Shown here: one piece after another, positions 1 to 64,000 of the stretch
Position numbering within the stretch: position 1 is the stretch's first letter
Layout of the letters: the number at the start of each line of letters is the position of its first letter
From: Nocardia spumae
GTDB lineage: Bacteria > Actinomycetota > Actinomycetes > Mycobacteriales > Mycobacteriaceae
Direction: 5' to 3'
NCBI RefSeq assembly: GCF_020733635.1
Contig: NZ_JAJFZL010000001.1
Location: 1,984,001 to 2,048,000, forward strand
DNA: 64,000 nt
Position numbers and translations under genes: made by a program
The notes under the pieces: model-generated
Database searches by the model: none
Told to the model about the DNA's origin: nothing
What the model saw: only the letters and a program-made list of their open reading frames with translations

Positions 1-1191
<1,191 letters not shown>

Positions 1192-1262
1192 CAATCCGGC
1201 TCGCGCAGTCGATCACAACCCGCGGCGTGTGCCAATTGTGAAGGGGCGCAACGTCATCGCCG

Positions 1263-1282
1263 CCCACCGCTTCGGCGGTGGG
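1263..1282 (+). terminator. Intrinsic hairpin after ettA
   Basis: A perfect 8-bp stem (CCCACCGC with GCGGTGGG) is closed by a TTCG tetraloop about 70 bases after the ettA stop. There is no clear T run, which is usual for terminators in high-GC actinobacteria. It separates ettA from the dehydrogenase gene. Confidence 0.6.
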
Positions 1283-1438
1283 TCCGGCGGCTGCGGGCGC
1301 ACCAACCGGCCCGTTCGAGGTAGCTGAGCGTTGCCGAGGGTTTAGAAGGAATCCACCCCGGCACCTCTGCTGCCCAGCTACTCTCGACTCCGGCGTCACT
1401 TTGTTACGGAACCGAATCCGAGGGAGTTGGCGAAGAAA

Positions 1439-4400
1439 ATGACGGTCTCGTCCGAATTGTCCAGTAACGCGTGGGCGGAGAGCTTGCCGGAGCCGCTGCG
1501 AGGAGAACTCGCAACGCTCGAGTCGGCCTATTTCCGCCACGTCGATGCCGGCGATGTGGACTGCGCGATCACCGGAAGTTCGGCGCTGGTATTTCGAAGG
1601 CACCTCGAACTGGGCTTGCAACGGCCGCCGGGTGCCGCTCGGGTACGGGTCTACCACCCCGACGACGGCAGCGGGCTCGGGGCCGCGGTGCAGCTGGTCA
1701 CCGACGATATGCGACTGCTGGTCGAATCGGTGGCCTCGGCGCTGACCCGTATCGGCGTCACCGTCAGCGAGGTGATCCACCCGATTTTCGAGGTGCTGCG
1801 CGACGACGACGGCCGGTTGCATTCGGCCGCTCCGCACGAGGTGGACAGCAACGGCGTCACCGGACTGCGGGAATCGTGGATTCACGTTCAACTTCACCCC
1901 TCGACCAGCCGCGACGTTCTCGAGCGCATCGAGACCGAGATTCCCGACGTCCTCGCCGACGTCCGCCAGGTCATCAGCGATACCGAAGCCATGCGAGCGG
2001 TTCAGGATCGCTTGGCGCGTGAACTCACCCGCACGGCGGATGCCGGGACCGCGCCGTATTCGGCCACCGATCTCGTCGACTGCGCGAATCTGCTGCGCTG
2101 GATGGGCGACGGCCACTTCACCGTGCTCGGGTACGCCCGGTTCCAGCGTGATCCCGCGGCATCGGCCGAGTCGAAATCCGTTGTGGTGCCGGAGAGTTGC
2201 CTGGGCGTACTGCGGCCCGACGTCGGTACCGACTTCCGTGTGCCGGTCGACCGCGGCAATCGCCCGCTGCTGATGTTGACCCAGGGCCTCGTCCCCGCCA
2301 CCGTGCACCGTTCGGTGTATCCGTATTTCGTCGGGGTCGCCGAATCCGACGCGGCGGGGGCCGTGGTCGGCGAACATCTGTTCATCGGCGTCTTCACCGT
2401 GGCAGCGCTGCACCAGAACGTGCTCGACATCCCGGTGATCGCGCGTCGCGTGCGCTCGGTGATCGAGCAGTCCGGCTTCGACCTGGATTCGTTCTCCGGT
2501 CAGGCCATGCTCGAGGTGATCCAGTCCTTCCCGCGTACCGAGTTGTTCTCCTCGGACGTCGACACGATGCGGCGCACCGCCAGCGCGGTCCTCAACGTGG
2601 GGATGCGGCGCCAGGTCCGCCTGTTCCTGCGACGCGACTCCTATGGTCGGTTCGTGGCCGCCATGGTGTATCTGCCTCGCGACCGCTACACCACCCGGGT
2701 TCGCCTCGAAATCCAAGACATCCTCGTGCGCGAACTCGGCGGCGTATCGATCGACTATTCGGCGCGAGTATCCGAAAGCGAGCTCGCCAGTGTCTATTTC
2801 ACCGTGTACCTGCCCGAGCCCGGCACCAAGGTGGATACCTCCGAAGGCAACCGGCTGCGGATACAGAACCTGCTCGCCGAGGCCAGCCGGACGTGGGACG
2901 ACTATCTCCGCGATGAGGTGGCTCGCTCCACCGTGCTGGATCCCGCTGTGGTTCAGCGGTATTCGGCCGCGCTGCCCGACGGTTACAAAGAAGATTTCGG
3001 ACCCGCCCGCGCGCTGGCCGATATCGTGCGCCTGGAGCGTCTCGGCGGGAGCGCCATCGATCAGCATCTGTACCGCCGTGCGGGCGCCGAACCCGGGTCG
3101 TGGCGGTTCACGCTGTATGTGAGCGGCGGCATTTCGCTGAGCCAGGTGCTGCCGCTGCTGCAGAGCCTCGGTGTCGAGGTCGTGGACGAACGGCCGTACG
3201 AGGTCGAATTCGACGACGGCCGGGTGGCCTGGATCTACGATTTCGGCCTGCAGGCCCGCCCTGATCTGCTGCGAATGGCCCTGGATCGCAATATGGACGC
3301 GGAGCTGGTCGAAACCGCCGACCGGCTCGAAGTGCTCGATGCGCAGGAACGGGGTCTGCGTGAGCGCTTCACCGAGGCCTTCGACGCGTTGTGGCACGGC
3401 CGGGCCGAAGCGGATCCGCTGAACGAGCTGGTGCTGCGCGCGGGGCTGCCCTGGCGATCGGTGTCGGTCCTGCGGGCCTATTCGAAGTACCTGCAGCAGG
3501 CCGATTTTCCGTACAGCCAGGCGAATATCGCCCGCGTCCTGCTCGCCTCACCGGAGGTGGCCCGGCTGTTCGTCGAACTGTTCGAGGCCATGTTCGATCC
3601 GGATTCGACCTCGGCCGAGCGCGCCGACGAATTGCGGGACGCGGTGCGGGAGTGCGTCAACGAGGTCGTGAGCCTGGATGCCGACCGCATTCTGCGGGCC
3701 ATCCTCGGTGTCGTCACGGCCACCCTGCGTACCAACTACTACATCGTCGACGCCGACGGCGCCCCGCGTGACTATCTGTCGGTGAAGGTCGAGCCGCACG
3801 CGATAGCGGAGTTGCCGAAACCCCGGCCGCAGTTCGAGATCTTCGTCTATTCGCCGCGGGTCGAGGGTGTGCATCTGCGGTTCGGCCCGGTGGCGCGTGG
3901 TGGTCTGCGCTGGTCGGATCGGCTGGAGGATTTCCGGACCGAGATCCTGGGCCTGGTGAAGGCGCAGGCGGTGAAGAACGCGGTGATCGTGCCGGTCGGC
4001 GCGAAGGGCGGATTCGTGGTCAAACGCCCCCCGGCGCCCACCGGTGACCCGTCGACCGATCGGCAGGAACTGCAGGCCGAGGGCATCGCCTGCTATCGCA
4101 CCTTCATCTCCGGGTTACTGGATGTGACCGACAACGTCGATCACACCAGCGGTGCGGTGGTACCGCCGCAGCGAGTCGTCCGTCGCGACGGTGACGACAC
4201 CTATCTGGTGGTCGCGGCCGACAAGGGGACGGCCACGTTCTCCGATATCGCGAACGGCGTCGCGAAGGATTACGGGTTCTGGTTGGGTGATGCGTTCGCG
4301 TCGGGTGGTTCCGCGGGGTATGACCACAAGGCGATGGGGATTACGGCGAAGGGCGCGTGGGAGAGTGTGAAGCGTCATTTCGCGGAGATGAATATCGATA

Positions 4401-6340
4401 CTCAGCGCCAGGAGTTTTCGGTGGTGGGTGTGGGTGATATGTCGGGGGATGTGTTCGGTAACGGGATGTTGTTGTCGGAGCATATTCGGTTGGTGGCGGC
4501 GTTCGATCATCGGCATATTTTCATCGATCCGGATCCGGTGGCGGGGTCGTCGTTCGCGGAGCGGCAGCGTTTGTTCGGGTTGGCGCGGTCGTCGTGGGCT
4601 GATTACGACACGTCGTTGATCAGCGCGGGCGGCGGGGTGTGGGACCGCACGGTGAAGGCCATTCCGGTCAGTCCGCAGATCCGGCAGGCCCTCGGGCTCG
4701 ACGACGACGTGGTGTCGCTGTCGCCGCCGGAAATGATTCGTGCCATTCTGCTGGCGCCCGTGCAATTGCTGTGGAACGGCGGTATCGGTACTTATATCAA
4801 GGCCAGTACCGAGTCACATGCCGATGTCGGCGACAAAACCAACGACGCGGTGCGGGTGGACGCCGGCGATCTCCGGGTCCGGGTCATCGGTGAGGGTGGC
4901 AATCTCGGCGTCACGGCCTTGGGCCGGATCGAGTTCTGCAAGCTCGGTGGCAAATGCAATACCGACGCGCTGGACAATTCGGCCGGTGTCGACTGCTCCG
5001 ACCACGAGGTCAACATCAAGGTGCTGCTCGACGGGGTCGTGTCCGCTGGTGAGCTGCCGGTCGAGGAGCGCAACCCGCTGCTGGCTTCGATGACCGACGA
5101 CGTATCGGCAATGGTGTTGCAGGACAACGTATCCCAGAACTTTCTGATGGGCATGTCGCGCACCGAGGCGCCGCGCATGCTCAACGTGCACACCCGGGTG
5201 ATCGCCGATCTGGAGGCCCGCCGTGGACTGGATCGGGAACTGGAGGCGCTGCCCTCGGCCAAGGAATTGGCCCACCGGGCCGAGGCCGGAGCCGGTCTCA
5301 CCTCTCCGGAACTGGCGAACCTGCTCGCTCACGTGAAGCTGTCGCTGAAGTCGGATCTGCTCGACAGCGATCTGCCCGACAGTGCGTACTTCGCCGCGCG
5401 GCTGCCCAAGTACTTTCCCGCGGCGTTGCGTTCGCGCTTCGGCGGAGAGATCAAACGGCATCGGCTGCGCCGGGAGATCGTCACCACGATGGTGATCAAC
5501 GAGATGGTCGACCTCGGCGGCATCACCTACGCCCATCGGCTCAACGAGGAGATCGGCGCGAGCGCCACCGATGTGGCGCGTGCCTTCGCCGCCACGAGCC
5601 AGATCTTCGACCTGCATTCGCTGTGGGAGCGCATTCGCGCGGCCGATGTCACCACCGCGGTGAAGGACGAATTGGAGCTGGAGACCAAGCGGACCCTCGA
5701 TCGTGCCTCCCGGTGGCTGCTGAGCAACCGCCCGCAGCCGGTGGCGGTCGGTGCGGAGATCCACCGCTATAGCGGACCGGTGCGTGAACTCGCCCCCAAG
5801 GTGCCGGGCTGGCTGCGCGGCCACCACCTCGACACGCTGTCCGAGGCCTCCGCGCAGATCGTGTCCCGCGGGGTGCCCGAGGAACTCGCCACCGAGGTGT
5901 TCGGGCTCCTCAACCTGTTCCCGCTGCTGGACGTCGTCGATATCGCCGACATCACCGATCGCAGCGGTGAAGAGGTCGGTGCGCTGTACTACGCGCTCAA
6001 CGAGCATCTCAAGATCGACTGGCTGCTCCAGGCGGTCAGTCATCTCGAGCGCGGCGACCGCTGGCACTCCCTGGCCAGGCTGGCACTGCGCGACGATATG
6101 TACGGCTCGTTGCGGTCGCTGACCCTCGATGTCCTGTCCGCCGGTGATCCCGAGGAGACCGCGGAGGAGAAGATCGCGTACTGGGAATCGAAGAACCAAT
6201 CCCGGCTGGGTCGTGCTCGTGCGGCGCTGTCGGAGCTGTTCACTTCCGGGGCCCACGATCTGGCGACCCTGTCGGTGGCGGCCCGCCAGGTCCGCAGCAT
6301 GGTCAGTGGTGTCGGAGCCCAGTCGGAGGTGCCGCGCTGA
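1439..6340 (+). CDS. gdh: NAD-dependent glutamate dehydrogenase, large (180K) class
   Basis: This enzyme oxidatively deaminates glutamate to 2-oxoglutarate and ammonia with NAD, linking amino-acid and TCA metabolism in the cytosol. The protein is about 1633 residues, the size of the large NAD-GDH class. The N-terminal half carries ACT/PAS-like regulatory segments. The catalytic core holds RGGLRWSDR, PVGAKGGFVVK and the NAD-binding part around GGSAGYDHKAMG and SVVGVGDMSGDVFG. In mycobacteria this enzyme is inhibited by unphosphorylated GarA. A TTG codon at 1427 is in frame, but the AGGGAG at 1421-1426 touches it. The ATG at 1439, with that box 12 bases upstream, is preferred. Bases of about 4260-4640 use markedly different synonymous codons from the rest of the gene. 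Confidence 0.95.
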   Translation: MTVSSELSSNAWAESLPEPLRGELATLESAYFRHVDAGDVDCAITGSSALVFRRHLELGLQRPPGAARVRVYHPDDGSGLGAAVQLVTDDMRLLVESVASALTRIGVTVSEVIHPIFEVLRDDDGRLHSAAPHEVDSNGVTGLRESWIHVQLHPSTSRDVLERIETEIPDVLADVRQVISDTEAMRAVQDRLARELTRTADAGTAPYSATDLVDCANLLRWMGDGHFTVLGYARFQRDPAASAESKSVVVPESCLGVLRPDVGTDFRVPVDRGNRPLLMLTQGLVPATVHRSVYPYFVGVAESDAAGAVVGEHLFIGVFTVAALHQNVLDIPVIARRVRSVIEQSGFDLDSFSGQAMLEVIQSFPRTELFSSDVDTMRRTASAVLNVGMRRQVRLFLRRDSYGRFVAAMVYLPRDRYTTRVRLEIQDILVRELGGVSIDYSARVSESELASVYFTVYLPEPGTKVDTSEGNRLRIQNLLAEASRTWDDYLRDEVARSTVLDPAVVQRYSAALPDGYKEDFGPARALADIVRLERLGGSAIDQHLYRRAGAEPGSWRFTLYVSGGISLSQVLPLLQSLGVEVVDERPYEVEFDDGRVAWIYDFGLQARPDLLRMALDRNMDAELVETADRLEVLDAQERGLRERFTEAFDALWHGRAEADPLNELVLRAGLPWRSVSVLRAYSKYLQQADFPYSQANIARVLLASPEVARLFVELFEAMFDPDSTSAERADELRDAVRECVNEVVSLDADRILRAILGVVTATLRTNYYIVDADGAPRDYLSVKVEPHAIAELPKPRPQFEIFVYSPRVEGVHLRFGPVARGGLRWSDRLEDFRTEILGLVKAQAVKNAVIVPVGAKGGFVVKRPPAPTGDPSTDRQELQAEGIACYRTFISGLLDVTDNVDHTSGAVVPPQRVVRRDGDDTYLVVAADKGTATFSDIANGVAKDYGFWLGDAFASGGSAGYDHKAMGITAKGAWESVKRHFAEMNIDTQRQEFSVVGVGDMSGDVFGNGMLLSEHIRLVAAFDHRHIFIDPDPVAGSSFAERQRLFGLARSSWADYDTSLISAGGGVWDRTVKAIPVSPQIRQALGLDDDVVSLSPPEMIRAILLAPVQLLWNGGIGTYIKASTESHADVGDKTNDAVRVDAGDLRVRVIGEGGNLGVTALGRIEFCKLGGKCNTDALDNSAGVDCSDHEVNIKVLLDGVVSAGELPVEERNPLLASMTDDVSAMVLQDNVSQNFLMGMSRTEAPRMLNVHTRVIADLEARRGLDRELEALPSAKELAHRAEAGAGLTSPELANLLAHVKLSLKSDLLDSDLPDSAYFAARLPKYFPAALRSRFGGEIKRHRLRREIVTTMVINEMVDLGGITYAHRLNEEIGASATDVARAFAATSQIFDLHSLWERIRAADVTTAVKDELELETKRTLDRASRWLLSNRPQPVAVGAEIHRYSGPVRELAPKVPGWLRGHHLDTLSEASAQIVSRGVPEELATEVFGLLNLFPLLDVVDIADITDRSGEEVGALYYALNEHLKIDWLLQAVSHLERGDRWHSLARLALRDDMYGSLRSLTLDVLSAGDPEETAEEKIAYWESKNQSRLGRARAALSELFTSGAHDLATLSVAARQVRSMVSGVGAQSEVPR

Positions 6341-6482
6341 GATGCGTTTGCGGTCGGACACTGCATACTGGGTAGCCGGAGCGGTCCCGGCGGCGTAGCC
6401 GGGGATACGCTTCGAGCTTGCTCGCCGCCCGCGTCGGCCGCACGGCCGCGCGTGGGCGGTATTCCGATCGGAGGTGTACAGC

Positions 6483-6956
6483 GTGACCAATGTCGGCTCG
6501 GTGAACGGGGCCTCGATGGCCGGAGGCGTCGCCGTCCTGCCCAAACGTTTTCACGCGAAGGTCGATGTCCGGTGGTCGGATATGGATGTGTTCCAGCACA
6601 TCAACCATGCGCGCATGGTGACCCTGCTGGAAGAGGCCCGCATTCCGTGGCTGTTCGAGGACGGACGTCCCACCGCCGGTCTGCGGGCCGGTTGTGTCCT
6701 CGCCGATCTGCACGTCCGGTACCGCGGTCAGCTCCGGCACGAGGACACACCGCTGGATGTGGCGATGTGGATCGAACAGTTGCGCGCGGTCGATTTCACG
6801 ATCGGCTACGAGGTCCGGGCCAACGGTGCGGCGCTGGACTCGCCGCCCGCCGTGGTCGCCAGTACCCAGATCGCCGCATTCGATATCGATACCCAGCGGC
6901 TGCGGCGGTTGACCGGCGAGGAACGTGATTATCTGAGCATCTGGCGGGCCGACTAG
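6483..6956 (+). CDS. Hotdog-fold acyl-CoA thioesterase
   Basis: This 157-residue protein belongs to the 4-hydroxybenzoyl-CoA thioesterase (4HBT) family, which hydrolyses acyl-CoA thioesters. The family signature WSDMDVFQHINHARM lies near residue 35, including the catalytic Asp and the conserved N-H pair. It has the expected single hotdog domain and no signal or membrane segment. The start is the GTG at 6483, which has a GGAGG-type site seven bases upstream. An in-frame GTG at 6474 overlaps that site and is rejected. In M. tuberculosis the homologue (Rv2475c) also follows the NAD-glutamate dehydrogenase gene. The natural substrate cannot be read from the sequence. Confidence 0.85.
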   Translation: MTNVGSVNGASMAGGVAVLPKRFHAKVDVRWSDMDVFQHINHARMVTLLEEARIPWLFEDGRPTAGLRAGCVLADLHVRYRGQLRHEDTPLDVAMWIEQLRAVDFTIGYEVRANGAALDSPPAVVASTQIAAFDIDTQRLRRLTGEERDYLSIWRAD

Positions 6957-6987
6957 CGCCGGCATTCCGACTCACGACAACGGTTCG

Positions 6988-7641
6988 ATGCTGCGTATAA
7001 CCGATCCCGCCGAGCGGGAGAACCTCGCCACTTTCCTCGCCCACGCGGTCCGGCTCGATCCGGCCGCGGTCATCCGCCTGCACCGGCGCGGGGACCGCTA
7101 CGTCACCGCCTGGGCGGCCACCGGATTCGAGGTGCTGGCCGCCCGCACGGTGGTCGGTGATCTCGAGGTCGCCGATGTCACCGTCGCCGGTGATGCGGCA
7201 CTGGCCGGATTGAACGGTCCCGGCCCCGACGGGCATATCGATATCGGATATTCGATGGACTCCGCCTGGCGGACCGCCCTGCCACCCGCGACCGGTTTCA
7301 CCCATATCGACGATGTGCCCGCGCGCAGTCTGGTCGAGCTCGCCGAACGTGGGGCCCGAGTAGCCGCCGAGCACAGCGGCGGGCACGGTCCGCCGGCGTC
7401 GCTACTGGAGCAGACGGTACTGACCGTGACCGGCGGTGAGGAACGGGTCGAGGTACCGATGCGCGTCGTGTTCGCGCTCACCGCAATGGATTTCATCCCG
7501 CATTCCGGGCGGGAGGCCGACTCCGGCCGGATCGCCCCCGGTGAGACCGTACGGGTGCGCGCGACCCGCAGCTGGTTGCGCTTGGACGCGCGTTACGGTT
7601 CGGTCGCCCGGCGTCGTAGCGGACCACTGCTCGCCGGCTGA
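6988..7641 (+). CDS. Conserved protein of unknown function (Rv2474c-like position)
   Basis: This is a 217-residue acidic, soluble protein with no signal peptide and no membrane segment. I do not recognise a catalytic motif. It sits 31 bases after the thioesterase gene on the same strand and is probably cotranscribed with it. In M. tuberculosis an uncharacterised gene occupies the same place (Rv2474c), so the pairing is conserved. The reading frame has the strong G/C third-position bias of real genes here. No clear ribosome-binding site precedes the ATG, and the start could lie elsewhere. Confidence 0.75.
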   Translation: MLRITDPAERENLATFLAHAVRLDPAAVIRLHRRGDRYVTAWAATGFEVLAARTVVGDLEVADVTVAGDAALAGLNGPGPDGHIDIGYSMDSAWRTALPPATGFTHIDDVPARSLVELAERGARVAAEHSGGHGPPASLLEQTVLTVTGGEERVEVPMRVVFALTAMDFIPHSGREADSGRIAPGETVRVRATRSWLRLDARYGSVARRRSGPLLAG

Positions 7642-7647
7642 CCGGGC

Positions 7648-8589
7648 TCACTCAGCGTTCGCCACAACGGTTTTCCACCACGCCACGGTTCCCGCCGCCA
7701 CCTCGTCGCGGGGCGTGGGCGCGAGATCGAGCAGCTTTTCGCTGCGGCTCGAGTCGAGGACGAACGGGCGCTCGAACTGGTAGTTCATCTCCGCCAGCTC
7801 GCGCATCAGTGGGCTGACCACCCCGGCCGTGCGCAGCGTCCACCCCGGCAGCGCAACAACTTTCGGGGTCCGGACCTGGGCGGCGGCGGCCAGTTCGGCT
7901 ACCAGTTCACGCATCGACACCGCGGGTGCGGTGGGAGCGTGCAGGAAGCTGTTCCACAGGGTGCGGTCCGCCGCGGCCCGGATCATGGCCGCCGCGAGAT
8001 CGGGCATATAGGTGAACGAGTGCGGCAGGTCCGCATTGCCGAAGACCTGAACGATCTTGCCCGCCAGGATATTCGGGACCATTCGTTCACCGGCGTGCGC
8101 ATTCCGGGCATGCGGCCCGATGAAGTCGGAGGCGGCCACGCTGACCGTCGGTGTCGGTGAGGCCTCGCGGGCGCGCAGCAGTTCCACCCGCACCGCGGGT
8201 TTGCCGAAAGCGGCGGTGCGAGGCATATCTTCGGTCATCGGGAGGTCGACGGGGCCGTAGGCATACAGACTCTCGGGGAACACTACGACGGCGCCCGCGC
8301 GGCCGGCGACATCCAGGATCGTCTGTTCGGCACCCGGCAGCTCGGCCCGCCAGATCCGTGCCGAGTACTGCGACCCGTGGATGCAGTGGTAGACCGCCAC
8401 GGCGCCGTCGACCGCGTCGGCGAGCCGATCGCGGTCGTTGACATCGACCGCGCGCCGCTCGATGAGCGGATGGACCGGCCCGCTGCCCGATCGGGTGAGA
8501 ATCCGGACAGCGGCTCCGGCCGCGGCCAGTTGTTCGGCGACGGTGGTGCCGACCGGCCCGGCTCCGGTGACGACATGCAGATCCGACAT
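7648..8589 (-). CDS. NAD(P)-dependent epimerase/dehydratase-like protein
   Basis: This 313-residue protein has an atypical short-chain dehydrogenase (NmrA/epimerase) fold. An N-terminal Rossmann motif, VTGAGPVGTTVAEQLA, is followed by the conserved ESLYAYGP segment, which carries the active-site Tyr. The Lys that normally follows in YxxxK is not obvious, so it may be a binding or sensor protein rather than an epimerase. The ATG at 8589 is preferred because a GGAG lies about ten bases upstream. A TTG four codons earlier is also in frame. It is convergent with the preceding gene at a 6-base distance. A GAGCA-T-TGCTC palindrome lies just upstream (8612-8622) and suggests TetR-type control, but no TetR gene adjoins it. 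Confidence 0.8.
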   Translation of the reverse strand: MSDLHVVTGAGPVGTTVAEQLAAAGAAVRILTRSGSGPVHPLIERRAVDVNDRDRLADAVDGAVAVYHCIHGSQYSARIWRAELPGAEQTILDVAGRAGAVVVFPESLYAYGPVDLPMTEDMPRTAAFGKPAVRVELLRAREASPTPTVSVAASDFIGPHARNAHAGERMVPNILAGKIVQVFGNADLPHSFTYMPDLAAAMIRAAADRTLWNSFLHAPTAPAVSMRELVAELAAAAQVRTPKVVALPGWTLRTAGVVSPLMRELAEMNYQFERPFVLDSSRSEKLLDLAPTPRDEVAAGTVAWWKTVVANAE

Positions 8590-8611
8590 TGCGTGCTCCA
8601 ATCACTTTCGT

Positions 8612-8622
8612 GAGCATTGCTC
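8612..8622. promoter_or_regulatory. Palindromic operator candidate upstream of the epimerase gene
   Basis: The 11-base sequence GAGCATTGCTC is a perfect dyad around a central T and lies 22 bases upstream of the epimerase start codon. A further TGAGCAC half site occurs at about 8630. The spacing and symmetry fit a TetR-family operator. No regulator gene is adjacent, so the regulator must be encoded elsewhere if the site is real. Confidence 0.4.
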
Positions 8623-8709
8623 TCGATGTTGAGCACAAGTGTGCATCACGGACGCGCACAGCGCAAGAGCGGTGCTCACGTTTGTGACTTACGCACACGA
8701 ACTACCGGG

Positions 8710-9447
8710 TCAGGCGGCACCTTCGCCCAGGTACTGCAGCCATACCGGATCGAGATCCGAGGTGGTCGAGAGCAGTCGCCAGTGCGGCCCCTTCGGTGAG
8801 ACGAGTGGTTGCCCCAGGGTCCACCCCAGTTCGCTGAGGAGCTTGTCGGCCTTGCGGTGATTGCACGGGGCGCAGGAGGCGACGCAGTTCTCCCACGAAT
8901 GCGCGCCCCCGCGGCTGCGCGGAATCACGTGGTCGATGGTTTCGGCTTTCCCGCCGCAGTAGGCGCAGCGATATCGGTCGCGGTGCATGAGTGCCGCGCG
9001 CGTCATCGGGACCCGGGCCCGGTAGGGCACCCGGACGTAGTTGCGCAGTCGGATCACCGACGGCAATGCGACCGAGGCGCCCGCGCTGTGGACGACGGGA
9101 CCCTCCGGATTGTGATGCACGGTATCGGCCTTGTCGCAGACCAGCAGCACGATGGCGCGGCGCGCGGGCAGCGCCGTGAGCGGTTCGTATGTGGCGTTCA
9201 GCAGCAACACCCGGCTCTTGGCCCAGGTGGCGACGACGGAATCGGAACGGTGGGTGATCGCACTCGGGGACGAAAGCCCCGGAGAGTCCGGTGAATGTTC
9301 CGGAGGAGGGGACGGATGTCCCGGAGAGGAATAAGCGGAGAGGATATGCAGCGGAGTAGCCCCCGACCCACGATTGTGGACATCGGCGGGCTGGAGTTGT
9401 CGGTGCGCTCTCGCCTCGTGTGACCGGGCGCCGTGCCGCTGCTTCAT
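8710..9447 (-). CDS. HNH endonuclease
   Basis: This 245-residue protein is a conserved actinobacterial HNH nuclease (Rv2469c-like). The C-terminal half holds the zinc-supported HNH module: RYRCAYCGG, then the DHVIPRSRGG segment with the conserved Asp-His, the Asn of SWENCV, and the CAPCNHRK knuckle. The N-terminal region begins the conserved part at SRVLLLNATYEPL. About 70 preceding residues are rich in Pro, Ser and His and look like linker. The frame stays open much further upstream, so the start is uncertain. The ATG at 9447 gives a length close to the 222-residue mycobacterial homologue. Its role, whether housekeeping DNA repair or processing, is not known. Confidence 0.82.
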   Translation of the reverse strand: MKQRHGARSHEARAHRQLQPADVHNRGSGATPLHILSAYSSPGHPSPPPEHSPDSPGLSSPSAITHRSDSVVATWAKSRVLLLNATYEPLTALPARRAIVLLVCDKADTVHHNPEGPVVHSAGASVALPSVIRLRNYVRVPYRARVPMTRAALMHRDRYRCAYCGGKAETIDHVIPRSRGGAHSWENCVASCAPCNHRKADKLLSELGWTLGQPLVSPKGPHWRLLSTTSDLDPVWLQYLGEGAA

Positions 9448-9789
9448 TGAGGGACCCCGAATTCTGCTAGGTCGGTTCGTGTGCTGGTCGGCAGACACTG
9501 TCACCCAGTTGACCACGGAACGTGCCCGTGTGCACAGTGATTTCGGTGCCGAAATCGTCGCGGGTTCACATATCGCCGGTGGTCGACGGGGTGCGGGTCG
9601 GCATGCGGGGTGTTCGATGCTGGTGTCCGGGTGATTATCGGCGACCTCCGCGTCGCCGGGGCGACCCGGTGCTGAACGTCGGGTGATACGTCGATGTCGA
9701 CTTCTCGGCGTCGCCACCGGTGGGCCTGCGGTGCGGGGCCGGGCACAATGGTGGCGGATACCGGGCAGGCGAGCAGATCGAGAGGGTCG
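9448..9789. other. Divergent intergenic region, HNH nuclease / glbO
   Basis: This 342-base gap separates two divergent genes and must contain both promoters. I see no convincing coding region. The only detail worth noting is a GAGAGG ribosome-binding site immediately before glbO. Confidence 0.5.
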
Positions 9790-10194
9790 ATGACTTCGGG
9801 CGAACAGACGGCGACATCGTTCTATGAGGCGGTCGGCGGTGCGGACACGTTCCGGCGGATCGTGGCGGCGTTCTACCGCGAGGTCGCTGCCGACGAGATC
9901 TTGCGGCCGATGTACCCCGAAAAGGATCTCGGTCCCGCGGAACGCCGGCTGCGCATGTTCCTCGAGCAGTACTGGGGCGGCCCCCGGACCTATTCGGATG
10001 AGCGCGGACATCCCCGGCTGCGGATGCGGCACATGCCCTTCAGTATCGGCCCGATCGAACGGGATGCGTGGTTGCGCTGCATGCGCATCGCGGTTGCCGA
10101 AATCGAGCCGGAGATTCTCGATGACGAACATCGCCGTGCGCTGCTCGATTACCTGGAGATGGCGGCGAATTCGCTGATCAATTCCCCGCTGTGA
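9790..10194 (+). CDS. glbO: Group II truncated haemoglobin
   Basis: This 134-residue globin binds haem and O2 in the cytosol. Homologues in mycobacteria interact with membrane respiration and detoxify reactive nitrogen species. The signature of group II truncated haemoglobins is clear: FYxxV in helix [15 protein letters not shown] in the CD/E region, the proximal His in RMRHMPF, and the G8 Trp in ERDAWLRCM. The family's highly conserved end, [15 protein letters not shown], is intact. The ATG at 9790 follows a GAGAGG box. It lies next to the alpha-glucosidase gene, as Rv2470 lies next to aglA in M. tuberculosis. Confidence 0.96.
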
Positions 10195-10329
10195 GATGAG
10201 CGGCGGCACGTCCGCCCCGGCGACGAGGGGCCCCGGCTCCCGTCGGCGGCTGCTGTGCAGTTGCTCATTTGTGCCAATGCGACGCGCCCGCTCGGCTGGA
10301 GGTCGTGGATTTTGGCACTATGGGCGACT

Positions 10330-11970
10330 GTGACAGCGTCATCGGCCGGGGGACAGGCTGAGCCCGACGCGGCGGGGGCCGCAGGACTCGACCGCGCAGC
10401 GACGCCGCCATGGTGGCGATCGGCGGTGTTCTACCAGATCTACCCGAGGTCGTTCGCCGACTCCTCGGGCGACGGTATCGGTGATCTCGGCGGAGTCCGG
10501 GACCGGCTCGGCTATCTGGAACTGCTGGGTATCGATGCCCTGTGGATCTGCCCGGTGATGCGGTCACCGATGGCCGACGGCGGCTACGACGTCAGCGATC
10601 CCCGCGATATCGACCCCCTGTTCGGCGATCTGGACACGCTGGATCAGGTGATCGCGGAGGCGCACGATCGCGGTATCCGGGTGACGATGGATCTGGTCCC
10701 CAACCACACCAGCGATCGCCATCCCTGGTTCGCCGCCGCACTGGCCGGGGCGCCGGGTGGTTCCGCGCGGGCTCGCTACATATTCCGTGACGGCCGGGGC
10801 CCGGACGGCGAACTGCCGCCCAACAATTGGCCCAGTATCTTCGGCGGTCCGGCCTGGACCCGGATCGTCGAACCCGACGGCTCGCCCGGTCAGTGGTATC
10901 TGCATCTGTTCGCTCCCGAACAGCCGGATCTCAACTGGGACAATCCCGAGGTCGTCGCCGATTTCGAGCAGACCATGCGTTTCTGGCTCGATCGTGGGAT
11001 CGACGGTTTTCGCATCGACGTGGCCCACGGAATGGCCAAGCCGCCGGGGTTGCCCGATATGGATGCCGCGACGGCGGCGACGAAACTGCTCGTCCACGAC
11101 GACACCGATCCGCGGTTCAACAATCCGGGTGTGCACGACATCCATCGCCGCCTGCGCAAGGTGCTCGACGAATATCCCGACGCGGTCTCCATCGGCGAGG
11201 TCTGGATCGACGACAATGCCCGCTTCGGTGAATACGTGCGGCCGGACGAACTCCATCTGGCCTTCAACTTCCGGCTCGCCGAGACACCGTTCGATGCGGT
11301 GAAAATTCGCGCGGCGGTGGAGAATTCGCTGGAGTCGGTGGTCCGCGTCGGTGCCGTGCCGACCTGGACGCTGTCCAATCACGACATCGAACGAGAGGTG
11401 ACCCGCTACGGCGGCGGTGAGCGTGGTGTCGCGCGGGCGCGGGCGATGATGCTGGTGGAGCTCGCGCTGCCGGGCGCGATCTTCGTCTACAACGGCGCCG
11501 AGCTGGGACTGCCGAATGTCGACGATCTGCCCGAGGACGCGCTGCAGGATCCGGTCTGGGAGCGATCCGGCCACACCGAGCGGGGGCGTGACGGCTGTCG
11601 GGTCCCGATGCCGTGGGAAGGTCACCGTCCGCCCTTCGGATTCACCGCCGGGGCCGGTTCGTGGCTGCCCATTCCGGCGGCCTGGGCCGACCGGACCGTG
11701 GAGGCGCAGCTCGAACGCCTCGACTCGACACTGTCGTTGTATCGAACCGCACTCGAATTGCGCAGCACGCGAGGCGAATTCGACGGTGACACGATCGACT
11801 GGTACGGCGGTCCCGAGAAGTGTCTGGCGTTCCGCCGACCCGGCGGGCTGATCTGTGTGCTCAACACCTCGCCGACGCCGATCGCACTGCCGCCGGGCAC
11901 CCTGCTGCTGGCGAGCGCGCCGCTGGACGGCTCGCTGCTCGTACCCGGTGCCGCGGCCTGGTTGGTGTGA
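10330..11970 (+). CDS. aglA: Alpha-glucosidase, GH13 family
   Basis: This is a cytosolic glycoside hydrolase family 13 enzyme that cleaves alpha-1,4 or alpha-1,6 glucosides, or trehalose-related sugars. Conserved regions appear in order: WICPVMRSPMADGGYDV, DLVPNHTS, GFRIDVAHG with the nucleophile Asp, the acid/base Glu in SIGEVW, and TLSNHD with the third carboxylate. The GTG at 10330 gives 546 residues, the length of the mycobacterial AglA. A GTG 25 codons upstream is also in frame but adds a tail with no family match. A TATGGG sequence ends five bases before the chosen start, so translation may be leaderless. Gene order with glbO is conserved in mycobacteria. Confidence 0.92.
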   Translation: MTASSAGGQAEPDAAGAAGLDRAATPPWWRSAVFYQIYPRSFADSSGDGIGDLGGVRDRLGYLELLGIDALWICPVMRSPMADGGYDVSDPRDIDPLFGDLDTLDQVIAEAHDRGIRVTMDLVPNHTSDRHPWFAAALAGAPGGSARARYIFRDGRGPDGELPPNNWPSIFGGPAWTRIVEPDGSPGQWYLHLFAPEQPDLNWDNPEVVADFEQTMRFWLDRGIDGFRIDVAHGMAKPPGLPDMDAATAATKLLVHDDTDPRFNNPGVHDIHRRLRKVLDEYPDAVSIGEVWIDDNARFGEYVRPDELHLAFNFRLAETPFDAVKIRAAVENSLESVVRVGAVPTWTLSNHDIEREVTRYGGGERGVARARAMMLVELALPGAIFVYNGAELGLPNVDDLPEDALQDPVWERSGHTERGRDGCRVPMPWEGHRPPFGFTAGAGSWLPIPAAWADRTVEAQLERLDSTLSLYRTALELRSTRGEFDGDTIDWYGGPEKCLAFRRPGGLICVLNTSPTPIALPPGTLLLASAPLDGSLLVPGAAAWLV

Positions 11971-12009
11971 CACGAGTGGCTCGGCGCCGACCCGCGAACG
12001 GCGATCGTC

Positions 12010-12015
12010 TACCGT
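12010..12015 (+). promoter_or_regulatory. -10 box, probable leaderless start
   Basis: TACCGT lies six bases before the GTG at 12022, so transcription would start at or next to the start codon. There is no ribosome-binding site before that gene. This supports a leaderless message. Confidence 0.4.
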
Positions 12016-12021
12016 TGATCC

Positions 12022-12300
12022 GTGAGCATTCTCGAAACAGTGCTGATCTTTCTCGGCATCCCGCTGGTGATCTACGCGGTGATCGCCGGATTGTCGTTCC
12101 TCGGCAAACCGCTGCCCGGTGAGAAGCCGGTCCACTACGACCTCGGGAACAAGTGGACCGCGGCGCCGGTGCTGTGGAGTGCGACCGATGAGGTGACCGT
12201 CTACGGCCATCACATCGGTGACGAGTCGCATGGACACCATGCGGCCATCGAATCCACCGGGGCAGATCTGATCGGAGGCCGGGCAAGTGGCAAGTTCTAG
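12022..12300 (+). CDS. Small membrane protein of unknown function
   Basis: This 92-residue protein has one hydrophobic segment at about residues 5-28 (VLIFLGIPLVIYAVIAG) followed by a polar, His-rich tail with GHHIGDESHGHH. The tail could bind a metal, but that is inference. The gene overlaps the start of the next gene by 14 bases, so the two are surely cotranscribed and probably act together. The family is found across mycolic-acid actinobacteria and I know no assigned function. Confidence 0.75.
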   Translation: MSILETVLIFLGIPLVIYAVIAGLSFLGKPLPGEKPVHYDLGNKWTAAPVLWSATDEVTVYGHHIGDESHGHHAAIESTGADLIGGRASGKF

Positions 12301-12757
12301 TTGGCCCGCGGTGGACCCGTCCACCCTGCCGCACGGCTACGCCGTGACACCCAGCGGCCGCGTATCCGGCGTGCACGAGGCCGGTGACGTGTTCAAGGAG
12401 GCGCCGTTCAACGACCGTGAACGGTTGCTGATGGACAACACGCTGACCGAGGCGACTCGCAGCACCAAGGTCCGGTTCAACGTCTATATCGGCGATCTGG
12501 GCGCGGATGCCGCGGTCGGCGCCGATGCGGTGTTCCCGACCACCCCCGAGGCCGCGCGTTCGGTGCTCATCGCCGTTTCGCCCAACGACCATGCGGTCGA
12601 GGTTCGCTCCGGTCGCGATGTCGCCGACCGCGTCAACGATCGGATCTGCCAGCTCGGCGTCACCGCCGCGCTGTCCTCGCTGCGCCAGGGACAGCTCATC
12701 GACGGCCTCGTATCGGCGGTCCGCGTGATGGCGTCCGCGATCGGCCGTCCGAGCTGA
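12287..12757 (+). CDS. DUF5130-type conserved protein
   Basis: This 156-residue soluble protein resembles the actinobacterial DUF5130 family, related to the TPM-type domain. The core runs from VSGVHEAGDVF to the C-terminal helix. No catalytic residues can be assigned. A GGAGG box at 12274-12278 lies nine bases before the GTG start, inside the upstream gene, which indicates translational coupling to the small membrane protein. It may form the cytoplasmic partner of that protein. A long perfect palindrome follows the stop. Confidence 0.75.
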   Translation: MASSSWPAVDPSTLPHGYAVTPSGRVSGVHEAGDVFKEAPFNDRERLLMDNTLTEATRSTKVRFNVYIGDLGADAAVGADAVFPTTPEAARSVLIAVSPNDHAVEVRSGRDVADRVNDRICQLGVTAALSSLRQGQLIDGLVSAVRVMASAIGRPS

Positions 12758-12804
12758 CACTCACGCACTGATCGGCACGCTCGCGCCGGTTCACATCAGG
12801 GCCG

Positions 12805-12840
12805 CGCACCCCTTTCCGGAGATCTCCGGAAAGGGGTGCG
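12805..12840 (+). terminator. 36-base perfect palindrome, terminator
   Basis: The two 16-base arms pair perfectly, and the four central bases GATC are themselves symmetric. It stands 48 bases after the DUF5130-type gene and about 90 bases before the ClgR/PopR-like gene on the same strand. It is best read as an intrinsic terminator without a T run, insulating the regulator from upstream transcription. Confidence 0.7.
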
Positions 12841-12873
12841 GCTGTCTGCGGGACCGGATTCCACCGGGCGAAA

Positions 12874-12888
12874 TACGCTGTGAGCGTA
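12874..12888 (+). promoter_or_regulatory. ClgR-type box upstream of the XRE regulator
   Basis: TACGCT-GTG-AGCGTA is a perfect 6-3-6 dyad. Its core, read on the other strand, is CGC-TCACA-GCG. This fits the CGC-YNANR-GCG core of ClgR sites known from corynebacteria and streptomycetes. Its centre lies about 48 bases before the ATG at 12929, a typical activator position if transcription starts at that ATG. Which ClgR-type protein binds here, this gene's own product or a paralogue, is not shown by the sequence. Confidence 0.55.
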
Positions 12889-12916
12889 AGCGGATCACCG
12901 GTCGGTCCACCGACCG

Positions 12917-12922
12917 TAGGCT
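12917..12922 (+). promoter_or_regulatory. -10 box of the XRE regulator, leaderless start
   Basis: TAGGCT ends six bases before the ATG at 12929. With the usual spacing, transcription would begin at that ATG. No ribosome-binding site is present, consistent with a leaderless message. Confidence 0.5.
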
Positions 12923-12928
12923 CACCTC

Positions 12929-13378
12929 ATGGCCGAGTATCCGAGACTGCATTCGCTGCCGGGCGGACGGGACGGTGCCTCGGCGTCCCACGACAGCGCC
13001 GAGGCGCGGCCGCGGGCGGACTTCGTGCGCAGCGTTCCGGCGCCCCCGCGACGCTCCGCCCGGACATCCGCGGAACCGCTGTGGCGCGAGGTACTCGGTG
13101 AGCGGCTGCGCGAACTGCGCCGAGACCAGGGCGAGACGCTGTCGGAGACGGCGGGTCGGGCCGGAATCTCTCCGCAGTACCTGTCCGAGATCGAACGCGG
13201 GCGCAAGGAACCCTCCAGCGAGATGATCGCCGCACTGGCCGGTGCGCTCGGCACCACGCTCGGCGAATTGACCACCGAGATCGCCGGAACCCTGCGGCGG
13301 GTGTCCCGGCCGGTGCCCGTCGGTCCGCTGGTCGGCCGGCCGCCGGTGAATCCGACGATGCTGGCTCGCGCCGCCTGA
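12929..13378 (+). CDS. XRE-family activator of the ClgR/PopR type
   Basis: This 149-residue DNA-binding protein has a helix-turn-helix at about residues 57-110 (LRELRRDQGETLSETAGRAGISPQYLSEIERG), the hallmark of the ClgR/PopR family. It is flanked by a 50-residue basic N-terminal extension and a Pro-rich C-terminal tail. The protein ends in LARAA. In Streptomyces, ClgR and PopR end in Ala-Ala and are degraded by ClpP1P2, and PopR activates a second clpP operon. The gene is convergent with just such an operon, 28 bases away. A ClgR-type box and a leaderless -10 box precede it. That it activates the adjacent clpP pair is inference from this context. Confidence 0.82.
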   Translation: MAEYPRLHSLPGGRDGASASHDSAEARPRADFVRSVPAPPRRSARTSAEPLWREVLGERLRELRRDQGETLSETAGRAGISPQYLSEIERGRKEPSSEMIAALAGALGTTLGELTTEIAGTLRRVSRPVPVGPLVGRPPVNPTMLARAA

Positions 13379-13406
13379 GCGGACTCCCGAACTCGCCGGA
13401 TCGGCC

Positions 13407-13997
13407 TCAGTCCCGGGCGCCCAGAACTCGGTCGGCCAGTCCGTAATCGACCGCCGTCCGCGCGGTGAAGACCCGGTCCCGATCGGTGTCGTGGCGCAGT
13501 GTCGCCACTTCTTGGCCCGTGTGCCGGGACAGGATCGTCTCGATCTCGGCCCGCATGCGCACGAGTTCGTCGGCCTGCAGGATCAGATCGGGGATCGCGC
13601 CTTGGCCGCGGGTCGCCGGTTGATGCAGGACCGCGCGGGCGTGCGGCAGCATCGAGCGCCGATCGGTCGCGCCACCGGCCAGCAGCACCGCACCGACCGC
13701 GATGGCCTGGCCGACACATGTGGTCGCCACAGGCGAGGAAATGTGCTGCATGGTGTCGTAGATCGCCAGCATCGCCGACAGATCGCCGCCCTCGCAGTTG
13801 ATGTACAGATTGATCTCCTGCCCCGGACTGTCGGCGTCCAGGTGCAGCAGCTGCGCGATGAGGGCATTCGCCACACCGGAATCGATCGGTGTGCCCAGGT
13901 AGACGATCCGCTCGGTCAGCAGGTGGGAGTAGACGTCCATGATCCGCTCGCCGCGTGGATGCTGAGCGATGACATTGGGGATGGTGTAGCTGGTCAT
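13407..13997 (-). CDS. ClpP paralogue lacking the catalytic serine (ClpR-like)
   Basis: This 196-residue protein has the full ClpP fold and length but a defective active site. In ClpP the catalytic Ser sits in a GQAAS-type motif. Here the same position reads GQAIA, with Ala100 replacing Ser, while flanking residues align without gaps. His125 (LHQP) and Asp174 (DRDR) of the triad remain. It should assemble into ClpP rings without cleaving peptides, like ClpR of cyanobacteria and plastids. A GGAAGGA box precedes the ATG. It lies 16 bases after the active paralogue in the same operon. Its active partner is presumably that protein, though mixing with ClpP1P2 is possible. The substitution was read directly from the codons (GGC CAG GCC ATC GCG). 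Confidence 0.9.
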   Translation of the reverse strand: MTSYTIPNVIAQHPRGERIMDVYSHLLTERIVYLGTPIDSGVANALIAQLLHLDADSPGQEINLYINCEGGDLSAMLAIYDTMQHISSPVATTCVGQAIAVGAVLLAGGATDRRSMLPHARAVLHQPATRGQGAIPDLILQADELVRMRAEIETILSRHTGQEVATLRHDTDRDRVFTARTAVDYGLADRVLGARD

Positions 13998-14013
13998 GAC
14001 TGTCCTTCCCGCC

Positions 14014-14619
14014 TCAGCCCGAGATCCCGACGCGATGACGCTGCGGAATCACTTGATCGAAGGAATCGACGATGTGGTCGATGAAGCCGTACTCCCGGGC
14101 CTCGGTCGCGGTGAACCAGCGGTCGTGCAGCGAGTCCTCGTAGATTCGGTCGAACGGCTGGCCGGTGTCCTCGGCGATCAGGCCGAGCACCGTATTGACG
14201 GTGTGGCGCAGATCGTCGGCCTGCACCTCCACCTCGCCCGCGCTGCCGCCGATTCCCGCCGACCCCTGATGCATGAGGATGCGGGCATGAGGCAGCGCGT
14301 ACCGGCGCCCCTTCGTCCCGGCCGACAGGAGGAACTGACCCGCACTGCACGCCAATCCGAGTGCCAGAGTGGACACCCGGCACGGCACCAACCTCATCAC
14401 ATCGCGGATCGCGAGCATCGACGGCACCGACCCGCCGGGAGAGTGGATCCACAGCGAGATATCGCCGTCAGGATCCTCCGCGGCCAGGGTCAGCACCTGG
14501 GTCATGAGCAGGGTGCCGTTGTCGTCGTCGAGCCCTCCGTCGAGCACGAGAACCCTTCGCGCGAGCAACTGTTCGCGGGTGCGCCAACTGAACAGGGGAG
14601 TCTTTTCGTCGTGAGCCAT
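14014..14619 (-). CDS. clpP: Second ClpP peptidase, catalytically complete
   Basis: This 201-residue serine peptidase is a paralogue of the housekeeping ClpP1P2. The triad is intact: Ser92 in GLACSAGQ, His117 in LMHQ and Asp166 in LHDRWF. The substrate-binding strand SPGGS is also present. It has little of the N-terminal propeptide seen in ClpP2. The ATG at 14619 follows a G-rich stretch. Another in-frame ATG lies six codons upstream. It is the first gene of a two-gene operon with the serine-less paralogue. In Streptomyces a comparable clpP3-clpP4 operon is silent until ClpP1P2 fails. Two tandem dyads lie just upstream and are the likely operator. Confidence 0.92.
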   Translation of the reverse strand: MAHDEKTPLFSWRTREQLLARRVLVLDGGLDDDNGTLLMTQVLTLAAEDPDGDISLWIHSPGGSVPSMLAIRDVMRLVPCRVSTLALGLACSAGQFLLSAGTKGRRYALPHARILMHQGSAGIGGSAGEVEVQADDLRHTVNTVLGLIAEDTGQPFDRIYEDSLHDRWFTATEAREYGFIDHIVDSFDQVIPQRHRVGISG

Positions 14620-14658
14620 GCCCCCAACGTGCCCCATCCGGAGCTGCCGCGGCGCTGA

Positions 14659-14690
14659 CGCTGCTGTGAGCAGATCTGCTGACAGCAGCG
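14659..14690 (-). promoter_or_regulatory. Double dyad operator of the second clpP operon
   Basis: Two copies of CTGCT-N3-AGCAG occur at 14661-14673 and 14676-14688, with centres 15 bases apart. Together they build a 32-base palindrome with one mismatch. The site lies about 40 bases upstream of the first clpP start codon. The arrangement fits two dimers of a ClgR/PopR-type regulator bound side by side. It could instead act as a second pepN terminator, but the internal repeat is not needed for that. Confidence 0.55.
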
Positions 14691-14697
14691 GCGTACC

Positions 14698-14727
14698 GGC
14701 CGGTGGTGGTCCTGGCCACCACCGGCC
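14698..14727 (-). terminator. Intrinsic terminator of pepN
   Basis: A perfect 12-base stem (GGCCGGTGGTGG with its complement) encloses a six-base loop and begins nine bases after the pepN stop codon. It would end pepN transcription before the clpP operon on the same strand. Confidence 0.7.
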
Positions 14728-14735
14728 CGCCGAAC

Positions 14736-17330
14736 TCAGGCGATGTCGGCGGCGCGTGCCCGCAGCGACCGTTCGATACCGGCCTTGCCTTCGATCACCA
14801 AGCGGCGCAATGCCGGCGGGTGCTCGCCGGTGAGGAATTTGTCGGCCACCGCCACCGCTTCCGTGCTGATCGCCCAGTGCGGGTAGAGGCCGATCACGAC
14901 GGTCTGGGCGACCTCGCTGGAGCGTCGTTCCCAGACCGAGGCGATCTCGTCGAAATAGCGCTGGACATACGGCGACAGCAGTTCGCCCTGACCGACCGGC
15001 GCGAACCCGCCGACGATCGCGCGGGCGGTGATATTCGGTACCGAATCGTCCTCCATCACTGTCCGCCAGGCTTTTTCCTTGACCTCGGCCTGCGGGCGCG
15101 CGGTGGCGGCAGCGGCAGCCTGTCGCCGACCGGCGGCAGTGGGGTCGCGATCGAGTTCCGCATCGACCACCGGGGTCTCGGCGCTTTCGGCGTCGAGCTG
15201 TCCCGCCGCCGCGAGCGCTTGGACGATCCGCCAGCGCAGGTCGGTGTCGACCGCGAGCCCGGGCAGCTGGGCCGCGGCCGGATCGGAATCCAGCAGCAGC
15301 GTGCCGAGAACCTCGCTGTGCCAGGAGGACAGCCGTGCGGCGGTCAGCGCGTTCACGAACGCCAGCTGGTGATCCGAACCCGGTTCGGCGGCCCGGGCGA
15401 GTTCCAGCAAACGGTCCGCGAAGGCCGGCCAGCCGGTCTGATCGGCCCACTCGGGATCGGCGTAGCTCGCCAGCGCGGTGTGCGCCTGCATCAGGAGGCG
15501 TTGCACCACACCGATTTCGGTCTCGGCGCCGATGCCGCTCTGCACCAGCGCCACGAAATCCCGGGCCCGCATCTCGGCCTGTCGCGTCATTTCCCAGGCG
15601 GCCGACCAGCACAGCGTCCGGGGCAGGGATTCGGCGATGTCGGCGATGCGAGCCACCACCGTGTCGAGCGACCGCGGATCCAGCCGCAGCGAGCAGTAGG
15701 TGAGGTCGTCGTCGTTGACCAGTACCAGTTGCCCGCGCTCCACACCGACCAGTTCGGCGACCTCGGTGCGTTCGGCCGCGTCGAGATCGAGCTCGACGCG
15801 CTTGGTACGCACCAGCTTTCCGTCACGGTCGTCGTAGACGCCGATCGCCAGGCGGTGCACGCGGTGCTCACCGGCGCCGGGTTCGGCGCCGCCCTGCACT
15901 ACCGCGAACCGGGTGAACGTGCCGTCGGCACCGACCTCGAAGTCGGGGCGCAGCGTATTCAGGCCGGTGGTCTTGAGCCATTGCGCACCCCAGCTGGAAA
16001 GGTCACGCCCGGAGGACTTCTCGAGCGCGCCGACCAGATCGTCGAAGGTCGCATTGCCGAAGGCGTGGGCGGCGAAATAGTCGCGCAGTCCGGCCAGGAA
16101 CGGCTCCAGCCCGACATAGGCCACCAGCTGCTTCAATACCGAGGCGCCCTTGGCGTAGGTGATGCCGTCGAAATTCACCTCGACCGCTGCCAGATCCGGA
16201 ATGTCGGCGGCGATGGGGTGCGTCGAGGGCAGTTGATCCTGCCGGTAGGCCCAGGATTTCTCCACATTCGCGAAAGTCGTCCAGGCAGCGGTGTATTCGG
16301 TGGCCTCCGCCTGGCACAGCACCGAGGCGAAGGTGGCGAACGACTCGTTCAGCCACAGGTCGTCCCACCACTTCATGGTCACCAGATCGCCGAACCACAT
16401 GTGCGCCATCTCGTGCAGCACGGTTTCCGCGCGTCGCTCGTAGGATGCGCGAGTGACCTTGGAGCGGAAGACGTAATCCTCGAGGAAGGTCACCGCGCCG
16501 GCGTTCTCCATGGCGCCGGCGTTGAATTCGGGAACGAAGAGCTGATCGTATTTGCCGAATACGTAGGGAATGCCGAAATTCCGGTGATAGAACGCGAAGC
16601 CCTGCTTGGTCTCGGTGAAAAGCCTTTCGGCGTCCATGAATTCGGCCAGCGAGGCCCGGCAGTAGATGCCGAGCGGAATGGTCGACTGGTCGTCGGTGTA
16701 GACGTCGATCCATTTCGCGTACGGGCCGGCTATGAGCGCGACCAGATAGGTGCTCATGCGCGGTGTGGTGGCGAAGGTGTGCTCGACGCTCTCGCCGATG
16801 GTGCGGGTGGCGGTGGCGGCGCCGTTGGAGATGACCTCCCAGTCGGCCGGGGCGGTGACGGTGATGTCGTAGGTCGCCTTGAGATCCGGCTGATCGAAAC
16901 ACGCGAACATCCGCTTGGCGTCGGCGGTTTCGAACTGCGAGTACAGATACACCTTGTCGTCGGTCGGATCGACGAAACGGTGCAGGCCCTCACCGGTGTG
17001 GGAATACACGCAGTCCGCTTCGACCACCAGGACGTTGTTCTCGGCGAGATCGGTCAGGGTGAGGCCCCGCGACTCGTCGTAGCCCGAGACGTCGAGTTCG
17101 GTGCCGTTGAGAACGGCCGAACGCACACCTGCCGCGACGATATCGACGAAGGTCTCCGCACCCGGCGTGGCCGTGAAGCCGACGGTGGAGCGGGAGAAGA
17201 ACGTTTCGCCCGCGGCGGCCGCGGGGTCGGTCGGCTGCCCGGTGAGATCGAGTTCGACGCGATAGTTCTCCACGCTGATCGTCGCGGCCCGCGCGATGGC
17301 CTGCTCGCGGGTGAGGTTCGGTGCAGACAA
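14736..17330 (-). CDS. pepN: Aminopeptidase N, M1 family
   Basis: This 864-residue zinc aminopeptidase removes N-terminal residues from peptides in the cytosol, downstream of Clp and proteasome degradation. The exopeptidase motif GAMEN (residues 272-276) and the zinc site HEMAH (306-310), with the third ligand Glu329 in WLNES, are intact. The C-terminal ERAP1-like helical domain is complete. The TTG at 17330 is the best start. A GGAG lies ten bases upstream, the N-terminus matches the family, and the length equals the mycobacterial protein. The frame stays open further upstream without family similarity. It is divergent from purC. Confidence 0.95.
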   Translation of the reverse strand: MSAPNLTREQAIARAATISVENYRVELDLTGQPTDPAAAAGETFFSRSTVGFTATPGAETFVDIVAAGVRSAVLNGTELDVSGYDESRGLTLTDLAENNVLVVEADCVYSHTGEGLHRFVDPTDDKVYLYSQFETADAKRMFACFDQPDLKATYDITVTAPADWEVISNGAATATRTIGESVEHTFATTPRMSTYLVALIAGPYAKWIDVYTDDQSTIPLGIYCRASLAEFMDAERLFTETKQGFAFYHRNFGIPYVFGKYDQLFVPEFNAGAMENAGAVTFLEDYVFRSKVTRASYERRAETVLHEMAHMWFGDLVTMKWWDDLWLNESFATFASVLCQAEATEYTAAWTTFANVEKSWAYRQDQLPSTHPIAADIPDLAAVEVNFDGITYAKGASVLKQLVAYVGLEPFLAGLRDYFAAHAFGNATFDDLVGALEKSSGRDLSSWGAQWLKTTGLNTLRPDFEVGADGTFTRFAVVQGGAEPGAGEHRVHRLAIGVYDDRDGKLVRTKRVELDLDAAERTEVAELVGVERGQLVLVNDDDLTYCSLRLDPRSLDTVVARIADIAESLPRTLCWSAAWEMTRQAEMRARDFVALVQSGIGAETEIGVVQRLLMQAHTALASYADPEWADQTGWPAFADRLLELARAAEPGSDHQLAFVNALTAARLSSWHSEVLGTLLLDSDPAAAQLPGLAVDTDLRWRIVQALAAAGQLDAESAETPVVDAELDRDPTAAGRRQAAAAATARPQAEVKEKAWRTVMEDDSVPNITARAIVGGFAPVGQGELLSPYVQRYFDEIASVWERRSSEVAQTVVIGLYPHWAISTEAVAVADKFLTGEHPPALRRLVIEGKAGIERSLRARAADIA

Positions 17331-17550
17331 GGAGACTCCTTCGCTCGAGCCGGTCGGTGGAGCACGCTGCGGACGCAACGCTGGCGGTGCCCAGAATGCC
17401 ACGTTCGCGGCCCGCCGTCCGGGGCGACCGTTCATCCGCACCCCGTCCAGGATGAAACGCCGCACGCCACGCCACCGACCGTCGGGCGGCTGCGGGGCCC
17501 TCGGTAGGCTGATCGTTCGTGTGCGGCGGACAGCGGAACGAGGAGGACGG

Positions 17551-18375
17551 TTGAAGCACATCCACGCCGGAAAGGTGCGCGATCTCTATGCCGACGGCGA
17601 GTCGCTGATCCTGGTCGCCTCCGATCGCGTCTCGGTCTACGACGTGGTGCTGCCGACGCCGATCCCGGACAAGGGCGCGCTGCTGACCCAGCTGTCGAAC
17701 TGGTGGTTCGGGTACTTCTCGGATGTGCCCAACCACGTGCTCTCCACCACCGACGTCCCGGCCGAATTCGCCGGTCGCGCGGTACGGGTGCGCCCGCTGA
17801 AGATGGTGCAGGTGGAGTGCATCGCCCGTGGTTATCTGGTGGGTTCGGGCCTGCAGGAGTACCGGCGTACCGGGGCGCTATCCGGGGTGGTGCTGCCCGA
17901 GGGCCTGCGTGAGGGGGACAAGCTCCCCGAGCCGATCTTCACGCCCACCACGAAAGCCGCCGCCGGCCACGACGAGCCCATCACGTTCGATGACGTCGTG
18001 AATCAGGAAGGCCGCGAGGTCGCGGAGCGGCTGCGGGCGCTGACCCTCGAGATCTACACCCGGGGCGCCGAACACGCCGCGGCCCGCGGTGTGATCATCG
18101 CCGATACCAAGGTCGAATTCGGTTGGGACGGTGACGTCCTCACCCTCGGAGACGAAGTGCTGACCTCGGACTCCTCGCGGTTCTGGCCCGCCGACGAATG
18201 GGAGCCGGGGCGCACGCAGCGCTCGTTCGACAAACAGTTCGTGCGCGACTGGGCGACCTCGACCGGCTGGGACAAGGAACCGCCCGGCCCCGAGATCCCG
18301 GCCGACGTCGTAGCCGTCACGCGGGAAAAGTACATGGACGCATACCAGCGCATCACCGGCAACACCTGGTCCTGA
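17551..18375 (+). CDS. purC: SAICAR synthetase (phosphoribosylaminoimidazole-succinocarboxamide synthase)
   Basis: This enzyme joins CAIR and aspartate with ATP in step eight of purine synthesis. The 274-residue protein has the ATP-binding GKVRDLY motif near the N-terminus, the signature VECIARGYLVGSG, and IIADTKVEFG near residue 190. A TTG start at 17551 is chosen because a GAGGAGG box lies four to ten bases upstream. A GTG ten codons earlier is an alternative. It is divergent from pepN. In M. tuberculosis purC lies elsewhere, so this placement is specific to this lineage. Confidence 0.95.
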   Translation: MKHIHAGKVRDLYADGESLILVASDRVSVYDVVLPTPIPDKGALLTQLSNWWFGYFSDVPNHVLSTTDVPAEFAGRAVRVRPLKMVQVECIARGYLVGSGLQEYRRTGALSGVVLPEGLREGDKLPEPIFTPTTKAAAGHDEPITFDDVVNQEGREVAERLRALTLEIYTRGAEHAAARGVIIADTKVEFGWDGDVLTLGDEVLTSDSSRFWPADEWEPGRTQRSFDKQFVRDWATSTGWDKEPPGPEIPADVVAVTREKYMDAYQRITGNTWS

Positions 18376-18392
18376 TCGGCGGCCGCGACAGT

Positions 18393-19613
18393 TCAGAGCG
18401 CGGCGGAGGTATCGGCCAACGCCTGCGGATCCACCGGCTCTCCGCTCAGGATCAGTTCCTTGATCCGGTCGGTGACATCCCAGACGTTGACGTTCATCCC
18501 GGCCAGCACCCGGTTGCCCGGGTCCAGCCAGAACGCCACGAATTCGCGCCCGGCCGTATCGCCCCGGACCACCAGCGATGTCGTGGTGCCGGGAGCGACG
18601 AAGCCGGTGTACTCCATCCCGAGGTCGTACTGATCGGTGAAGAAGTACGGCAGCCGATCGTAGGTCGCGGGCCGGCCGAGCATGGTCTGCGCCGCGACGG
18701 CCGGTTGGTTGAGCGCGGTGGCCCAGTGCTCCACGCGCACGCGCTGCCCGAGGACCGGATGCTGCTGATCGGCGATATCGCCGACCGCGACGATATCCGG
18801 ATCGCTGCTGGCCAGGCTCTCGTCCACCAGAATTCCGCCGTCGACCGCGAGTCCGGCGTCGGCGGCGAGTTCGATATTCGGACGCGCGCCGACCGCGATC
18901 AGCACCGCGTCGGCATCGACCACCGAATCGTCGGCCAGCCGGACCCCGGTGGCCTTCCCATCCACGGTGACGATCTCGGCCGCCTTCACACCACAGCGCA
19001 GATCCACCCCGTGGGCGCGATGCAGTTCGCCGAAGACCGTGCCCATCGGCTCACCGAGCGCCGCCTGCAGCGGTACCGACCCCACCTCGAGCATCGTCAC
19101 CTCGAGTCCCGCGGCCCGTGCGGCGGCGGTGACCTCCAGGCCGATCCATCCGGCGCCGACAACCGCCAGCCGCCGGGCCGAGCCGAACATCGCCAGCAGC
19201 GCATCGGACTGATCGATGGTCCGCAACATGTACACGCCCTCGGCATCGGCGCCGGGAATCGGCAGCCGCCGCGAGCGTGAACCCGTCGCCAGCGCCAGTT
19301 TGTCGTAGGGGCGGGTCGAACCATCCGGAAGCGCCACGGTTTTCGATGAGCGGTCGATGGCGGACACGCTCGTCCCGAGCAGCAGTTCGACCTCGTGGTC
19401 GCGATACCACTGCTCCGATTGCACCGTGAAGTCGGCGAGCGACTGCTTGCCGAGCAGATGTTCCTTCGACAGCGGCGGCCGTTCGTAGGGTAGCTGCGTC
19501 TCCGCGCCGATCACGGTCAGTGCGCCGTCGAAGTCGTTGTCGCGCAACGACTCAGCCAGCTTCGCGGCGGCCAGACCTCCACCGACGACGACGAACCTGG
19601 ATTCTGTGGTCAT
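18393..19613 (-). CDS. FAD-dependent ferredoxin-type reductase
   Basis: This 406-residue flavoprotein resembles NADH-ferredoxin/rubredoxin reductases of P450 and dioxygenase systems (ThcD/BphA4 type). It has an N-terminal FAD dinucleotide fold ([16 protein letters not shown]), the [10 protein letters not shown] segment typical of the group, a second Rossmann fold for NADH ([17 protein letters not shown]) and the FAD-contact DIVAVGDIA. The C-terminal reductase domain is complete. The ATG at 19613 has a GGAGG box. No ferredoxin or P450 gene is adjacent, so its electron acceptor is unknown. It is divergent from the mycothiol nitroreductase gene. Confidence 0.9.
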
Positions 19614-19679
19614 GGGAAGAACCTCCGGGCAGCGGCAACCAGGGTCGCATCCGACCCTACTGTGCGATGCGCGGCGATC

Positions 19680-19706
19680 GGGAAATATCGACAACATCGC
19701 GGCGTT
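19680..19706 (+). promoter_or_regulatory. SigH-type promoter candidate
   Basis: GGGAAA at 19680-19685 is separated by 18 bases from GTT at 19704-19706. This resembles the GGAA-N17/19-GTT pattern of SigH promoters in mycolic-acid actinobacteria. It lies 55 bases before the mycothiol nitroreductase start. The M. tuberculosis homologue Rv2466c is strongly SigH dependent, which supports the reading. Confidence 0.45.
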
Positions 19707-19761
19707 GACCAATAGCGAGGGCGGTGGCGCGCGGCCTCCGCATGGTTCGAGAGGACGAAAC

Positions 19762-20424
19762 GTGAGCGATGAGACGACCACCGCCGGCGACGGCGGTTCC
19801 GGGGATCGTGTCGATTTCTGGTTCGACCCGCTGTGCCCGTGGTGCTGGATCACCTCCCGGTGGATCCTGGAGGTCGAGAAGGTTCGCGATATCGAGACGC
19901 ATTTCCATGTGATGAGCCTGGCAGTGCTCAACGAGGGCCGGGACCTGCCCGAGCAGTACGCGGAAATGATGAAATCGGCCTGGGGGCCGGTGCGGGTCGC
20001 GGTCGCGGCGGCCGCCCAGCACGGTGAGAAGGTGCTGTCGCCGCTCTACACGGCGATGGGAACCCGCATCCACAATCGCCGGGAGGAGTACGAGCGCGAG
20101 GACCGCGCCGAGACTTTCACCGCCGTCATCGCCGACGCGCTGGCCGAGGTCGGTCTCCCGGCCGAGCTGGCGGCAGCGGCCACCAGCACCGACTACGACG
20201 AGGCGCTGCGCGAGAGTCATCACGCCGGAATGGACAAGGTGGGTCCGGATGTGGGAACGCCGACCATCCACATCAACGACACCGCGTTCTTCGGACCGGT
20301 GTTGTCTCGGATCCCACGCGGTGAGGAGGCCGGAAAGGTGTGGGACGGTGCGGTAGCGCTCGCGTCCTATCCGCATTTCTTCGAGCTCAAGCGGACCCGG
20401 ACCGAGGAACCCGTCTTCGACTAG
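19762..20424 (+). CDS. DsbA-fold mycothiol-dependent reductase (Rv2466c-like)
   Basis: This 220-residue cytosolic thioredoxin-fold protein carries the active motif CPWC at residues 25-28, in the context [15 protein letters not shown]. The M. tuberculosis homologue is an oxidative-stress-induced, mycothiol-dependent reductase that also activates nitro-prodrugs. The long helical insertion expected for the FrnE-like branch is present. A GAGAGGA box precedes the GTG start. It lies next to rpiB, as in mycobacteria, with an M48 protease gene inserted between. A SigH-type promoter candidate is seen upstream. Confidence 0.9.
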
Positions 20425-20494
20425 GACACCCCGGCGTGGGACGCGGTGACCCGCGTTCCACGCCGCATCGGTGCCGACCGCATCGCGTGCCCGG

Positions 20495-21613
20495 CTACCG
20501 CGGCGGCAGACCCGGATATTCGCCGTAACCGGTGTACCCGGCGGTTTCGGTCGGCGGGCCCGACGGTGGCATCGGCTGCGATGGCAGGTACTGCGGCGGG
20601 CCGGCGACCGGCGGATATCCCGCGGGCGGCGGGGTGATGCGCGGTGGCGGAGGCCCGCTGGGGCGCAGGAACATCCGCCCGTGCCGGCTGCGGTCGCGTA
20701 GCGCCCACATACGCCAGGTCAGCACCGGGTGGGACGACATCGCGTTGATGATCCAGACGAAGAAGCCCTTCTCCCGCGGCGCCCGGTCGGCCATCTCGTC
20801 GAAGTCGACCAGCGAGTTGAGGTACTTGCCACCGGCCAGCGTCTTCATGGCACCCGGCGCACCGGCATACCGGTTGCAGAATCCGTGGTTGTCCGCGGTG
20901 TACTCCTGGGCGCGGATCAGCGAATTGCCGAGGATCGGCAGAAACGGCACCAGGAACATGCCGAGCTGCCGCCAATAGGACACATGGCCCGCCGCGATGT
21001 GGCCGACCTCGTGGCCGATGATGAACGCCAGCGCGTCGGGGTCGCGCGCCTGTCCGCCGACCTCGAACAGATCGCTGTAGACCACGACGAAGCGGCGAAA
21101 GCCGTGTCCGGAGGCGAAGGCGTTGATCTGGCCGTTGCCCAGCAGGACATAGGCGTCCGGGACGGTCGCCATGCCGAAGCGCGCCGCGGCCTCCACCACC
21201 ATCCGGTATCCCTCGGGGAATTGGGTGGGCGACATCTTCACCGCGTTGAGGCGCTGCATCGAATAGTTCGTGCCACGGCCGAACCAGAGCAGAATCGGCG
21301 CCAGAATCAACAGCAGGACGTAGTAGTTGACGGCCCCGACCAGCAGGAACAACAGCGCGATGAGATATCCGGCGGTGGTCGCCAGGATCACGACCACCAG
21401 CAGTGGGATCTCCCAGGCGTGCCGGGCCGGCATACCCCACGGGGACAACCCGGTCGTCGGTTGATGCGGTGGGACCTGTGGCGGCGAAAACGGTTGCTGC
21501 GGACCCCATCCCGGAGGGCCGAGCCTCGGATCCCACCCCGCCATACCGGTCACCGGATTCCATCCCGGCCCCTGCTGTGGTGACTGATCGGTCCTGTGAT
21601 CGTCGGACTGCAT
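20495..21613 (-). CDS. Membrane-bound M48 zinc metalloprotease
   Basis: This 372-residue protein is an HtpX/Ste24-like membrane protease. It has a 65-residue Pro/Gly-rich N-terminal tail, two hydrophobic segments at about residues 69-93 and 96-112, the zinc motif HEVGH at 201-205, and the downstream Glu237 in QEYTADNHG. The C-terminal 60 residues are again Pro-rich and probably disordered. Such enzymes are thought to degrade damaged membrane proteins. It is convergent with the mycothiol reductase gene and divergent from rpiB. The substrate is unknown. Confidence 0.88.
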   Translation of the reverse strand: MQSDDHRTDQSPQQGPGWNPVTGMAGWDPRLGPPGWGPQQPFSPPQVPPHQPTTGLSPWGMPARHAWEIPLLVVVILATTAGYLIALLFLLVGAVNYYVLLLILAPILLWFGRGTNYSMQRLNAVKMSPTQFPEGYRMVVEAAARFGMATVPDAYVLLGNGQINAFASGHGFRRFVVVYSDLFEVGGQARDPDALAFIIGHEVGHIAAGHVSYWRQLGMFLVPFLPILGNSLIRAQEYTADNHGFCNRYAGAPGAMKTLAGGKYLNSLVDFDEMADRAPREKGFFVWIINAMSSHPVLTWRMWALRDRSRHGRMFLRPSGPPPPRITPPPAGYPPVAGPPQYLPSQPMPPSGPPTETAGYTGYGEYPGLPPR

Positions 21614-21703
21614 GGGCTGAACTCTATAGAGAATCCCCGGACCCTCGCAGGGGGCGCGGAACCCGGTGCGGGGGCTTCGATACCGCCTGACACAATCTCA
21701 GCC

Positions 21704-22174
21704 ATGCGCGTATATCTGGGTGCCGACCATGCCGGCTTCGAACTGAAGAACCAAGTCAAGGATCATCTGACGCAGGCCGGCCACGACGTGGTCGACTGCG
21801 GAGCCCACGAGTACGACGCCGTCGACGATTACCCGGCCTTCTGCATCGATGCCGCGCGCCGTGTGGTCGCTGACCCGGGCAGTCTCGGCATCGTATTCGG
21901 CGGCAGCGGTAACGGTGAGCAGATCGCCGCGAACAAGGTGCCTGGTGCCCGCTGTGCGCTGGCCTGGAGCGTGGAGACCGCCAAACTTGCTCGTGAGCAC
22001 AACAATGCGCAGCTCATGGGCATCGGCGGCCGCATGCACAGCACCGAGGAGGCGTTCGCCATCATCGACACCTTCCTCGCGACTCCGTGGTCGGACGAGC
22101 AGCGCCACCAGCGTCGCATCGACATCATCGCCGAGTACGAGAAGTCCGGTCAGCCGCCGGCGGTGCAGAGCTGA
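21704..22174 (+). CDS. rpiB: Ribose-5-phosphate isomerase B
   Basis: This enzyme interconverts ribose 5-phosphate and ribulose 5-phosphate in the pentose phosphate pathway. The 156-residue protein has the RpiB signature GADHAGFELK at the N-terminus, the phosphate loop GGSGNGEQIAANK, and NAQLMGIGGR. The active-site Cys of some RpiB proteins is replaced by Ser in the GGSG loop, as in mycobacterial RpiB. CACAAT lies seven bases before the ATG and no ribosome-binding site is present, so the message may be leaderless. Confidence 0.96.
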   Translation: MRVYLGADHAGFELKNQVKDHLTQAGHDVVDCGAHEYDAVDDYPAFCIDAARRVVADPGSLGIVFGGSGNGEQIAANKVPGARCALAWSVETAKLAREHNNAQLMGIGGRMHSTEEAFAIIDTFLATPWSDEQRHQRRIDIIAEYEKSGQPPAVQS

Positions 22175-22243
22175 CGGCATCGACGGGCCGGGCCGCAGGG
22201 CCCGGTCTCGTTCGGCCGTCAGGAACGGGACGGATTTCGGTCG

Positions 22244-23059
22244 ATGCCTGAGGGACATACGCTGCATCGTCTGGCGAAGCTGCATCATCGGCGATTCGCC
22301 GGCGGCGTCGTACGGGTGTCCAGTCCGCAGGGACGTTTCGCCGACGGCGCCGCGCTGGTGGACGGCGGCATCCTCGTCAAGGCCGAGGCGTGGGGCAAAC
22401 ACCTACTGCACCATTACGATTCGGGTCTGACGGTGCACGTCCATCTCGGCCTGTACGGCACCTTCACCGAATCGCCCGCACCGCTGAGTGATCCGATCGG
22501 GCAGGTCCGGATGCGAATGATCGGTGCCGGTAAGGCGGCGCGGGCGTGGTACGGCACCGATTTGCGCGGCCCGACCGCATGTGAGGTCCTGCACGGTCCG
22601 GAGGTCGACGCGCTCACGGCGCGGCTCGGCCCGGATCCGCTGCGCCGCACCGCGGATCCCGGTCGAGCGGGCCAGCGGATCCGGCGCTCGAATCGCTCGA
22701 TCGCGGCTCTGTTGATGGATCAGTCGGTCGTCGCCGGGGTCGGCAATGTCTATCGCGCGGAAGTGCTCTTCCGGCACGGTATTTCGCCGCGGCGTCCCGG
22801 ACGCGAGGTCACGGCGACCGAATGGGACGCGCTGTGGGCGGATCTGGTCGCGCTGATGAAGGTGGGGGTGCGCAAGGGTGTGATCGTGGTGATCCGGCCG
22901 GAACACGACCGGGGAGCGCCGTCGTACGCGGTCGGAAAGCCGCGCACCTATGTCTATCGGCGAGCGGGCGATCCGTGCCGGATCTGCGCGACCACCGTCG
23001 CCCATGCCGTCCTGGAAGGGCGCAATCTGTTCTGGTGCCCGACGTGTCAGCCCGTCTGA
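22244..23059 (+). CDS. nei: Formamidopyrimidine/endonuclease VIII-type DNA glycosylase
   Basis: This 271-residue base-excision repair enzyme removes oxidised bases and cuts the abasic site. It starts MPEGHT, with the N-terminal Pro nucleophile after Met removal and the Glu next to it. The PEGHT form is typical of the Nei branch rather than MutM. The helix-two-turn-helix region includes DQSVVAGVGNVYRAE. The C-terminal zinc finger has CRIC and CPTC. It follows rpiB by 70 bases, the same order as M. tuberculosis Rv2465c-Rv2464c. Confidence 0.92.
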   Translation: MPEGHTLHRLAKLHHRRFAGGVVRVSSPQGRFADGAALVDGGILVKAEAWGKHLLHHYDSGLTVHVHLGLYGTFTESPAPLSDPIGQVRMRMIGAGKAARAWYGTDLRGPTACEVLHGPEVDALTARLGPDPLRRTADPGRAGQRIRRSNRSIAALLMDQSVVAGVGNVYRAEVLFRHGISPRRPGREVTATEWDALWADLVALMKVGVRKGVIVVIRPEHDRGAPSYAVGKPRTYVYRRAGDPCRICATTVAHAVLEGRNLFWCPTCQPV

Positions 23060-23083
23060 GTTGACCGGGACGATGGCGGGCGG

Positions 23084-23965
23084 TCAGAAGCCGCCGTCGA
23101 ATCCGCCGAAGTCACCCCCGCCGAAATCGCCGCCGCCGAAATCGCCGAAGCCGTTGCCGTCGAACCCGCCTTGGTCGTAGCCGCCGCCCTGGTCGTAACC
23201 TCCGCCTTGGTCGTAGCCGCCGCCTTGGTCATAGCCCCCGCCGTCGCCGCCTTGATCACCGCCGTCGAAACCCTGGGCGGAGTCCTGTCCGGCGTCGAAT
23301 CCGGCGTCGTAGCCCGTGCCGTAACCGTTCTCGAATCCGGCGGCGCCGTAGCCGACTCCGTGCATACCGCCGAACAGCGCATCGAAGAGCAGCACCGAAC
23401 CCACGCCCCAGGCGCCCGCGACGAGTGCGGTCTTCCACCAGGGCTCGGAGTACCAGCCCGCCGGAACGGGACGCCCGGCGACCCGGCCGCCGGGGTAGTA
23501 GTTCGGCGTCTGCGGTGACGGAGCGGGTGAGGCCTCGATCCGCCGGCCGTCGAAGTCCACGGTCCGGTCTTCGGTGACCTGCCCGGCCGAGCGCTGCCCG
23601 TCCAGTTCGGGCACCGGCGGGCCGGGGTCGAGATTCATGGCGGTGCGTGCCGCGCGTACGTAGTAGAGGCCCTCGATCGCGGTTTCCTTCGCGAGCCGGG
23701 CCTGGGTGACCGTTGTGGCCTGGTCGATCTGGGAGCCGGCGGCGTTGAGTCGTTCACCCGCGTCGGCGAGGGCTTGTTTGGAGGCCTGATCGGTACCGGT
23801 CAGGTTGTAGACCTGCCCGCCGAGCCGTTCGATGAGCCGACGCGCGTCGGCTTTGGCATCGGCCAGTTGAGTGTCTTGTCGCGTGCGTTGGTTCGAACGC
23901 CCCGCGACCGACATCGCGACGACCGCGATCAGCACGACGACCAGAAGAATCAGCAGGAGCCACAC
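23084..23965 (-). CDS. Membrane-anchored protein with glycine-rich repeat tail
   Basis: This 293-residue protein has an N-terminal membrane anchor (residues 1-22, very hydrophobic) followed by a helical region of about 100 residues (LADAKADARRLIERLGG onward). A second short hydrophobic stretch lies near residue 185, and the tail is Gly, Asp and Tyr/Phe rich. The tail contains four GYDQGG units and then FGGGDFGG units. Similar proteins occur widely in actinobacteria without a known role. The tail may be disordered and self-associating, which is inference. It is convergent with the nei gene, 24 bases apart. Confidence 0.8.
   Translation of the reverse strand: MWLLLILLVVVLIAVVAMSVAGRSNQRTRQDTQLADAKADARRLIERLGGQVYNLTGTDQASKQALADAGERLNAAGSQIDQATTVTQARLAKETAIEGLYYVRAARTAMNLDPGPPVPELDGQRSAGQVTEDRTVDFDGRRIEASPAPSPQTPNYYPGGRVAGRPVPAGWYSEPWWKTALVAGAWGVGSVLLFDALFGGMHGVGYGAAGFENGYGTGYDAGFDAGQDSAQGFDGGDQGGDGGGYDQGGGYDQGGGYDQGGGYDQGGFDGNGFGDFGGGDFGGGDFGGFDGGF
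23166..23243 (-). repeat. 18-base tandem repeat coding for GGGYDQ units
   Basis: About four 18-base units encode repeated Gly-Gly-Gly-Tyr-Asp-Gln in the tail of the membrane-anchored protein. The units differ only at a few silent positions. Such a repeat is likely to vary in copy number between strains. Confidence 0.75.
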
Positions 23966-24009
23966 ATCGACCAGCGTACCTGCCGATCGTTTGCCAAAGA
24001 CTTGCTGAA

Positions 24010-25014
24010 TCAGCCGGCGACGGCTGTGTCGTAGCCGAGCCGGGCATTGTCGAAGTCGCCCGGCTCGCTATCGGAATCGTCGAGTTCGGAGAGCGCGAAC
24101 TGTCGCTTTCCCGCGGTTTTCGCCGAATACATGGCCCGGTCGGCGCTGCGCAGCAGATCGGAGAAGTCGCACGGACGTCCGGCAGGGGAGTAGGCGGTGC
24201 CTACGCTGGCCGACATCGGAACCGGGCCGGCGTCGGTGATCACCGGGTCGTGCAGGGCGGTCAGCACGCGCATCGCGACCTCGGCGAGAGTGTTGCGGCG
24301 CGCGGGCAGTGCCAGCACGAATTCGTCTCCTCCGTAACGGCATACGACCGTTTCGTCCGGGCAGGCCGCGCGGAGCCGGCGCGAGATCTCCACCAGGACC
24401 TCATCGCCCACGGAATGGCCGTATCCGTCGTTGACCTGTTTGAAATCGTCCAGGTCGATCAGCAGCAGGCCGACCCCGCGGGTGTGGTCGGTGGCCATCA
24501 GTCGCACCCGCTCCTGCAGCAGGGACCGGTTGGCCAGGTCGGTGAGCGCGTCGTGGGTCGCCTCGTGCCGCAGCCGGTTCTGTAGTGCGGCGATCTCCTG
24601 GACCCGGACCGAGACCGCCGCCGTCAGATTTCGCTCCTGCTGGGCCAGTGCGCGCTGCTGCAGGGCCTCGGCGTAGCTGTCGATGGCGTGGCTGGCCACG
24701 AACGGCCACCGGGTGGCGACCAGGGAACCGTATTCGCCCGGTGCGAAGCCGAGGAGGGCGCGGGTGGCCGGCGCGAGCATGCGGGTGCGATCGAAGGGGG
24801 CTTCGGCCAGCCGGTACCCGATCGCCCGCGCGGCAGGCACCGGGAACGGTTCCGATTGTGCAAGATTCAACAATTCCTCGACGATGGCGGTGAACACCTG
24901 CTCGAGGTGTTCGGGCGCGACCGTCAGCCCGCTACCGGGATAGACGGCGCGAGCCCAGTCCCTGGTGGTGGCCGCGACGATGGCGGCGGTCTGCGTGTCG
25001 AGCTCGCCGGGCAT
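24010..25014 (-). CDS. GGDEF-domain diguanylate cyclase
   Basis: This 334-residue soluble protein should make cyclic di-GMP from GTP. Residues 1-145 form an uncharacterised helical sensory region ending in a coiled coil rich in Gln and Arg. The GGDEF domain follows, with DLDDFKQVNDGYGH at 187-200 and an intact GGDEF at 228-232. The RxxD product-inhibition site expected nine to six residues before the motif is absent (PDET there), so feedback inhibition is unlikely. No EAL domain is encoded nearby. A GAGGTGATC-like site precedes the ATG at 25014. Confidence 0.9.
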   Translation of the reverse strand: MPGELDTQTAAIVAATTRDWARAVYPGSGLTVAPEHLEQVFTAIVEELLNLAQSEPFPVPAARAIGYRLAEAPFDRTRMLAPATRALLGFAPGEYGSLVATRWPFVASHAIDSYAEALQQRALAQQERNLTAAVSVRVQEIAALQNRLRHEATHDALTDLANRSLLQERVRLMATDHTRGVGLLLIDLDDFKQVNDGYGHSVGDEVLVEISRRLRAACPDETVVCRYGGDEFVLALPARRNTLAEVAMRVLTALHDPVITDAGPVPMSASVGTAYSPAGRPCDFSDLLRSADRAMYSAKTAGKRQFALSELDDSDSEPGDFDNARLGYDTAVAG

Positions 25015-25757
25015 CGCCGATCACCTCGCGCAGACGTTGTCGTCGGCGCTCCGGCCGGTCACGCCCTCCGGAACGCGCTCTTTGCTTCGCGGTCGAGTAC
25101 ACCTTCGGCGCACGCTCACCGCCCCCTTTCCAGATACCCCCGTCCGGCAAAAAGGATCCTAGCAAGCCACTCGGCACCGAAAAACGCTGTTTTGCAACCT
25201 GTTCCGATACCTCACGAATGGCGATCGGCAGTGTGATCGACGCCCGGCCTGCGGCGTTACATTCGACATCCGCGTGTCGCTCACGGCGTGTTGGCGGTGA
25301 TGTTCACCCTGACGTTGGGCGGGACGACGTCATTCGTTCGCATCCCAGGTCAGACCCCTTGACGGCGAGGTGGACACCGGACCGTCCGGCGATATCCGGT
25401 GATGAGGATCACAACGAGGCGGGCCGGCTTGTGCAACTGCCCAGGATGCGATCGCGCGGGCCCCTCCGGGTCCGGTGGGCCGGTCGGCCGCTTTCGCCGA
25501 TTTGCCGAGAGTGGGAATGGTCCGACCGCCGGGCTGTGCGACGAGCCGTGGTGCGACGACCGGCCGCGAACGTCTCGTGAATACCGTTTGCTGTCGGATC
25601 GCTCCACGTCCCGTCGGGGTTTGCCCGGACCGCCACGGTCGGGGCGATGACAACTCCGTCGCGAAATCCGGGCGTGCGATTGGCATTCCGGAAGTGAAGT
25701 TCGGTACAGTCCTACACGCAGACGACATCGTGGCGATCCCATCGATGTCGTATGCCT
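25015..25757. other. Gene-free region before the tRNA pair
   Basis: No credible protein gene is found in this 743-base stretch. Open frames here lack codon bias and family similarity. It must hold the promoter of the GGDEF gene. A TAGGAT with a preceding TGC (extended -10) lies on the minus strand at 25156-25161. It also holds the tRNA promoter. The base composition is slightly richer in A/T around 25150-25200 than in the flanks. Confidence 0.5.
25680..25710 (+). promoter_or_regulatory. Promoter candidate of tRNA-Gly
   Basis: TTGGCA at 25680-25685 and TACAGT at 25705-25710 resemble housekeeping -35 and -10 boxes, 19 bases apart. The -10 box lies 47 bases before the mature tRNA. The spacing is slightly long, so confidence is moderate. 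Confidence 0.35.
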
Positions 25758-25828
<71 letters not shown>

Positions 25829-25907
25829 CCGATGAGGGGATTGTCCGCAATCCTCGGCCGCCGGATCCCGTCCATCGGGAGGCGCCAGCGGAGCCGCTGG
25901 ACGACAA

Positions 25908-25984
25908 CGGGATGTAGCGCAGCTTGGTAGCGCATCCGCTTTGGGAGCGGAGGGTCGCAGGTTCAAATCCTGTCATCCCGACCA
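25908..25984 (+). tRNA. tRNA-Pro (anticodon TGG)
   Basis: A complete cloverleaf is present with acceptor stem CGGGATG/CATCCCG, anticodon stem TCCGC/GCGGA around loop TTTGGGA, and T loop TTCAAAT. The anticodon TGG reads CCA and related Pro codons. The terminal CCA is encoded at 25982-25984. Confidence 0.95.
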
Positions 25985-26135
25985 GAACAATTCGGCCTCG
26001 ACCAGCATGCTGCCGGTCGGGGCCATTTCTTTTCCGCCGGAGCTGGTGGGTGGCAGGGCGATCCGGCCGGGAGACGGCGACGGCCGCCACGGATGTCCGT
26101 AGCGGCCGGTGTGCCGGGATGGATCGCCGCGAATG

Positions 26136-26417
26136 CTATTCGACGTACTCGCCGAAGTGGGCGGTGTTCTGGATCGACTGGACCCGCAGCCGGACCGATT
26201 CGCCTCGCACGGTGGTCTCCACGACGTCGCCGACCACGTGGCCGAGCAGTTCCCGGCTCGCCGGGGCGCTCTCGGGGTATCTGCCCTGGGCGAGATCGGC
26301 CGCGTCGTCGGGCACGATCATGTAGTCGAACTGGTCGACGATGTTGTCGTCCGCGTCAAGCTGGGAAACGAGCAGCTGGGAGTACACCAGCACGATGGTG
26401 AGCTTGGGAAGCGTCAT
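26136..26417 (-). CDS. Small protein with GreA/GreB C-terminal-like domain
   Basis: This 93-residue protein resembles only the FKBP-like C-terminal domain of GreA/GreB elongation factors, as in SRELLGHVVGDVVETTVRGESVRL. It lacks the N-terminal coiled coil that enters the RNA polymerase channel. It could bind RNA polymerase and compete with GreA, or serve in another role. The ATG at 26417 with a GAGG box is chosen over an in-frame start 26 codons upstream that adds unrelated residues. It lies alone and divergent from the FAH-family gene. Confidence 0.75.
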   Translation of the reverse strand: MTLPKLTIVLVYSQLLVSQLDADDNIVDQFDYMIVPDDAADLAQGRYPESAPASRELLGHVVGDVVETTVRGESVRLRVQSIQNTAHFGEYVE

Positions 26418-26638
26418 CTGGCCTCTTTCCTGAGACGGGCGCCCGGCCGCTTGCCGGGCACCTGTACATCCGTCTACGAGAGTGTGCTGTTTCACATCCC
26501 GGTGTTCTCGCGAACTGCGATGGAAAGGCCACCCCGCCCACGAGCCCTTGCTACCCGGCGGCGCGGCTGATACCCGGCGGCGCGGCGCCGGGTGTGTGGT
26601 GCGAACCGATACTGTGCGGTCGGAGAAACGGAGATGAC

Positions 26639-27595
26639 ATGGGATCCGGACCCGATGCGTTCGAATTTCCGCGGATGCGGCGAATCCTCGACCTCGCCGC
26701 GGGCCGGATCGACCCGCAGGTCGATACCGGGGCCGGGTGGCGGACGCTCGAAAGCGGCAGCAGCCCTGCCGCTTTCGCTCTTCCCAGCCCGTTCACCGCG
26801 GAATTCGAGCTCGCCCGCTACGCCGCACTGGGGCTGGCGGACGGGGCCGAGGTCTTGCCGGTGTGCCCGGCATCGTTCCGGGATTTCATGCTGTTCGAGA
26901 AGCACGCGATCGCCGGTGCGCGCGGTATGGCCCGGCGGTTCGTGCCCGCCGGCTACCGGATCGGCCGGCTGTACGAGACGCTGACCCGCCGCACCTTTCC
27001 GCCGTTCCGGCCGCACGCGCTGTGGTATCGCGAGCCGATCTACTACATGTCCAACGCGCTGACCATCGTGCCCTCGGGAGTGCCGATCGGTTTCCCGTCC
27101 TACAGTCGCGCACTGGATTTCGAACTCGAACTGGGTGTGGTGCTGGCCGCGCCGCTGCGCGACGCGACCGTCGAGCAGGCCCGCGCCGCGATCGGCGCGG
27201 TGGTGGTGGTCAACGACTTCTCGGCTCGCGACCGGCAGCTCGCGGAGATGCGGTCGGGATTCGGGCCGCAACGATCGAAGCATTTCGCTACCTCGATGTC
27301 GGCGACCGCGGTCGCCGCGACGGCGGTGTCCGACCGCCTCGACAACCTGACGGCCACCGTGGCCGTGAACGGGGAAACACTGGCGCGCACCGGCACTCGG
27401 GGGATGCGATATCCGATCGCCGAGGCGATCGCGCACGTCTCCCGTAGTGAGCAGCTCTATCCCGGCGAACTCCTGTCCACCGGCACGCTGCCGGGCGGCA
27501 GCGGGATGGAGCTGGGCCGCTGGCTCGCGGCCGGCGGCGAGCTGCGCCTGGAAATCGACGGTATCGGCGTCATCGAACACCGAATCCAGCAGTGA
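26639..27595 (+). CDS. Fumarylacetoacetate hydrolase-family protein
   Basis: This 318-residue protein has the FAH C-terminal fold. The metal-binding segment ALDFELELGVVL, then VVVNDFSARDRQ and the final LLSTGTLPGGSGMELGRWLAAGGELRLEIDGIG are all characteristic. The enzyme should cleave a C-C bond in a 2-oxo or beta-diketo acid with Mg2+. The true substrate is unknown because no tyrosine degradation genes adjoin. The ATG at 26639 has a GGAGA site five bases upstream. The following MBL hydrolase gene begins only 11 bases after the stop, so the two form an operon. Confidence 0.88.
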   Translation: MGSGPDAFEFPRMRRILDLAAGRIDPQVDTGAGWRTLESGSSPAAFALPSPFTAEFELARYAALGLADGAEVLPVCPASFRDFMLFEKHAIAGARGMARRFVPAGYRIGRLYETLTRRTFPPFRPHALWYREPIYYMSNALTIVPSGVPIGFPSYSRALDFELELGVVLAAPLRDATVEQARAAIGAVVVVNDFSARDRQLAEMRSGFGPQRSKHFATSMSATAVAATAVSDRLDNLTATVAVNGETLARTGTRGMRYPIAEAIAHVSRSEQLYPGELLSTGTLPGGSGMELGRWLAAGGELRLEIDGIGVIEHRIQQ

Positions 27596-27605
27596 GGATC
27601 ACTTC

Positions 27606-28346
27606 GTGAAGATCGATCAGGTTTCCGGTTCCGTCTACGTCGTCACCGGAACCAATGTCAACTGGGCCCTGGTCAGCGACGGTTCCGGCGTCACGGTCAT
27701 CGATGCCGGATATCCCGCCGACACCGAGGACGTGCTGCAATCGGTGCGCGAGATCGGCCATACCGTCACCGATATCGCCGCGGTGCTGCTCACCCACGCG
27801 CACCTCGACCACATCGGTGCCGTTCCGGCGCTGGTCGAACAGGCCGGTATGCCGGTCTACACCGGGGCCGAGGAGGTTCGGCACGCCACACGCGAATATC
27901 TCCAGCAGATCAGCCCGGCACAGATGATCCGGCAGCTCGCCACTCCGCGTGGGCGCCGGTGGGTCGCGCATACGGTCCGCGCGATCTACGGCCACATCGG
28001 GATGACCGTGCCCACGGCGACCCACGGCGGCGCCGACGTCCTGGCCGCGCTGCCCGGCGGATTCGTCGAGGTGCCCAGCCCCGGGCACACCACGGGACAC
28101 ACCGCGTATCTGATGCCCTCGGAACAGGTGCTCTTCACCGGTGATGCGCTGGTCACCGGGCATCCGCTCGCCGAGCACGTCGGCCCGCAGCTGCTGCCCG
28201 AGGTGTTCAATCACGACGAGGCGATGACGCTGGCCAGCGCGCAGCGACTGGCCGCTCAGCCCGCGCGCGTCATCGTCCCGGGGCACGGGAGTCCGACCGA
28301 ACACGACCCCGCGGTGCCGCTGCACATTCATCACCCCCGGCACTGA
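27606..28346 (+). CDS. Metallo-beta-lactamase-fold hydrolase
   Basis: This 246-residue protein binds two metal ions through LTHAHLDHIG (the HxHxDH motif), the later His in PGHTTGHTAY, the Asp of FTGDALV and the final His in VPGHG. Glyoxalase II-like and lactonase-like enzymes share this pattern. The GTG at 27606 is the start. Its GAGG ribosome-binding site lies in the stop codon region of the upstream FAH-family gene, which indicates translational coupling. The substrate may be a lactone or thioester produced by that enzyme, which is inference. Confidence 0.85.
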   Translation: MKIDQVSGSVYVVTGTNVNWALVSDGSGVTVIDAGYPADTEDVLQSVREIGHTVTDIAAVLLTHAHLDHIGAVPALVEQAGMPVYTGAEEVRHATREYLQQISPAQMIRQLATPRGRRWVAHTVRAIYGHIGMTVPTATHGGADVLAALPGGFVEVPSPGHTTGHTAYLMPSEQVLFTGDALVTGHPLAEHVGPQLLPEVFNHDEAMTLASAQRLAAQPARVIVPGHGSPTEHDPAVPLHIHHPRH

Positions 28347-28421
28347 CCGCGCCGGCAGCCAGGTCGTTTCACAGAGTTCTCCCAGCCACATCCCAGCCCG
28401 GCACCGGGGAGGCCGTCCATC

Positions 28422-30491
28422 ATGTCAGCCATGACCGAAACTGCTATCGCGCCGGACCGACCGGCGGACGGCGCGCTGCCGCCGGATCGGCGACGCGGCG
28501 CGCGGGCACTGCCGTGGGAGTATTTAGGGCTCGCGGCGTTGCTGATCGGCACCGCGATCGCCTACCTGTGGAATCTCGGCGCCAACGGCTGGGCCAACTC
28601 GTTCTACGCGGCCGCTGTGCAGTCCGGTGCGAAGTCCTGGAAGGCGTTCTTCTTCGGGTCGTCGGACTGGGGCAATTCGATCACCGTCGACAAGACGCCG
28701 GCCTCGCTGTGGCCGATGGAGATCTCGGCCCGGCTCTTCGGGATGAACAGCTGGAGCATGCTCGTCCCGCAGGTGCTGATCGCGCTCGCCGCGGTGGCGC
28801 TGCTGTGGGCCACCCTGCGGCGCACCTTCGGACCGGCGGCCGGTCTGCTGGGCGGTCTCGCGCTGGCGGTCACTCCGGTGGCCACGCTGATGTTCCGTTA
28901 CAACAACCCCGACGCCCTGCTGGTCCTGTTGATGGTCGCGGCGGTCTGGGCGATGACGCGGGCGCTCGAGGACGGGCGGTGGCGCTGGCTGGTGCTGTGT
29001 GGTGGATTCGTCGGACTGGGCTTTCTCGCCAAGCAGTTGCAGGTGCTGCTGGTGGTGCCCGCTCTGGCGCTCACCTACTTGTTGGCCGGTCCGCCGAAGC
29101 TCGGCAAGCGTGTGCTGCAACTGCTGGCGGCCGGTGTGGCACTGGTGGTCGGCGCCGGCTGGTGGGTGCTGGTGGCGCAGCTGTGGCCATCGCGGTCGCG
29201 GCCGTATTTCGGTGGCTCGAAACATAATTCGATCATCGAGCTGACGCTGGGCTACAACGGGCTGCAGCGGCTCGGGCTGGATTCCGACGGTGGCTTCGGT
29301 GGCCCGCCCGGCGGCGGTCCCGGCCCGGGTGGCGGACACGGCCGCGGGCCCTTCTTCGGCTCGTCGGCGGGGATCACCCGGCTGTTCAGCGACACCGTCG
29401 GCGGTCAGATCGCCTGGCTGATCCCGGCCGCGCTGGTGCTGTGCCTCGCCGCGCTGGTGCTGTGCGGGAAGGCGCCCCGCACGGATACGCGGCGGTCGGC
29501 ACTGCTGCTGTGGGGCGGCTGGGCACTGGTGACGGCGCTGGTGTTCAGCTTCATGAAGGGAATCTTCCACCAGTACTACACCGTGGCACTGGCTCCGGCG
29601 ATCGCCGGAGCGGCCGCGATCGGGGCGGTGCTGACCTGGCGCGAACGTCATCGGCTGTGGGTCCGGCTGAGTCTCGCCGTGGCCTCGGCGGCGACCACGG
29701 TCACCGCGGTGGTGCTGTTGCATCGGACACCGGACTTCGTGCCGTGGCTGCGATGGGTGATCGGCGTCTGCGGTGTCGTCGGCACCGTCGCGCTGCTGTT
29801 TCCCCGGCCGAAGCGGATGGCGAGCGTGACCGCGGTGCTCGCGGTCCTGGTGGCGATCGCCGGGCCGGTCGCCTATTCGACGCAGACGATCGCCACCGCC
29901 CACAACGGCGGCATCGTGCTCGCCGGGCCGAAAACCAACGGCGGGTTCGGATTCGGACCCGGTGGCCCGGGGGCGATGTGCGGTCCGGGTGGCGACTGTG
30001 CCGGACCGGCGGGCCCGGACGGCACAGCGACGACTTCCGGCGTGGGGGGTCCGGATGCGCACGAGCCGGGATCCGAGCGCTCCGACCGGCCCGGGCGAGG
30101 TTCGGCCGGGCCCGGGATGCCCGGAATGGGCGGCAAGGTCGACGAGCAGGTCGTGGCGCTGCTGAAGAACAACGGCGCCGGCTACACCTGGGCGGCGGCG
30201 ACAGTGAGCTCGATGGGCGCCGCCGATCTGCAACTCGATTCGGGCTATGCCGTCATGCCGATCGGTGGTTTCGGCGGGGGCGATCCGTCACCGACGCTCG
30301 ATCGGTTCCGGGCCGATGTGGCACAGGGCCGGGTGCACTACTTCATCGGATCGCAGCGGCGGGGACCCGGCGGCCCGGAGCGCACGACCGCGGCCACCCA
30401 GATCACCCAGTGGGTCCAGGAGCACTACCGGGCAACCGATCTCGGCGGTACCGAGGTCTACGACCTCACCGGCCCGCAGATCGGCGGTTAG
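28422..30491 (+). CDS. GT39-family membrane glycosyltransferase (ArnT/PMT-like)
   Basis: This 689-residue protein is an integral membrane glycosyltransferase of the dolichyl-phosphate-mannose protein mannosyltransferase superfamily. It probably uses a polyprenyl-phosphate sugar outside the membrane. It has about eleven hydrophobic segments, the first loop with LGANGWANSFYAAAVQSG and FRYNNPDALLVLL. A Gly/Pro-rich loop lies at about residues 288-310 and a Gly-rich linker at about 495-565. The soluble C-terminal domain of about 120 residues resembles YkcB-type proteins. A GGGGAGG box lies nine bases before the ATG. The acceptor, glycan or protein, cannot be told. Confidence 0.85.
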   Translation: MSAMTETAIAPDRPADGALPPDRRRGARALPWEYLGLAALLIGTAIAYLWNLGANGWANSFYAAAVQSGAKSWKAFFFGSSDWGNSITVDKTPASLWPMEISARLFGMNSWSMLVPQVLIALAAVALLWATLRRTFGPAAGLLGGLALAVTPVATLMFRYNNPDALLVLLMVAAVWAMTRALEDGRWRWLVLCGGFVGLGFLAKQLQVLLVVPALALTYLLAGPPKLGKRVLQLLAAGVALVVGAGWWVLVAQLWPSRSRPYFGGSKHNSIIELTLGYNGLQRLGLDSDGGFGGPPGGGPGPGGGHGRGPFFGSSAGITRLFSDTVGGQIAWLIPAALVLCLAALVLCGKAPRTDTRRSALLLWGGWALVTALVFSFMKGIFHQYYTVALAPAIAGAAAIGAVLTWRERHRLWVRLSLAVASAATTVTAVVLLHRTPDFVPWLRWVIGVCGVVGTVALLFPRPKRMASVTAVLAVLVAIAGPVAYSTQTIATAHNGGIVLAGPKTNGGFGFGPGGPGAMCGPGGDCAGPAGPDGTATTSGVGGPDAHEPGSERSDRPGRGSAGPGMPGMGGKVDEQVVALLKNNGAGYTWAAATVSSMGAADLQLDSGYAVMPIGGFGGGDPSPTLDRFRADVAQGRVHYFIGSQRRGPGGPERTTAATQITQWVQEHYRATDLGGTEVYDLTGPQIGG

Positions 30492-30559
30492 CCCGCGAAC
30501 CGGCGGTGTCGGTGCGACGCCGTGCCGTCGGTGGCGCTCCCATACGGCACACTGCGACC

Positions 30560-31045
30560 ATGACCGGAGCCACGAGATTCAGCGCGGGAGTTCTCCTTTT
30601 CCGGCAGCGGCCGGAGCTACAGGTGCTGCTCGGGCATATGGGCGGCCCGTTCTGGGCGCGCAAGGACGCCGGCGCCTGGTCGATCCCGAAGGGGGAATAC
30701 GAGCCGGATGCCGAGCAGCCACGCTCGGCCGCGGCCCGTGAGTTCACCGAGGAACTGGGGCTGCCGGTCCCGGCGGGCGACTGGATCGCGCTGGGGGAGG
30801 CGAAGTACGGCAGTGGACGGTCCCGCAAACAGGTGACGATCTGGGCCGTCGCGGGCGAGCTGGACCCCGCACAGGTGGTTCCAGGGACCTTCGATATGGA
30901 GTGGCCGCCGAAATCGGGCCGGACGCAGTCGTTTCCGGAGATCGATCGGGCCGAGTGGCTGGATCTCGAGCAGGCTCGCACCAGACTGACCGCGGGGCAG
31001 CGGCCCTTCCTGGATCGGCTGGTCGCGGTGCTCACCGAGTCGTGA
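30560..31045 (+). CDS. Nudix hydrolase
   Basis: This 161-residue protein has a Nudix box around PKGEYEPDAEQPRSAAAREF and TEELG. The Glu residues of REFTEE that bind Mg2+ are present. The spacing between the first Gly and the first Glu is one residue longer than the usual consensus. Nudix enzymes hydrolyse nucleoside diphosphates linked to another group, such as dinucleoside polyphosphates or NDP-sugars. The N-terminal SAGVLLFR strand is typical. No neighbouring gene reveals the substrate. The ATG has no clear ribosome-binding site. Confidence 0.85.
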   Translation: MTGATRFSAGVLLFRQRPELQVLLGHMGGPFWARKDAGAWSIPKGEYEPDAEQPRSAAAREFTEELGLPVPAGDWIALGEAKYGSGRSRKQVTIWAVAGELDPAQVVPGTFDMEWPPKSGRTQSFPEIDRAEWLDLEQARTRLTAGQRPFLDRLVAVLTES

Positions 31046-31048
31046 GGA

Positions 31049-31591
31049 TCAGCGGTAGGTGTCGGCGCGGGGATCGGCGGTCGATTCCACCAGCCGGACG
31101 CCGCGCAGTTCGTGCACGCACAGGCGGTGCGGCTGCCGCGCCGCGGCCCAGTCCGGTCCGATATTGCGCCGCCGTGCGGCATAGGCGGTCATGAGATCGT
31201 GGGCCAGGTCCGTCGGCGACGCCTGATCGACGGCCGCGCGGCCCAGGATCACGACGAGAACGTGCCGGGCCGCCTCCTCGGCGCCGTCGAGCGGGCGGAA
31301 CATCCTGCCTCGTACCGGCAGTGACAGCGCCGCGGTGGTTTCCTCGTCCAGGAACTCGGCGATCACCTCGGGGAGCTCGTCCGCGGCCACCGGTACCGGC
31401 ACCAGTCGAGGCACCACCGCCGCGGTCGCCGACAGCACGCGCGGGGCGGTACTCGAACCGGGCAGGGGATATACCGTGCGCAACTGTTCGTGCCGGCCGA
31501 TCAGGTCGGCGAAGGCGTCACGCAATCCGACCGCATACAGATATCCGGTGAATTCCAGGGTGAACGATGTGGTCGTGGTGCGCATATCCAT
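31049..31591 (-). CDS. Orphan condensation-domain-like half protein
   Basis: This 180-residue protein resembles the N-terminal lobe of a non-ribosomal peptide condensation domain. It has the C2-like motif GRHEQLRTVYP at about residues 32-42 and a later LPVRGRMFRPLD strand. At the position of the catalytic HHxxxDG it reads GRAAVDQ, so both His residues are gone. The C1 motif and the whole C-terminal lobe are missing. The frame is intact and well biased, so it is probably expressed rather than decaying. It could act as a binding or immunity-type protein. No NRPS gene is near. It is convergent with the Nudix gene, three bases apart. Confidence 0.6.
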   Translation of the reverse strand: MDMRTTTTSFTLEFTGYLYAVGLRDAFADLIGRHEQLRTVYPLPGSSTAPRVLSATAAVVPRLVPVPVAADELPEVIAEFLDEETTAALSLPVRGRMFRPLDGAEEAARHVLVVILGRAAVDQASPTDLAHDLMTAYAARRRNIGPDWAAARQPHRLCVHELRGVRLVESTADPRADTYR

Positions 31592-31693
31592 GCGGTGTTT
31601 CCGTTCTCATCCGTGCCCCCGTCCCGGCGAGCACGTGCCGAGCGTAACGGCCCGAGGCCGGAGGCGGTAGCGGAACGTCAACCGGTATGGACG

Positions 31694-34156
31694 TCAGGTG
31701 CTGTAGGGCCACCGCCAGTCCGCGACCTCGGGAATGTCGGCGCCGTGCTCGCGGGTCCACAGACGCGCGGTGGTCCGGGCGTCGACCATCTCCTGGCGCA
31801 GTGCGGCGGCCTGGGGACCGAGGCCGGGCACCCGGTCGATGACATCCATCACCAGGTGGAACCGGTCGAGATCGTTGAGCATCACCATGTCGAACGGTGT
31901 CGTGGTGGTACCCATCTCCTTGTAGCCACGCACGTGCATCCCGTCGTGATTGGCGCGGCGATAGGTGAGCCGGTGGATCAGCCACGGATAGCCGTGGAAG
32001 GCGAAGATGATCGGCCGGTCGCGGGTGAACAAGGTGTCGAATTCGCGGTCGGACAGGCCGTGCGGGTGTTCGTCCTCCGGCAGCAGCCGCATCAGGTCGA
32101 CCACATTGACGACTCGAAGACGCAACTGCGGCAGGCGTTCCCGCACGATCGCGGCGGCGGCGAGAGTCTCCAGGGTCGGCACATCACCCGCGCAGGCGAG
32201 GACGATATCGGGGGTGGTGCCGGTGTCGTCGTTGTGCCCGGCCCACTCCCAGACCCCGGCTCCCCGCGCGCAGTGCAGCCGCGCCTGCGACACCGACAAC
32301 CAATCGGGCTGTGGCTGTTTGCCGGCCACCACGACGTTCACGTAGTGACGCGAGCGCAGGCAGTGGTCGTAGGTCGACAGCAGGGTATTGGCGTCCGGCG
32401 GCAGGTAGACACGCACGATCGACGGCTTCTTGTTCAACACCACATCGAGGAAGCCGGGGTCCTGATGGGTGAAGCCGTTGTGGTCCTGCCGCCAGACGTG
32501 CGAGGTCAGCAGATAGTTCAGGCTCGGAATCGGCCGCCGCCACGGCACCGCGCTGCTCGCGTCGAGCCACTTCGCATGCTGGTTGAACATCGCGTCGACG
32601 ATGTGGACGAAGGCCTCGTAGCAGGTGAATACGCCGTGCCTGCCGGTGAGCAGGTAGCCCTCCAGCAGGCCTTGGCACATATGTTCCGACAGCACCTCGA
32701 TCACTCGCCCGGCGCGGTCCAGCTTCTCGTCGTAGGTGCCGATCTCGGCCTGCCAATCGCGGCCGGTCACGGTCAGCACATCCTGCAACCGATTGCTGGC
32801 CAGTTCGTCGGGGGCGAAGATCAGGAAGTTGTCGCGATTGGAGTCGGTGACATCGCGCAGCCAGGCGCCCAGTACCCGGGTGGCCTCGTGGGACGAGGCG
32901 CCCGGTGCGGTGACCTCGACGCCGTAGTCCCGCCAATCCGGCAGGCGCAGATCCCGGACGGTGGCGCCACCGTTGGCGACGGGATTGGCGCTCATGCGCC
33001 GATTACCCGCGGGCACCTGCCGCAGCAACTGGGGATGGGGCCGGCCCTCGTCGTCGAACAGCTCCTCGGGTCGATACGAGCGCAGCCACTGTTCCAGCAC
33101 CCGCCGATGCTCGTCGTCGGTGCGCGCCGCCGGGAGCGGGACCTGGTGAGCGCGGAAGGTGCCCTCCACCTGATCGCCGTCGACGACCGGCGGACAGGTC
33201 CAGCCCTTCGGGGTGCGCAGCACGATCATCGGCCGCCGGGGCCGCGACCCGTCGGCGCCGCCCCGCGCCGCCGCCTGGAACTCGGCGATGCGATCGAGGC
33301 TCGCGTCCATCGCCGCCGCCATCGCCTGATGCACGGTCGCGGGATCGCGGCCGGCGACGATGATCGGGTCGTAGCCGTAACCGTGCAGCAGCGACAACAG
33401 CTCCGCCTCCGGAATGCGGGCCAGCAGGGTCGGATTCGCGATCTTGTATTCGTTGAGCGCCAGGATCGGCAGCACCACGCCGTCGCGCGCCGGATTGACG
33501 AACTTGTCGGCATGCCAGCTCGCGGCCAGCGGACCGGTTTCGGCCTCGCCGTCGCCGATCACGCAGAAGACGGTCAGTTCGGGGTGGTCGAGGACGGCGC
33601 CGTAGGCGTGCAGCAGCGAATACCCGAGTTCCCCGCCCTCGTGGAAGGAACCCGGAGTCTCCGGAGCGCAGTGGCTGGGCACACCCCCGGGAAACGAGAA
33701 CTGCGCGAACAGCGCGCCCATCCCCGCCTCGTCGCGCGGAATGTGGCTGTAGAGCTCCGAATACGTGCCCTCCAGCCAGGCGCAGGCATTCGGCCCGGGT
33801 CCGCCGTGACCGGGACCGGCCACGAATACGGCATCCAGATCGCGCGCCCGGATCGCCCGATTGGCATGGGCCCACACCAAATTCAGGCCGGGCACGGTGC
33901 CGAAATGCCCGAGCAGTCGGGGCTTGATCTGTTCGGCCGCCAGCGGCGTCCGCAACAGCGGGTTGCCCATCAGGTAGATCTGGCCCACGGCCAGGTAGTT
34001 GGCCGCTCGCCACCAGGCGTCGAGATCGGTCAGCTCGTCCGGTGTCAGCGGCCCGGGGACCTCGGCCAGCCGATACGGCTGCGGCGCGATCGTCGCGCCG
34101 CCGCTACTGCCGAGATTGTCGGCGGCCGTATCTTCCGAACTGGCAAGATCGGTCAC
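31694..34156 (-). CDS. xfp: Xylulose-5-phosphate/fructose-6-phosphate phosphoketolase
   Basis: This 820-residue thiamine diphosphate enzyme splits xylulose 5-phosphate or fructose 6-phosphate with phosphate into acetyl phosphate and an aldose phosphate. Signature stretches [21 protein letters not shown] and [12 protein letters not shown] (ThDP-Mg site), and the C-terminal [15 protein letters not shown] are present. The GTG at 34156 is preferred, with GAGGAG seven bases upstream. A GTG two codons earlier is possible. No acetate kinase or phosphotransacetylase gene lies nearby, so the fate of acetyl phosphate depends on genes elsewhere. Confidence 0.95.
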
Positions 34157-34330
34157 GATCACGCTCCTCACAGTGGGGTGTCCGGGTAACCGCTTCGGAT
34201 GGAGACTCGTCGCCAGGCTACCGGGCGCCGCGCACTTTTCGCAGCGCCGCACCCCGGGTGAGCTGGGGTGCCGGATATCTCGGCGAGCGGCGAGGGCAGG
34301 GGCGGGCAGGTCGGCGGCCCGGGCACCGAT

Positions 34331-34336
34331 TAGGGT
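34331..34336 (+). promoter_or_regulatory. -10 box of the FKBP lipoprotein gene, leaderless start
   Basis: TAGGGT is followed by seven bases and then the ATG at 34344. No ribosome-binding site is present. Transcription would begin at the start codon. Confidence 0.5.
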
Positions 34337-34343
34337 GCCGCGC

Positions 34344-34922
34344 ATGCAGACATTGGCCAGGATCATCGGCTCGGCGGCGGTCGCCGCGGCCGCGATCGCG
34401 CTCACCGCGTGCGGGAGCAGCGACGACAACGGCTCGTCCGCGACGAGCACGGCCCGCTCCTCGGCCGGGAGCGCGGCGGCCGCGGCACCCACCGCGAGCC
34501 ACGGCCGCGAATGCACCGCCGACGACATCGGCGTCACCGGCGGTTTCGGTGAGGCCCCGACCATCACCATTCCGGACAACTGCGATCCGCCGAAGCAACT
34601 GGTCACCAAGGATCTGGTCGAGGGCACCGGCCCGGCGGCGGCGACCGGGCAGCCGGTCGAGATGAACTACACGCTGGTGACCTGGTCGGACAAGAAGAAG
34701 CTCGACAGCTCCTTCGATCGCAACCAGACCTTCCCGCTGACCCTGGGCGCCGGCGAGGTCATCCCGGGCTGGGACCAGGGCCTGATCGGTATCAAGCAGG
34801 GCGGACGCCGGCTGCTGATCATCCCGCCGGACCAGGGCTACGGCCAGGGCGGTAACGGCATCAAGCCGAACGAGACCCTCGTCTTCGTGACCGACGCGGT
34901 CAAGGTCGGCGGGGCATCGTAG
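34344..34922 (+). CDS. FKBP-type peptidyl-prolyl isomerase lipoprotein
   Basis: This 192-residue exported lipoprotein has a signal peptide ending in the lipobox LTAC, with Cys23 as the lipid anchor. An Ala/Ser/Thr-rich linker leads to a single FKBP domain from about residue 85. FKBP hallmarks are present: [35 protein letters not shown] and NETLVFVTD. It should catalyse Pro cis/trans isomerisation of secreted proteins outside the membrane. The M. tuberculosis counterpart in general function would be a secreted FKBP. It is divergent from the phosphoketolase gene. Confidence 0.9.
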
Positions 34923-34933
34923 GCTTGTCAGGC

Positions 34934-34949
34934 TGTCCGGGCCCGGACA
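34934..34949 (+). terminator. Short GC-rich palindrome after the FKBP gene
   Basis: TGTCCGGGCCCGGACA is a perfect 16-base palindrome 11 bases after the FKBP stop. As RNA it could form a stem with a small loop and end transcription. The tight loop makes this uncertain. Confidence 0.35.
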
Positions 34950-35208
34950 ACTGATTTCGCGAGTACTTCGGTAACTCACCGGGCACGTCCAGAACCCATT
35001 TCGCACCCAACGTAAGACCGGGCAGGTGTCAGCTCGGCTCCCAACGGCACGCAGAAGCCCGGGGAGGCGGCGCTGATACCCTGATCGGGATGCGATTTCG
35101 GGGGAAATCGGCGCCGCTGGACGGCGGCACCCGAACATCGTCGTCACCGGACCACCCGTCCGGCCGGCGACTACACAGACCAGTGAACAACGAACAAGGA
35201 GCATGTCC

Positions 35209-36576
35209 GTGAAGAGCACCGTCGAGCAGCTGAGCCCGACCCGGGTCCGCATCAATGTCGAGGTGCCCTTCGAGGAGCTGAAGCCGGACTTCGACAAGGC
35301 GTACAAGGCGCTGGCCCAGCAGGTGCGTATTCCCGGTTTCCGCCCGGGCAAGGCCCCGGCCAAGCTGCTGGAGGCCCGCCTCGGTCGCGGCGCCATCCTC
35401 GAGCAGGTCGTCAACGACGCGCTGCCGGCCCGCTACAGCGAGGCCGTCACCACCTCCGAGGTGAAGGTGCTCGGGCAGCCGGAAATCGAGATCACCAAGA
35501 TCGAGGACGGTGACGAGCTGGCGTTCACCGCCGAGGTCGACGTCCGTCCCGAGATCTCGCTGCCCGACTACGAGACCATCGAGGTCACGGTCGACCCGCT
35601 GAGCATCGCCGACGAGGACATCGAGCAGCAGCTGCAGTCGCTGCGTCAGCGCTTCGGCACCCTGAAGAGCGTCGAGCGCGCGGTCGCCGACGGCGATTTC
35701 GTCTCGATCGATCTGGCCGCCACCGTGGACGGCGAAGAGGTCAGCGAGGCGACCACCTCCGGCCTGTCGCACGAGGTCGGTTCCGGTCAGCTGATCGAGG
35801 GCCTGGACGAGGCCCTGATCGGGCTGCAGGCCGAGGAGTCCAAGGACTTCACCTCCACCCTGGTCGCCGGCGAGCACGCCGGTAAGGAGGCGGTCATCAC
35901 CGTCAAGGTGAACTCGGTCAAGGAGCGCGAGCTGCCCGAGGCCGATGACGAATTCGCCCAGATGGCAAGCGAATTCGACACCATCGACGAGCTCAAGGAC
36001 GATCTGCGCAAGCGGGTCGAGCAGAGCAAGAAGGTCGCCCAGGCCGGCGATATCCGCGACAAGGTGCTCGAGGCGCTGCTGGACAAGACCGAGGTGCCGC
36101 TGCCCGAGGCCGCGGTCCAGGCCGAGGTCGACGCCGTGCTGCACGACGCGGTGCACGGATTCGACCACGACGAGGCCAAGTTCGCCGAGGCGCTCGAGGC
36201 GCAGGGCAGCACCCGCGAGGAGTTCGACAAGGACTCCAAGGAGGCTGCCGAGAAGTCGGTGAAGACCCAGCTGCTGCTGGACGCGATCGCCGAGGCCGAG
36301 AACACGGAGGTCGGCCAGCAGGAGCTCACCGAGCGGATCCTGTTCCAGTCGCAGCGCTACGGCATGGCGCCGGAGCAGTTCATCCAGCAGATCCAGCAGG
36401 CGGGTCAGCTGGGCGCGATCTTCGCCGACGTGCGCCGCGGCAAGGCGCTCGCCGGTGTGGTGATCAAGACCAAGGTCACCGATACCGACGGCAACGTGGT
36501 CGACACCGCCGAGATGTTCGGCGAACCGGCCGATTCCGACGCCGTGGCGGAGTCGGACGAGACAGCCGCCGAGTAG
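35209..36576 (+). CDS. tig: Trigger factor chaperone
   Basis: This ribosome-bound chaperone folds nascent chains and has prolyl isomerase activity. The 455-residue protein shows the ribosome-binding signature [15 protein letters not shown] in the N-terminal domain. A central FKBP-like domain ([16 protein letters not shown]) and a long helical C-terminal domain with an acidic tail follow. The GTG at 35209 is chosen because AAGGAG at 35196-35201 lies seven bases upstream. The ATG at 35203 is only one base from that box. The resulting N-terminus [15 protein letters not shown] equals that of mycobacterial Tig. It stands upstream of clpP1P2 as in all mycobacteria. Confidence 0.97.
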
Positions 36577-36611
36577 CCATCGGCGACATATGAGTCAGCT
36601 GTAAGCGAAGC

Positions 36612-36641
36612 AGGGCGGTACCGGGAGTTCGGTGCCGCCTT
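36612..36641 (+). terminator. Intrinsic terminator of tig
   Basis: GGCGGTACCG at 36614-36623 pairs with CGGTGCCGCC at 36630-36639 with one G-T pair. The stem is extended by two outer pairs and followed by a T-rich tail, GTTTCGTT. It separates tig from clpP1. Confidence 0.75.
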
Positions 36642-36681
36642 GTTTCGTTAGGGTTTGTGTCAACCGAATCAAGGCCGCGGT

Positions 36682-36709
36682 CGAGCGTCGGGGACGGAGG
36701 CGGTAGCTT
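36682..36709 (+). promoter_or_regulatory. Promoter of clpP1, shared motif
   Basis: CGAGCG at 36682-36687 and TAGCTT at 36704-36709 are 16 bases apart. They are joined by CGGAGGCGG directly before the -10 box. Almost the same block (22 of 23 bases from 36695 to 36717) recurs before the DUF4233 gene at 63093-63115. A TAGGGT at 36649 could be a further -10 box. The clpP1 leader from this promoter is about 80 bases. Confidence 0.5.
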
Positions 36710-36795
36710 GCGTAACCACGAAGGCCCCGGAAGACCGCATATTGGACAGAGGCTGTGCCGGCAGGCATCGTGCCGGCGAGAGAGGGCAGGTATCC

Positions 36796-37428
36796 GTGAC
36801 AATCAACCAGGCTGTGGCACCTTTGAAGTCGGGGCCGGTCATGACATCCGCGACTGCTGGGCTCAACCTCAGTGATTCGGTGTACGAGCGGCTGCTGCGC
36901 GACCGCATCATCTTCCTCGGCACCCAGGTCGACGACGACATCGCGAACAAGCTGTGCGCGCAGATCCTGCTGCTGGCGGCCGAGGACCCGACGCGCGACA
37001 TCTCGCTGTACATCAACTCGCCCGGTGGCTCGGTGACCGCGGGTATGGCCATCTACGACACGATGCAGTACGCGGAGTGCGACATCTCGACCATCGCGTT
37101 CGGCCTGGCCGCCTCGATGGGGCAGTTCCTGCTGACCGCCGGCACCAAGGGCAAGCGCTTCGCGCTGCCGCACACCCGGATCATGATGCACCAGCCCTCG
37201 GCCGGTATCGGTGGCTCGGCCGCCGACATCGCGATCATGGCCGAGCAGTTCGCCCACACCAAGCGTGAGCTCAACGAACTGCAGGCACTGCACACGGGCA
37301 AGTCGGTCGAGCAGGTGACCGCCGACGCCGACCGCGATCGCTGGTTCACCGCCAGCGAGTCGCTCGAGTACGGGTTCATCGACCGGGTGATCACCCACGC
37401 TCGCCAGACCGCCGACGGCGCCGAGTAG
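36796..37428 (+). CDS. clpP1: ClpP1 protease subunit
   Basis: This 210-residue serine peptidase forms, with ClpP2, the hetero-tetradecameric core that works with ClpX or ClpC and is essential in mycobacteria. The triad is intact: Ser in GLAASMGQ, His in MMHQPSAG and Asp in ADRDRWF. The GTG at 36796 has a GAGGGCAGG stretch upstream. An internal ATG at 36841 is another possible start and would remove a propeptide-like segment. The clpP2 gene follows after 45 bases and the two form an operon. Confidence 0.96.
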   Translation: MTINQAVAPLKSGPVMTSATAGLNLSDSVYERLLRDRIIFLGTQVDDDIANKLCAQILLLAAEDPTRDISLYINSPGGSVTAGMAIYDTMQYAECDISTIAFGLAASMGQFLLTAGTKGKRFALPHTRIMMHQPSAGIGGSAADIAIMAEQFAHTKRELNELQALHTGKSVEQVTADADRDRWFTASESLEYGFIDRVITHARQTADGAE

Positions 37429-37473
37429 TCCCGCCCGCGAACTTCGCTCACCGACACTGATTTTGGAGACAAG

Positions 37474-38142
37474 ATGACTCTCATCGATCCTCGTGCCGGC
37501 CTGTCCGGTATCGCACCGGCGAGCCCGCAGGCCCGCTACATCCTGCCGTCGTTCATCGAGCACTCGAGCTTCGGCGTCAAGGAGTCGAACCCGTACAACA
37601 AGCTGTTCGAGGAGCGCATCATCTTCCTCGGTGTACAGGTCGACGACGCTTCCGCCAACGACATCATGGCGCAGTTGCTGGTGCTGGAGTCGCTGGATCC
37701 CGATCGCGACATCACGATGTACATCAACTCGCCCGGTGGCTCGTTCACCTCGCTGATGGCCATCTACGACACCATGCAGTACGTGCGTGCCGATGTGGCG
37801 ACGGTCTGCCTCGGTCAGGCGGCGTCGGCGGCGGCCGTGCTGTTGGCGGCCGGTACCCCCGGCAAGCGTGCCTGCCTGCCCAATGCCCGCGTACTGATCC
37901 ACCAGCCGTCGCTGGAGGGCGGAATCCAGGGCCAGGTCTCCGATCTGGAGATCCAGGCCGCGGAGATCGAGCGCATGCGCCGGCTGATGGAGACCACGTT
38001 GGCTCGCCACACCGGCAAGGACGCGGACACGATCCGCAAGGACACCGATCGCGACAAGATCCTGACCGCCGACGAGGCCAAGGAATACGGGATCATCGAC
38101 ACGGTGTTCGACTACCGCAAGTTGAGCGCGCAGAAGAAGTGA
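37474..38142 (+). CDS. clpP2: ClpP2 protease subunit
   Basis: This 222-residue partner of ClpP1 carries the triad Ser in GQAASAAA, His in LIHQPSLEG and Asp in TDRDKIL. A long N-terminal region of about 30 residues precedes the conserved [15 protein letters not shown] and is probably a propeptide. The ATG at 37474 has a GGAGAC box. It is the second gene of the clpP1P2 operon, closed by a very strong terminator that isolates clpX. Confidence 0.97.
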
Positions 38143-38157
38143 TGTCGCAGTAGTGAT

Positions 38158-38215
38158 CCGGAGGCCGATGCGGGCGGTGACATTCGAAGTCGTCACCGCC
38201 CGCATCGGCCTCCGG
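38158..38215 (+). terminator. 24-bp perfect stem terminator of clpP1P2
   Basis: The arms 38158-38181 and 38192-38215 are perfectly complementary over 24 bases around a ten-base loop. It begins 15 bases after the clpP2 stop codon. It is the strongest hairpin in the window. It implies that clpX is not transcribed through from clpP1P2. Confidence 0.85.
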
Positions 38216-38501
38216 GGCGGCCTCGGGGAGACCGTTGTCACCGCACCGCGCGATACTCTCCCCACGAGAAACATCCTCGAGTTGTCGACCTCCGTCGCGT
38301 CGACCGGGTACGGTCGGTCTAGGGACCTTGGCTCAGTGGGTGTCGGCAGGATCGACCGACCCGGACGGCAGGCGCCGAAGTGCGAGAGTCCGATCGACGC
38401 GGGACACTGATCGGAGCACGGCGGGGTAGCGTTGTTCGGAGCGGCTTGTCGGCATCCGGGACAGACGGTTGCACGCGGACAAGGAAGTAGGGACCCACGA
38501 G

Positions 38502-39782
38502 ATGGCGCGCATCGGTGATGGCGGCGATCTGCTGAAATGCTCGTTCTGCGGAAAGAGCCAAAAGCAGGTCAAGAAGCTCATTGCGGGACCGGGGGTGTAC
38601 ATCTGTGACGAGTGCATCGACCTCTGCAACGAGATCATCGAAGAGGAACTGGCCGAGTCGAGTGAGGTCAAACTCGACGAGCTGCCCAAACCGGCGGAGA
38701 TCCGGGAGTTCCTCGAGCAGTATGTGATCGGCCAGGATTCGGCCAAGCGCACGCTGGCGGTGGCCGTCTACAACCACTACAAGCGCATTCAGGCCGGCGA
38801 CAAGGGCCGCGACAGCCGCGGTGAGCCGGTCGAGTTGATGAAGTCGAACATTCTCATGCTCGGTCCGACCGGCTGCGGCAAGACCTACCTCGCGCAGACG
38901 CTGGCCAAGATGCTGAATGTCCCGTTCGCCATCGCCGACGCCACCGCGCTGACCGAGGCGGGCTATGTCGGCGAGGATGTCGAGAATATTCTGCTCAAGC
39001 TGATTCAGGCCGCCGACTACGACGTCAAGCGCGCCGAGACCGGCATCATCTACATCGACGAGGTCGACAAGATCGCCCGTAAGAGCGAGAACCCGTCGAT
39101 CACTCGCGACGTCTCCGGTGAAGGTGTGCAGCAGGCCCTGCTGAAGATCCTGGAGGGCACGCAGGCGAGCGTGCCGCCGCAGGGTGGGCGCAAGCACCCG
39201 CATCAGGAGTTCATCCAGATCGACACCACGAACGTGCTGTTCATCGTGGCCGGCGCCTTCGCGGGCCTGGAGAAGATCGTCCAGGATCGGGTCGGCAAGC
39301 GCGGTATCGGCTTCGGCGCCGAGGTGCGGTCGAAGGCCGAGATCGACACCACCGACCACTTCGCCGAGGTCATGCCGGAGGATCTGATCAAGTTCGGTCT
39401 GATTCCGGAGTTCATCGGCCGTCTCCCGATGGTCGCCTCGGTGACGAACCTGGACAAGGAATCGTTGGTCCGCATCCTGTCGGAGCCGAAGAACGCGTTG
39501 GTGAAGCAGTACGTGCGCCTTTTCGAAATGGACGGCGTCGATCTGGAATTCACCAAGGACGCTCTCGAGGCCGTCGCCGACCAGGCGATCCTGCGCGGCA
39601 CCGGTGCCCGCGGGCTGCGCGCCATCATGGAGGAAGTGCTGCTGCCGGTGATGTACGACATCCCCAGTCGCGACGATGTGGCCAAGGTCGTCATCAACGG
39701 CGAGACCGTCAACGACAACGTGCTTCCGACGATCGTCCCGCGCAAGCGTCAGGCGGCCGAGCGCCGCGAGAAGTCGGCGTAG
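38502..39782 (+). CDS. clpX: ClpX ATPase
   Basis: This AAA+ unfoldase recognises tagged substrates and feeds them to ClpP. The 426-residue protein has the N-terminal zinc-binding domain with Cys13, Cys16, Cys35 and Cys38. Walker A is GPTGCGKT at 121-128 and Walker B is IIYIDEVDK. The pore loop and sensor motifs follow, and a RGLRAIMEE segment lies in the C-terminal domain. Its length equals that of the mycobacterial protein. The start ATG at 38502 is preceded by a purine-rich stretch (GGAAGTAGGGA) but no ideal box. An in-frame ATG 11 codons upstream has no family match. Confidence 0.97.
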
Positions 39783-39803
39783 CGCGCCGATCCACTGTGC
39801 CGA

Positions 39804-39842
39804 CGAGCGGGGCGGGAGGTTCGAACCTCCCGCCCCCGCTCG
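39804..39842. terminator. Bidirectional hairpin between clpX and the AhpD-like gene
   Basis: A 19-bp stem centred on TTCGAA, with one bulged C, lies between the convergent ends of clpX and the AhpD-like gene. It can serve as terminator for both. Confidence 0.7.
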
Positions 39843-39866
39843 TCTGTGTCGCAACGGTCGTGACGG

Positions 39867-40442
39867 TCAGTCCTGGGCCCAGGGAACCCGGCAGGAATCG
39901 GTGCTGAATCCCTGCGCGGTGATGCCGAGCGCCGAGTACGTCCGGGCCCGGGAGTTCTCCAGCGCGATCTGATAGGTCAGCTCCACGACGCCGTCGGTGC
40001 CGAAACGTGTTCGCAGATCGGTGATCTGCTCATCGGTGACGGTTGTGGGAGTGGCGGTCATCGCGTCGGCGTAGGCGATGGCGGCGCGTTCGTCGTCGGT
40101 GTAGGCCGCGGAGGTCTCGTAGTCGGCGATCGCCTTCAGTTTGTCCACGTCCAAATGACTCAGGCGCATGAGCATGGTGCCGAAATCGACGCACCAGGAG
40201 CAGCCGATTGTCCATGCCACCCGGTAGACCGCGATCTCGACGACATCCTCGGGCACTACCGCGGTGGCCCGATCGACCAGCGATTCGTGGACCGCGTAGG
40301 CGGTCAGCAGTTTCGGGTGGTTGGCGATGACCGCCATCGGTTCGGGTACTTCGCCGAACTTCCGTTTGCTGAAGCGGTACATGATCCGGGTCAGCGGGCC
40401 GGCCTGCTGCGGTGGCAGCGGGGCGATGCGGGTGGCACTCAT
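39867..40442 (-). CDS. Carboxymuconolactone decarboxylase/AhpD-like protein
   Basis: This 191-residue protein has the AhpD fold with the redox pair in IGCSWCVDFG, a CxxC with the characteristic downstream Asp. Such proteins reduce peroxides or act as alkylhydroperoxidases. The ATG at 40442 has a GGGAG box. It is divergent from the TIGR03086-family gene, and the two share an intergenic region with TAAG-type repeats. Both could respond to the same thiol or electrophile stress. Confidence 0.85.
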   Translation of the reverse strand: MSATRIAPLPPQQAGPLTRIMYRFSKRKFGEVPEPMAVIANHPKLLTAYAVHESLVDRATAVVPEDVVEIAVYRVAWTIGCSWCVDFGTMLMRLSHLDVDKLKAIADYETSAAYTDDERAAIAYADAMTATPTTVTDEQITDLRTRFGTDGVVELTYQIALENSRARTYSALGITAQGFSTDSCRVPWAQD

Positions 40443-40577
40443 GATTCTCCCTTCGGGGGACGGTTCACCCCTTGGACGAGGCACCGGGGAGCGATGTGAC
40501 GAGCGATCGACGTGATGTGGATCTCAGTCCTGTTCGAAGCATAGACCCACGATAGATAAGCGTAGACATATGATGTG

Positions 40578-40594
40578 CGTAAGCTTACGATAAG
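40578..40594. promoter_or_regulatory. Operator candidate between divergent genes
   Basis: CGTAAGCTTACG at 40578-40589 is a perfect palindrome. It overlaps CTTACGATAAG at 40584-40594, which differs by one base from the dyad CTTACGGTAAG at 42537-42547. The block ends three bases before the ATG at 40598. The symmetry fits a TetR or MarR operator. Confidence 0.5.
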
Positions 40595-40597
40595 TCC

Positions 40598-41200
40598 ATG
40601 AGTGATATTCCCGAATTGGACCGCAAGGCGGTCGACTACAGCGTGTCTCTCGTATCCGAGGTGACGACGTCCGACCTGAGCCGCCCGACGCCGTGCGGCG
40701 ACTGGGATCTCGCACGACTGCTGACGCATATGACGGCGCAGCATCGCGGTTTCGCCGCCGCCGCCCGGGGGCGCGGCGGTGATCGGGAACTGTGGCGGAT
40801 GGGAGACGCCGCTGCCGATCCGGTGGACGCCTATCGGCAGGCGGCGACCGATGTCGTGGCCGCCTTCGCCGAAAACGGTGTCGAGAAGCGGGATTTCGAC
40901 CTTCCGGAATTCGGGGCGGGATTCACCGCGCCCGCGGCGCAGGCGATGGGGTTTCATTTCATCGACTACGTCGTGCACGGCTGGGATGTGGCTCGGTCGC
41001 TGGGGCTGCCCTACGAACTCGCGGCGGAACTGGCCGAGCCCGCGCTGCGGATCGCGGAGGCGGTACCCGATGGGGAGTTGCGGCTGCGGCCCGGTTCGGC
41101 GTTCGCGCCGGCCCTGTCCGCGGCCGGGGACGTGGATCCACTGACTCGGATTCTCACCCACCTGGGGCGGTCGCCGCACTGGCCGGATGCGATGAAATAG
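40598..41200 (+). CDS. TIGR03086/maleylpyruvate isomerase-like (DinB-fold) protein
   Basis: This 200-residue protein belongs to the actinobacterial family related to mycothiol-dependent maleylpyruvate isomerase. It carries the conserved TPCGDWDLARLLTHM segment near residue 31 and the metal-binding His of DYVVHGWDVARSLG. The DinB-like fold binds a metal through three His residues. The likely substrate is a mycothiol conjugate, but no specific reaction can be assigned. It starts directly downstream of a palindromic operator and is divergent from an AhpD-like gene. Confidence 0.82.
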   Translation: MSDIPELDRKAVDYSVSLVSEVTTSDLSRPTPCGDWDLARLLTHMTAQHRGFAAAARGRGGDRELWRMGDAAADPVDAYRQAATDVVAAFAENGVEKRDFDLPEFGAGFTAPAAQAMGFHFIDYVVHGWDVARSLGLPYELAAELAEPALRIAEAVPDGELRLRPGSAFAPALSAAGDVDPLTRILTHLGRSPHWPDAMK

Positions 41201-41296
41201 CGGCTGTCACAAGGGAATTCGTATCGCTCCCGCGCGCCGGTGGATCCGCGCGTCCGCGGGGGCGGGGAAGGTGGCGGCGGGGCGGGGACGACGCCG

Positions 41297-41302
41297 TATC
41301 TT
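41297..41302 (+). promoter_or_regulatory. -10 box of the MarR gene, leaderless start
   Basis: TATCTT is followed by seven bases and the ATG at 41310. No ribosome-binding site is present, which fits a leaderless message. Confidence 0.45.
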
Positions 41303-41309
41303 GTTCGGC

Positions 41310-41768
41310 ATGGCAGATATCCGGCGACCCGATCTGGCGGCGATGATGGTGCCACTCGGTCGCGCACTGATGGCGGTCGAACGGCCCGTGCTGGAGGCTC
41401 ATGGTCTGACCATGTGGGCCTACTCGGTGCTCTTGGCGCTCGGGCGGGGGCCCGCTCGTGGTCAGGGGGTGCTCGCGGAGGAGATCGGCGCCGATAAGAC
41501 CAGGATTATCGCGGTACTGGACGATCTGCAGGAACGAGGTCTGATCGAGCGCTATCCCGATCCGGCCGACCGGCGGGCCCGGCTGCTCGCGGTGACCGCG
41601 GCGGGCCGGGCACTGTCGGAGGCGGCGCAGTCCGATATTCAGGCGAAGGAAGAACTGCTTCTCGGCCGCCTCGATGCGGCCGATCGGGCCGGATTCCTGA
41701 ATGCGTTGATGGCGCTGTCGGCGGTTCCGCGTAACGAGATCGTCGACGCGGGCGCCGACCCGCAATAG
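41310..41768 (+). CDS. MarR-family transcriptional regulator
   Basis: This 152-residue winged-helix protein has the MarR core: helix-turn-helix from LAEEIGADKTRIIAVLDDLQERGLIERYPDPADRRARLLAVT. The DPADRRA wing is typical. The ligand is unknown. It lies between two genes that carry nearly identical operator sequences (CTTACGRTAAG) and could regulate both. It could instead act on its own promoter, but its upstream region does not contain that motif. Confidence 0.88.
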   Translation: MADIRRPDLAAMMVPLGRALMAVERPVLEAHGLTMWAYSVLLALGRGPARGQGVLAEEIGADKTRIIAVLDDLQERGLIERYPDPADRRARLLAVTAAGRALSEAAQSDIQAKEELLLGRLDAADRAGFLNALMALSAVPRNEIVDAGADPQ

Positions 41769-41973
41769 GAATTATCCACTTGTGCGTCCTGTCCCGGGCT
41801 GTGCTACGGAGACGGTGACGATCGGTTGCCCGTCGTGCCCGGTGCCGAAGATCGCCGTTGATCTTCCTGGTTCGCCTTTGAACCTTTTCCCCGATGTTTG
41901 CTCATCGCCCGGCGCGGTGGTCGTGTTACCACTTTGAACTACGGGTTCTCACCAGTGCTGTTGCCGAGTGCCT

Positions 41974-42507
41974 TCACCTACTACGACGGCGCGGGAACCG
42001 GATATTCATCGGCGCCGGATCGCGCAGCTGAACGCGTCGGCGCGGGGCAGCCGCGATGAGGACGGCGGCCAGGATCGGCAGCAGTGCGGCGGCGATCAGG
42101 CTCACCGCGAAATTGCCGCCGCCCATCTCCGCCGGTTTGTGCGCCGCGTGATAGATCAGATGCGGCACCCCGAAGACCAGCCAGCCGATGCCGGTGACCC
42201 GCGCGACCAGGCTGTCGCGGTAGTACAGCGCGGCCAGGCCCATCGCGCCGAAGCCGAGGAAGAAGGCGCCGACATCGGCGGCCAGGTGGTGGTTGAACGG
42301 GCCGTCCACCGCGACCCAGTTCGCGCCCAGCCCGGGGAAGCTGCGATACCACGCCTCGGGGAACAGCACCGCCCACAGCCCGACGACCAAGCCGTTGATC
42401 GTCAACAGCGACAGCGAGATCCAGGTGATCAGCCAGCGGCGCCGATCCGGGTCCAAGCGCATGCGCACCCGGACCCCCTCGTCCGTCCCGTGTACCGAAA
42501 TTCGCAT
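41974..42507 (-). CDS. Four-helix membrane protein
   Basis: This 177-residue protein has about four hydrophobic segments. The first begins near residue 27 (LITWISLSLLTINGLVVGLWAVLF) and the last near residue 133 (FAVSLIAAALLPILAAVLIAA). The C-terminus is basic, so it is likely cytoplasmic. Residues HHLAADVGAFFLGFGAMGL resemble the DUF4345-type families, but I cannot assign a function. A CTTACGGTAAG dyad lies 30 bases upstream of the start codon. Confidence 0.75.
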   Translation of the reverse strand: MRISVHGTDEGVRVRMRLDPDRRRWLITWISLSLLTINGLVVGLWAVLFPEAWYRSFPGLGANWVAVDGPFNHHLAADVGAFFLGFGAMGLAALYYRDSLVARVTGIGWLVFGVPHLIYHAAHKPAEMGGGNFAVSLIAAALLPILAAVLIAAAPRRRVQLRDPAPMNIRFPRRRSR

Positions 42508-42536
42508 GGCGCGCCCTCCCGTCCGCCGGTTCTCGA

Positions 42537-42547
42537 CTTACGGTAAG
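42537..42547 (-). promoter_or_regulatory. Operator candidate upstream of the membrane protein
   Basis: CTTAC-G-GTAAG is a perfect 11-base dyad 30 bases before the membrane protein start codon. It matches 10 of 11 bases of the sequence at 40584-40594. The two sites flank a MarR gene. Confidence 0.5.
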
Positions 42548-42644
42548 CCGGGCAATTCGGATGGACAAGGGGCCGATGCGCCGACGACGATCGCCCGCCG
42601 GATCATCGGCCGGGGCGCTCGTCGCCGGAGGTCTCGCGAGGTGA

Positions 42645-43019
42645 TCAGATCTTTTCGCTGAGCAGATCCTCGGGTCCCCAGTAGGCGCGCATGTTCTTGA
42701 TCTTGCCGTCGTCGTCGAATTCCATCGCATCGATCGCGGACAGCGTCATCCGGTGGCCGCCGGCTTCGCCGACCAGCGTGAACGATACGGCGGCGTGATT
42801 GCCCACGACGCGCGCCGCATGCAGTTCGGTCTTGCGCTCCATCGACTCCAGAGCCTGGTACAGCTGGCCGATGGCCTCGTGGCCGTGCCGGGGGTCGCTG
42901 CCGATCGGATCCTCCACCACGGCCTCGGGGGCATAGAGCGCCAGAATCTCCGAGGTCGGGCCGGTGGCCACCAATTGCACGTAGCGTTCGACCGTTTCGC
43001 GGACCTGCTGCGCTGCCAT
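42645..43019 (-). CDS. Steroid delta5-3-ketosteroid isomerase
   Basis: This 124-residue SnoaL/NTF2-fold protein matches classical ketosteroid isomerase along its length. All three catalytic residues of the Comamonas enzyme are conserved: Tyr13 (Tyr14 in KSI), Asp37 (Asp38) in VEDPIGSDP and Asp97 (Asp99) in SAIDAMEF. It should shift the double bond of 3-oxo-delta5 steroids to the conjugated delta4 position. The ATG at 43019 has a GGGAG site. A sequence fitting the KstR steroid-catabolism operator lies 18 bases upstream. No other steroid genes lie in the window. Confidence 0.88.
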   Translation of the reverse strand: MAAQQVRETVERYVQLVATGPTSEILALYAPEAVVEDPIGSDPRHGHEAIGQLYQALESMERKTELHAARVVGNHAAVSFTLVGEAGGHRMTLSAIDAMEFDDDGKIKNMRAYWGPEDLLSEKI

Positions 43020-43036
43020 GTGAACTCCCAAGAAAT

Positions 43037-43050
43037 TGAAACGTGTTCTA
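43037..43050 (-). promoter_or_regulatory. KstR-type operator upstream of the ketosteroid isomerase
   Basis: On the minus strand the 14 bases read TAGAACACGTTTCA. This matches every fixed position of the KstR palindrome TNNAACNNGTTNNA known from mycobacterial and rhodococcal cholesterol regulons. It overlaps the fdhD stop codon and lies 18 bases before the isomerase start. Confidence 0.6.
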
Positions 43051-43899
43051 GTGGGCAGGGTAGCAGGGATCGGTGGTCGCCGAGGCGTCGATAGTGATCC
43101 GGTCCGCGCCGCTGTAGATGTTCATCGTGCCGCCGCGCAGGAACCCGGCCAGGGTGAGCCCGTTGTCGGCGGCCAGGTCGACGGCCAGCGAACTCGGCGC
43201 CGACACCGCCCCGAGGACCGGAATGCCGGCCATGACGGCCTTCTGCACCAGTTCGAACGAGGCGCGCCCGCTGACGATCAGCACCAGATCCCGGGCGGGC
43301 ACTCGCTGCTCACGCAGAGCCCAGCCGATGACCTTGTCCACCGCGTTGTGGCGTCCGATGTCCTCCCGCACGATCAACGCGGTGCCGTCCGCGGTGAACA
43401 GCCCGGCCGCGTGCAGGCCGCCGGTGGCATCGAATGCCGTTTGGCGCGAGCGCAATTCGTCCGGCAGGGTGGCCAAGAGCGCGGAGTCGATCCGGGGTGA
43501 TCCGCTCGGCAGTGGGAACCGGCTGCGGGTGCGGACCTGGTCGAGTGCGGTCGTGCCGCACAGGCCGCAGGAACTGTTGGTCACGAAGCCGCGCGGGCGA
43601 ATCGGGACCGGGTGGCGCAGTTCGATATCGAGCACGTTGTAGGTGTTGCGTCCCTGATCGTCGGTTCCGGCGCAGTAGCGCGCCGAGACGATATCGTCGG
43701 CCGATTCGATGATGCTCTCGCCGAACAGGAATCCGTGCGCGAGGTCGATATCGTGGCCCGGGGTGCGCATGGTCACGGTCAGCGCCGTTCCCGCGATCCG
43801 CAATTCGAGGGGCTCCTCCACCGCCAGGGTGTCGGGCCGGGAGATGACGCCCGCCGCGGTGATGCGCCGGGTCGGTCTGCGCGCGGTTACTCTGCTCAC
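43048..43899 (-). CDS. fdhD: FdhD sulfurtransferase for formate dehydrogenase
   Basis: This 283-residue protein transfers sulfur to the molybdenum cofactor of formate dehydrogenase-type enzymes. It carries the key motif CGLCG (Cys111 and Cys114), where the second Cys receives sulfur. It also has the conserved FVTNSSCG approach and the C-terminal VSGRASFELVQKA. The GTG at 43899 has a GAGG site. The frame is open upstream without similarity. It follows, by 44 bases, the molybdopterin oxidoreductase it is expected to mature. Confidence 0.93.
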   Translation of the reverse strand: MSRVTARRPTRRITAAGVISRPDTLAVEEPLELRIAGTALTVTMRTPGHDIDLAHGFLFGESIIESADDIVSARYCAGTDDQGRNTYNVLDIELRHPVPIRPRGFVTNSSCGLCGTTALDQVRTRSRFPLPSGSPRIDSALLATLPDELRSRQTAFDATGGLHAAGLFTADGTALIVREDIGRHNAVDKVIGWALREQRVPARDLVLIVSGRASFELVQKAVMAGIPVLGAVSAPSSLAVDLAADNGLTLAGFLRGGTMNIYSGADRITIDASATTDPCYPAH

Positions 43900-43943
43900 A
43901 GTTGCCTCGCAGTGCTGGTCGGTGCCGTCGAGCCGGTCGGCGG

Positions 43944-46247
43944 TCAGGCGGTGATGTGGCGGTGCGGTTCGAGCCGGATGACGACCGCCTTGGAGACCGG
44001 GGTATTGGATCGCTCCGCGACGTGATCGAGTGGCACCAGGGGGTTGGTTTCCGGATAGTAAGCCGCGGCGTTTCCTCGCGGGGTGGGGTAGCCGACGATC
44101 CGGAATCCGGTGACCCGGCGTTCGGTTCCGTCGTCGAATTCCGAGATCAGATCCACCGGATCGCCGTCGGCGAAACCGAATTCGGCGATATCGTCCGGAT
44201 GGACGAGCACCACCCGGCGCGCGTTGTGGATACCGCGATAGCGGTCGTCGAGACCGTAGATGGTGGTGTTGTACTGGTCGTGGCTGCGCAATGTCTGCAA
44301 CAGCAGCCGGCCCGTGGGGATCCGCGGCCACCGCAGATCGTTGACCGCGAAGTTGGCCTTACCCGAGGCGGTCCGGAATTCGCGCTTGTCGCGCGGCGGA
44401 TGCGGAAGCTGGAACCCGTTGTGGCCGCGGACCTTACGGTTGTAGTCGGCACAGCCCGGCACTACCCGGGCGATGGCGTCCCGGATGCGGTCGTAGTCGC
44501 GGCGGAATCGGTCCCACGGCACCGGATGGTCGGCGCCGAACAATTCCAGCGCTAGCTCGCAGACGATCGCGACCTCACTGCGCAGCTGGGTGCCGACCGG
44601 TCGCAGCCGGCCGGTGGACAGATGCACCATCGACATCGAATCCTCGACCGACACCTGCTGTCTCGTTCCGTCCTGGAGATCGAGATCGGTGCGCCCGAGA
44701 GTGGGCAGGATCAGCGCGGTGCGGCCGTGGACGAGGTGGCTGCGGTTGAGTTTGGTCGACACCTGCACCGTCAGTTCGCACCGGCGCAGGGCGGCCTCGG
44801 TGACCTCGGTATCGGGGGTCGCCGAGACGAAATTGCCACCCATGCCGACGAATACCTTCGCCCGCCCGTCGCGCATCGCCCGGATGGAGTCGACGGTATC
44901 CCAGCCGTGTGCGCGCGGCACCGCGAGGCCGAATTCGGAATCCAACGCGGCGAGGAAGGTTTCGGGCATCTTCTCCCAGATCCCCATGGTGCGGTCGCCC
45001 TGCACGTTGGAGTGCCCGCGCACCGGGCAGACTCCGGCGCCGGGTTTGCCGATCATGCCGCGCAGCAGCAGCAGGTTGGTCGCCTCCTCGATGGTGGCGA
45101 CACCGTGGCGCTGCTGGGTCAATCCCATCGCCCAGCAGATGATGGTGGCCTTCGAACGTTCCAGGAGTCGCGCCGTGTGCTCGAGCTGTTCCCGGGTCAG
45201 GCCGGTCGCGGTCAGCACCTCGTCGAGATCGACCGCGCGCGTATGCTTTTCGTATTCGGCGAAGCCGGCGGTGTGCGTGTCGACGAACAGCCGGTCGACC
45301 ACCGTGCCGGGGGCTCGATCCTCGGCCTCGAACAGCAGCTTCGCCAGACCCTGGAACAGGGCCATGTCACCGCCGAGGCGGATTTGCAGGAAATCGTCGG
45401 CGATGGTGATACCGGAGGTGAGACCCTTCACCGTCTGCGGATCCCGGAAGCCGATCAGTCCGGTCTCCGGCAGCGGATTCACCGCGATCACCCTGGCGCC
45501 CTGGGCTTTCGCGGTGCCGAGCGCCGACAGCATGCGCGGATGATTGGTGCCGGGATTCTGGCCGGCGACGATGATCAGGTCGGCGGCGGCGAAATCGTCG
45601 ATCGAGACCGACCCCTTGCCGATCCCGATCGAACCGGTCAGGGCGGCGCCGGAGGATTCGTGGCACATGTTCGAGCAGTCGGGCAGATTGTTGGTGCCGA
45701 AGCTGCGCACCAGCAGCTGATAGAGGAAGGCCGTCTCGTTGGCGGTGCGCCCGGAGGTATAGAACACGGCCTCGTCCGGGGAGTCGAGTCCGCGCAGCGT
45801 GGTCGCGATCAGCCGGTACGCCTCGGCCCATTCGATGGGGGAGTAGTGGGTGTCGCCGGGGCGCAGCACCATCGGGTGCGTGAGCCGGCCCTGCTGTCCC
45901 AGCCAATAGCCCGTCTTGTCGTGGAGGTCCGCGATCGAATGCGCGGCGAAGAATTCCGGTGTGACGGTGCGCAGGGTCGCCTCCTCGGCGACGGCCTTGG
46001 CTCCGTTCTCACAGAATTCGGCCGGGCGGCGGTGTCCGGAGGGCTCGGGCCACGCGCAGCCGGGGCAGTCGAAACCGTGCCGCTGATTGACCCGTGCGAG
46101 GGTGCGCGCGGTGCGCACGACGCCCATCTCCTCGACAGCACGCCCGAGAGCGACCGCGACGGCGGTGAGGCCCGCCGCCTGCTCCTCGGGTGGGGTTACC
46201 GCCAGGTCGGCTTCGTCGATATCGCGAGTCGGCGGATTGCGATGCAT
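43944..46247 (-). CDS. FdhF/YdeP-family molybdopterin oxidoreductase
   Basis: This 767-residue protein belongs to the formate dehydrogenase alpha-like family that includes E. coli YdeP. It has the N-terminal CPGCAWPEP motif, the FYTSGRTANETAFLYQLL and SNMCHESSG segments near the cofactor, and the C-terminal molybdopterin-binding domain. The four-Cys cluster of classical formate dehydrogenases is reduced to a few Cys, as in YdeP. It lies directly upstream of fdhD in the same operon, which supports a Mo-bis-MGD enzyme. The substrate is not established for this branch. Confidence 0.88.
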   Translation of the reverse strand: MHRNPPTRDIDEADLAVTPPEEQAAGLTAVAVALGRAVEEMGVVRTARTLARVNQRHGFDCPGCAWPEPSGHRRPAEFCENGAKAVAEEATLRTVTPEFFAAHSIADLHDKTGYWLGQQGRLTHPMVLRPGDTHYSPIEWAEAYRLIATTLRGLDSPDEAVFYTSGRTANETAFLYQLLVRSFGTNNLPDCSNMCHESSGAALTGSIGIGKGSVSIDDFAAADLIIVAGQNPGTNHPRMLSALGTAKAQGARVIAVNPLPETGLIGFRDPQTVKGLTSGITIADDFLQIRLGGDMALFQGLAKLLFEAEDRAPGTVVDRLFVDTHTAGFAEYEKHTRAVDLDEVLTATGLTREQLEHTARLLERSKATIICWAMGLTQQRHGVATIEEATNLLLLRGMIGKPGAGVCPVRGHSNVQGDRTMGIWEKMPETFLAALDSEFGLAVPRAHGWDTVDSIRAMRDGRAKVFVGMGGNFVSATPDTEVTEAALRRCELTVQVSTKLNRSHLVHGRTALILPTLGRTDLDLQDGTRQQVSVEDSMSMVHLSTGRLRPVGTQLRSEVAIVCELALELFGADHPVPWDRFRRDYDRIRDAIARVVPGCADYNRKVRGHNGFQLPHPPRDKREFRTASGKANFAVNDLRWPRIPTGRLLLQTLRSHDQYNTTIYGLDDRYRGIHNARRVVLVHPDDIAEFGFADGDPVDLISEFDDGTERRVTGFRIVGYPTPRGNAAAYYPETNPLVPLDHVAERSNTPVSKAVVIRLEPHRHITA

Positions 46248-46403
46248 GCCCTTATCGTCCTCCTGCTCGTGCGGCCTGGAGCTGCCGGGCCGCCGATCTC
46301 GCCCGCCACCTGCTCGATTCGGGCCGCAGGGCCGAGACTACGGGGGTATCGTGCCGACCAGATGACCGATGGTCCGCGCGCCGCACCACGAGGACGACAA
46401 TCC

Positions 46404-46853
46404 ATGGACGACATGACCACGATCCGGCCCGCCCGCCGGGGAATCGGCCGCCGCGTCGGCACCGCGCTCACCGGAGGTGTGCTCGGCGCCGCGACGATCT
46501 GCGCGCTCGCGGTTCCGCAGACCGCCGCGGCGGCGGTCACCCAGGTCGGCGCCATGCCGGATATGAGTTTCGGGTTGGCGACCAATTACGGCGACGCCTG
46601 CAGCTACACCCTGCAGGCGAATGTCACCGATCCGGTTGCGCCGGTCACCTTCTACGACAACGGTGCGCCGATCGGAGTGGCTCGTCCGGGTGGCGCCTAC
46701 GCGCTCATCGGCTGGGTTCCGGCGACCTCCGGCCCGCACACTCTCACCGCCGTGCAGGCCGGCCAGCCCGCGCAGATGCCGGCGGCCACGCTGAATCTGC
46801 CCGTCGGCACCGGACTGCCCCTCGGCTACGCCTGCCTGGTCATCGGCGGCTGA
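46404..46853 (+). CDS. Secreted protein with Ig-like region
   Basis: This 149-residue protein has an Arg-rich N-terminus and a hydrophobic signal segment (about residues 18-40) ending near AVPQTAAAA. The mature part, about 110 residues, contains two Cys and a beta-rich sequence with VTFYDNGAPIGVARPGG and TSGPHTLTAVQ. This is reminiscent of bacterial Ig-like domains. It is probably exported by the Sec pathway. No enzymatic motif is visible. A GAGGAC box lies eight bases before the ATG at 46404. Confidence 0.75.
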   Translation: MDDMTTIRPARRGIGRRVGTALTGGVLGAATICALAVPQTAAAAVTQVGAMPDMSFGLATNYGDACSYTLQANVTDPVAPVTFYDNGAPIGVARPGGAYALIGWVPATSGPHTLTAVQAGQPAQMPAATLNLPVGTGLPLGYACLVIGG

Positions 46854-47025
46854 TCGACACCCACCGGCCGCGCCCGGATGTGGCCGTGGTCTCCGGAGTG
46901 TCGTGTCTGGTCGGGCTGGCGCGCCCACGTCCGGCGCTGGCCGAGGGGAGGAGCTGACCTCGGCCGCGACGTTCTTTCTCGGCGCCTATGCCGCGCGTGC
47001 CCTGCCGTTGAGCGTGGTGACCGTC

Positions 47026-48456
47026 TCAGCCGACCGAGGTCAAGGCCTTCTCCTCGGATTCGGCTGTGGTGCTGTGGGGTTCCGGTCGCAAGCCGAACAG
47101 TGCCGCGAGAATCGTTGCGGCACAGGCGGCCGCGCCGACCCAGAAGGCGACCGTGAACTGACTCTCCTGCGGCAGCGGCAGATGGGGCAGCAGCTTCGCG
47201 GTGAGGAGGGTGGTGATGATGGCGCTGGCCAGCGAACTGCCCACGGTCCGCGAGATCGAGTTGATGCCGTTGGCGATTCCGCTCTGGTGGTGCGGGACGC
47301 CGGCCGCGATCAGTGCGGGCATGGCGGCGTAGGCGAAGCTGATCGCGATACCGATCACGACGCTCGCGGCGATCACCGAGGCGGTGGCGTCGTGGGACAG
47401 TGCCAGCCAGCCGAATCCGGCCGTGCCGACCGCGCCGGACAGCGCCAGCGTCAGCCGGCCGCCGAGACGGCCGACCAGTATGCCGCCGATCGGCGCGGCC
47501 AGCATCGACGACAGCGTGGCGGGCAGCAGATACTCCACCGACGCCCGCAGGATCGAGGCACCGAATCCGTAACCGGCTATCCGCGAGGGCATCTGGGCCA
47601 GATAGGACACGCCCATGAACTGCATGAACATCGCGAAACCGATGAACATGCCGGACAGGTTGGTGAACAGCACGGGTCGATGGGTGAACATCCCCAGATC
47701 CACCAGCGGAGTACGTACGAGGCGTTCGGTCAGCACCCAGAGTGCGGCCGCCACGATCGCCCCGGCGAAGCAGGCGATCGTCCGCGCCGAGGTCCAACCC
47801 CATTCGTGTCCTTGGGAAATGGGTAGCAGCAGCAGGATCAGGAAGGCGCCGAGGGTGAACGCCCCGGGGAGGTCCACGCTGCCCGGATGCCGCTTGCCGG
47901 TCGCCGGCACCACCACCGCGGCCGCGGCCAGCGCCAGCACCGACAGCGCCGCGGTGAACCAGAACACGATGTGATAGTCCGGGTCGGCGCCCTTGGTCAG
48001 CAGGCCCGTCGACACCAGGCCGAGCCCGCCGCCGAAGCCGAGCGTGCCGCTGACGATGGCCATGGCATGGTGCAGCCGCTGCGCCGGAATCTCCTCGCGC
48101 AGGACCGCGAGGGCCAGCGGGAAGATCGCCGTCGCCACGCCCTGCAGTACTCGCCCGACCAGGAGCACGCTCAGCGAATCGGCCAGTGCGGACACTACCG
48201 AACCGGCCGCGGCCACCGCGAGTACCGCGAGCAGTGTGGGCTTCTTGCCGTACAGATCGCCGATGCGCCCGAGCAGTGGTGTCGACACCGCCGCCGACAG
48301 CAGGGTCGCCGTGGTCACCCAGCTCACCGATGTGGTCGAGACCTGCAGTTTCGTCGCGATCAGGCCCAGGATCGGCACGGCCTGGGTCTGCATGACCGTG
48401 ACGATCATGGCGGCGAAGGCCAATACGCCGGTCAGCAGCGAACCTCTGCGCTCCAC
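47026..48456 (-). CDS. MFS drug efflux transporter (DHA2-like)
   Basis: This 476-residue protein is a proton-driven multidrug exporter of the major facilitator family. It has about 14 hydrophobic segments. The signature LLGRIGDLYGKKP lies between helices 2 and 3. The antiporter motif C-like GGGLGLVSTGLL lies in helix 5. The GTG at 48456 with a GGAGG site is the best start. An in-frame TTG 16 codons upstream would place the regulatory dyad inside the gene. It is divergent from a MarR gene and shares an operator with it, so an inducible pump is likely. The substrate is unknown. Confidence 0.88.
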   Translation of the reverse strand: MERRGSLLTGVLAFAAMIVTVMQTQAVPILGLIATKLQVSTTSVSWVTTATLLSAAVSTPLLGRIGDLYGKKPTLLAVLAVAAAGSVVSALADSLSVLLVGRVLQGVATAIFPLALAVLREEIPAQRLHHAMAIVSGTLGFGGGLGLVSTGLLTKGADPDYHIVFWFTAALSVLALAAAAVVVPATGKRHPGSVDLPGAFTLGAFLILLLLPISQGHEWGWTSARTIACFAGAIVAAALWVLTERLVRTPLVDLGMFTHRPVLFTNLSGMFIGFAMFMQFMGVSYLAQMPSRIAGYGFGASILRASVEYLLPATLSSMLAAPIGGILVGRLGGRLTLALSGAVGTAGFGWLALSHDATASVIAASVVIGIAISFAYAAMPALIAAGVPHHQSGIANGINSISRTVGSSLASAIITTLLTAKLLPHLPLPQESQFTVAFWVGAAACAATILAALFGLRPEPHSTTAESEEKALTSVG

Positions 48457-48475
48457 CGAAAGCACCTCCGAAAGA

Positions 48476-48504
48476 TTGAAGTCATATATGTTTGAGGACT
48501 TCAA
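48476..48504. promoter_or_regulatory. MarR operator between the pump and regulator genes
   Basis: TTGAAGTC at 48476-48483 and its complement GACTTCAA at 48497-48504 flank a 13-base AT-rich spacer containing CATATATG. It lies in the divergent region 20 bases from each start codon. It is the likely site of the MarR repressor. Confidence 0.6.
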
Positions 48505-48522
48505 GTATTTAAGGAGGCGACG

Positions 48523-48996
48523 ATGGCCGTTGTCAATCGCGCCGGTACCATCGGCGCTATGTCACCGGACACAGCGCAGAGCCCGCTGGCATTGCTGATC
48601 TCGCGGTTCGTCTCGGCCTACCTGCAGGATTTCCTCACCGCGGCCGAGGGGCACGGCCTCACGTTGACGCAGGCGAAGCTGCTGCTGGCGCTCAACGAGC
48701 CGCCGGCCGAACTGCCCATGCGGGTGCTGGCCGATCGCATGGCATGTGATCCATCGAATCTCACCGGGGTCGCCGACCGCATGGAATCGCGCGGGCTGGT
48801 GCGGCGCACCGTGAACCCCGCCGATCGTCGGGTCAAATATCTGGTCTCCACCGAGACGGGGCGCGAACTGGCCGCGCAGATCCGCGGGGCGCAGGTCCGG
48901 GCCTACAAGGCGCTGGCGGAATTGGCCCCCGAGGACGAGCAGCTGCTGCAGGGGCTGCTGGAGCGTCTGGTTCCGAAACTCGAATCCGCGGAATAG
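48523..48996 (+). CDS. MarR-family repressor
   Basis: This 157-residue winged-helix regulator has the MarR core with LADRMACDPSNLTGVADRMESRGLVRRTVNPADRRVKYLVST. A consensus AAGGAGG box lies five bases before the ATG. It is divergent from the MFS pump, with a dyad between them. It most likely represses the pump and itself until a ligand binds. The ligand cannot be inferred. Confidence 0.9.
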   Translation: MAVVNRAGTIGAMSPDTAQSPLALLISRFVSAYLQDFLTAAEGHGLTLTQAKLLLALNEPPAELPMRVLADRMACDPSNLTGVADRMESRGLVRRTVNPADRRVKYLVSTETGRELAAQIRGAQVRAYKALAELAPEDEQLLQGLLERLVPKLESAE

Positions 48997-49026
48997 CGCC
49001 GCCGCTCGGCGCCGCGGCGGGACACT

Positions 49027-49524
49027 TCAGGATGTGAATCGTCCGGTGCGCAGGGCATTTTCGCGATGACGCGGCGGGAAGCCGGGGCCCAGGTGAGTGG
49101 ATACCTCGGTGTGGCGCAGCGGTTCGCCGCAGTGCGCGCAGACCACCTCGGCCCGGGTGTCGTGCCCGCAGGCGTCGTGATGGACGACGACCGGCGGGCC
49201 GGCCTCGGGTGCGAGCCAGCGATCGCCCCAGGCCATCATCGCGGCGAGCACCGGGAAGAAGTCGCGGCCCTTGTCGGTCAGCAGATACTCGTGGCGTACC
49301 GGGCGGTCCTGGTAGGGGGCCTTGCTCAGCATGTCCTCCTCGACCAGGCGATTCAGGCGCTGGGTGAGGACGTTGCGGCTCAGTCCGAGGGTGCGCTCGA
49401 AATCGTCGAAGCGGGTTGTGCCGTAATACGCCTCCCGCAACACCAGCGGTGTCCACCAGTCACCGATCAGATCGACCGTGCGGGCGACCGAACAGGGCCA
49501 GGTGGCGAAGGTGGTGCGCTTCAT
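49027..49524 (-). CDS. HxlR-family regulator
   Basis: This 165-residue winged-helix protein has the HxlR signature: Cys10 in FATWPCSVARTVDLIGDWWTPLVLRE and FDDFERTLGLSRNVLTQRLNRLVEEDML. A C-terminal extension adds a zinc-ribbon-like part with ACGHDTRAEVVCAHCG. The Cys pairs may sense redox or metal state. Its ATG overlaps the stop codon of the upstream molybdopterin oxidoreductase as ATGA, so the two genes are translationally coupled. The regulator may control its own operon. Confidence 0.88.
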   Translation of the reverse strand: MKRTTFATWPCSVARTVDLIGDWWTPLVLREAYYGTTRFDDFERTLGLSRNVLTQRLNRLVEEDMLSKAPYQDRPVRHEYLLTDKGRDFFPVLAAMMAWGDRWLAPEAGPPVVVHHDACGHDTRAEVVCAHCGEPLRHTEVSTHLGPGFPPRHRENALRTGRFTS

Positions 49525-51767
49525 GCCCCCACCGTATCGATCCGGGCCGGAACATACTTGTGCCACGGTGTGCCCACCCATTCGTCGCGATCGTCGAATG
49601 CGGTCAGCTCGTTCGGGGCCGCGCCAGTGGTGAGAGTCCCGCCGTCGGTATCGAGGACGGTCAGGCCCAGGCCGTTGGGCAACGACAGATGTCCGCTGCG
49701 CATACGATCGGTCGGCTCGATCGCGACTTCCGCGCTGCCGCTGCGTGTTGTGATCCGCACCCGATCCCCGGATCGCAATCCCAGCCGCAGGGCATCGGTC
49801 GTACTGATCCGCAGGGCGCCCGCGGCATCGCGCTTACGCCACGACGGATCGCGCATGATGGTATTGGCGGTGAAGGCCCGGCGTTCCCCGGCCGCCAGCA
49901 CGAACGGCCACGCATCGTCCGACGGTGGTTCGGGCAGGGCGGCCAGCGTCTCCAGCAGTTCGGGAATGTGCAGGCGGACGATGCCGTCGCGCAGGCGATT
50001 CCAGGTCTCGGAGACCTCGTCGTCGGTGATCACGACACCGTGCGCACCGGTGAGGACGGCCTCGAACAGTCGTTCTCCGGCGGCCGTCCCGGTGCCGTAC
50101 CCGGCGCGTTCGACACCACCGGGATTCTTGCGGGCGCAGGTGTGGGCCGCGGCCCACAGCACGGCCGCGGCGTCGGCCCCGTCGGGCAGCGTCGGCCCGA
50201 GCGTGCGGTACAGCAGAATCGGCGCCAGTTTCGCCTTCGCCGGATCGGCGAGCACGCCCAGAAAGGCCATCGCGAAAGCGTCGCGGCCCTGATCGAGTGC
50301 GGCGCGCAACGGCCGGTAGTCGTCCTCGGACAGGGCGCCGGACGCCTCGACCAGGCGGGCGTGGATCTCGGGTTCCGCCAGGACTGCCTCGGGTGCCGGC
50401 AGCACCGGGTGGCGCAGATGGAAGACGTTGCGCGGGAACTCGAAATTGAAGAAGGTGGCCTCGTACTTCTCGAACTGGGTCGGCGCGGGCAGGACGTAAT
50501 CGGCCAGGCGCGCGGTTTCGGTCATGGCCACATCGATCACGACCACCAGTTCCAGCGCGGCCAGCGCCCGGCGCATGCGCGCCGAATCCGCCAGTGAGTG
50601 TGCGGGATTGGCGCTTTCGATCAGCATGGCCCGGTACCGCGCCGGGTGGTCGGTCAGGATCTCCTCACTGATCACATTGCACGGGACGAGTCCGCTGATG
50701 ATCCGTGCGCCGGCCACTGGACTGCGCGGCCCCGCGTCGGCGGGATGACCTCGATCGTGGCCGATCGCCGCCATGCCGGAGAACGCGTACTGCGCACCGG
50801 ATTTGCCGAGATTGGCAGTGAGCAGCCAGAGCAGCTTCTCCAGATAGCTGACCAGCGTCGAGTGCCGGTTCATCTGGACGCCGAGATCCTCGAGCGCGGC
50901 CACCGAGCCGGCGGCGGCGAGACGATGGGATGCCGCGGTGACCAGTTCGAGGTCGACATCGGCGATGGCGCAGTACTGCTCGATCGGCACCGCGCGCAGC
51001 ACATCGACCACTTCGCCGAGCCCCTCGGTGTGGGCGGCGAGCCATTCGTGCGCGATCAGATCGTCGCGTACCAGGATCGCCGCCATCGCGGCGAGGAGGT
51101 AGACATCGGTGCCGGGCCGCAGTTGCAGATGGAAATCGGCCAGTTCCGCGGTTTCGGTCCGTACCGGATCGAGCACGATGATCGAGCGGTTCGGATCCCG
51201 CGCGATCTCCTTGAGCACCGCGCGCGCCCGGGGGAAGCCGTGGGATTGATACGGATTCTTGCCCACGAACAGAGCCACTTCGGCATGTTCGACATCGGCG
51301 CGCACCGGGTGCCCGGTCATCCGCGCGCCCACCCAGAACTCACCCGTCTTCTCCTGCGCGAGCGCGCTGGAGCGGTAGCGCATGCCGTAGGCGGCCATGG
51401 TGGCCGGGGCGTAGGCGCCGCCGAGATGGTTTCCCTGGCCGCCGCCGCCGTAATAGAAGATCGATTCGCCACCGTGGGTGTCGCCGATCTCGCGCATCCG
51501 GGCCGCGATCTCCGAAATCGCGGTGTCCCAATCGATGGCGGTGAAGGTGCCGTCGGGCTCCCGGCGCAGCGGAGTGGTCAACCGGCCGGTGCGGCCGTTC
51601 TGATATCGATCCAGCTGCAGTGCCTTGTTGCAGGTGTAGCCCGCGGACGAGGGGTGCAGTTTGTCGCCGCGAATCTTGTCGAAGCCCCGGCCGTCGGGGC
51701 CCAGTAGCACCTGAATGCCGCAATTGCACTCGCACAGGATGCACGCCGTCGGATGCCACTCGGTCAT
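49521..51767 (-). CDS. Molybdopterin-dependent oxidoreductase with [4Fe-4S] site
   Basis: This 748-residue enzyme belongs to the DMSO-reductase family. The N-terminal iron-sulfur region contains CILCECNCG, and a fourth Cys lies in GYTCNKALQ. It then has the Mo-bis-MGD domains with LVGKNPYQSHGFPRAR-like and LPAPTQFEKYEATFFNFE segments and the C-terminal beta-barrel cofactor domain. No twin-Arg signal is present, so it is cytosolic. It is related to assimilatory nitrate reductases and formate dehydrogenases, but the substrate cannot be told. It is coupled to an HxlR regulator gene. The start ATG lacks a strong ribosome-binding site. Confidence 0.87.
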   Translation of the reverse strand: MTEWHPTACILCECNCGIQVLLGPDGRGFDKIRGDKLHPSSAGYTCNKALQLDRYQNGRTGRLTTPLRREPDGTFTAIDWDTAISEIAARMREIGDTHGGESIFYYGGGGQGNHLGGAYAPATMAAYGMRYRSSALAQEKTGEFWVGARMTGHPVRADVEHAEVALFVGKNPYQSHGFPRARAVLKEIARDPNRSIIVLDPVRTETAELADFHLQLRPGTDVYLLAAMAAILVRDDLIAHEWLAAHTEGLGEVVDVLRAVPIEQYCAIADVDLELVTAASHRLAAAGSVAALEDLGVQMNRHSTLVSYLEKLLWLLTANLGKSGAQYAFSGMAAIGHDRGHPADAGPRSPVAGARIISGLVPCNVISEEILTDHPARYRAMLIESANPAHSLADSARMRRALAALELVVVIDVAMTETARLADYVLPAPTQFEKYEATFFNFEFPRNVFHLRHPVLPAPEAVLAEPEIHARLVEASGALSEDDYRPLRAALDQGRDAFAMAFLGVLADPAKAKLAPILLYRTLGPTLPDGADAAAVLWAAAHTCARKNPGGVERAGYGTGTAAGERLFEAVLTGAHGVVITDDEVSETWNRLRDGIVRLHIPELLETLAALPEPPSDDAWPFVLAAGERRAFTANTIMRDPSWRKRDAAGALRISTTDALRLGLRSGDRVRITTRSGSAEVAIEPTDRMRSGHLSLPNGLGLTVLDTDGGTLTTGAAPNELTAFDDRDEWVGTPWHKYVPARIDTVGA

Positions 51768-51918
51768 GTGAGCAGCGTACGAGAGTTAGTTCACAAACGC
51801 TACCTACTGATTGAGCTGAGCTTTTCCGATTTCGGAGCGAATGCGCGGCGGGCCGATGAGATTCGTGGGCCGGCATCGTCGTACAGGTGAGACCAGAACC
51901 TGCCCGAGAGGAGCGGCC

Positions 51919-52713
51919 ATGTCCTACACCTTCGAACCCGGGGACCCGTGCTGGGTCGAACTGTTCACCTCCGATCCGGACCGATCCATCGACTTCTACG
52001 GTGAACTGTTCGGCTGGACGGCCGAGCAGGCCGAGGAGTACGGCGGATACATCACCTTCCGCAAGGACGGCAACGCCGTCGCCGGTGGGATGCGTAACGA
52101 CGGCGCCGAGCAGGCGCCCGACCAATGGACCGTCTATCTGACCAGCGTCGATGTCCATGCCACCGCCGCCTCCGCCGCCGATCACGGCGGCCGGGTCGTG
52201 GTGGATCCGATGGCGGTCGGAGAGCTGGGCAGTATGGCGGTACTGGCCGATCCCTCGGGTGCGGGGATCGGGGCGTGGCAGCCCGGCGTGCACCATGGCT
52301 TCGGTGCCTTCGGGACCGCGGGTGGTGGGAACTGGAGCAACCACGTCGGCTATCCGTCCTGGTTCGAACTGCACACACCGGACTACGACAACGCCTTGAA
52401 GTTCTACCGCGAGGTGTTCGACTGGCGCGATCCGTTCACCGTTTCCGATGTGCCCGAATTTCGCTATACGACAATCCATTCCGCCACCCCGATGCTGGGC
52501 GGGGTGATGGATGCCGCCGCATTCCTGCCGCCCGGAACGCCCGGCGGGTGGAATGTGTACTTCGGTGTGGAGAATGTCGACGATGCGGTGCAGGCCGTGG
52601 TGCGGCTCGGCGGTTCGATCGAGATGCCGCCCGAGAATTCGCCGTACGGCCGCCTGGCCGCCGTGGCCGACCCGGTCGGCGTGCCCTTCCGGATCGGTGG
52701 CAATCCGGCCTGA
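51919..52713 (+). CDS. Two-domain glyoxalase/VOC-superfamily protein
   Basis: This 264-residue protein contains two vicinal-oxygen-chelate units. The first begins at PCWVELFTSDPDRSIDFYGELFGW and the second at PSWFELHTPDYDNALKFYREVFDW. Each ends with the characteristic acidic or hydrophobic strand. Proteins of this architecture (for example, hydroxylase-associated proteins in Streptomyces) act in antibiotic or aromatic compound metabolism, but the activity here is unassigned. The ATG at 51919 has a GAGAGGAG site. An in-frame start 26 codons earlier is less likely. Confidence 0.85.
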   Translation: MSYTFEPGDPCWVELFTSDPDRSIDFYGELFGWTAEQAEEYGGYITFRKDGNAVAGGMRNDGAEQAPDQWTVYLTSVDVHATAASAADHGGRVVVDPMAVGELGSMAVLADPSGAGIGAWQPGVHHGFGAFGTAGGGNWSNHVGYPSWFELHTPDYDNALKFYREVFDWRDPFTVSDVPEFRYTTIHSATPMLGGVMDAAAFLPPGTPGGWNVYFGVENVDDAVQAVVRLGGSIEMPPENSPYGRLAAVADPVGVPFRIGGNPA

Positions 52714-52812
52714 ACTATTACCTCGCCGGTCATCGCGTGGCGGGAATGGCCGGGGCTACTGTCGAAGTTGTCCCGGTCGATCGGGTCGTGGAACGAACGT
52801 GTGGGAGCGATG

Positions 52813-53652
52813 ATGTCGGACGAGCGGGCAGTAGTGATCGGTGGCGGCGGAGTAGCGGGTATCGCCTGGGCCAACGGGGTGATCGCCGGATTGGCCGATG
52901 CGGGAATCGATCTCACTGCCGCCGATGTGTACATCGGCACCTCGGCGGGCGCCAATGTGACGGCACAGCTCACCAGCGGGCTCACCGCGGAGGAATTGTT
53001 CGCCCGTCAGGTCGAACCGGGGTCGCAGAGCTCGGAGATCGTGCCCGAAGGCAATCCGCTCGACCGGGTGTGGGAGACGGTCGTCGGGATCATCGACGAC
53101 AGTGCCGGTGATATGGCCGTGGCCCGGCGGCGGCTCGGCAACCTCGCGCTGACCGCCGAGACCGTGCCCGAATCGGCGCGCCGGGCCGTCATCGAATCGC
53201 GGCTGCCGGTGCACGAGTGGCCCCGGCAGCGGCTGCTGATCACCGCCGTCGATGCCGAGACCGGTGAGCCGCGAATCTTCGATGCCGACTCGGGGGTGAC
53301 GTTGGTCGACGCCGTGACCGCGAGTTCGGCTGTGCCCCTGGTGTGGCCGCCGCATACCGTCGACGGCGTGCGCTATACCGACGGCGGTGTCCGGACCAGT
53401 GTCAACGCCGATCTCGCGGCCGGTTACGCCCGCGTGCTGATCATCGCGCCGCTCGCCGACCCGGCGCTCGACGCCGAGATCGCGGGGTTGATCGAGCGGG
53501 GTGCGCGGGTGGAGCTGATCGCTCCCGACGACGACGCCGTGCTGGCCTTCGGTGCGAACCCGCTCGACACCGCCACCCGGGTCCCCGCGGCACATGCCGG
53601 TCGGGCCCAGGGCAAGTCCGCGGCGGCGCAGGTCGCGCGGCTGTGGAATTAG
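52813..53652 (+). CDS. Patatin-like phospholipase
   Basis: This 279-residue cytosolic lipid acyl hydrolase has a catalytic Ser-Asp dyad. The oxyanion loop is GGGGVAGIAWANG at about 10-22. The nucleophile elbow is GTSAG with Ser44. The dyad Asp189 lies in YTDGGVRTS. It should release fatty acids from phospholipids or acylglycerols. The ATG at 52813 is preferred over one codon earlier because of the GGGAG spacing. It lies immediately before the glycerolipid block (convergent with glpD). Confidence 0.87.
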   Translation: MSDERAVVIGGGGVAGIAWANGVIAGLADAGIDLTAADVYIGTSAGANVTAQLTSGLTAEELFARQVEPGSQSSEIVPEGNPLDRVWETVVGIIDDSAGDMAVARRRLGNLALTAETVPESARRAVIESRLPVHEWPRQRLLITAVDAETGEPRIFDADSGVTLVDAVTASSAVPLVWPPHTVDGVRYTDGGVRTSVNADLAAGYARVLIIAPLADPALDAEIAGLIERGARVELIAPDDDAVLAFGANPLDTATRVPAAHAGRAQGKSAAAQVARLWN

Positions 53653-53705
53653 CCCCCGGTCCGGGGCGGCGGCCGGTGGCGCGTGCGCCCGGGCCGCGGT
53701 AGCGA

Positions 53706-55280
53706 TCAGGCGCGGGCCGCGGCGACCGCTTCGCGCGCGGCCGCCGTGGCCGCGTCCCGATCGCCGGCCACCAGCCCGATCCGGGTCCGACGGTCGAGCA
53801 GGTCGCTTTCGTCGAGTGCGCCCTCGTGCGAGAGCGCATAGGCGAATTCGGCGCGCAGTACGTCGATGCCCGGGGCGACCGGCTGAGCCAGCGCGGGGTC
53901 GCGCCGGGCCGCGGCCAGCACCTGCGTGGCCTGGTCGCCGTATCGCTCGACGAGGACCGGGGCGGCGGCGATCAGATCGCGCGCCCGGCCGGATACCGCG
54001 CCCACCAGAGGAATTCGCCGGGTTCGGCAGGGGCCGGCGGTCAATCCGGCGGCGGTGACCGCGGTGTCGACCGCGTCCTCGGCCATCTGCCGATAGGTCG
54101 TGAGCTTGCCGCCGACGATCGTGATCGGCCCGCCGGGCGAGCGCAGGACGGCGTGTTCGCGGGAGATGTCGGAGGTGGCATCGTCGGCGGTCCGCAGTAG
54201 CGGTCGCAGCCCGGCGAACGCGCCTCGGATATCGCCGCGCCGCAACGGTTCCCGTAGCACGGAGTTGACGGTATCGAGGAGGAACTCGATCTCGGACTCG
54301 GTGGGCTGTGGTTCGTCGGGCACCGGACCGGGGGCGTCCTCATCGGTGAGGCCCACATAGACCCGGCCGTGCGCGGCCGGGAACGCGAATACGAATCGGC
54401 TGGTGCTGCCGGGGATCGGCACGGTCAGCGATGCGTCGAGTCCGCCGAAGTCCGCGGCGTCGAACACCAGGTGGGTACCGCGACTGGGCCGCAGCTCGAT
54501 ACTCGGATCCACCCGGTCGGCCCACACCCCGGTGGCATTGATCACCGAACGTGCTCGCACGGTGAGGGTTTCGCCGGTGAGCGTGTCGCGCAGGACCGCC
54601 GAGTCGCCGGTGACCTGTTCGGCTCGCACCCGGGTCAGCACGGTCGCGCCGTGCGCCGCGGCGGTGCGAGCGATCGTCACCACCAGGCGGGCATCGTCGA
54701 CCAGTTGCCCGTCCCAGGCGACCATGCCGCCGCGCAATCCCGCACGGCGCAGTGTCGGCGCCAGCCGCAGGGCCTCGGCGGTGGCCACCCGGCGCGAGCG
54801 CGGCAGCACTCGTGGTGAGGTTCCGGCGGTGCGCCGCAACACATCTCCGGCCAGGAAGCCCGCGCGCACCAGGAGTTGCCCGGGCAGGCCGCCGCCGTCG
54901 AAGGTGGGGACGAGCTGGGGGATCGCGCGGGTCAGATGGGGTGCGATGGTGGTCAGCAGGGCATCGCGTTCGACGGCGCTCTCGTGGGCGATACCGACTC
55001 CGCCCGACGCCAGGTACCGCAGGCCGCCGTGCACCAACTTCGAACTCCACCGGCTGGTGCCGAATGCCAGATCCTCGGCCTCCACCAGGACGGTCCGCAA
55101 TCCCCGGGCCGCCGCGTCCAGAGCCACCCCGGTGCCGGTGACTCCGCCGCCGACGACCAGGACATCGATGCGGCCCGCATCGCCGAGCGCTTGGAGTTCC
55201 CGGCCGCGCCGGGTGGCGTCGAGTGCCGAATTCCCGAGGCCGGGACCGGGTGTCGGGGTGGTCTCGTCGAGCATTCGCAT
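53706..55280 (-). CDS. glpD: Glycerol-3-phosphate dehydrogenase, FAD-dependent
   Basis: This 524-residue flavoenzyme oxidises sn-glycerol 3-phosphate to dihydroxyacetone phosphate and passes electrons to quinone at the membrane. The FAD fold VLVVGGGVTGTGVALDAAARG, the GlpD motif SSKLVHGGLRYL and the substrate-site GGKLTTYRQMAEDAVD are intact. The C-terminal domain is complete. The gene order glpD, TetR, alkyl-DHAP synthase-like, lipid kinase matches M. tuberculosis Rv2249c-Rv2252. It is downstream of the TetR gene on the same strand, with 57 bases between. Confidence 0.94.
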   Translation of the reverse strand: MRMLDETTPTPGPGLGNSALDATRRGRELQALGDAGRIDVLVVGGGVTGTGVALDAAARGLRTVLVEAEDLAFGTSRWSSKLVHGGLRYLASGGVGIAHESAVERDALLTTIAPHLTRAIPQLVPTFDGGGLPGQLLVRAGFLAGDVLRRTAGTSPRVLPRSRRVATAEALRLAPTLRRAGLRGGMVAWDGQLVDDARLVVTIARTAAAHGATVLTRVRAEQVTGDSAVLRDTLTGETLTVRARSVINATGVWADRVDPSIELRPSRGTHLVFDAADFGGLDASLTVPIPGSTSRFVFAFPAAHGRVYVGLTDEDAPGPVPDEPQPTESEIEFLLDTVNSVLREPLRRGDIRGAFAGLRPLLRTADDATSDISREHAVLRSPGGPITIVGGKLTTYRQMAEDAVDTAVTAAGLTAGPCRTRRIPLVGAVSGRARDLIAAAPVLVERYGDQATQVLAAARRDPALAQPVAPGIDVLRAEFAYALSHEGALDESDLLDRRTRIGLVAGDRDAATAAAREAVAAARA

Positions 55281-55337
55281 GCCTCGCTTTCTGTTTCGGC
55301 CGCACCGGTGTGGTCCCGGTACCGCCGCGGGCTCGGA

Positions 55338-55943
55338 CTAGTCGGTATCGGGACGCAGATAGCGGTCGACCACACGGGCCAGTTCGACATCGAGGCCGGC
55401 GTCGTCGAGCAGATGGCTGACCGTGCTCGCGGACTGCACCGTCGACTGGCTGATCAGCAACAGCATGGTGGCCAGGTGGTCGGGGTCGCCGGCCCGGACC
55501 GAGCCGTCGCGCTGGCCGTCGCGGATCGTGCTGGAGAAGACCTGGATCAGCTGGCGTTGATTACGCCCGAGCCGGCCGAAGACATAGGTCAGCATCAGAT
55601 CGGTGTCGATACGGAAGATCTTGGCGAACAGCGGGTTCGAGCGAATCTCGGCCGCACCGGTGACGATTCCCTCGACCAGCCGGGCACGGGCCGGGCCCTC
55701 GGTGGGCACACTGGTCTCGACGATCTGGTGCAGTTCGCGCACGAGCAGTTCGGCGATCAGCGACCGGGTGTCGGGCCAGCGGCGATACACCGTGGGACGA
55801 CTGACGCCGGCCCGGCGGGCGACTTCGCTGAGCGTCGTCCGGCGTACCCCGAATTCCTCGACGCAGTCCCGACCGGCGGCCAGAATTGCCAGGTCGATGG
55901 CGGGCAGCTCGGCGTCGGGGCCGGTGGATTCGATCGGGTCCAT
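55338..55943 (-). CDS. TetR-family regulator
   Basis: This 201-residue protein has the TetR DNA-binding domain with TTLSEVARRAGVSRPTVYRRWPDTRSLIAELL at residues of about 38-70. The C-terminal ligand domain is unlike any I can name. The ATG at 55943 is chosen from two neighbouring start codons. It is divergent from the alkyl-DHAP synthase-like gene. A palindromic operator between them points to local control of that gene and itself, and perhaps of glpD downstream. Confidence 0.9.
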   Translation of the reverse strand: MDPIESTGPDAELPAIDLAILAAGRDCVEEFGVRRTTLSEVARRAGVSRPTVYRRWPDTRSLIAELLVRELHQIVETSVPTEGPARARLVEGIVTGAAEIRSNPLFAKIFRIDTDLMLTYVFGRLGRNQRQLIQVFSSTIRDGQRDGSVRAGDPDHLATMLLLISQSTVQSASTVSHLLDDAGLDVELARVVDRYLRPDTD

Positions 55944-55978
55944 CAACAACTCGCTATCGGTCAGTTCGTTACTGCTTG

Positions 55979-55997
55979 ACAGTCTATGTCAGACTGT
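55979..55997. promoter_or_regulatory. TetR operator between regulator and flavoenzyme genes
   Basis: ACAGTCT-N5-AGACTGT is a perfect 7-5-7 dyad. It lies 36 bases from the TetR start and five from the flavoenzyme start. A TTGACA overlaps its left arm. This is the best candidate for the TetR operator. Confidence 0.6.
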
Positions 55998-56002
55998 AAC
56001 GC

Positions 56003-57658
56003 ATGGTCGACACGCGACAGGATTCATCCGCCCGACAGCCGGGCGCGGCAATGCCGGGCGAGTCGCCCGAACGCCCGAGTATGGTGTGGGACGCCTGGGG
56101 CATTGCCTCGGCACATGCGCCGCTGCCGGACCGGATTCGGACCCTGGTGGCGCAGGTGTTCGCAGTGTCCGGGGACCCGGTGGCCCGTCGTGATGAGGGC
56201 GACGTGCCGCTACGGGATTCCGGGTTGACGGCCGCGCATCGAGCGGGGCTGTCCGCGGTGGTCGGTGCGGACCAGGTCTCGGTCGACCACCGCGACCGGT
56301 TACTGCACGCGGGCGGTAAGAGCACGCCCGATCTGCTGCGCCGCCGCGCCGACGGGCCTCAGGACGCGCCCGATGCCGTGGTGTTCCCGGCCGATCACGA
56401 ACAGGTCCTCGCGGTGCTCGGCTACTGCGCCGAACAGGCCATCGCGGTCGTGCCCTTCGGCGGCGGGACCAGTGTCGTCGGCGGGCTCGATCCGGCACGG
56501 GGGCGCTTCGACACCGTGATCGCGGTGGACCTGCGCCGCCTCGATCGCATCGCCGACGTCGACCCCGTGAGCTCGACCGCGTCCCTGGGTGCCGGTCTCA
56601 CCGGGCCGCAGGCCGAGCGGTTGCTCGCCGAGCACGGACTGTCACTCGGTCATTTCCCGCAGAGCTTCGAATACGCCAGTATCGGCGGCTTCGCGGCCAC
56701 CCGCTCCTCGGGGCAGGCGTCGGCCGGATACGGCCGATTCGACGACATGATCATGCGACTGAAGGTCGCGACGCCCGCCGGTACGGTCGATCTCGGCCGC
56801 GCGCCGGCCTCGGCGGCCGGTCCGGACCTGCGTGAGCTGTTCTCCGGATCGGAGGGCACCCTCGGCATCATCACCGAGGTGACGCTGCGGGTGCATCCCG
56901 TCCCGGAGACCATCGGTTATCAGGCGTGGTCGTTCCCCGATTTCGCGACCGGCGCGGACGCGCTGCGCACCGTCGTGCAGAATGGCGCCGCGCCGACCGT
57001 GCTGCGGCTGTCGGACGAGGCCGAGACCGGGCTGAATCTGGCTCGATCCGGCGATATCGGCGGCGCCCCGGTGACAGGCTGCCTGGCGGTGACCACCTAC
57101 GAGGGCACCGCCGCCCACGTGGCCGCGCGCAGTGCGGAGGCGAGTGCGCTCCTGACCGCGGCCGGCGGCACCGCCCTCGGCGAGCAACCGGCCCGGGAAT
57201 GGGAACACGGCCGCTTCGCCGCCCCCTACCTGCGCGATGCCCTGCTCGATATCGGGGTGCTGTGCGAAACCCTCGAGACCGCGACCAGCTGGTCGAATGT
57301 CTCGCGGCTCAAGGGGGCGGTCACCTCGGCCCTCACCGACACGCTCGGCGCGCAGGGCACTCCCGCGCTGGTGATGTGTCATATCTCGCACACCTATGCC
57401 ACCGGGGCCTCGCTCTACTTCACCGTGGTCGCCAAACAGGCCGACGATCCGCTGGCGCAGTGGGCGCAGGCCAAGCGCGCCGTCGGCGATGCCATCGTCG
57501 CGAACGGGGGCACCATCACCCATCACCACGCCGTCGGCGCCGACCACCGGCCCTGGATGACCGACGAGATCGGTGATCTCGGCGCCCGCGTCCTGCGCGC
57601 GGTGAAGGAGGCGGTCGACCCGGTGGGAATCCTCAATCCCGGCAAGCTGATTCCGTGA
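56003..57658 (+). CDS. FAD-linked oxidase of the alkyl-DHAP synthase type
   Basis: This 551-residue flavoprotein resembles alkyldihydroxyacetone-phosphate synthase (AGPS), which replaces the acyl group of acyl-DHAP by a fatty alcohol in ether lipid synthesis. The PCMH-type FAD domain includes VVPFGGGTSVVGG near residue 152. The typical triple His THHHAVGADHRPWM occurs near residue 508. In M. tuberculosis the homologue is Rv2251 and its function is not settled. The gene is controlled by the divergent TetR and overlaps the lipid kinase start by four bases, so the two are coupled. Confidence 0.85.
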   Translation: MVDTRQDSSARQPGAAMPGESPERPSMVWDAWGIASAHAPLPDRIRTLVAQVFAVSGDPVARRDEGDVPLRDSGLTAAHRAGLSAVVGADQVSVDHRDRLLHAGGKSTPDLLRRRADGPQDAPDAVVFPADHEQVLAVLGYCAEQAIAVVPFGGGTSVVGGLDPARGRFDTVIAVDLRRLDRIADVDPVSSTASLGAGLTGPQAERLLAEHGLSLGHFPQSFEYASIGGFAATRSSGQASAGYGRFDDMIMRLKVATPAGTVDLGRAPASAAGPDLRELFSGSEGTLGIITEVTLRVHPVPETIGYQAWSFPDFATGADALRTVVQNGAAPTVLRLSDEAETGLNLARSGDIGGAPVTGCLAVTTYEGTAAHVAARSAEASALLTAAGGTALGEQPAREWEHGRFAAPYLRDALLDIGVLCETLETATSWSNVSRLKGAVTSALTDTLGAQGTPALVMCHISHTYATGASLYFTVVAKQADDPLAQWAQAKRAVGDAIVANGGTITHHHAVGADHRPWMTDEIGDLGARVLRAVKEAVDPVGILNPGKLIP

Positions 57659-58632
57659 GCACGAATCCGGTCCGCTCGGTCGCACTGGTGACCAATCCGC
57701 ATTCCGGACACGGGCGCGGTCTGGCGGCGGCCGCGGCGGCCGCGGCCCATTTCGCCGAGCGTGATGTGCGGGTGCGCGAGATCCGCGGTGCCGATGCGGC
57801 CGAAACCATTCGCCTCGTACGGGATTCGATCTCGGGCGCCGACCGTCCCGACGCGGTGGTGTGCGCCGGTGGCGACGGTCTGGTCTGTGTCACGCTGCAG
57901 GCCATCGCCGGAACCGGGGTGCCACTGGGATTGCTGCCCGGTGGCACCGGTAACGACCTGGCCCGTGAGCTGGGCGTGCCCGACGACGATCCGCGCGCCG
58001 CCGCCGATATCGTGCTGGGCGGCTCGATCCGGACCATCGACCTGGGCTCGGTCCGATCCACTCCCGATCCGGGGCATCCGCACGGCTGGCCCGAGGCGAT
58101 CGGATCCGGTGCGGCCGCGGCGCCGATGCGCTTCGCCACCGTCGCCGGTACCGGTTTCGACGCGCGAGTCACGCTGCGCGCCAATCGAATGCGCCGTCCG
58201 AAGGGATCGCTGCGCTATTCCTTCGCCGCCGTGCCGGAACTGCTCGGCACGCTCGGGGTGCCGTACCGCGTCGAACTGTCCGGAGAACCGGGCGGGGCGG
58301 GCGACCGGGTGTTCGAGACCGAAGCGGTGATGGTGGCGGTCGGCAACACCCGCACCTACGGCGGCGGAATGCTCATCTGTCCCGATGCGGTCGTCGACGA
58401 CGGCCTGCTCGACCTCACCGTCGTCGGTGCGATGTCCAGGCTGCAGATGATCCGGATGCTGCCCGCGCTGGCAGCGGGTAAGCGCATCGAACATCCGGCG
58501 GTGGGGCACTATCGTGCCCGTGCGATCACCCTGACCGCCGCGGTTCCGGTGACCGCCGACGGGGACCCGGCCGGCCGGTTGCCCGCCACCTTCCGCGTCG
58601 AACCGGGGGCACTGGACGTGCTGGTGCCCTGA
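57655..58632 (+). CDS. Diacylglycerol/lipid kinase (Rv2252-like)
   Basis: This 325-residue ATP-dependent lipid kinase has the catalytic-domain motif CAGGDG and the LLPGGTGNDLARELG loop near residues 95-115. Its M. tuberculosis homologue Rv2252 phosphorylates diacylglycerol and is tied to phosphatidylinositol mannoside synthesis. The GTG start overlaps the preceding TGA as GTGA, so translation is coupled. With the AGPS-like enzyme and GlpD it would act on dihydroxyacetone phosphate and phosphatidic acid pools. Confidence 0.88.
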   Translation: MSTNPVRSVALVTNPHSGHGRGLAAAAAAAAHFAERDVRVREIRGADAAETIRLVRDSISGADRPDAVVCAGGDGLVCVTLQAIAGTGVPLGLLPGGTGNDLARELGVPDDDPRAAADIVLGGSIRTIDLGSVRSTPDPGHPHGWPEAIGSGAAAAPMRFATVAGTGFDARVTLRANRMRRPKGSLRYSFAAVPELLGTLGVPYRVELSGEPGGAGDRVFETEAVMVAVGNTRTYGGGMLICPDAVVDDGLLDLTVVGAMSRLQMIRMLPALAAGKRIEHPAVGHYRARAITLTAAVPVTADGDPAGRLPATFRVEPGALDVLVP

Positions 58633-58791
58633 GCGACTCGTTCCGGGCGCTCGGGCGACGGTGTTGCGGTGGTTGAATCTGCGAGCAGGCTGAGAGGCAA
58701 ACCCGCACCTGCACAATGGATTCGGGCGAAAGCTGAGAATTCCATATGGATTGGTGTATGCCGCCGGTATCGGCGGTAGTCTCGAAGACGT

Positions 58792-58834
58792 GGGCGGGGT
58801 TTTCGATGTCCCTCATCCGTCGAAAGCCCCGCCC
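58792..58834 (+). terminator. 15-bp hairpin upstream of valS
   Basis: GGGCGGGGTTTTCGA pairs with its near complement at 58820-58834 (one G-T pair) around a 13-base loop. Position and strength suggest termination of the lipid kinase transcript before valS. Confidence 0.6.
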
Positions 58835-58928
58835 TACATCTCTGCCCGCCATCTCTGCCCGCCCGGTCGTTCGCGTCGCCGGCGCGGCGCGCGACCAGGG
58901 TCGTGTCGAGGCTCGTCACCCAACTCCG

Positions 58929-58934
58929 TAGAAT
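58929..58934 (+). promoter_or_regulatory. -10 box of valS, leaderless start
   Basis: TAGAAT ends six bases before the GTG at 58941. It is close to the TATAAT consensus. There is no ribosome-binding site, so the message probably starts at the GTG. Confidence 0.6.
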
Positions 58935-58940
58935 CGCACG

Positions 58941-61643
58941 GTGACCAGCGCAGCCCCTGATAACTCGCGAAATCGTGCCGACGCCCTACCGAAGAGCTGG
59001 AACCCCGGCGAGGTAGAGGCCGACTTGTACGAGCGCTGGGTAGCGGCCGGTTACTTCACCGCCGACCCGGCCAGTGACAAGCCGCCCTATTCGATCGTGC
59101 TGCCCCCGCCCAACGTCACCGGCAATCTGCACATGGGCCACGCCTTCGATCACACCCTGATGGACCTGCTCACCCGCCGCAAGCGGATGCAGGGCTACGA
59201 GGTGCTGTGGCTGCCCGGTATGGACCACGCCGGTATCGCCACCCAGAACGTGGTCGAGAAGCAGCTCGCCGCCGACGGCAAGACCAAGGAAGATTTCGGC
59301 CGCGAACTGTTCGTCGACAAGGTCTGGGACTGGAAGCGCGAATCCGGCGGCGCCATCCAGGGCCAGATGCGGCGCCTGGGAGACGGCGTGGACTGGAGTC
59401 GCGACCGTTTCACCATGGACGAGGGACTGTCCCGCGCGGTGCAGACCATCTTCAAGCGCCTCTACGACGCCGGCCTGATCTACCGGGCCGAGCGGTTGGT
59501 GAACTGGTCGCCGACGCTCGAGACGGCGATCTCCGATGTCGAGGTGAAATACGAGGACGTCGAGGGCGAACTCGTCTCGCTGCGCTACGGCTCGCTCAAC
59601 GACGACGAACCGCACGTCATCGTGGCCACCACCCGCGTGGAGACCATGCTCGGCGATACCGCGGTGGCGGTGCACCCCGAGGACGAGCGATACAGCGCGC
59701 TGATCGGCACCACCGTCTACCACCCGATCACCGGCCGTCAGATCCCGATCGTCGCCGACGACTACGTCGATCCCGAATTCGGTTCCGGCGCAGTGAAGAT
59801 CACCCCGGCGCACGACCCCAACGACTTCGAGATCGGCCTGCGGCACAACCTGCCGATGCCGACCATCATGGACAAGACCGGCAAGATCGCCGACACCGGA
59901 ACCGAATTCGACGGAATGGACCGGTTCGAGGCGCGGGTCAAGATTCGCGAGCGGCTGGCCGAAGAGGGGCGCATCGTCGCCGAGAAGCGCCCGTACGTGC
60001 ACAGTGTCGGCCATTCGGAACGATCCGGTGAGCCGATCGAACCGCGCCTGTCGATGCAGTGGTGGGTGAAGGTCGAGTCGCTGGCCAAATCGGCCGGTGA
60101 CGCCGTGCGCAACGGCGCGGTGAAGATCTACCCCGCCTCCCAGGAACCGCGCTGGTTCGACTGGGTCGACAACATGCACGACTGGTGCATCTCGCGGCAG
60201 CTGTGGTGGGGCCACCGGATCCCGATCTGGTACGGCCCCGAGGGCGAGATCCTGTGTGTCGGCCCGGACGAGCAGGCGCCCGAGGGCTGGGTGCAGGATC
60301 CCGACGTCCTCGATACCTGGTTCTCCTCGGGACTGTGGCCCTTCTCGACCATGGGCTGGCCCGACGCGACGCCGGAACTGATCAAGTTCTATCCGACCAG
60401 CGTGCTGGTCACCGGCTACGACATCCTGTTCTTCTGGGTGGCTCGGATGATGATGTTCGGCATGTTCGTCTCCGACGACCCGGTGATCGCGGCCGGTAAG
60501 GATCCGAAACAGGAGCAGGTCCCGTTCGGAGACGTCTTCCTGCACGGCCTCATCCGCGACGAATTCGGCCGCAAGTACTCCAAGTCCAAGGGCATCGGCG
60601 TCGACCCGCTGCTGTGGATCGACGAATACGGTGCCGACGCAACGCGATTCACCCTCGCCCGCGGCGCCCAGCCCGGCAGCGATCTGTCCGTGGGCCCGCC
60701 GCATGTGCAGGCGTCGCGCAACTTCATCACGAAGCTGTTCAACGCCAGCAAGTTCGCGCTCATGAACGGCGCGGCACCCGGTGAGCTGCCGGAGCGGTCC
60801 ACCCTCACCGATACCGACCGCTGGATCCTGGACCGGCTCGACGAGGTGCGCGCCGAGGTCGACGCGTCCTTCGAGCGCTACGAATTCGGCAAGGCCTGCG
60901 AGGCGCTGTACCACTTCGCCTGGGACGAATTGTGCGACTGGTACCTGGAATCGGCCAAGGTGCAGTTCGCGGAATCCGAGGAGCGCGCCGCGAGCACCCG
61001 GGTGGTGCTCGGCAACGTGCTCGATTCGGTGCTGCGGCTGCTGCATCCCGCGATCCCGTTCGTCACCGAATCGCTGTGGCAGGCCCTCACCGCGGGTGGT
61101 GCGGGTGCGTCGCTGGTGATCGCCGACTGGCCGCGGGCGAGCAGCGTCGGCACCGATACCGTTGCGGCACAGCGCATCGCGGACCTGCAGAAGCTGGTCA
61201 CCGAGATTCGCCGCTTCCGCAGCGATCAGGGACTGACCGATAAGCAGAAGGTCGCCGCCAAGCTGAACGGCATCGACACCGCCGATCTCGTCGGCCAGCG
61301 GGGTGAGATCGCGAGCCTGGCCCGGCTCACCGAACCGGATGCCGACTTCGCCGCCACCGCCGCGGTGGAGGTGCGACTGTCCGGCGCCACCGTCACCGTC
61401 GAACTGGACACCTCCGGCGCGGTCGACCTGGATGCCGAGCGCCGCCGGTTGGAGAAGGACCTCGCCGCCGCGCAGAAGGACCTCGCCGCCACCACCGCCA
61501 AACTCGGCAACGAGGCATTCCTGGCCAAGGCTCCCGAGAACGTGGTCGACAAGATCCGGACCCGGCGCGAGGTCGCCGAATCCGAGGTGACGCGGATCGG
61601 CGCGCGGCTGGCGCAGATCGCGGAGTCGGCGGCGAAGAAGTGA
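58941..61643 (+). CDS. valS: Valyl-tRNA synthetase
   Basis: This class I enzyme charges tRNA-Val. The 900-residue protein has the HIGH-type motif in [15 protein letters not shown], the editing domain, the KMSKS-type loop as KYSKSKG, an anticodon-binding helical domain, and a C-terminal coiled-coil arm (about the last 65 residues, rich in Lys, Glu and Ala). The gene is followed by folC with a four-base overlap (GTGA), as in mycobacteria, so the two are translationally coupled. Confidence 0.97.
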
Positions 61644-63082
61644 CCGGCGACGACCCGCTGACCACCGGCCCCTCGCCGGTGGATCTCGCCGAGATGGCGC
61701 TGGTCGAAGCCGAACTCGACCAGCGCTGGGGCGAGACGAAGATCGAACCGTCGCTCACCCGCATCGCCACGCTGATGGATCTGCTCGGCTCGCCGCAGCA
61801 GAGCTATCCGGCCATCCACATCGCCGGAACCAACGGCAAGACCTCGGTCACCCGCATGGTGGATGCGCTGCTCACCGCGCTGCACCGGCGCACCGGGCGG
61901 TTCACCAGCCCGCATCTGCAGCTGGCCACCGAACGCATCGCCATCGACAACGCGCCCATCACGCCCGCGCGCTATGTGGAGCTCTACCGGGAGCTGCTGC
62001 CGTACATCGAGATGATCGACGTGCGCTCGGCCGAGGGCGCACTCGGCGGCGGGCCCGGACCGCGGATGAGCAAGTTCGAGGTGCTCGTCGCGATGGCCTA
62101 CGCGGCCTTCGCCGAAGCGCCGGTCGATGTCGCGGTCGTCGAAACCGGAATGGGCGGCACCTGGGATGCCACCAACGTGATCGACGGCCAGGTCGCGGTG
62201 ATCACTCCGATCGGCCTGGACCACACCGACTATCTCGGCCCCGACCTGGCCTCCATCGCCGGGGAGAAGGCCGGGATCATCAAGAAGTCACCGCAGGATC
62301 TGCTGATCCCGCGCGACACCGTCGCGATCATCGCCGAGCAGGAACCCGAGGCGATGGAGGTGCTGCTGCGCCGGACGGTCGACGCCGATGCCGCGGTCGC
62401 CCGTGCCGGTTCGGAATTCCGGCTGCTCTCCCGGCGGGTCGCCATCGGCGGGCAGGTACTGGAGATTCAGGGACTCGGCGGGGTGTACGACGAGATCTTC
62501 CTGCCGTTGCACGGCGAACACCAGGCCCACAACGCGGCGCTGGCACTGGCCGCGGTGGAAGCGTTCTTCGGCGCGGGTGCGCAAAAGCAGCTCGACATCG
62601 AGGCCGTCCGGGCGGGCTTCGCGGCGGCGGTCAGCCCGGGCCGGATGGAGCGAATGCGCAACGCGCCCACCATCTTCATCGACGCCGCGCACAACCCGGC
62701 TGGTGCCCGGGCCCTGGCCGCGACCCTGACCAGCGAATTCGATTTCCGGAAACTGGTCGGCGTGGTGGGGGTGCTGCAGGACAAGGACGCGGCCGGAATC
62801 CTGGCCGCACTGGAACCCGTTCTCGACGAGATCGTGGTCACCACCAACGGCTCGCCACGAGCCCTCGGCGTCGACGAACTCGCGGATCTGGCCGTCCAGC
62901 GCTTCGGTGACGAACGAGTCGTCACCGCGAACAGCCTCGCCGACGCGGTCGAGACCGCCACCGCGATCGCCGAGGAAGCGGGCGACTCCGGCGAACCGGT
63001 CTCGGGCGCCGGCATCGTGGTCACCGGCTCGGTCGTCACCGCGGGCGCGGCGCGCTCACTGTTCGGGAAGACCCCCGCGTGA
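61640..63082 (+). CDS. folC: Folylpolyglutamate/dihydrofolate synthase
   Basis: This 480-residue Mur-ligase-type enzyme adds glutamate to folates and makes dihydrofolate from dihydropteroate. The P-loop is [17 protein letters not shown] near residue 58, followed by [10 protein letters not shown]. The Mg2+ His and Lys sites occur in the central domain, and the C-terminal ligase domain is complete ([13 protein letters not shown]). The GTG start overlaps valS. It is followed by the DUF4233 gene after 66 bases, which has its own promoter. Confidence 0.95.
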
Positions 63083-63107
63083 GCGCGCGGGCCGGAGGCG
63101 GTAGCTT
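63080..63107 (+). promoter_or_regulatory. Promoter of the DUF4233 gene, shared with clpP1
   Basis: TGAGCG and TAGCTT lie 16 bases apart, with CGGAGGCGG before the -10 box. The block matches the clpP1 promoter in 22 of 23 bases downstream of the spacer, and the -35-like GAGCG is at the same distance. The -10 box lies 41 bases before the start codon. Confidence 0.5.
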
Positions 63108-63148
63108 GCGTGACCGCGGGGCGGGCATCATGGTTTCGAGGAGGCAAC

Positions 63149-63586
63149 GTGGGTAGCCAGAACGAGACGCGCGACGGCGAGAACGGTGCGCCCGGAGGCG
63201 TCCCGGCACCCGCCACCGACCCGTGGAAGGGCTTCCGCGGCGTAATGGCCGGCGCCCTGGTACTCGAGGCCATCACCGTTCTGCTGGCGCTGCCGGTTGT
63301 CGGCGCCGTCGGCGGCGGGCTGAGCTGGTGGTCGGTGACCTATCTGGTGGGACTCGCCGTGCTGATGTTCGCCGGCTCCGGCATGCAGCGGCGTTCCTGG
63401 GCGGTGCCGTTCAACCTCGGTCTCCAGATCCTCGTGCTGGCAGGCGGATTCATCCACTTGTCGATCCTGATCATCGGTGTCGTCTTCCTCGCCGTGTGGA
63501 TCTTCATCATGGTGCTGCGCTCCGATGTCAAACGGCGCATCGACCAGGGACTACTGCCCAGCCAGCGGATGCAGGGCTCGTCCTGA
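63149..63586 (+). CDS. DUF4233 membrane protein (Rv2446c-like)
   Basis: This 145-residue protein has about four hydrophobic segments starting near residue 33 (VMAGALVLEAITVLLALPVV). A Gly/Pro-rich N-terminus and a basic C-terminus precede and follow them. The family is always found between folC and ndk in mycolic-acid actinobacteria, but no function is known. A GAGGAGG box lies just before the GTG at 63149. The promoter upstream resembles that of clpP1. Confidence 0.85.
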   Translation: MGSQNETRDGENGAPGGVPAPATDPWKGFRGVMAGALVLEAITVLLALPVVGAVGGGLSWWSVTYLVGLAVLMFAGSGMQRRSWAVPFNLGLQILVLAGGFIHLSILIIGVVFLAVWIFIMVLRSDVKRRIDQGLLPSQRMQGSS

Positions 63587-63619
63587 CGGCTCGGTTCGGA
63601 GTTCCGCGAGGTCGCCGGT

Positions 63620-63625
63620 TAGAGT
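63620..63625 (+). promoter_or_regulatory. -10 box of ndk, leaderless start
   Basis: TAGAGT lies six bases before the GTG at 63632. No ribosome-binding site is present. Transcription probably starts at the start codon. Confidence 0.5.
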
Positions 63626-63631
63626 GTCGCC

Positions 63632-64000
63632 GTGACTGAGCAGACGTTGGTACTCATCAAGCCGGACGGCGTGGCCCGTGGCCTGGTTGGTGAGATCATC
63701 ACCCGCATCGAACGCAAAGGCCTGAAGATCGCGGCCCTCAAGCTCGAGCAGGTTTCCGAGGACCTCGCCGCCTCCCACTACGCCGAACACGCCGACAAGC
63801 CGTTCTACGGCTCGCTGATCGAGTTCATCACCTCCGGTCCGGTCGTCGCGGCCATCCTCGAGGGCCCGCGCGCCATCGCCGCCTTCCGGCAGCTCGCCGG
63901 CGGCACCGATCCCGTCGACAAGGCCGTCCCCGGCAGCATCCGCGGCGACTACGCCCTGGAAACCCAGTTCAACCTCGTCCACGGCTCCGATTCACCCGAA
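63632..64000 (+). CDS. ndk: Nucleoside diphosphate kinase, 3' end missing
   Basis: This enzyme transfers phosphate between nucleoside triphosphates and diphosphates through a phospho-His. The first 123 codons are in the window and no stop occurs. It has the N-terminal [13 protein letters not shown]. The active-site His is in the NLVHGSDS segment near the end. The mycobacterial protein has about 136 residues, so about 13 are missing. It lies 45 bases after the DUF4233 gene, as in M. tuberculosis (ndkA). Confidence 0.95.

What the first reader, a model, noticed from the sequence alone, without database searches (positions are those of the whole stretch)
13407..14619. Second clpP operon pairs an active ClpP with a serine-less ClpP
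The upstream gene has an intact Ser92-His117-Asp166 triad. The downstream gene keeps His125 and Asp174 but has Ala100 where the catalytic Ser should be (GQAIA instead of GQAAS), with ungapped flanking residues. A dead subunit conserved as an intact gene suggests a structural or regulatory role, as for ClpR in cyanobacteria. It could also poison or retune ClpP1P2 if it mixes with them.
Basis: partly seen in the sequence, partly recalled or inferred. Interest (0 to 1): 0.7.

Follow-up and report, generated by a model that had tools for sequence, protein, structure and literature searches.

The report
Spare Clp protease with dead ring
A Nocardia genome carries a spare protein-shredding machine in which one of the two subunits has lost its cutting site but kept what looks like the dock for the unfolding motor, and in many related genomes that same subunit has lost the site by various mutations while its partner has kept its own.

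Summary
The second clpP operon of this Nocardia encodes ClpP3 (14014-14619, Ser92-His117-Asp166) and ClpP4 (13407-13997, Ala100-His125-Asp174). It is no strain mutation: 118 of 121 nearest ClpP4 sequences lack the Ser, while 121 of 121 ClpP3 keep the triad. In a class-wide sample, 70 of 108 other ClpP4 loci have a broken triad (3 of the 38 intact look like ClpP2). Lesions differ: Ser in Nocardia and others, Asp in one clade, His to Gly in 56 of 56 Streptomyces genomes read. On trees the triad changes 18, 5 and 12 times in ClpP4 and never in ClpP3. Housekeeping ClpP2 is intact in 49 of 49. ClpP4, not ClpP3, has the N-terminal docking loop, and both genes are under purifying selection. A PopR-like regulator ending in Ala-Ala and a tandem PopR-type box mark this as the ClpP3P4 backup system known from Streptomyces. 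Best reading: ClpP3 cuts; ClpP4 is a non-catalytic docking ring, a convergent ClpR-like subunit. Biochemistry is untested; none of the passages I read states it.

The parts
12929..13378 (+). popR-like HTH regulator (149 aa), convergent to the clpP operon, C-terminus ...MLARAA
   Evidence: HTH_31 52 bits, ClgR model NF041677 68 bits (below its cut-off of 170); a separate, better ClgR match lies elsewhere in the genome (135 bits, also below the cut-off). A regulator matching it was found in 166 of 189 loci and ends in Ala-Ala in 160 of 166.
13407..13997 (-). clpP4: ClpP subunit with a broken triad (196 aa), Ala100-His125-Asp174, C-E-G-G-D in place of S-P-G-G-S, N-terminal loop with Pro7
   Evidence: predicted structure with mean pLDDT 88.2; phage ClpP among the best matches in the viral structure library (rank 2, TM 0.91)
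13698..13700 (-). codon GCG (Ala100) where the catalytic Ser codon stands in active ClpPs
14003..14009 (-). GGAAGGA, likely ribosome-binding site of clpP4 in the 16-base gap between clpP3 and clpP4 (inference)
   Evidence: read from the sequence
14014..14619 (-). clpP3: ClpP subunit (201 aa) with intact Ser92-His117-Asp166, no N-terminal axial loop
   Evidence: solved chains named ClpP subunit 1 are among the closest (4u0g_H and others)
14660..14689 (.). tandem palindromic PopR-type box GCTGCTGTGAGCAGATCTGCTGACAGCAGC upstream of clpP3
   Evidence: 152 of 186 upstream regions match the tandem pattern with 3 mismatches or fewer, against 0 of 558 shuffles (pattern written after looking at some of these regions); only such site in the 7.07 Mb genome (up to 3 mismatches to the window's own box)
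36655..38142 (+). housekeeping clpP1 (ORF 36655-37428, true start uncertain) and clpP2 (37474-38142), both with intact triads; context and control, not part of the spare operon

Best explanation
The operon encodes the two halves of a spare Clp core, the ClpP3P4 system known from Streptomyces. ClpP3 (ClpP1-like) supplies all the peptidase sites. ClpP4 (ClpP2-like) is a non-catalytic ring that holds ClpP3 in its active state and presents the axial loops and hydrophobic patch to the Clp-ATPase. The PopR-like activator next door binds the tandem box upstream of clpP3 but is normally destroyed through its Ala-Ala tail by ClpP1P2, so the spare core is made only when ClpP1P2 fails. Because the docking ring need not cut, its triad has been free to decay, and has done so several times by different routes. 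Shown here: sequences, lesions, reciprocal conservation, selection, operon, box and tail. Inferred: ring composition, ATPase docking, lack of activity, and the PopR circuit in Nocardia.
For: Triad states in 188 loci: ClpP4 broken in 144; ClpP3 SHD in 186 of 186 readable (one contig-edge frame, L016, dropped). Parsimony changes at S/H/D: ClpP4 18/5/12, ClpP3 0/0/0; at the N-loop Pro: ClpP4 0, ClpP3 58. ClpP4 has the N-loop in 189 of 189, ClpP3 lacks at least half of it in 184 of 188; patch Tyr65 is Tyr in 188 of 189 ClpP4. Housekeeping ClpP2 SHD 49 of 49, ClpP1 SHD 47 of 48. dN/dS 0.168 against 0.148. P3 is nearest to ClpP1 (52%) and P4 to ClpP2 (48%); P3 and P4 distances correlate, r = 0.88. 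Tandem box and Ala-Ala tail. Streptomyces ClpP4 has Gly for His in 16 of 16 genomes and 40 of 40 more, while passages of PMC9765437 say that one of clpP1clpP2 or clpP3clpP4 suffices for viability of S. lividans, and that the ClpP1P2 core keeps full activity with ClpP2 S131A but loses it with ClpP1 S113A.
Against: 44 of 188 ClpP4 loci keep SHD (3 of these, L188, L192 and L193, look like housekeeping ClpP2), so the dead state is common, not universal; six SHD members sit inside the dead Nocardia-type clade. His125 and Asp174 stay in 121 of 121 near sequences though Ser is gone, which simple relaxation does not predict. ClpP4's third patch residue is His in this genome and in 48 of 189, where the housekeeping ClpP1 and ClpP2 here have Tyr. 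If a docking ring needs no Ser, it is unexplained why ClpP2 has kept it in 49 of 49. No assembly, activity or binding data were found for these proteins, and S. lividans ClpP4 itself was not in hand. A paper on S. cattleya reports faster antitoxin decay with 'ClpP4X' in E. coli (PMC4989188 passages), but its ClpP4 is not shown to be this subunit.
Confidence: 0.73

Rival explanations
1. ClpP4 is a dominant-negative or tuning subunit that mixes into the housekeeping ClpP1P2 core and lowers or redirects its activity.
For: ClpP4 resembles ClpP2 most (48%), so mixing is conceivable; ClpP_ADEP shows that an accessory ClpP can act on ClpP1 in Streptomyces (PMC12607617 passages).
Against: clpP4 was found without its clpP3 only once, at a contig edge (188 of 189 loci have both); the two diverge in step (r = 0.88); the PopR-type control would, if it works as in Streptomyces, keep ClpP4 absent while ClpP1P2 is active.
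Confidence: 0.1
2. ClpP4 is decaying: its loss of catalysis is neutral and the gene is on its way out.
For: Different lesions in different lineages and some Ser-bearing relatives within the dead clade fit relaxed selection on catalysis.
Against: The gene as a whole is under purifying selection like clpP3; 52 columns are invariant in a 30-sequence alignment of intact and dead members; the N-loop Pro shows 0 changes in 183 sequences. The triad columns are the ones that moved in ClpP4 and not in ClpP3.
Confidence: 0.06
3. ClpP4 forms its own homomeric ring or cage that holds, gates or traps substrates without cutting, separate from ClpP3.
For: The predicted fold is intact and nothing here measures partner choice.
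Against: Constant pairing in an operon and co-divergence with ClpP3; ClpP3 lacks the N-loop and would need a docking partner.
Confidence: 0.07

Closest known systems
Streptomyces ClpP3P4, the PopR-controlled backup Clp core (S. lividans)
   Same: clpP3-clpP4 pair, linked PopR-like regulator, mostly ending in Ala-Ala, tandem PopR box upstream of clpP3 (Streptomyces L147 fits the published TCTGCC-3N-GGCGAATCTGCC-3N-GGCAGA exactly); ClpP4 triad broken there too (His to Gly).
   Different: In Nocardia the lesion is at Ser plus the S-P-G-G-S motif, not at His; the box reads GCTGCT-3N-AGCAGA/TCTGCT-3N-AGCAGC.
Actinobacterial housekeeping ClpP1P2 (M. tuberculosis, Streptomyces)
   Same: Division of labour in the passages read: ClpP1 carries catalysis, ClpP2 the N-loop and ATPase docking; ClpP3 and ClpP4 show the matching features.
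   Different: ClpP2 keeps its triad in 49 of 49 genomes tested; ClpP4 often does not.
ClpR of cyanobacteria, plastids and apicoplasts
   Same: ClpP paralogue without a working triad, kept beside an active ClpP (PMC7966870 passages).
   Different: Different lineage as far as tested; plant ClpR shares its ring with ClpP1, whereas a homomeric ClpP4 ring is assumed here by analogy with ClpP2. Plasmodium ClpR, reported to form its own heptamer, is the nearer analogue.
ClpP_ADEP of Streptomyces hawaiiensis
   Same: Accessory actinobacterial ClpP that works through hetero-complexes (PMC12607617 passages).
   Different: Resembles ClpP1 most and is a resistance determinant near an antibiotic cluster; not tested further here.

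Membership tests
ClpP peptidase family (S14, PF00574) | Clp_protease profile and fold | tested here: met
   P0001 177 bits, P0002 212 bits; model of P0002 pLDDT 88.2, ClpP folds among the best matches in the viral library; the PDB fold search was never accepted
ClpP peptidase family (S14, PF00574) | Ser-His-Asp catalytic triad | tested here: not met
   ClpP4 is A-H-D; ClpP3 meets it (S-H-D). ClpP4 is thus a member by profile and fold, not an active peptidase by sequence
Streptomyces-type ClpP3P4/PopR system | clpP3-clpP4 operon with linked PopR-like regulator | tested here: met
   regulator found in 166 of 189 loci; it is below the ClgR cut-off and no PopR model was used
Streptomyces-type ClpP3P4/PopR system | tandem PopR box upstream of clpP3 | tested here: met
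   published box from a PMC9775585 passage
Streptomyces-type ClpP3P4/PopR system | C-terminal Ala-Ala of the activator | tested here: met
   P0003 ends ARAA; 160 of 166
Streptomyces-type ClpP3P4/PopR system | expression only when ClpP1P2 fails; activator degraded by ClpP1P2 | not testable with these tools
   needs immunoblots or transcript data in mutants
Docking-ring role as in ClpP2 | N-terminal loop with conserved Pro, hydrophobic patch | tested here: inconclusive
   Pro7 189 of 189 and Tyr65 188 of 189 are met; the third patch residue is F/Y/H in 72/69/48, His in this genome; binding itself not testable
ClpR | ClpP homologue lacking a working triad, kept with an active ClpP | tested here: met
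   definition from PMC7966870 passages
ClpR | descent from the cyanobacterial/plastid ClpR lineage | tested here: inconclusive
   P0002 scores 148 bits on NF009204, which I recall as the ClpR model, below its cut-off of 263 and below general ClpP models; no ClpR was put in the tree; broken ClpP4s are nested among intact ClpP4s, which points to a separate origin
ClpR | heptamer mixed with or stacked on active ClpP | not testable with these tools
   no complex prediction available

The most novel reading that the evidence does not exclude
The spare core is a hardened protease: with no working triad in its docking ring it offers half the reactive sites to serine-reactive natural products (such as beta-lactones) that would switch it on by disabling ClpP1P2. 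Loss of Ser, His or Asp would all serve, which would explain why lesions recur in ClpP4 but not in the ClpP2 of the same genomes. ClpP3 would stay a target, so the protection would be partial.
Probability: 0.1. Interest if true: 0.8.

Novelty: new variant of a known kind. Interest (0 to 1): 0.64.

Why it matters
Inactive ClpP subunits are described for cyanobacteria, plastids and apicoplasts (PMC7966870 passages, a review of those systems only). These data suggest they also arose several times in the actinobacterial class sampled here, including in the backup protease of Streptomyces, which the passages I read treat as a ClpP3P4 core without saying that one half lacks a full triad. If right, that core has at most seven working sites, all in ClpP3, and the ClpP1/ClpP2 division of labour shown by mutagenesis has been fixed by evolution in the spare copy. 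It also poses a clean question: why does ClpP2, whose Ser is dispensable in the reported assays, keep it, while ClpP4 does not? Lineages with Ser, His, Asp or no lesion give a natural series to test that.

Tried and rejected
Rejected: strain-level mutation or sequencing error (118 of 121 sequences lack Ser); misalignment (ungapped); pseudogene (dN/dS); general relaxation of docking rings (ClpP2 49 of 49 intact). The idea that Ala is specifically fixed was dropped: Gly, Met, Glu, Trp and Phe also occur. I first thought that lack of the first patch Tyr in both ClpP3 and ClpP4 might mark acyldepsipeptide resistance; dropped, because the housekeeping ClpP1 and ClpP2 of this genome lack it too (Ser and Thr). 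The odds of the hardening idea were lowered from 0.12 to 0.10, and of the best explanation from 0.74 to 0.73, for this and for the invariant His and Asp.

Led nowhere: plasmid search (12 records, 6 of them actinobacterial); NCBIfam cut-offs (none met by either ClpP); pepN-like gene beside the operon (14 of 189 loci); ten paper searches: no listing or passage seen says that actinobacterial ClpP4 is inactive. The Viala et al. papers were seen only as citations and not looked up; Compton et al. 2013 is not held; supplements, among them the alignment of PMC12607617, were not read. No paper was read whole; passages only.

Weak points of my own counts: the 109 class loci were picked by E <= 1e-62 to the Nocardia ClpP4, so distant ClpP4s are missed; three 'intact' rows (L188, L192, L193) have no HTH beside them and sit basal (L192 and L193 lie where the ClpP2 query also hit), so are probably ClpP2; without them 70 of 105 are broken. 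The 121 Streptomyces proteins are those nearest to a His-less query, so biased. The trees are quick ones (SH-aLRT only, no mixture model); the number of losses is a minimum, and direction rests on one ClpP2 outgroup. Named and unnamed loci overlap (188 loci, 183 distinct ClpP4). dN/dS pairs are not independent. I chose the 20 extra ClpP2 loci by hand, 16 of them from genomes whose ClpP4 is broken.

Full report
What is there. Window 12929-14689 holds a compact unit: a convergent HTH regulator (12929-13378, +), clpP4 (13407-13997, -), clpP3 (14014-14619, -) and, upstream of clpP3, a 30-base tandem palindrome (14660-14689). clpP3 and clpP4 are 16 bases apart. Both are ClpP by Pfam. The genome (7.07 Mb, 5 contigs; a Nocardia by its nearest relatives) has four ClpP matches in all; the other two are clpP1 and clpP2, in the same window between ORFs that I read as tig and clpX (those two names come from reading the sequence, not from a search).

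The observation. ClpP3 has S92-H117-D166; ClpP4 has A100-H125-D174. Among the 120 best hits plus the query, ClpP4 has A99, G13, M4, S3, E2 at position 100 and H and D in 121 of 121; ClpP3 has S, H and D in 121 of 121 (the best 120 of 5402 and of 8000 scored hits). So the loss is old and held, but the replacing residue is not fixed.

Across the class. Of 394 genomes drawn from the class, 109 have a ClpP4-like match at E <= 1e-62; all 109 loci were read. Without the window's own, 108: SHD 38, AHD 21, SGD 15, GHD 7, EHN 6, EHH 5, SHN 4, WHT 3, GHE 2 and seven singles (SDD, WHD, SHS, SGE, FHN, SHH, AQD). Together, 188 loci: 144 broken, 44 SHD. ClpP3 is SHD in 186 of 186 readable; one contig-edge frame (L016) was misread and dropped, and one locus (L123) has no ClpP3 because its contig ends there. 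Three SHD rows (L188, L192, L193) are probably ClpP2.

Streptomyces. The SGD group (f21/g27) is Streptomyces: its ClpP4 as query returns named Streptomyces proteins. Of these 120 plus the query, 119 are SGD, one SHD and one SAD (nearest relatives only). In 121 genomes of that genus, 52 have the gene at E <= 1e-75; of the 47 not already held, 40 were fetched: His to Gly in 40 of 40 (38 SGD, 2 SGE), ClpP3 SHD in 40 of 40. With the 16 (15 SGD, 1 SGE) this makes 56 of 56.

History. On a quick tree of 183 distinct ClpP4 with the window's ClpP2 as outgroup, the dead states fall in separate places: a Nocardia-type clade (99 rows, support 98) and a neighbouring clade of 12 (support 88), both with Ser lesions; Streptomyces with His to Gly (16 rows, 99); a clade of 17 with Asp lesions (99), within which 11 rows also lost Ser, to Glu (99); and a single SDD. 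The least number of intact/broken switches is 9 and of triad states 32. Six rows in the Nocardia-type clade carry Ser (four placements), yet all six keep C-[E/D]-G-G-D in place of S-P-G-G-S, so they may be reversions or remnants. Ser codons are TCN in 67 of 67 Ser-bearing ClpP4, one step from Ala, and AGY in 182 of 188 ClpP3 frames, one of the other six being the misread one. This may make the Ala route easier in ClpP4; it does not explain the Glu, His and Asp lesions.

Reciprocal conservation. Parsimony changes per column: Ser 18, His 5, Asp 12 in ClpP4 (183 rows); 0, 0, 0 in ClpP3 (181 rows); median column 11 and 12. The N-loop Pro has 0 in ClpP4 and 58 in ClpP3. The N-loop is present in 189 of 189 ClpP4 and at least half missing in 184 of 188 ClpP3; patch Tyr65 is kept in 188 of 189 ClpP4 but is Trp in 119 of 188 ClpP3. 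At the first patch site ClpP4 has Asn and ClpP3 Ser, but ClpP1 and ClpP2 of this genome also lack Tyr there; at the third, ClpP4 has His where ClpP1 and ClpP2 have Tyr. In M. tuberculosis the ATPases need the ClpP2 face, and the N-loop with its Pro and the patch are conserved in ClpP2 rather than ClpP1 (PMC4416901 passages).

Control. Housekeeping ClpP2 is SHD in 49 of 49 genomes' loci read (29 best matches and 20 chosen by me, 16 of these 20 from genomes with a broken ClpP4), and the neighbouring ClpP1 is SHD in 47 of 48 (one SHE; one had no neighbour). Decay is specific to ClpP4 as far as sampled.

Still a working gene. Median dN/dS among Nocardia pairs: clpP4 0.168 (374 pairs), clpP3 0.148 (376 pairs). 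AlphaFold2 gives a confident model of ClpP4 (pLDDT 88.2, pTM 0.81) that matches viral ClpP folds. The P3 and P4 distance matrices correlate at 0.88 over 187 loci.

Control circuit. A PopR/ClgR-like regulator was found in 166 of 189 loci and ends in Ala-Ala in 160 of the 166; among the 40 extra Streptomyces loci it was found in 38 and ends in Ala-Ala in 35. The tandem box is found with 3 mismatches or fewer in 152 of 186 upstream regions against 0 of 558 shuffles (the pattern was written after looking at some of these regions). Streptomyces L147 fits the published PopR site exactly. In this genome the box occurs once (up to 3 mismatches). In S. lividans PopR is assumed to activate clpP3clpP4 and its degradation depends on ClpP1 and ClpP2; at least one of the two operons is essential (PMC9765437 passages). 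A S. albus mutant without clpX, clpP1 and clpP2 lives with clpP3clpP4 (PMC7142297 passage).

Mechanism. Passages of PMC9765437 report that the Streptomyces ClpP1P2 core keeps full casein degradation with ClpP2 S131A, that activity is abolished with ClpP1 S113A, and that the ATPases need the ClpP2 patch. P3 is nearest to ClpP1 and P4 to ClpP2 in this genome (52% and 48%). The simplest account is that ClpP3P4 works likewise and that evolution has made the kind of change that the bench made in ClpP2. If S. lividans ClpP4 is like the 56 Streptomyces genomes read here, its reported ability to live on clpP3clpP4 means that ClpP3 suffices for cutting.

Novelty and limits. None of ten paper searches gave a listing or passage that says actinobacterial ClpP4 is inactive (Tried and rejected); subscription papers and supplements were not read. 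All functional claims are inference. The most useful open points are why ClpP2 keeps its Ser and why Nocardia ClpP4 keeps His and Asp.

Noticed in passing
L005-L084, window 12929-14689: The Nocardia-type clpP3-clpP4-regulator unit occurs in scattered families (Nocardia, Kribbella, Actinomadura, Streptosporangium, Microbacterium, Arthrobacter), which hints at horizontal transfer; plasmid-collection relatives occur in Embleya and Tsukamurella.
   Followed up: partly
window 13782-13799 (clpP4 residues 67-72): The motif N-S-P-G-G-S is N-C-E-G-G-D here and in most Ala-type ClpP4; the two Gly show no change in 183 ClpP4.
   Followed up: yes
catalytic Ser codons of clpP3 and clpP4, loci L005-L193: Ser is coded AGY in 182 of 188 ClpP3 frames but TCN in 67 of 67 Ser-bearing ClpP4.
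   Followed up: partly
clpP3, second residue after the catalytic His (ClpP4 column 127), loci L005-L193: It is Gly in 120 of 120 ClpP3 partners of Ser-dead ClpP4, but Pro in 29 of 44 partners of intact ClpP4 and 13 of 16 partners of His-dead ClpP4: a compensating change or just shared descent.
   Followed up: no
window 14736-17561: An ORF that I read as aminopeptidase N (no family search done) ends just upstream of the clpP3 box; a relative lies near the operon in 14 of 189 loci.
   Followed up: partly
P0245 (331 aa, metagenome protein): Looks like a fusion or chimera of two ClpP4-like parts on a 3-kb contig.
   Followed up: no
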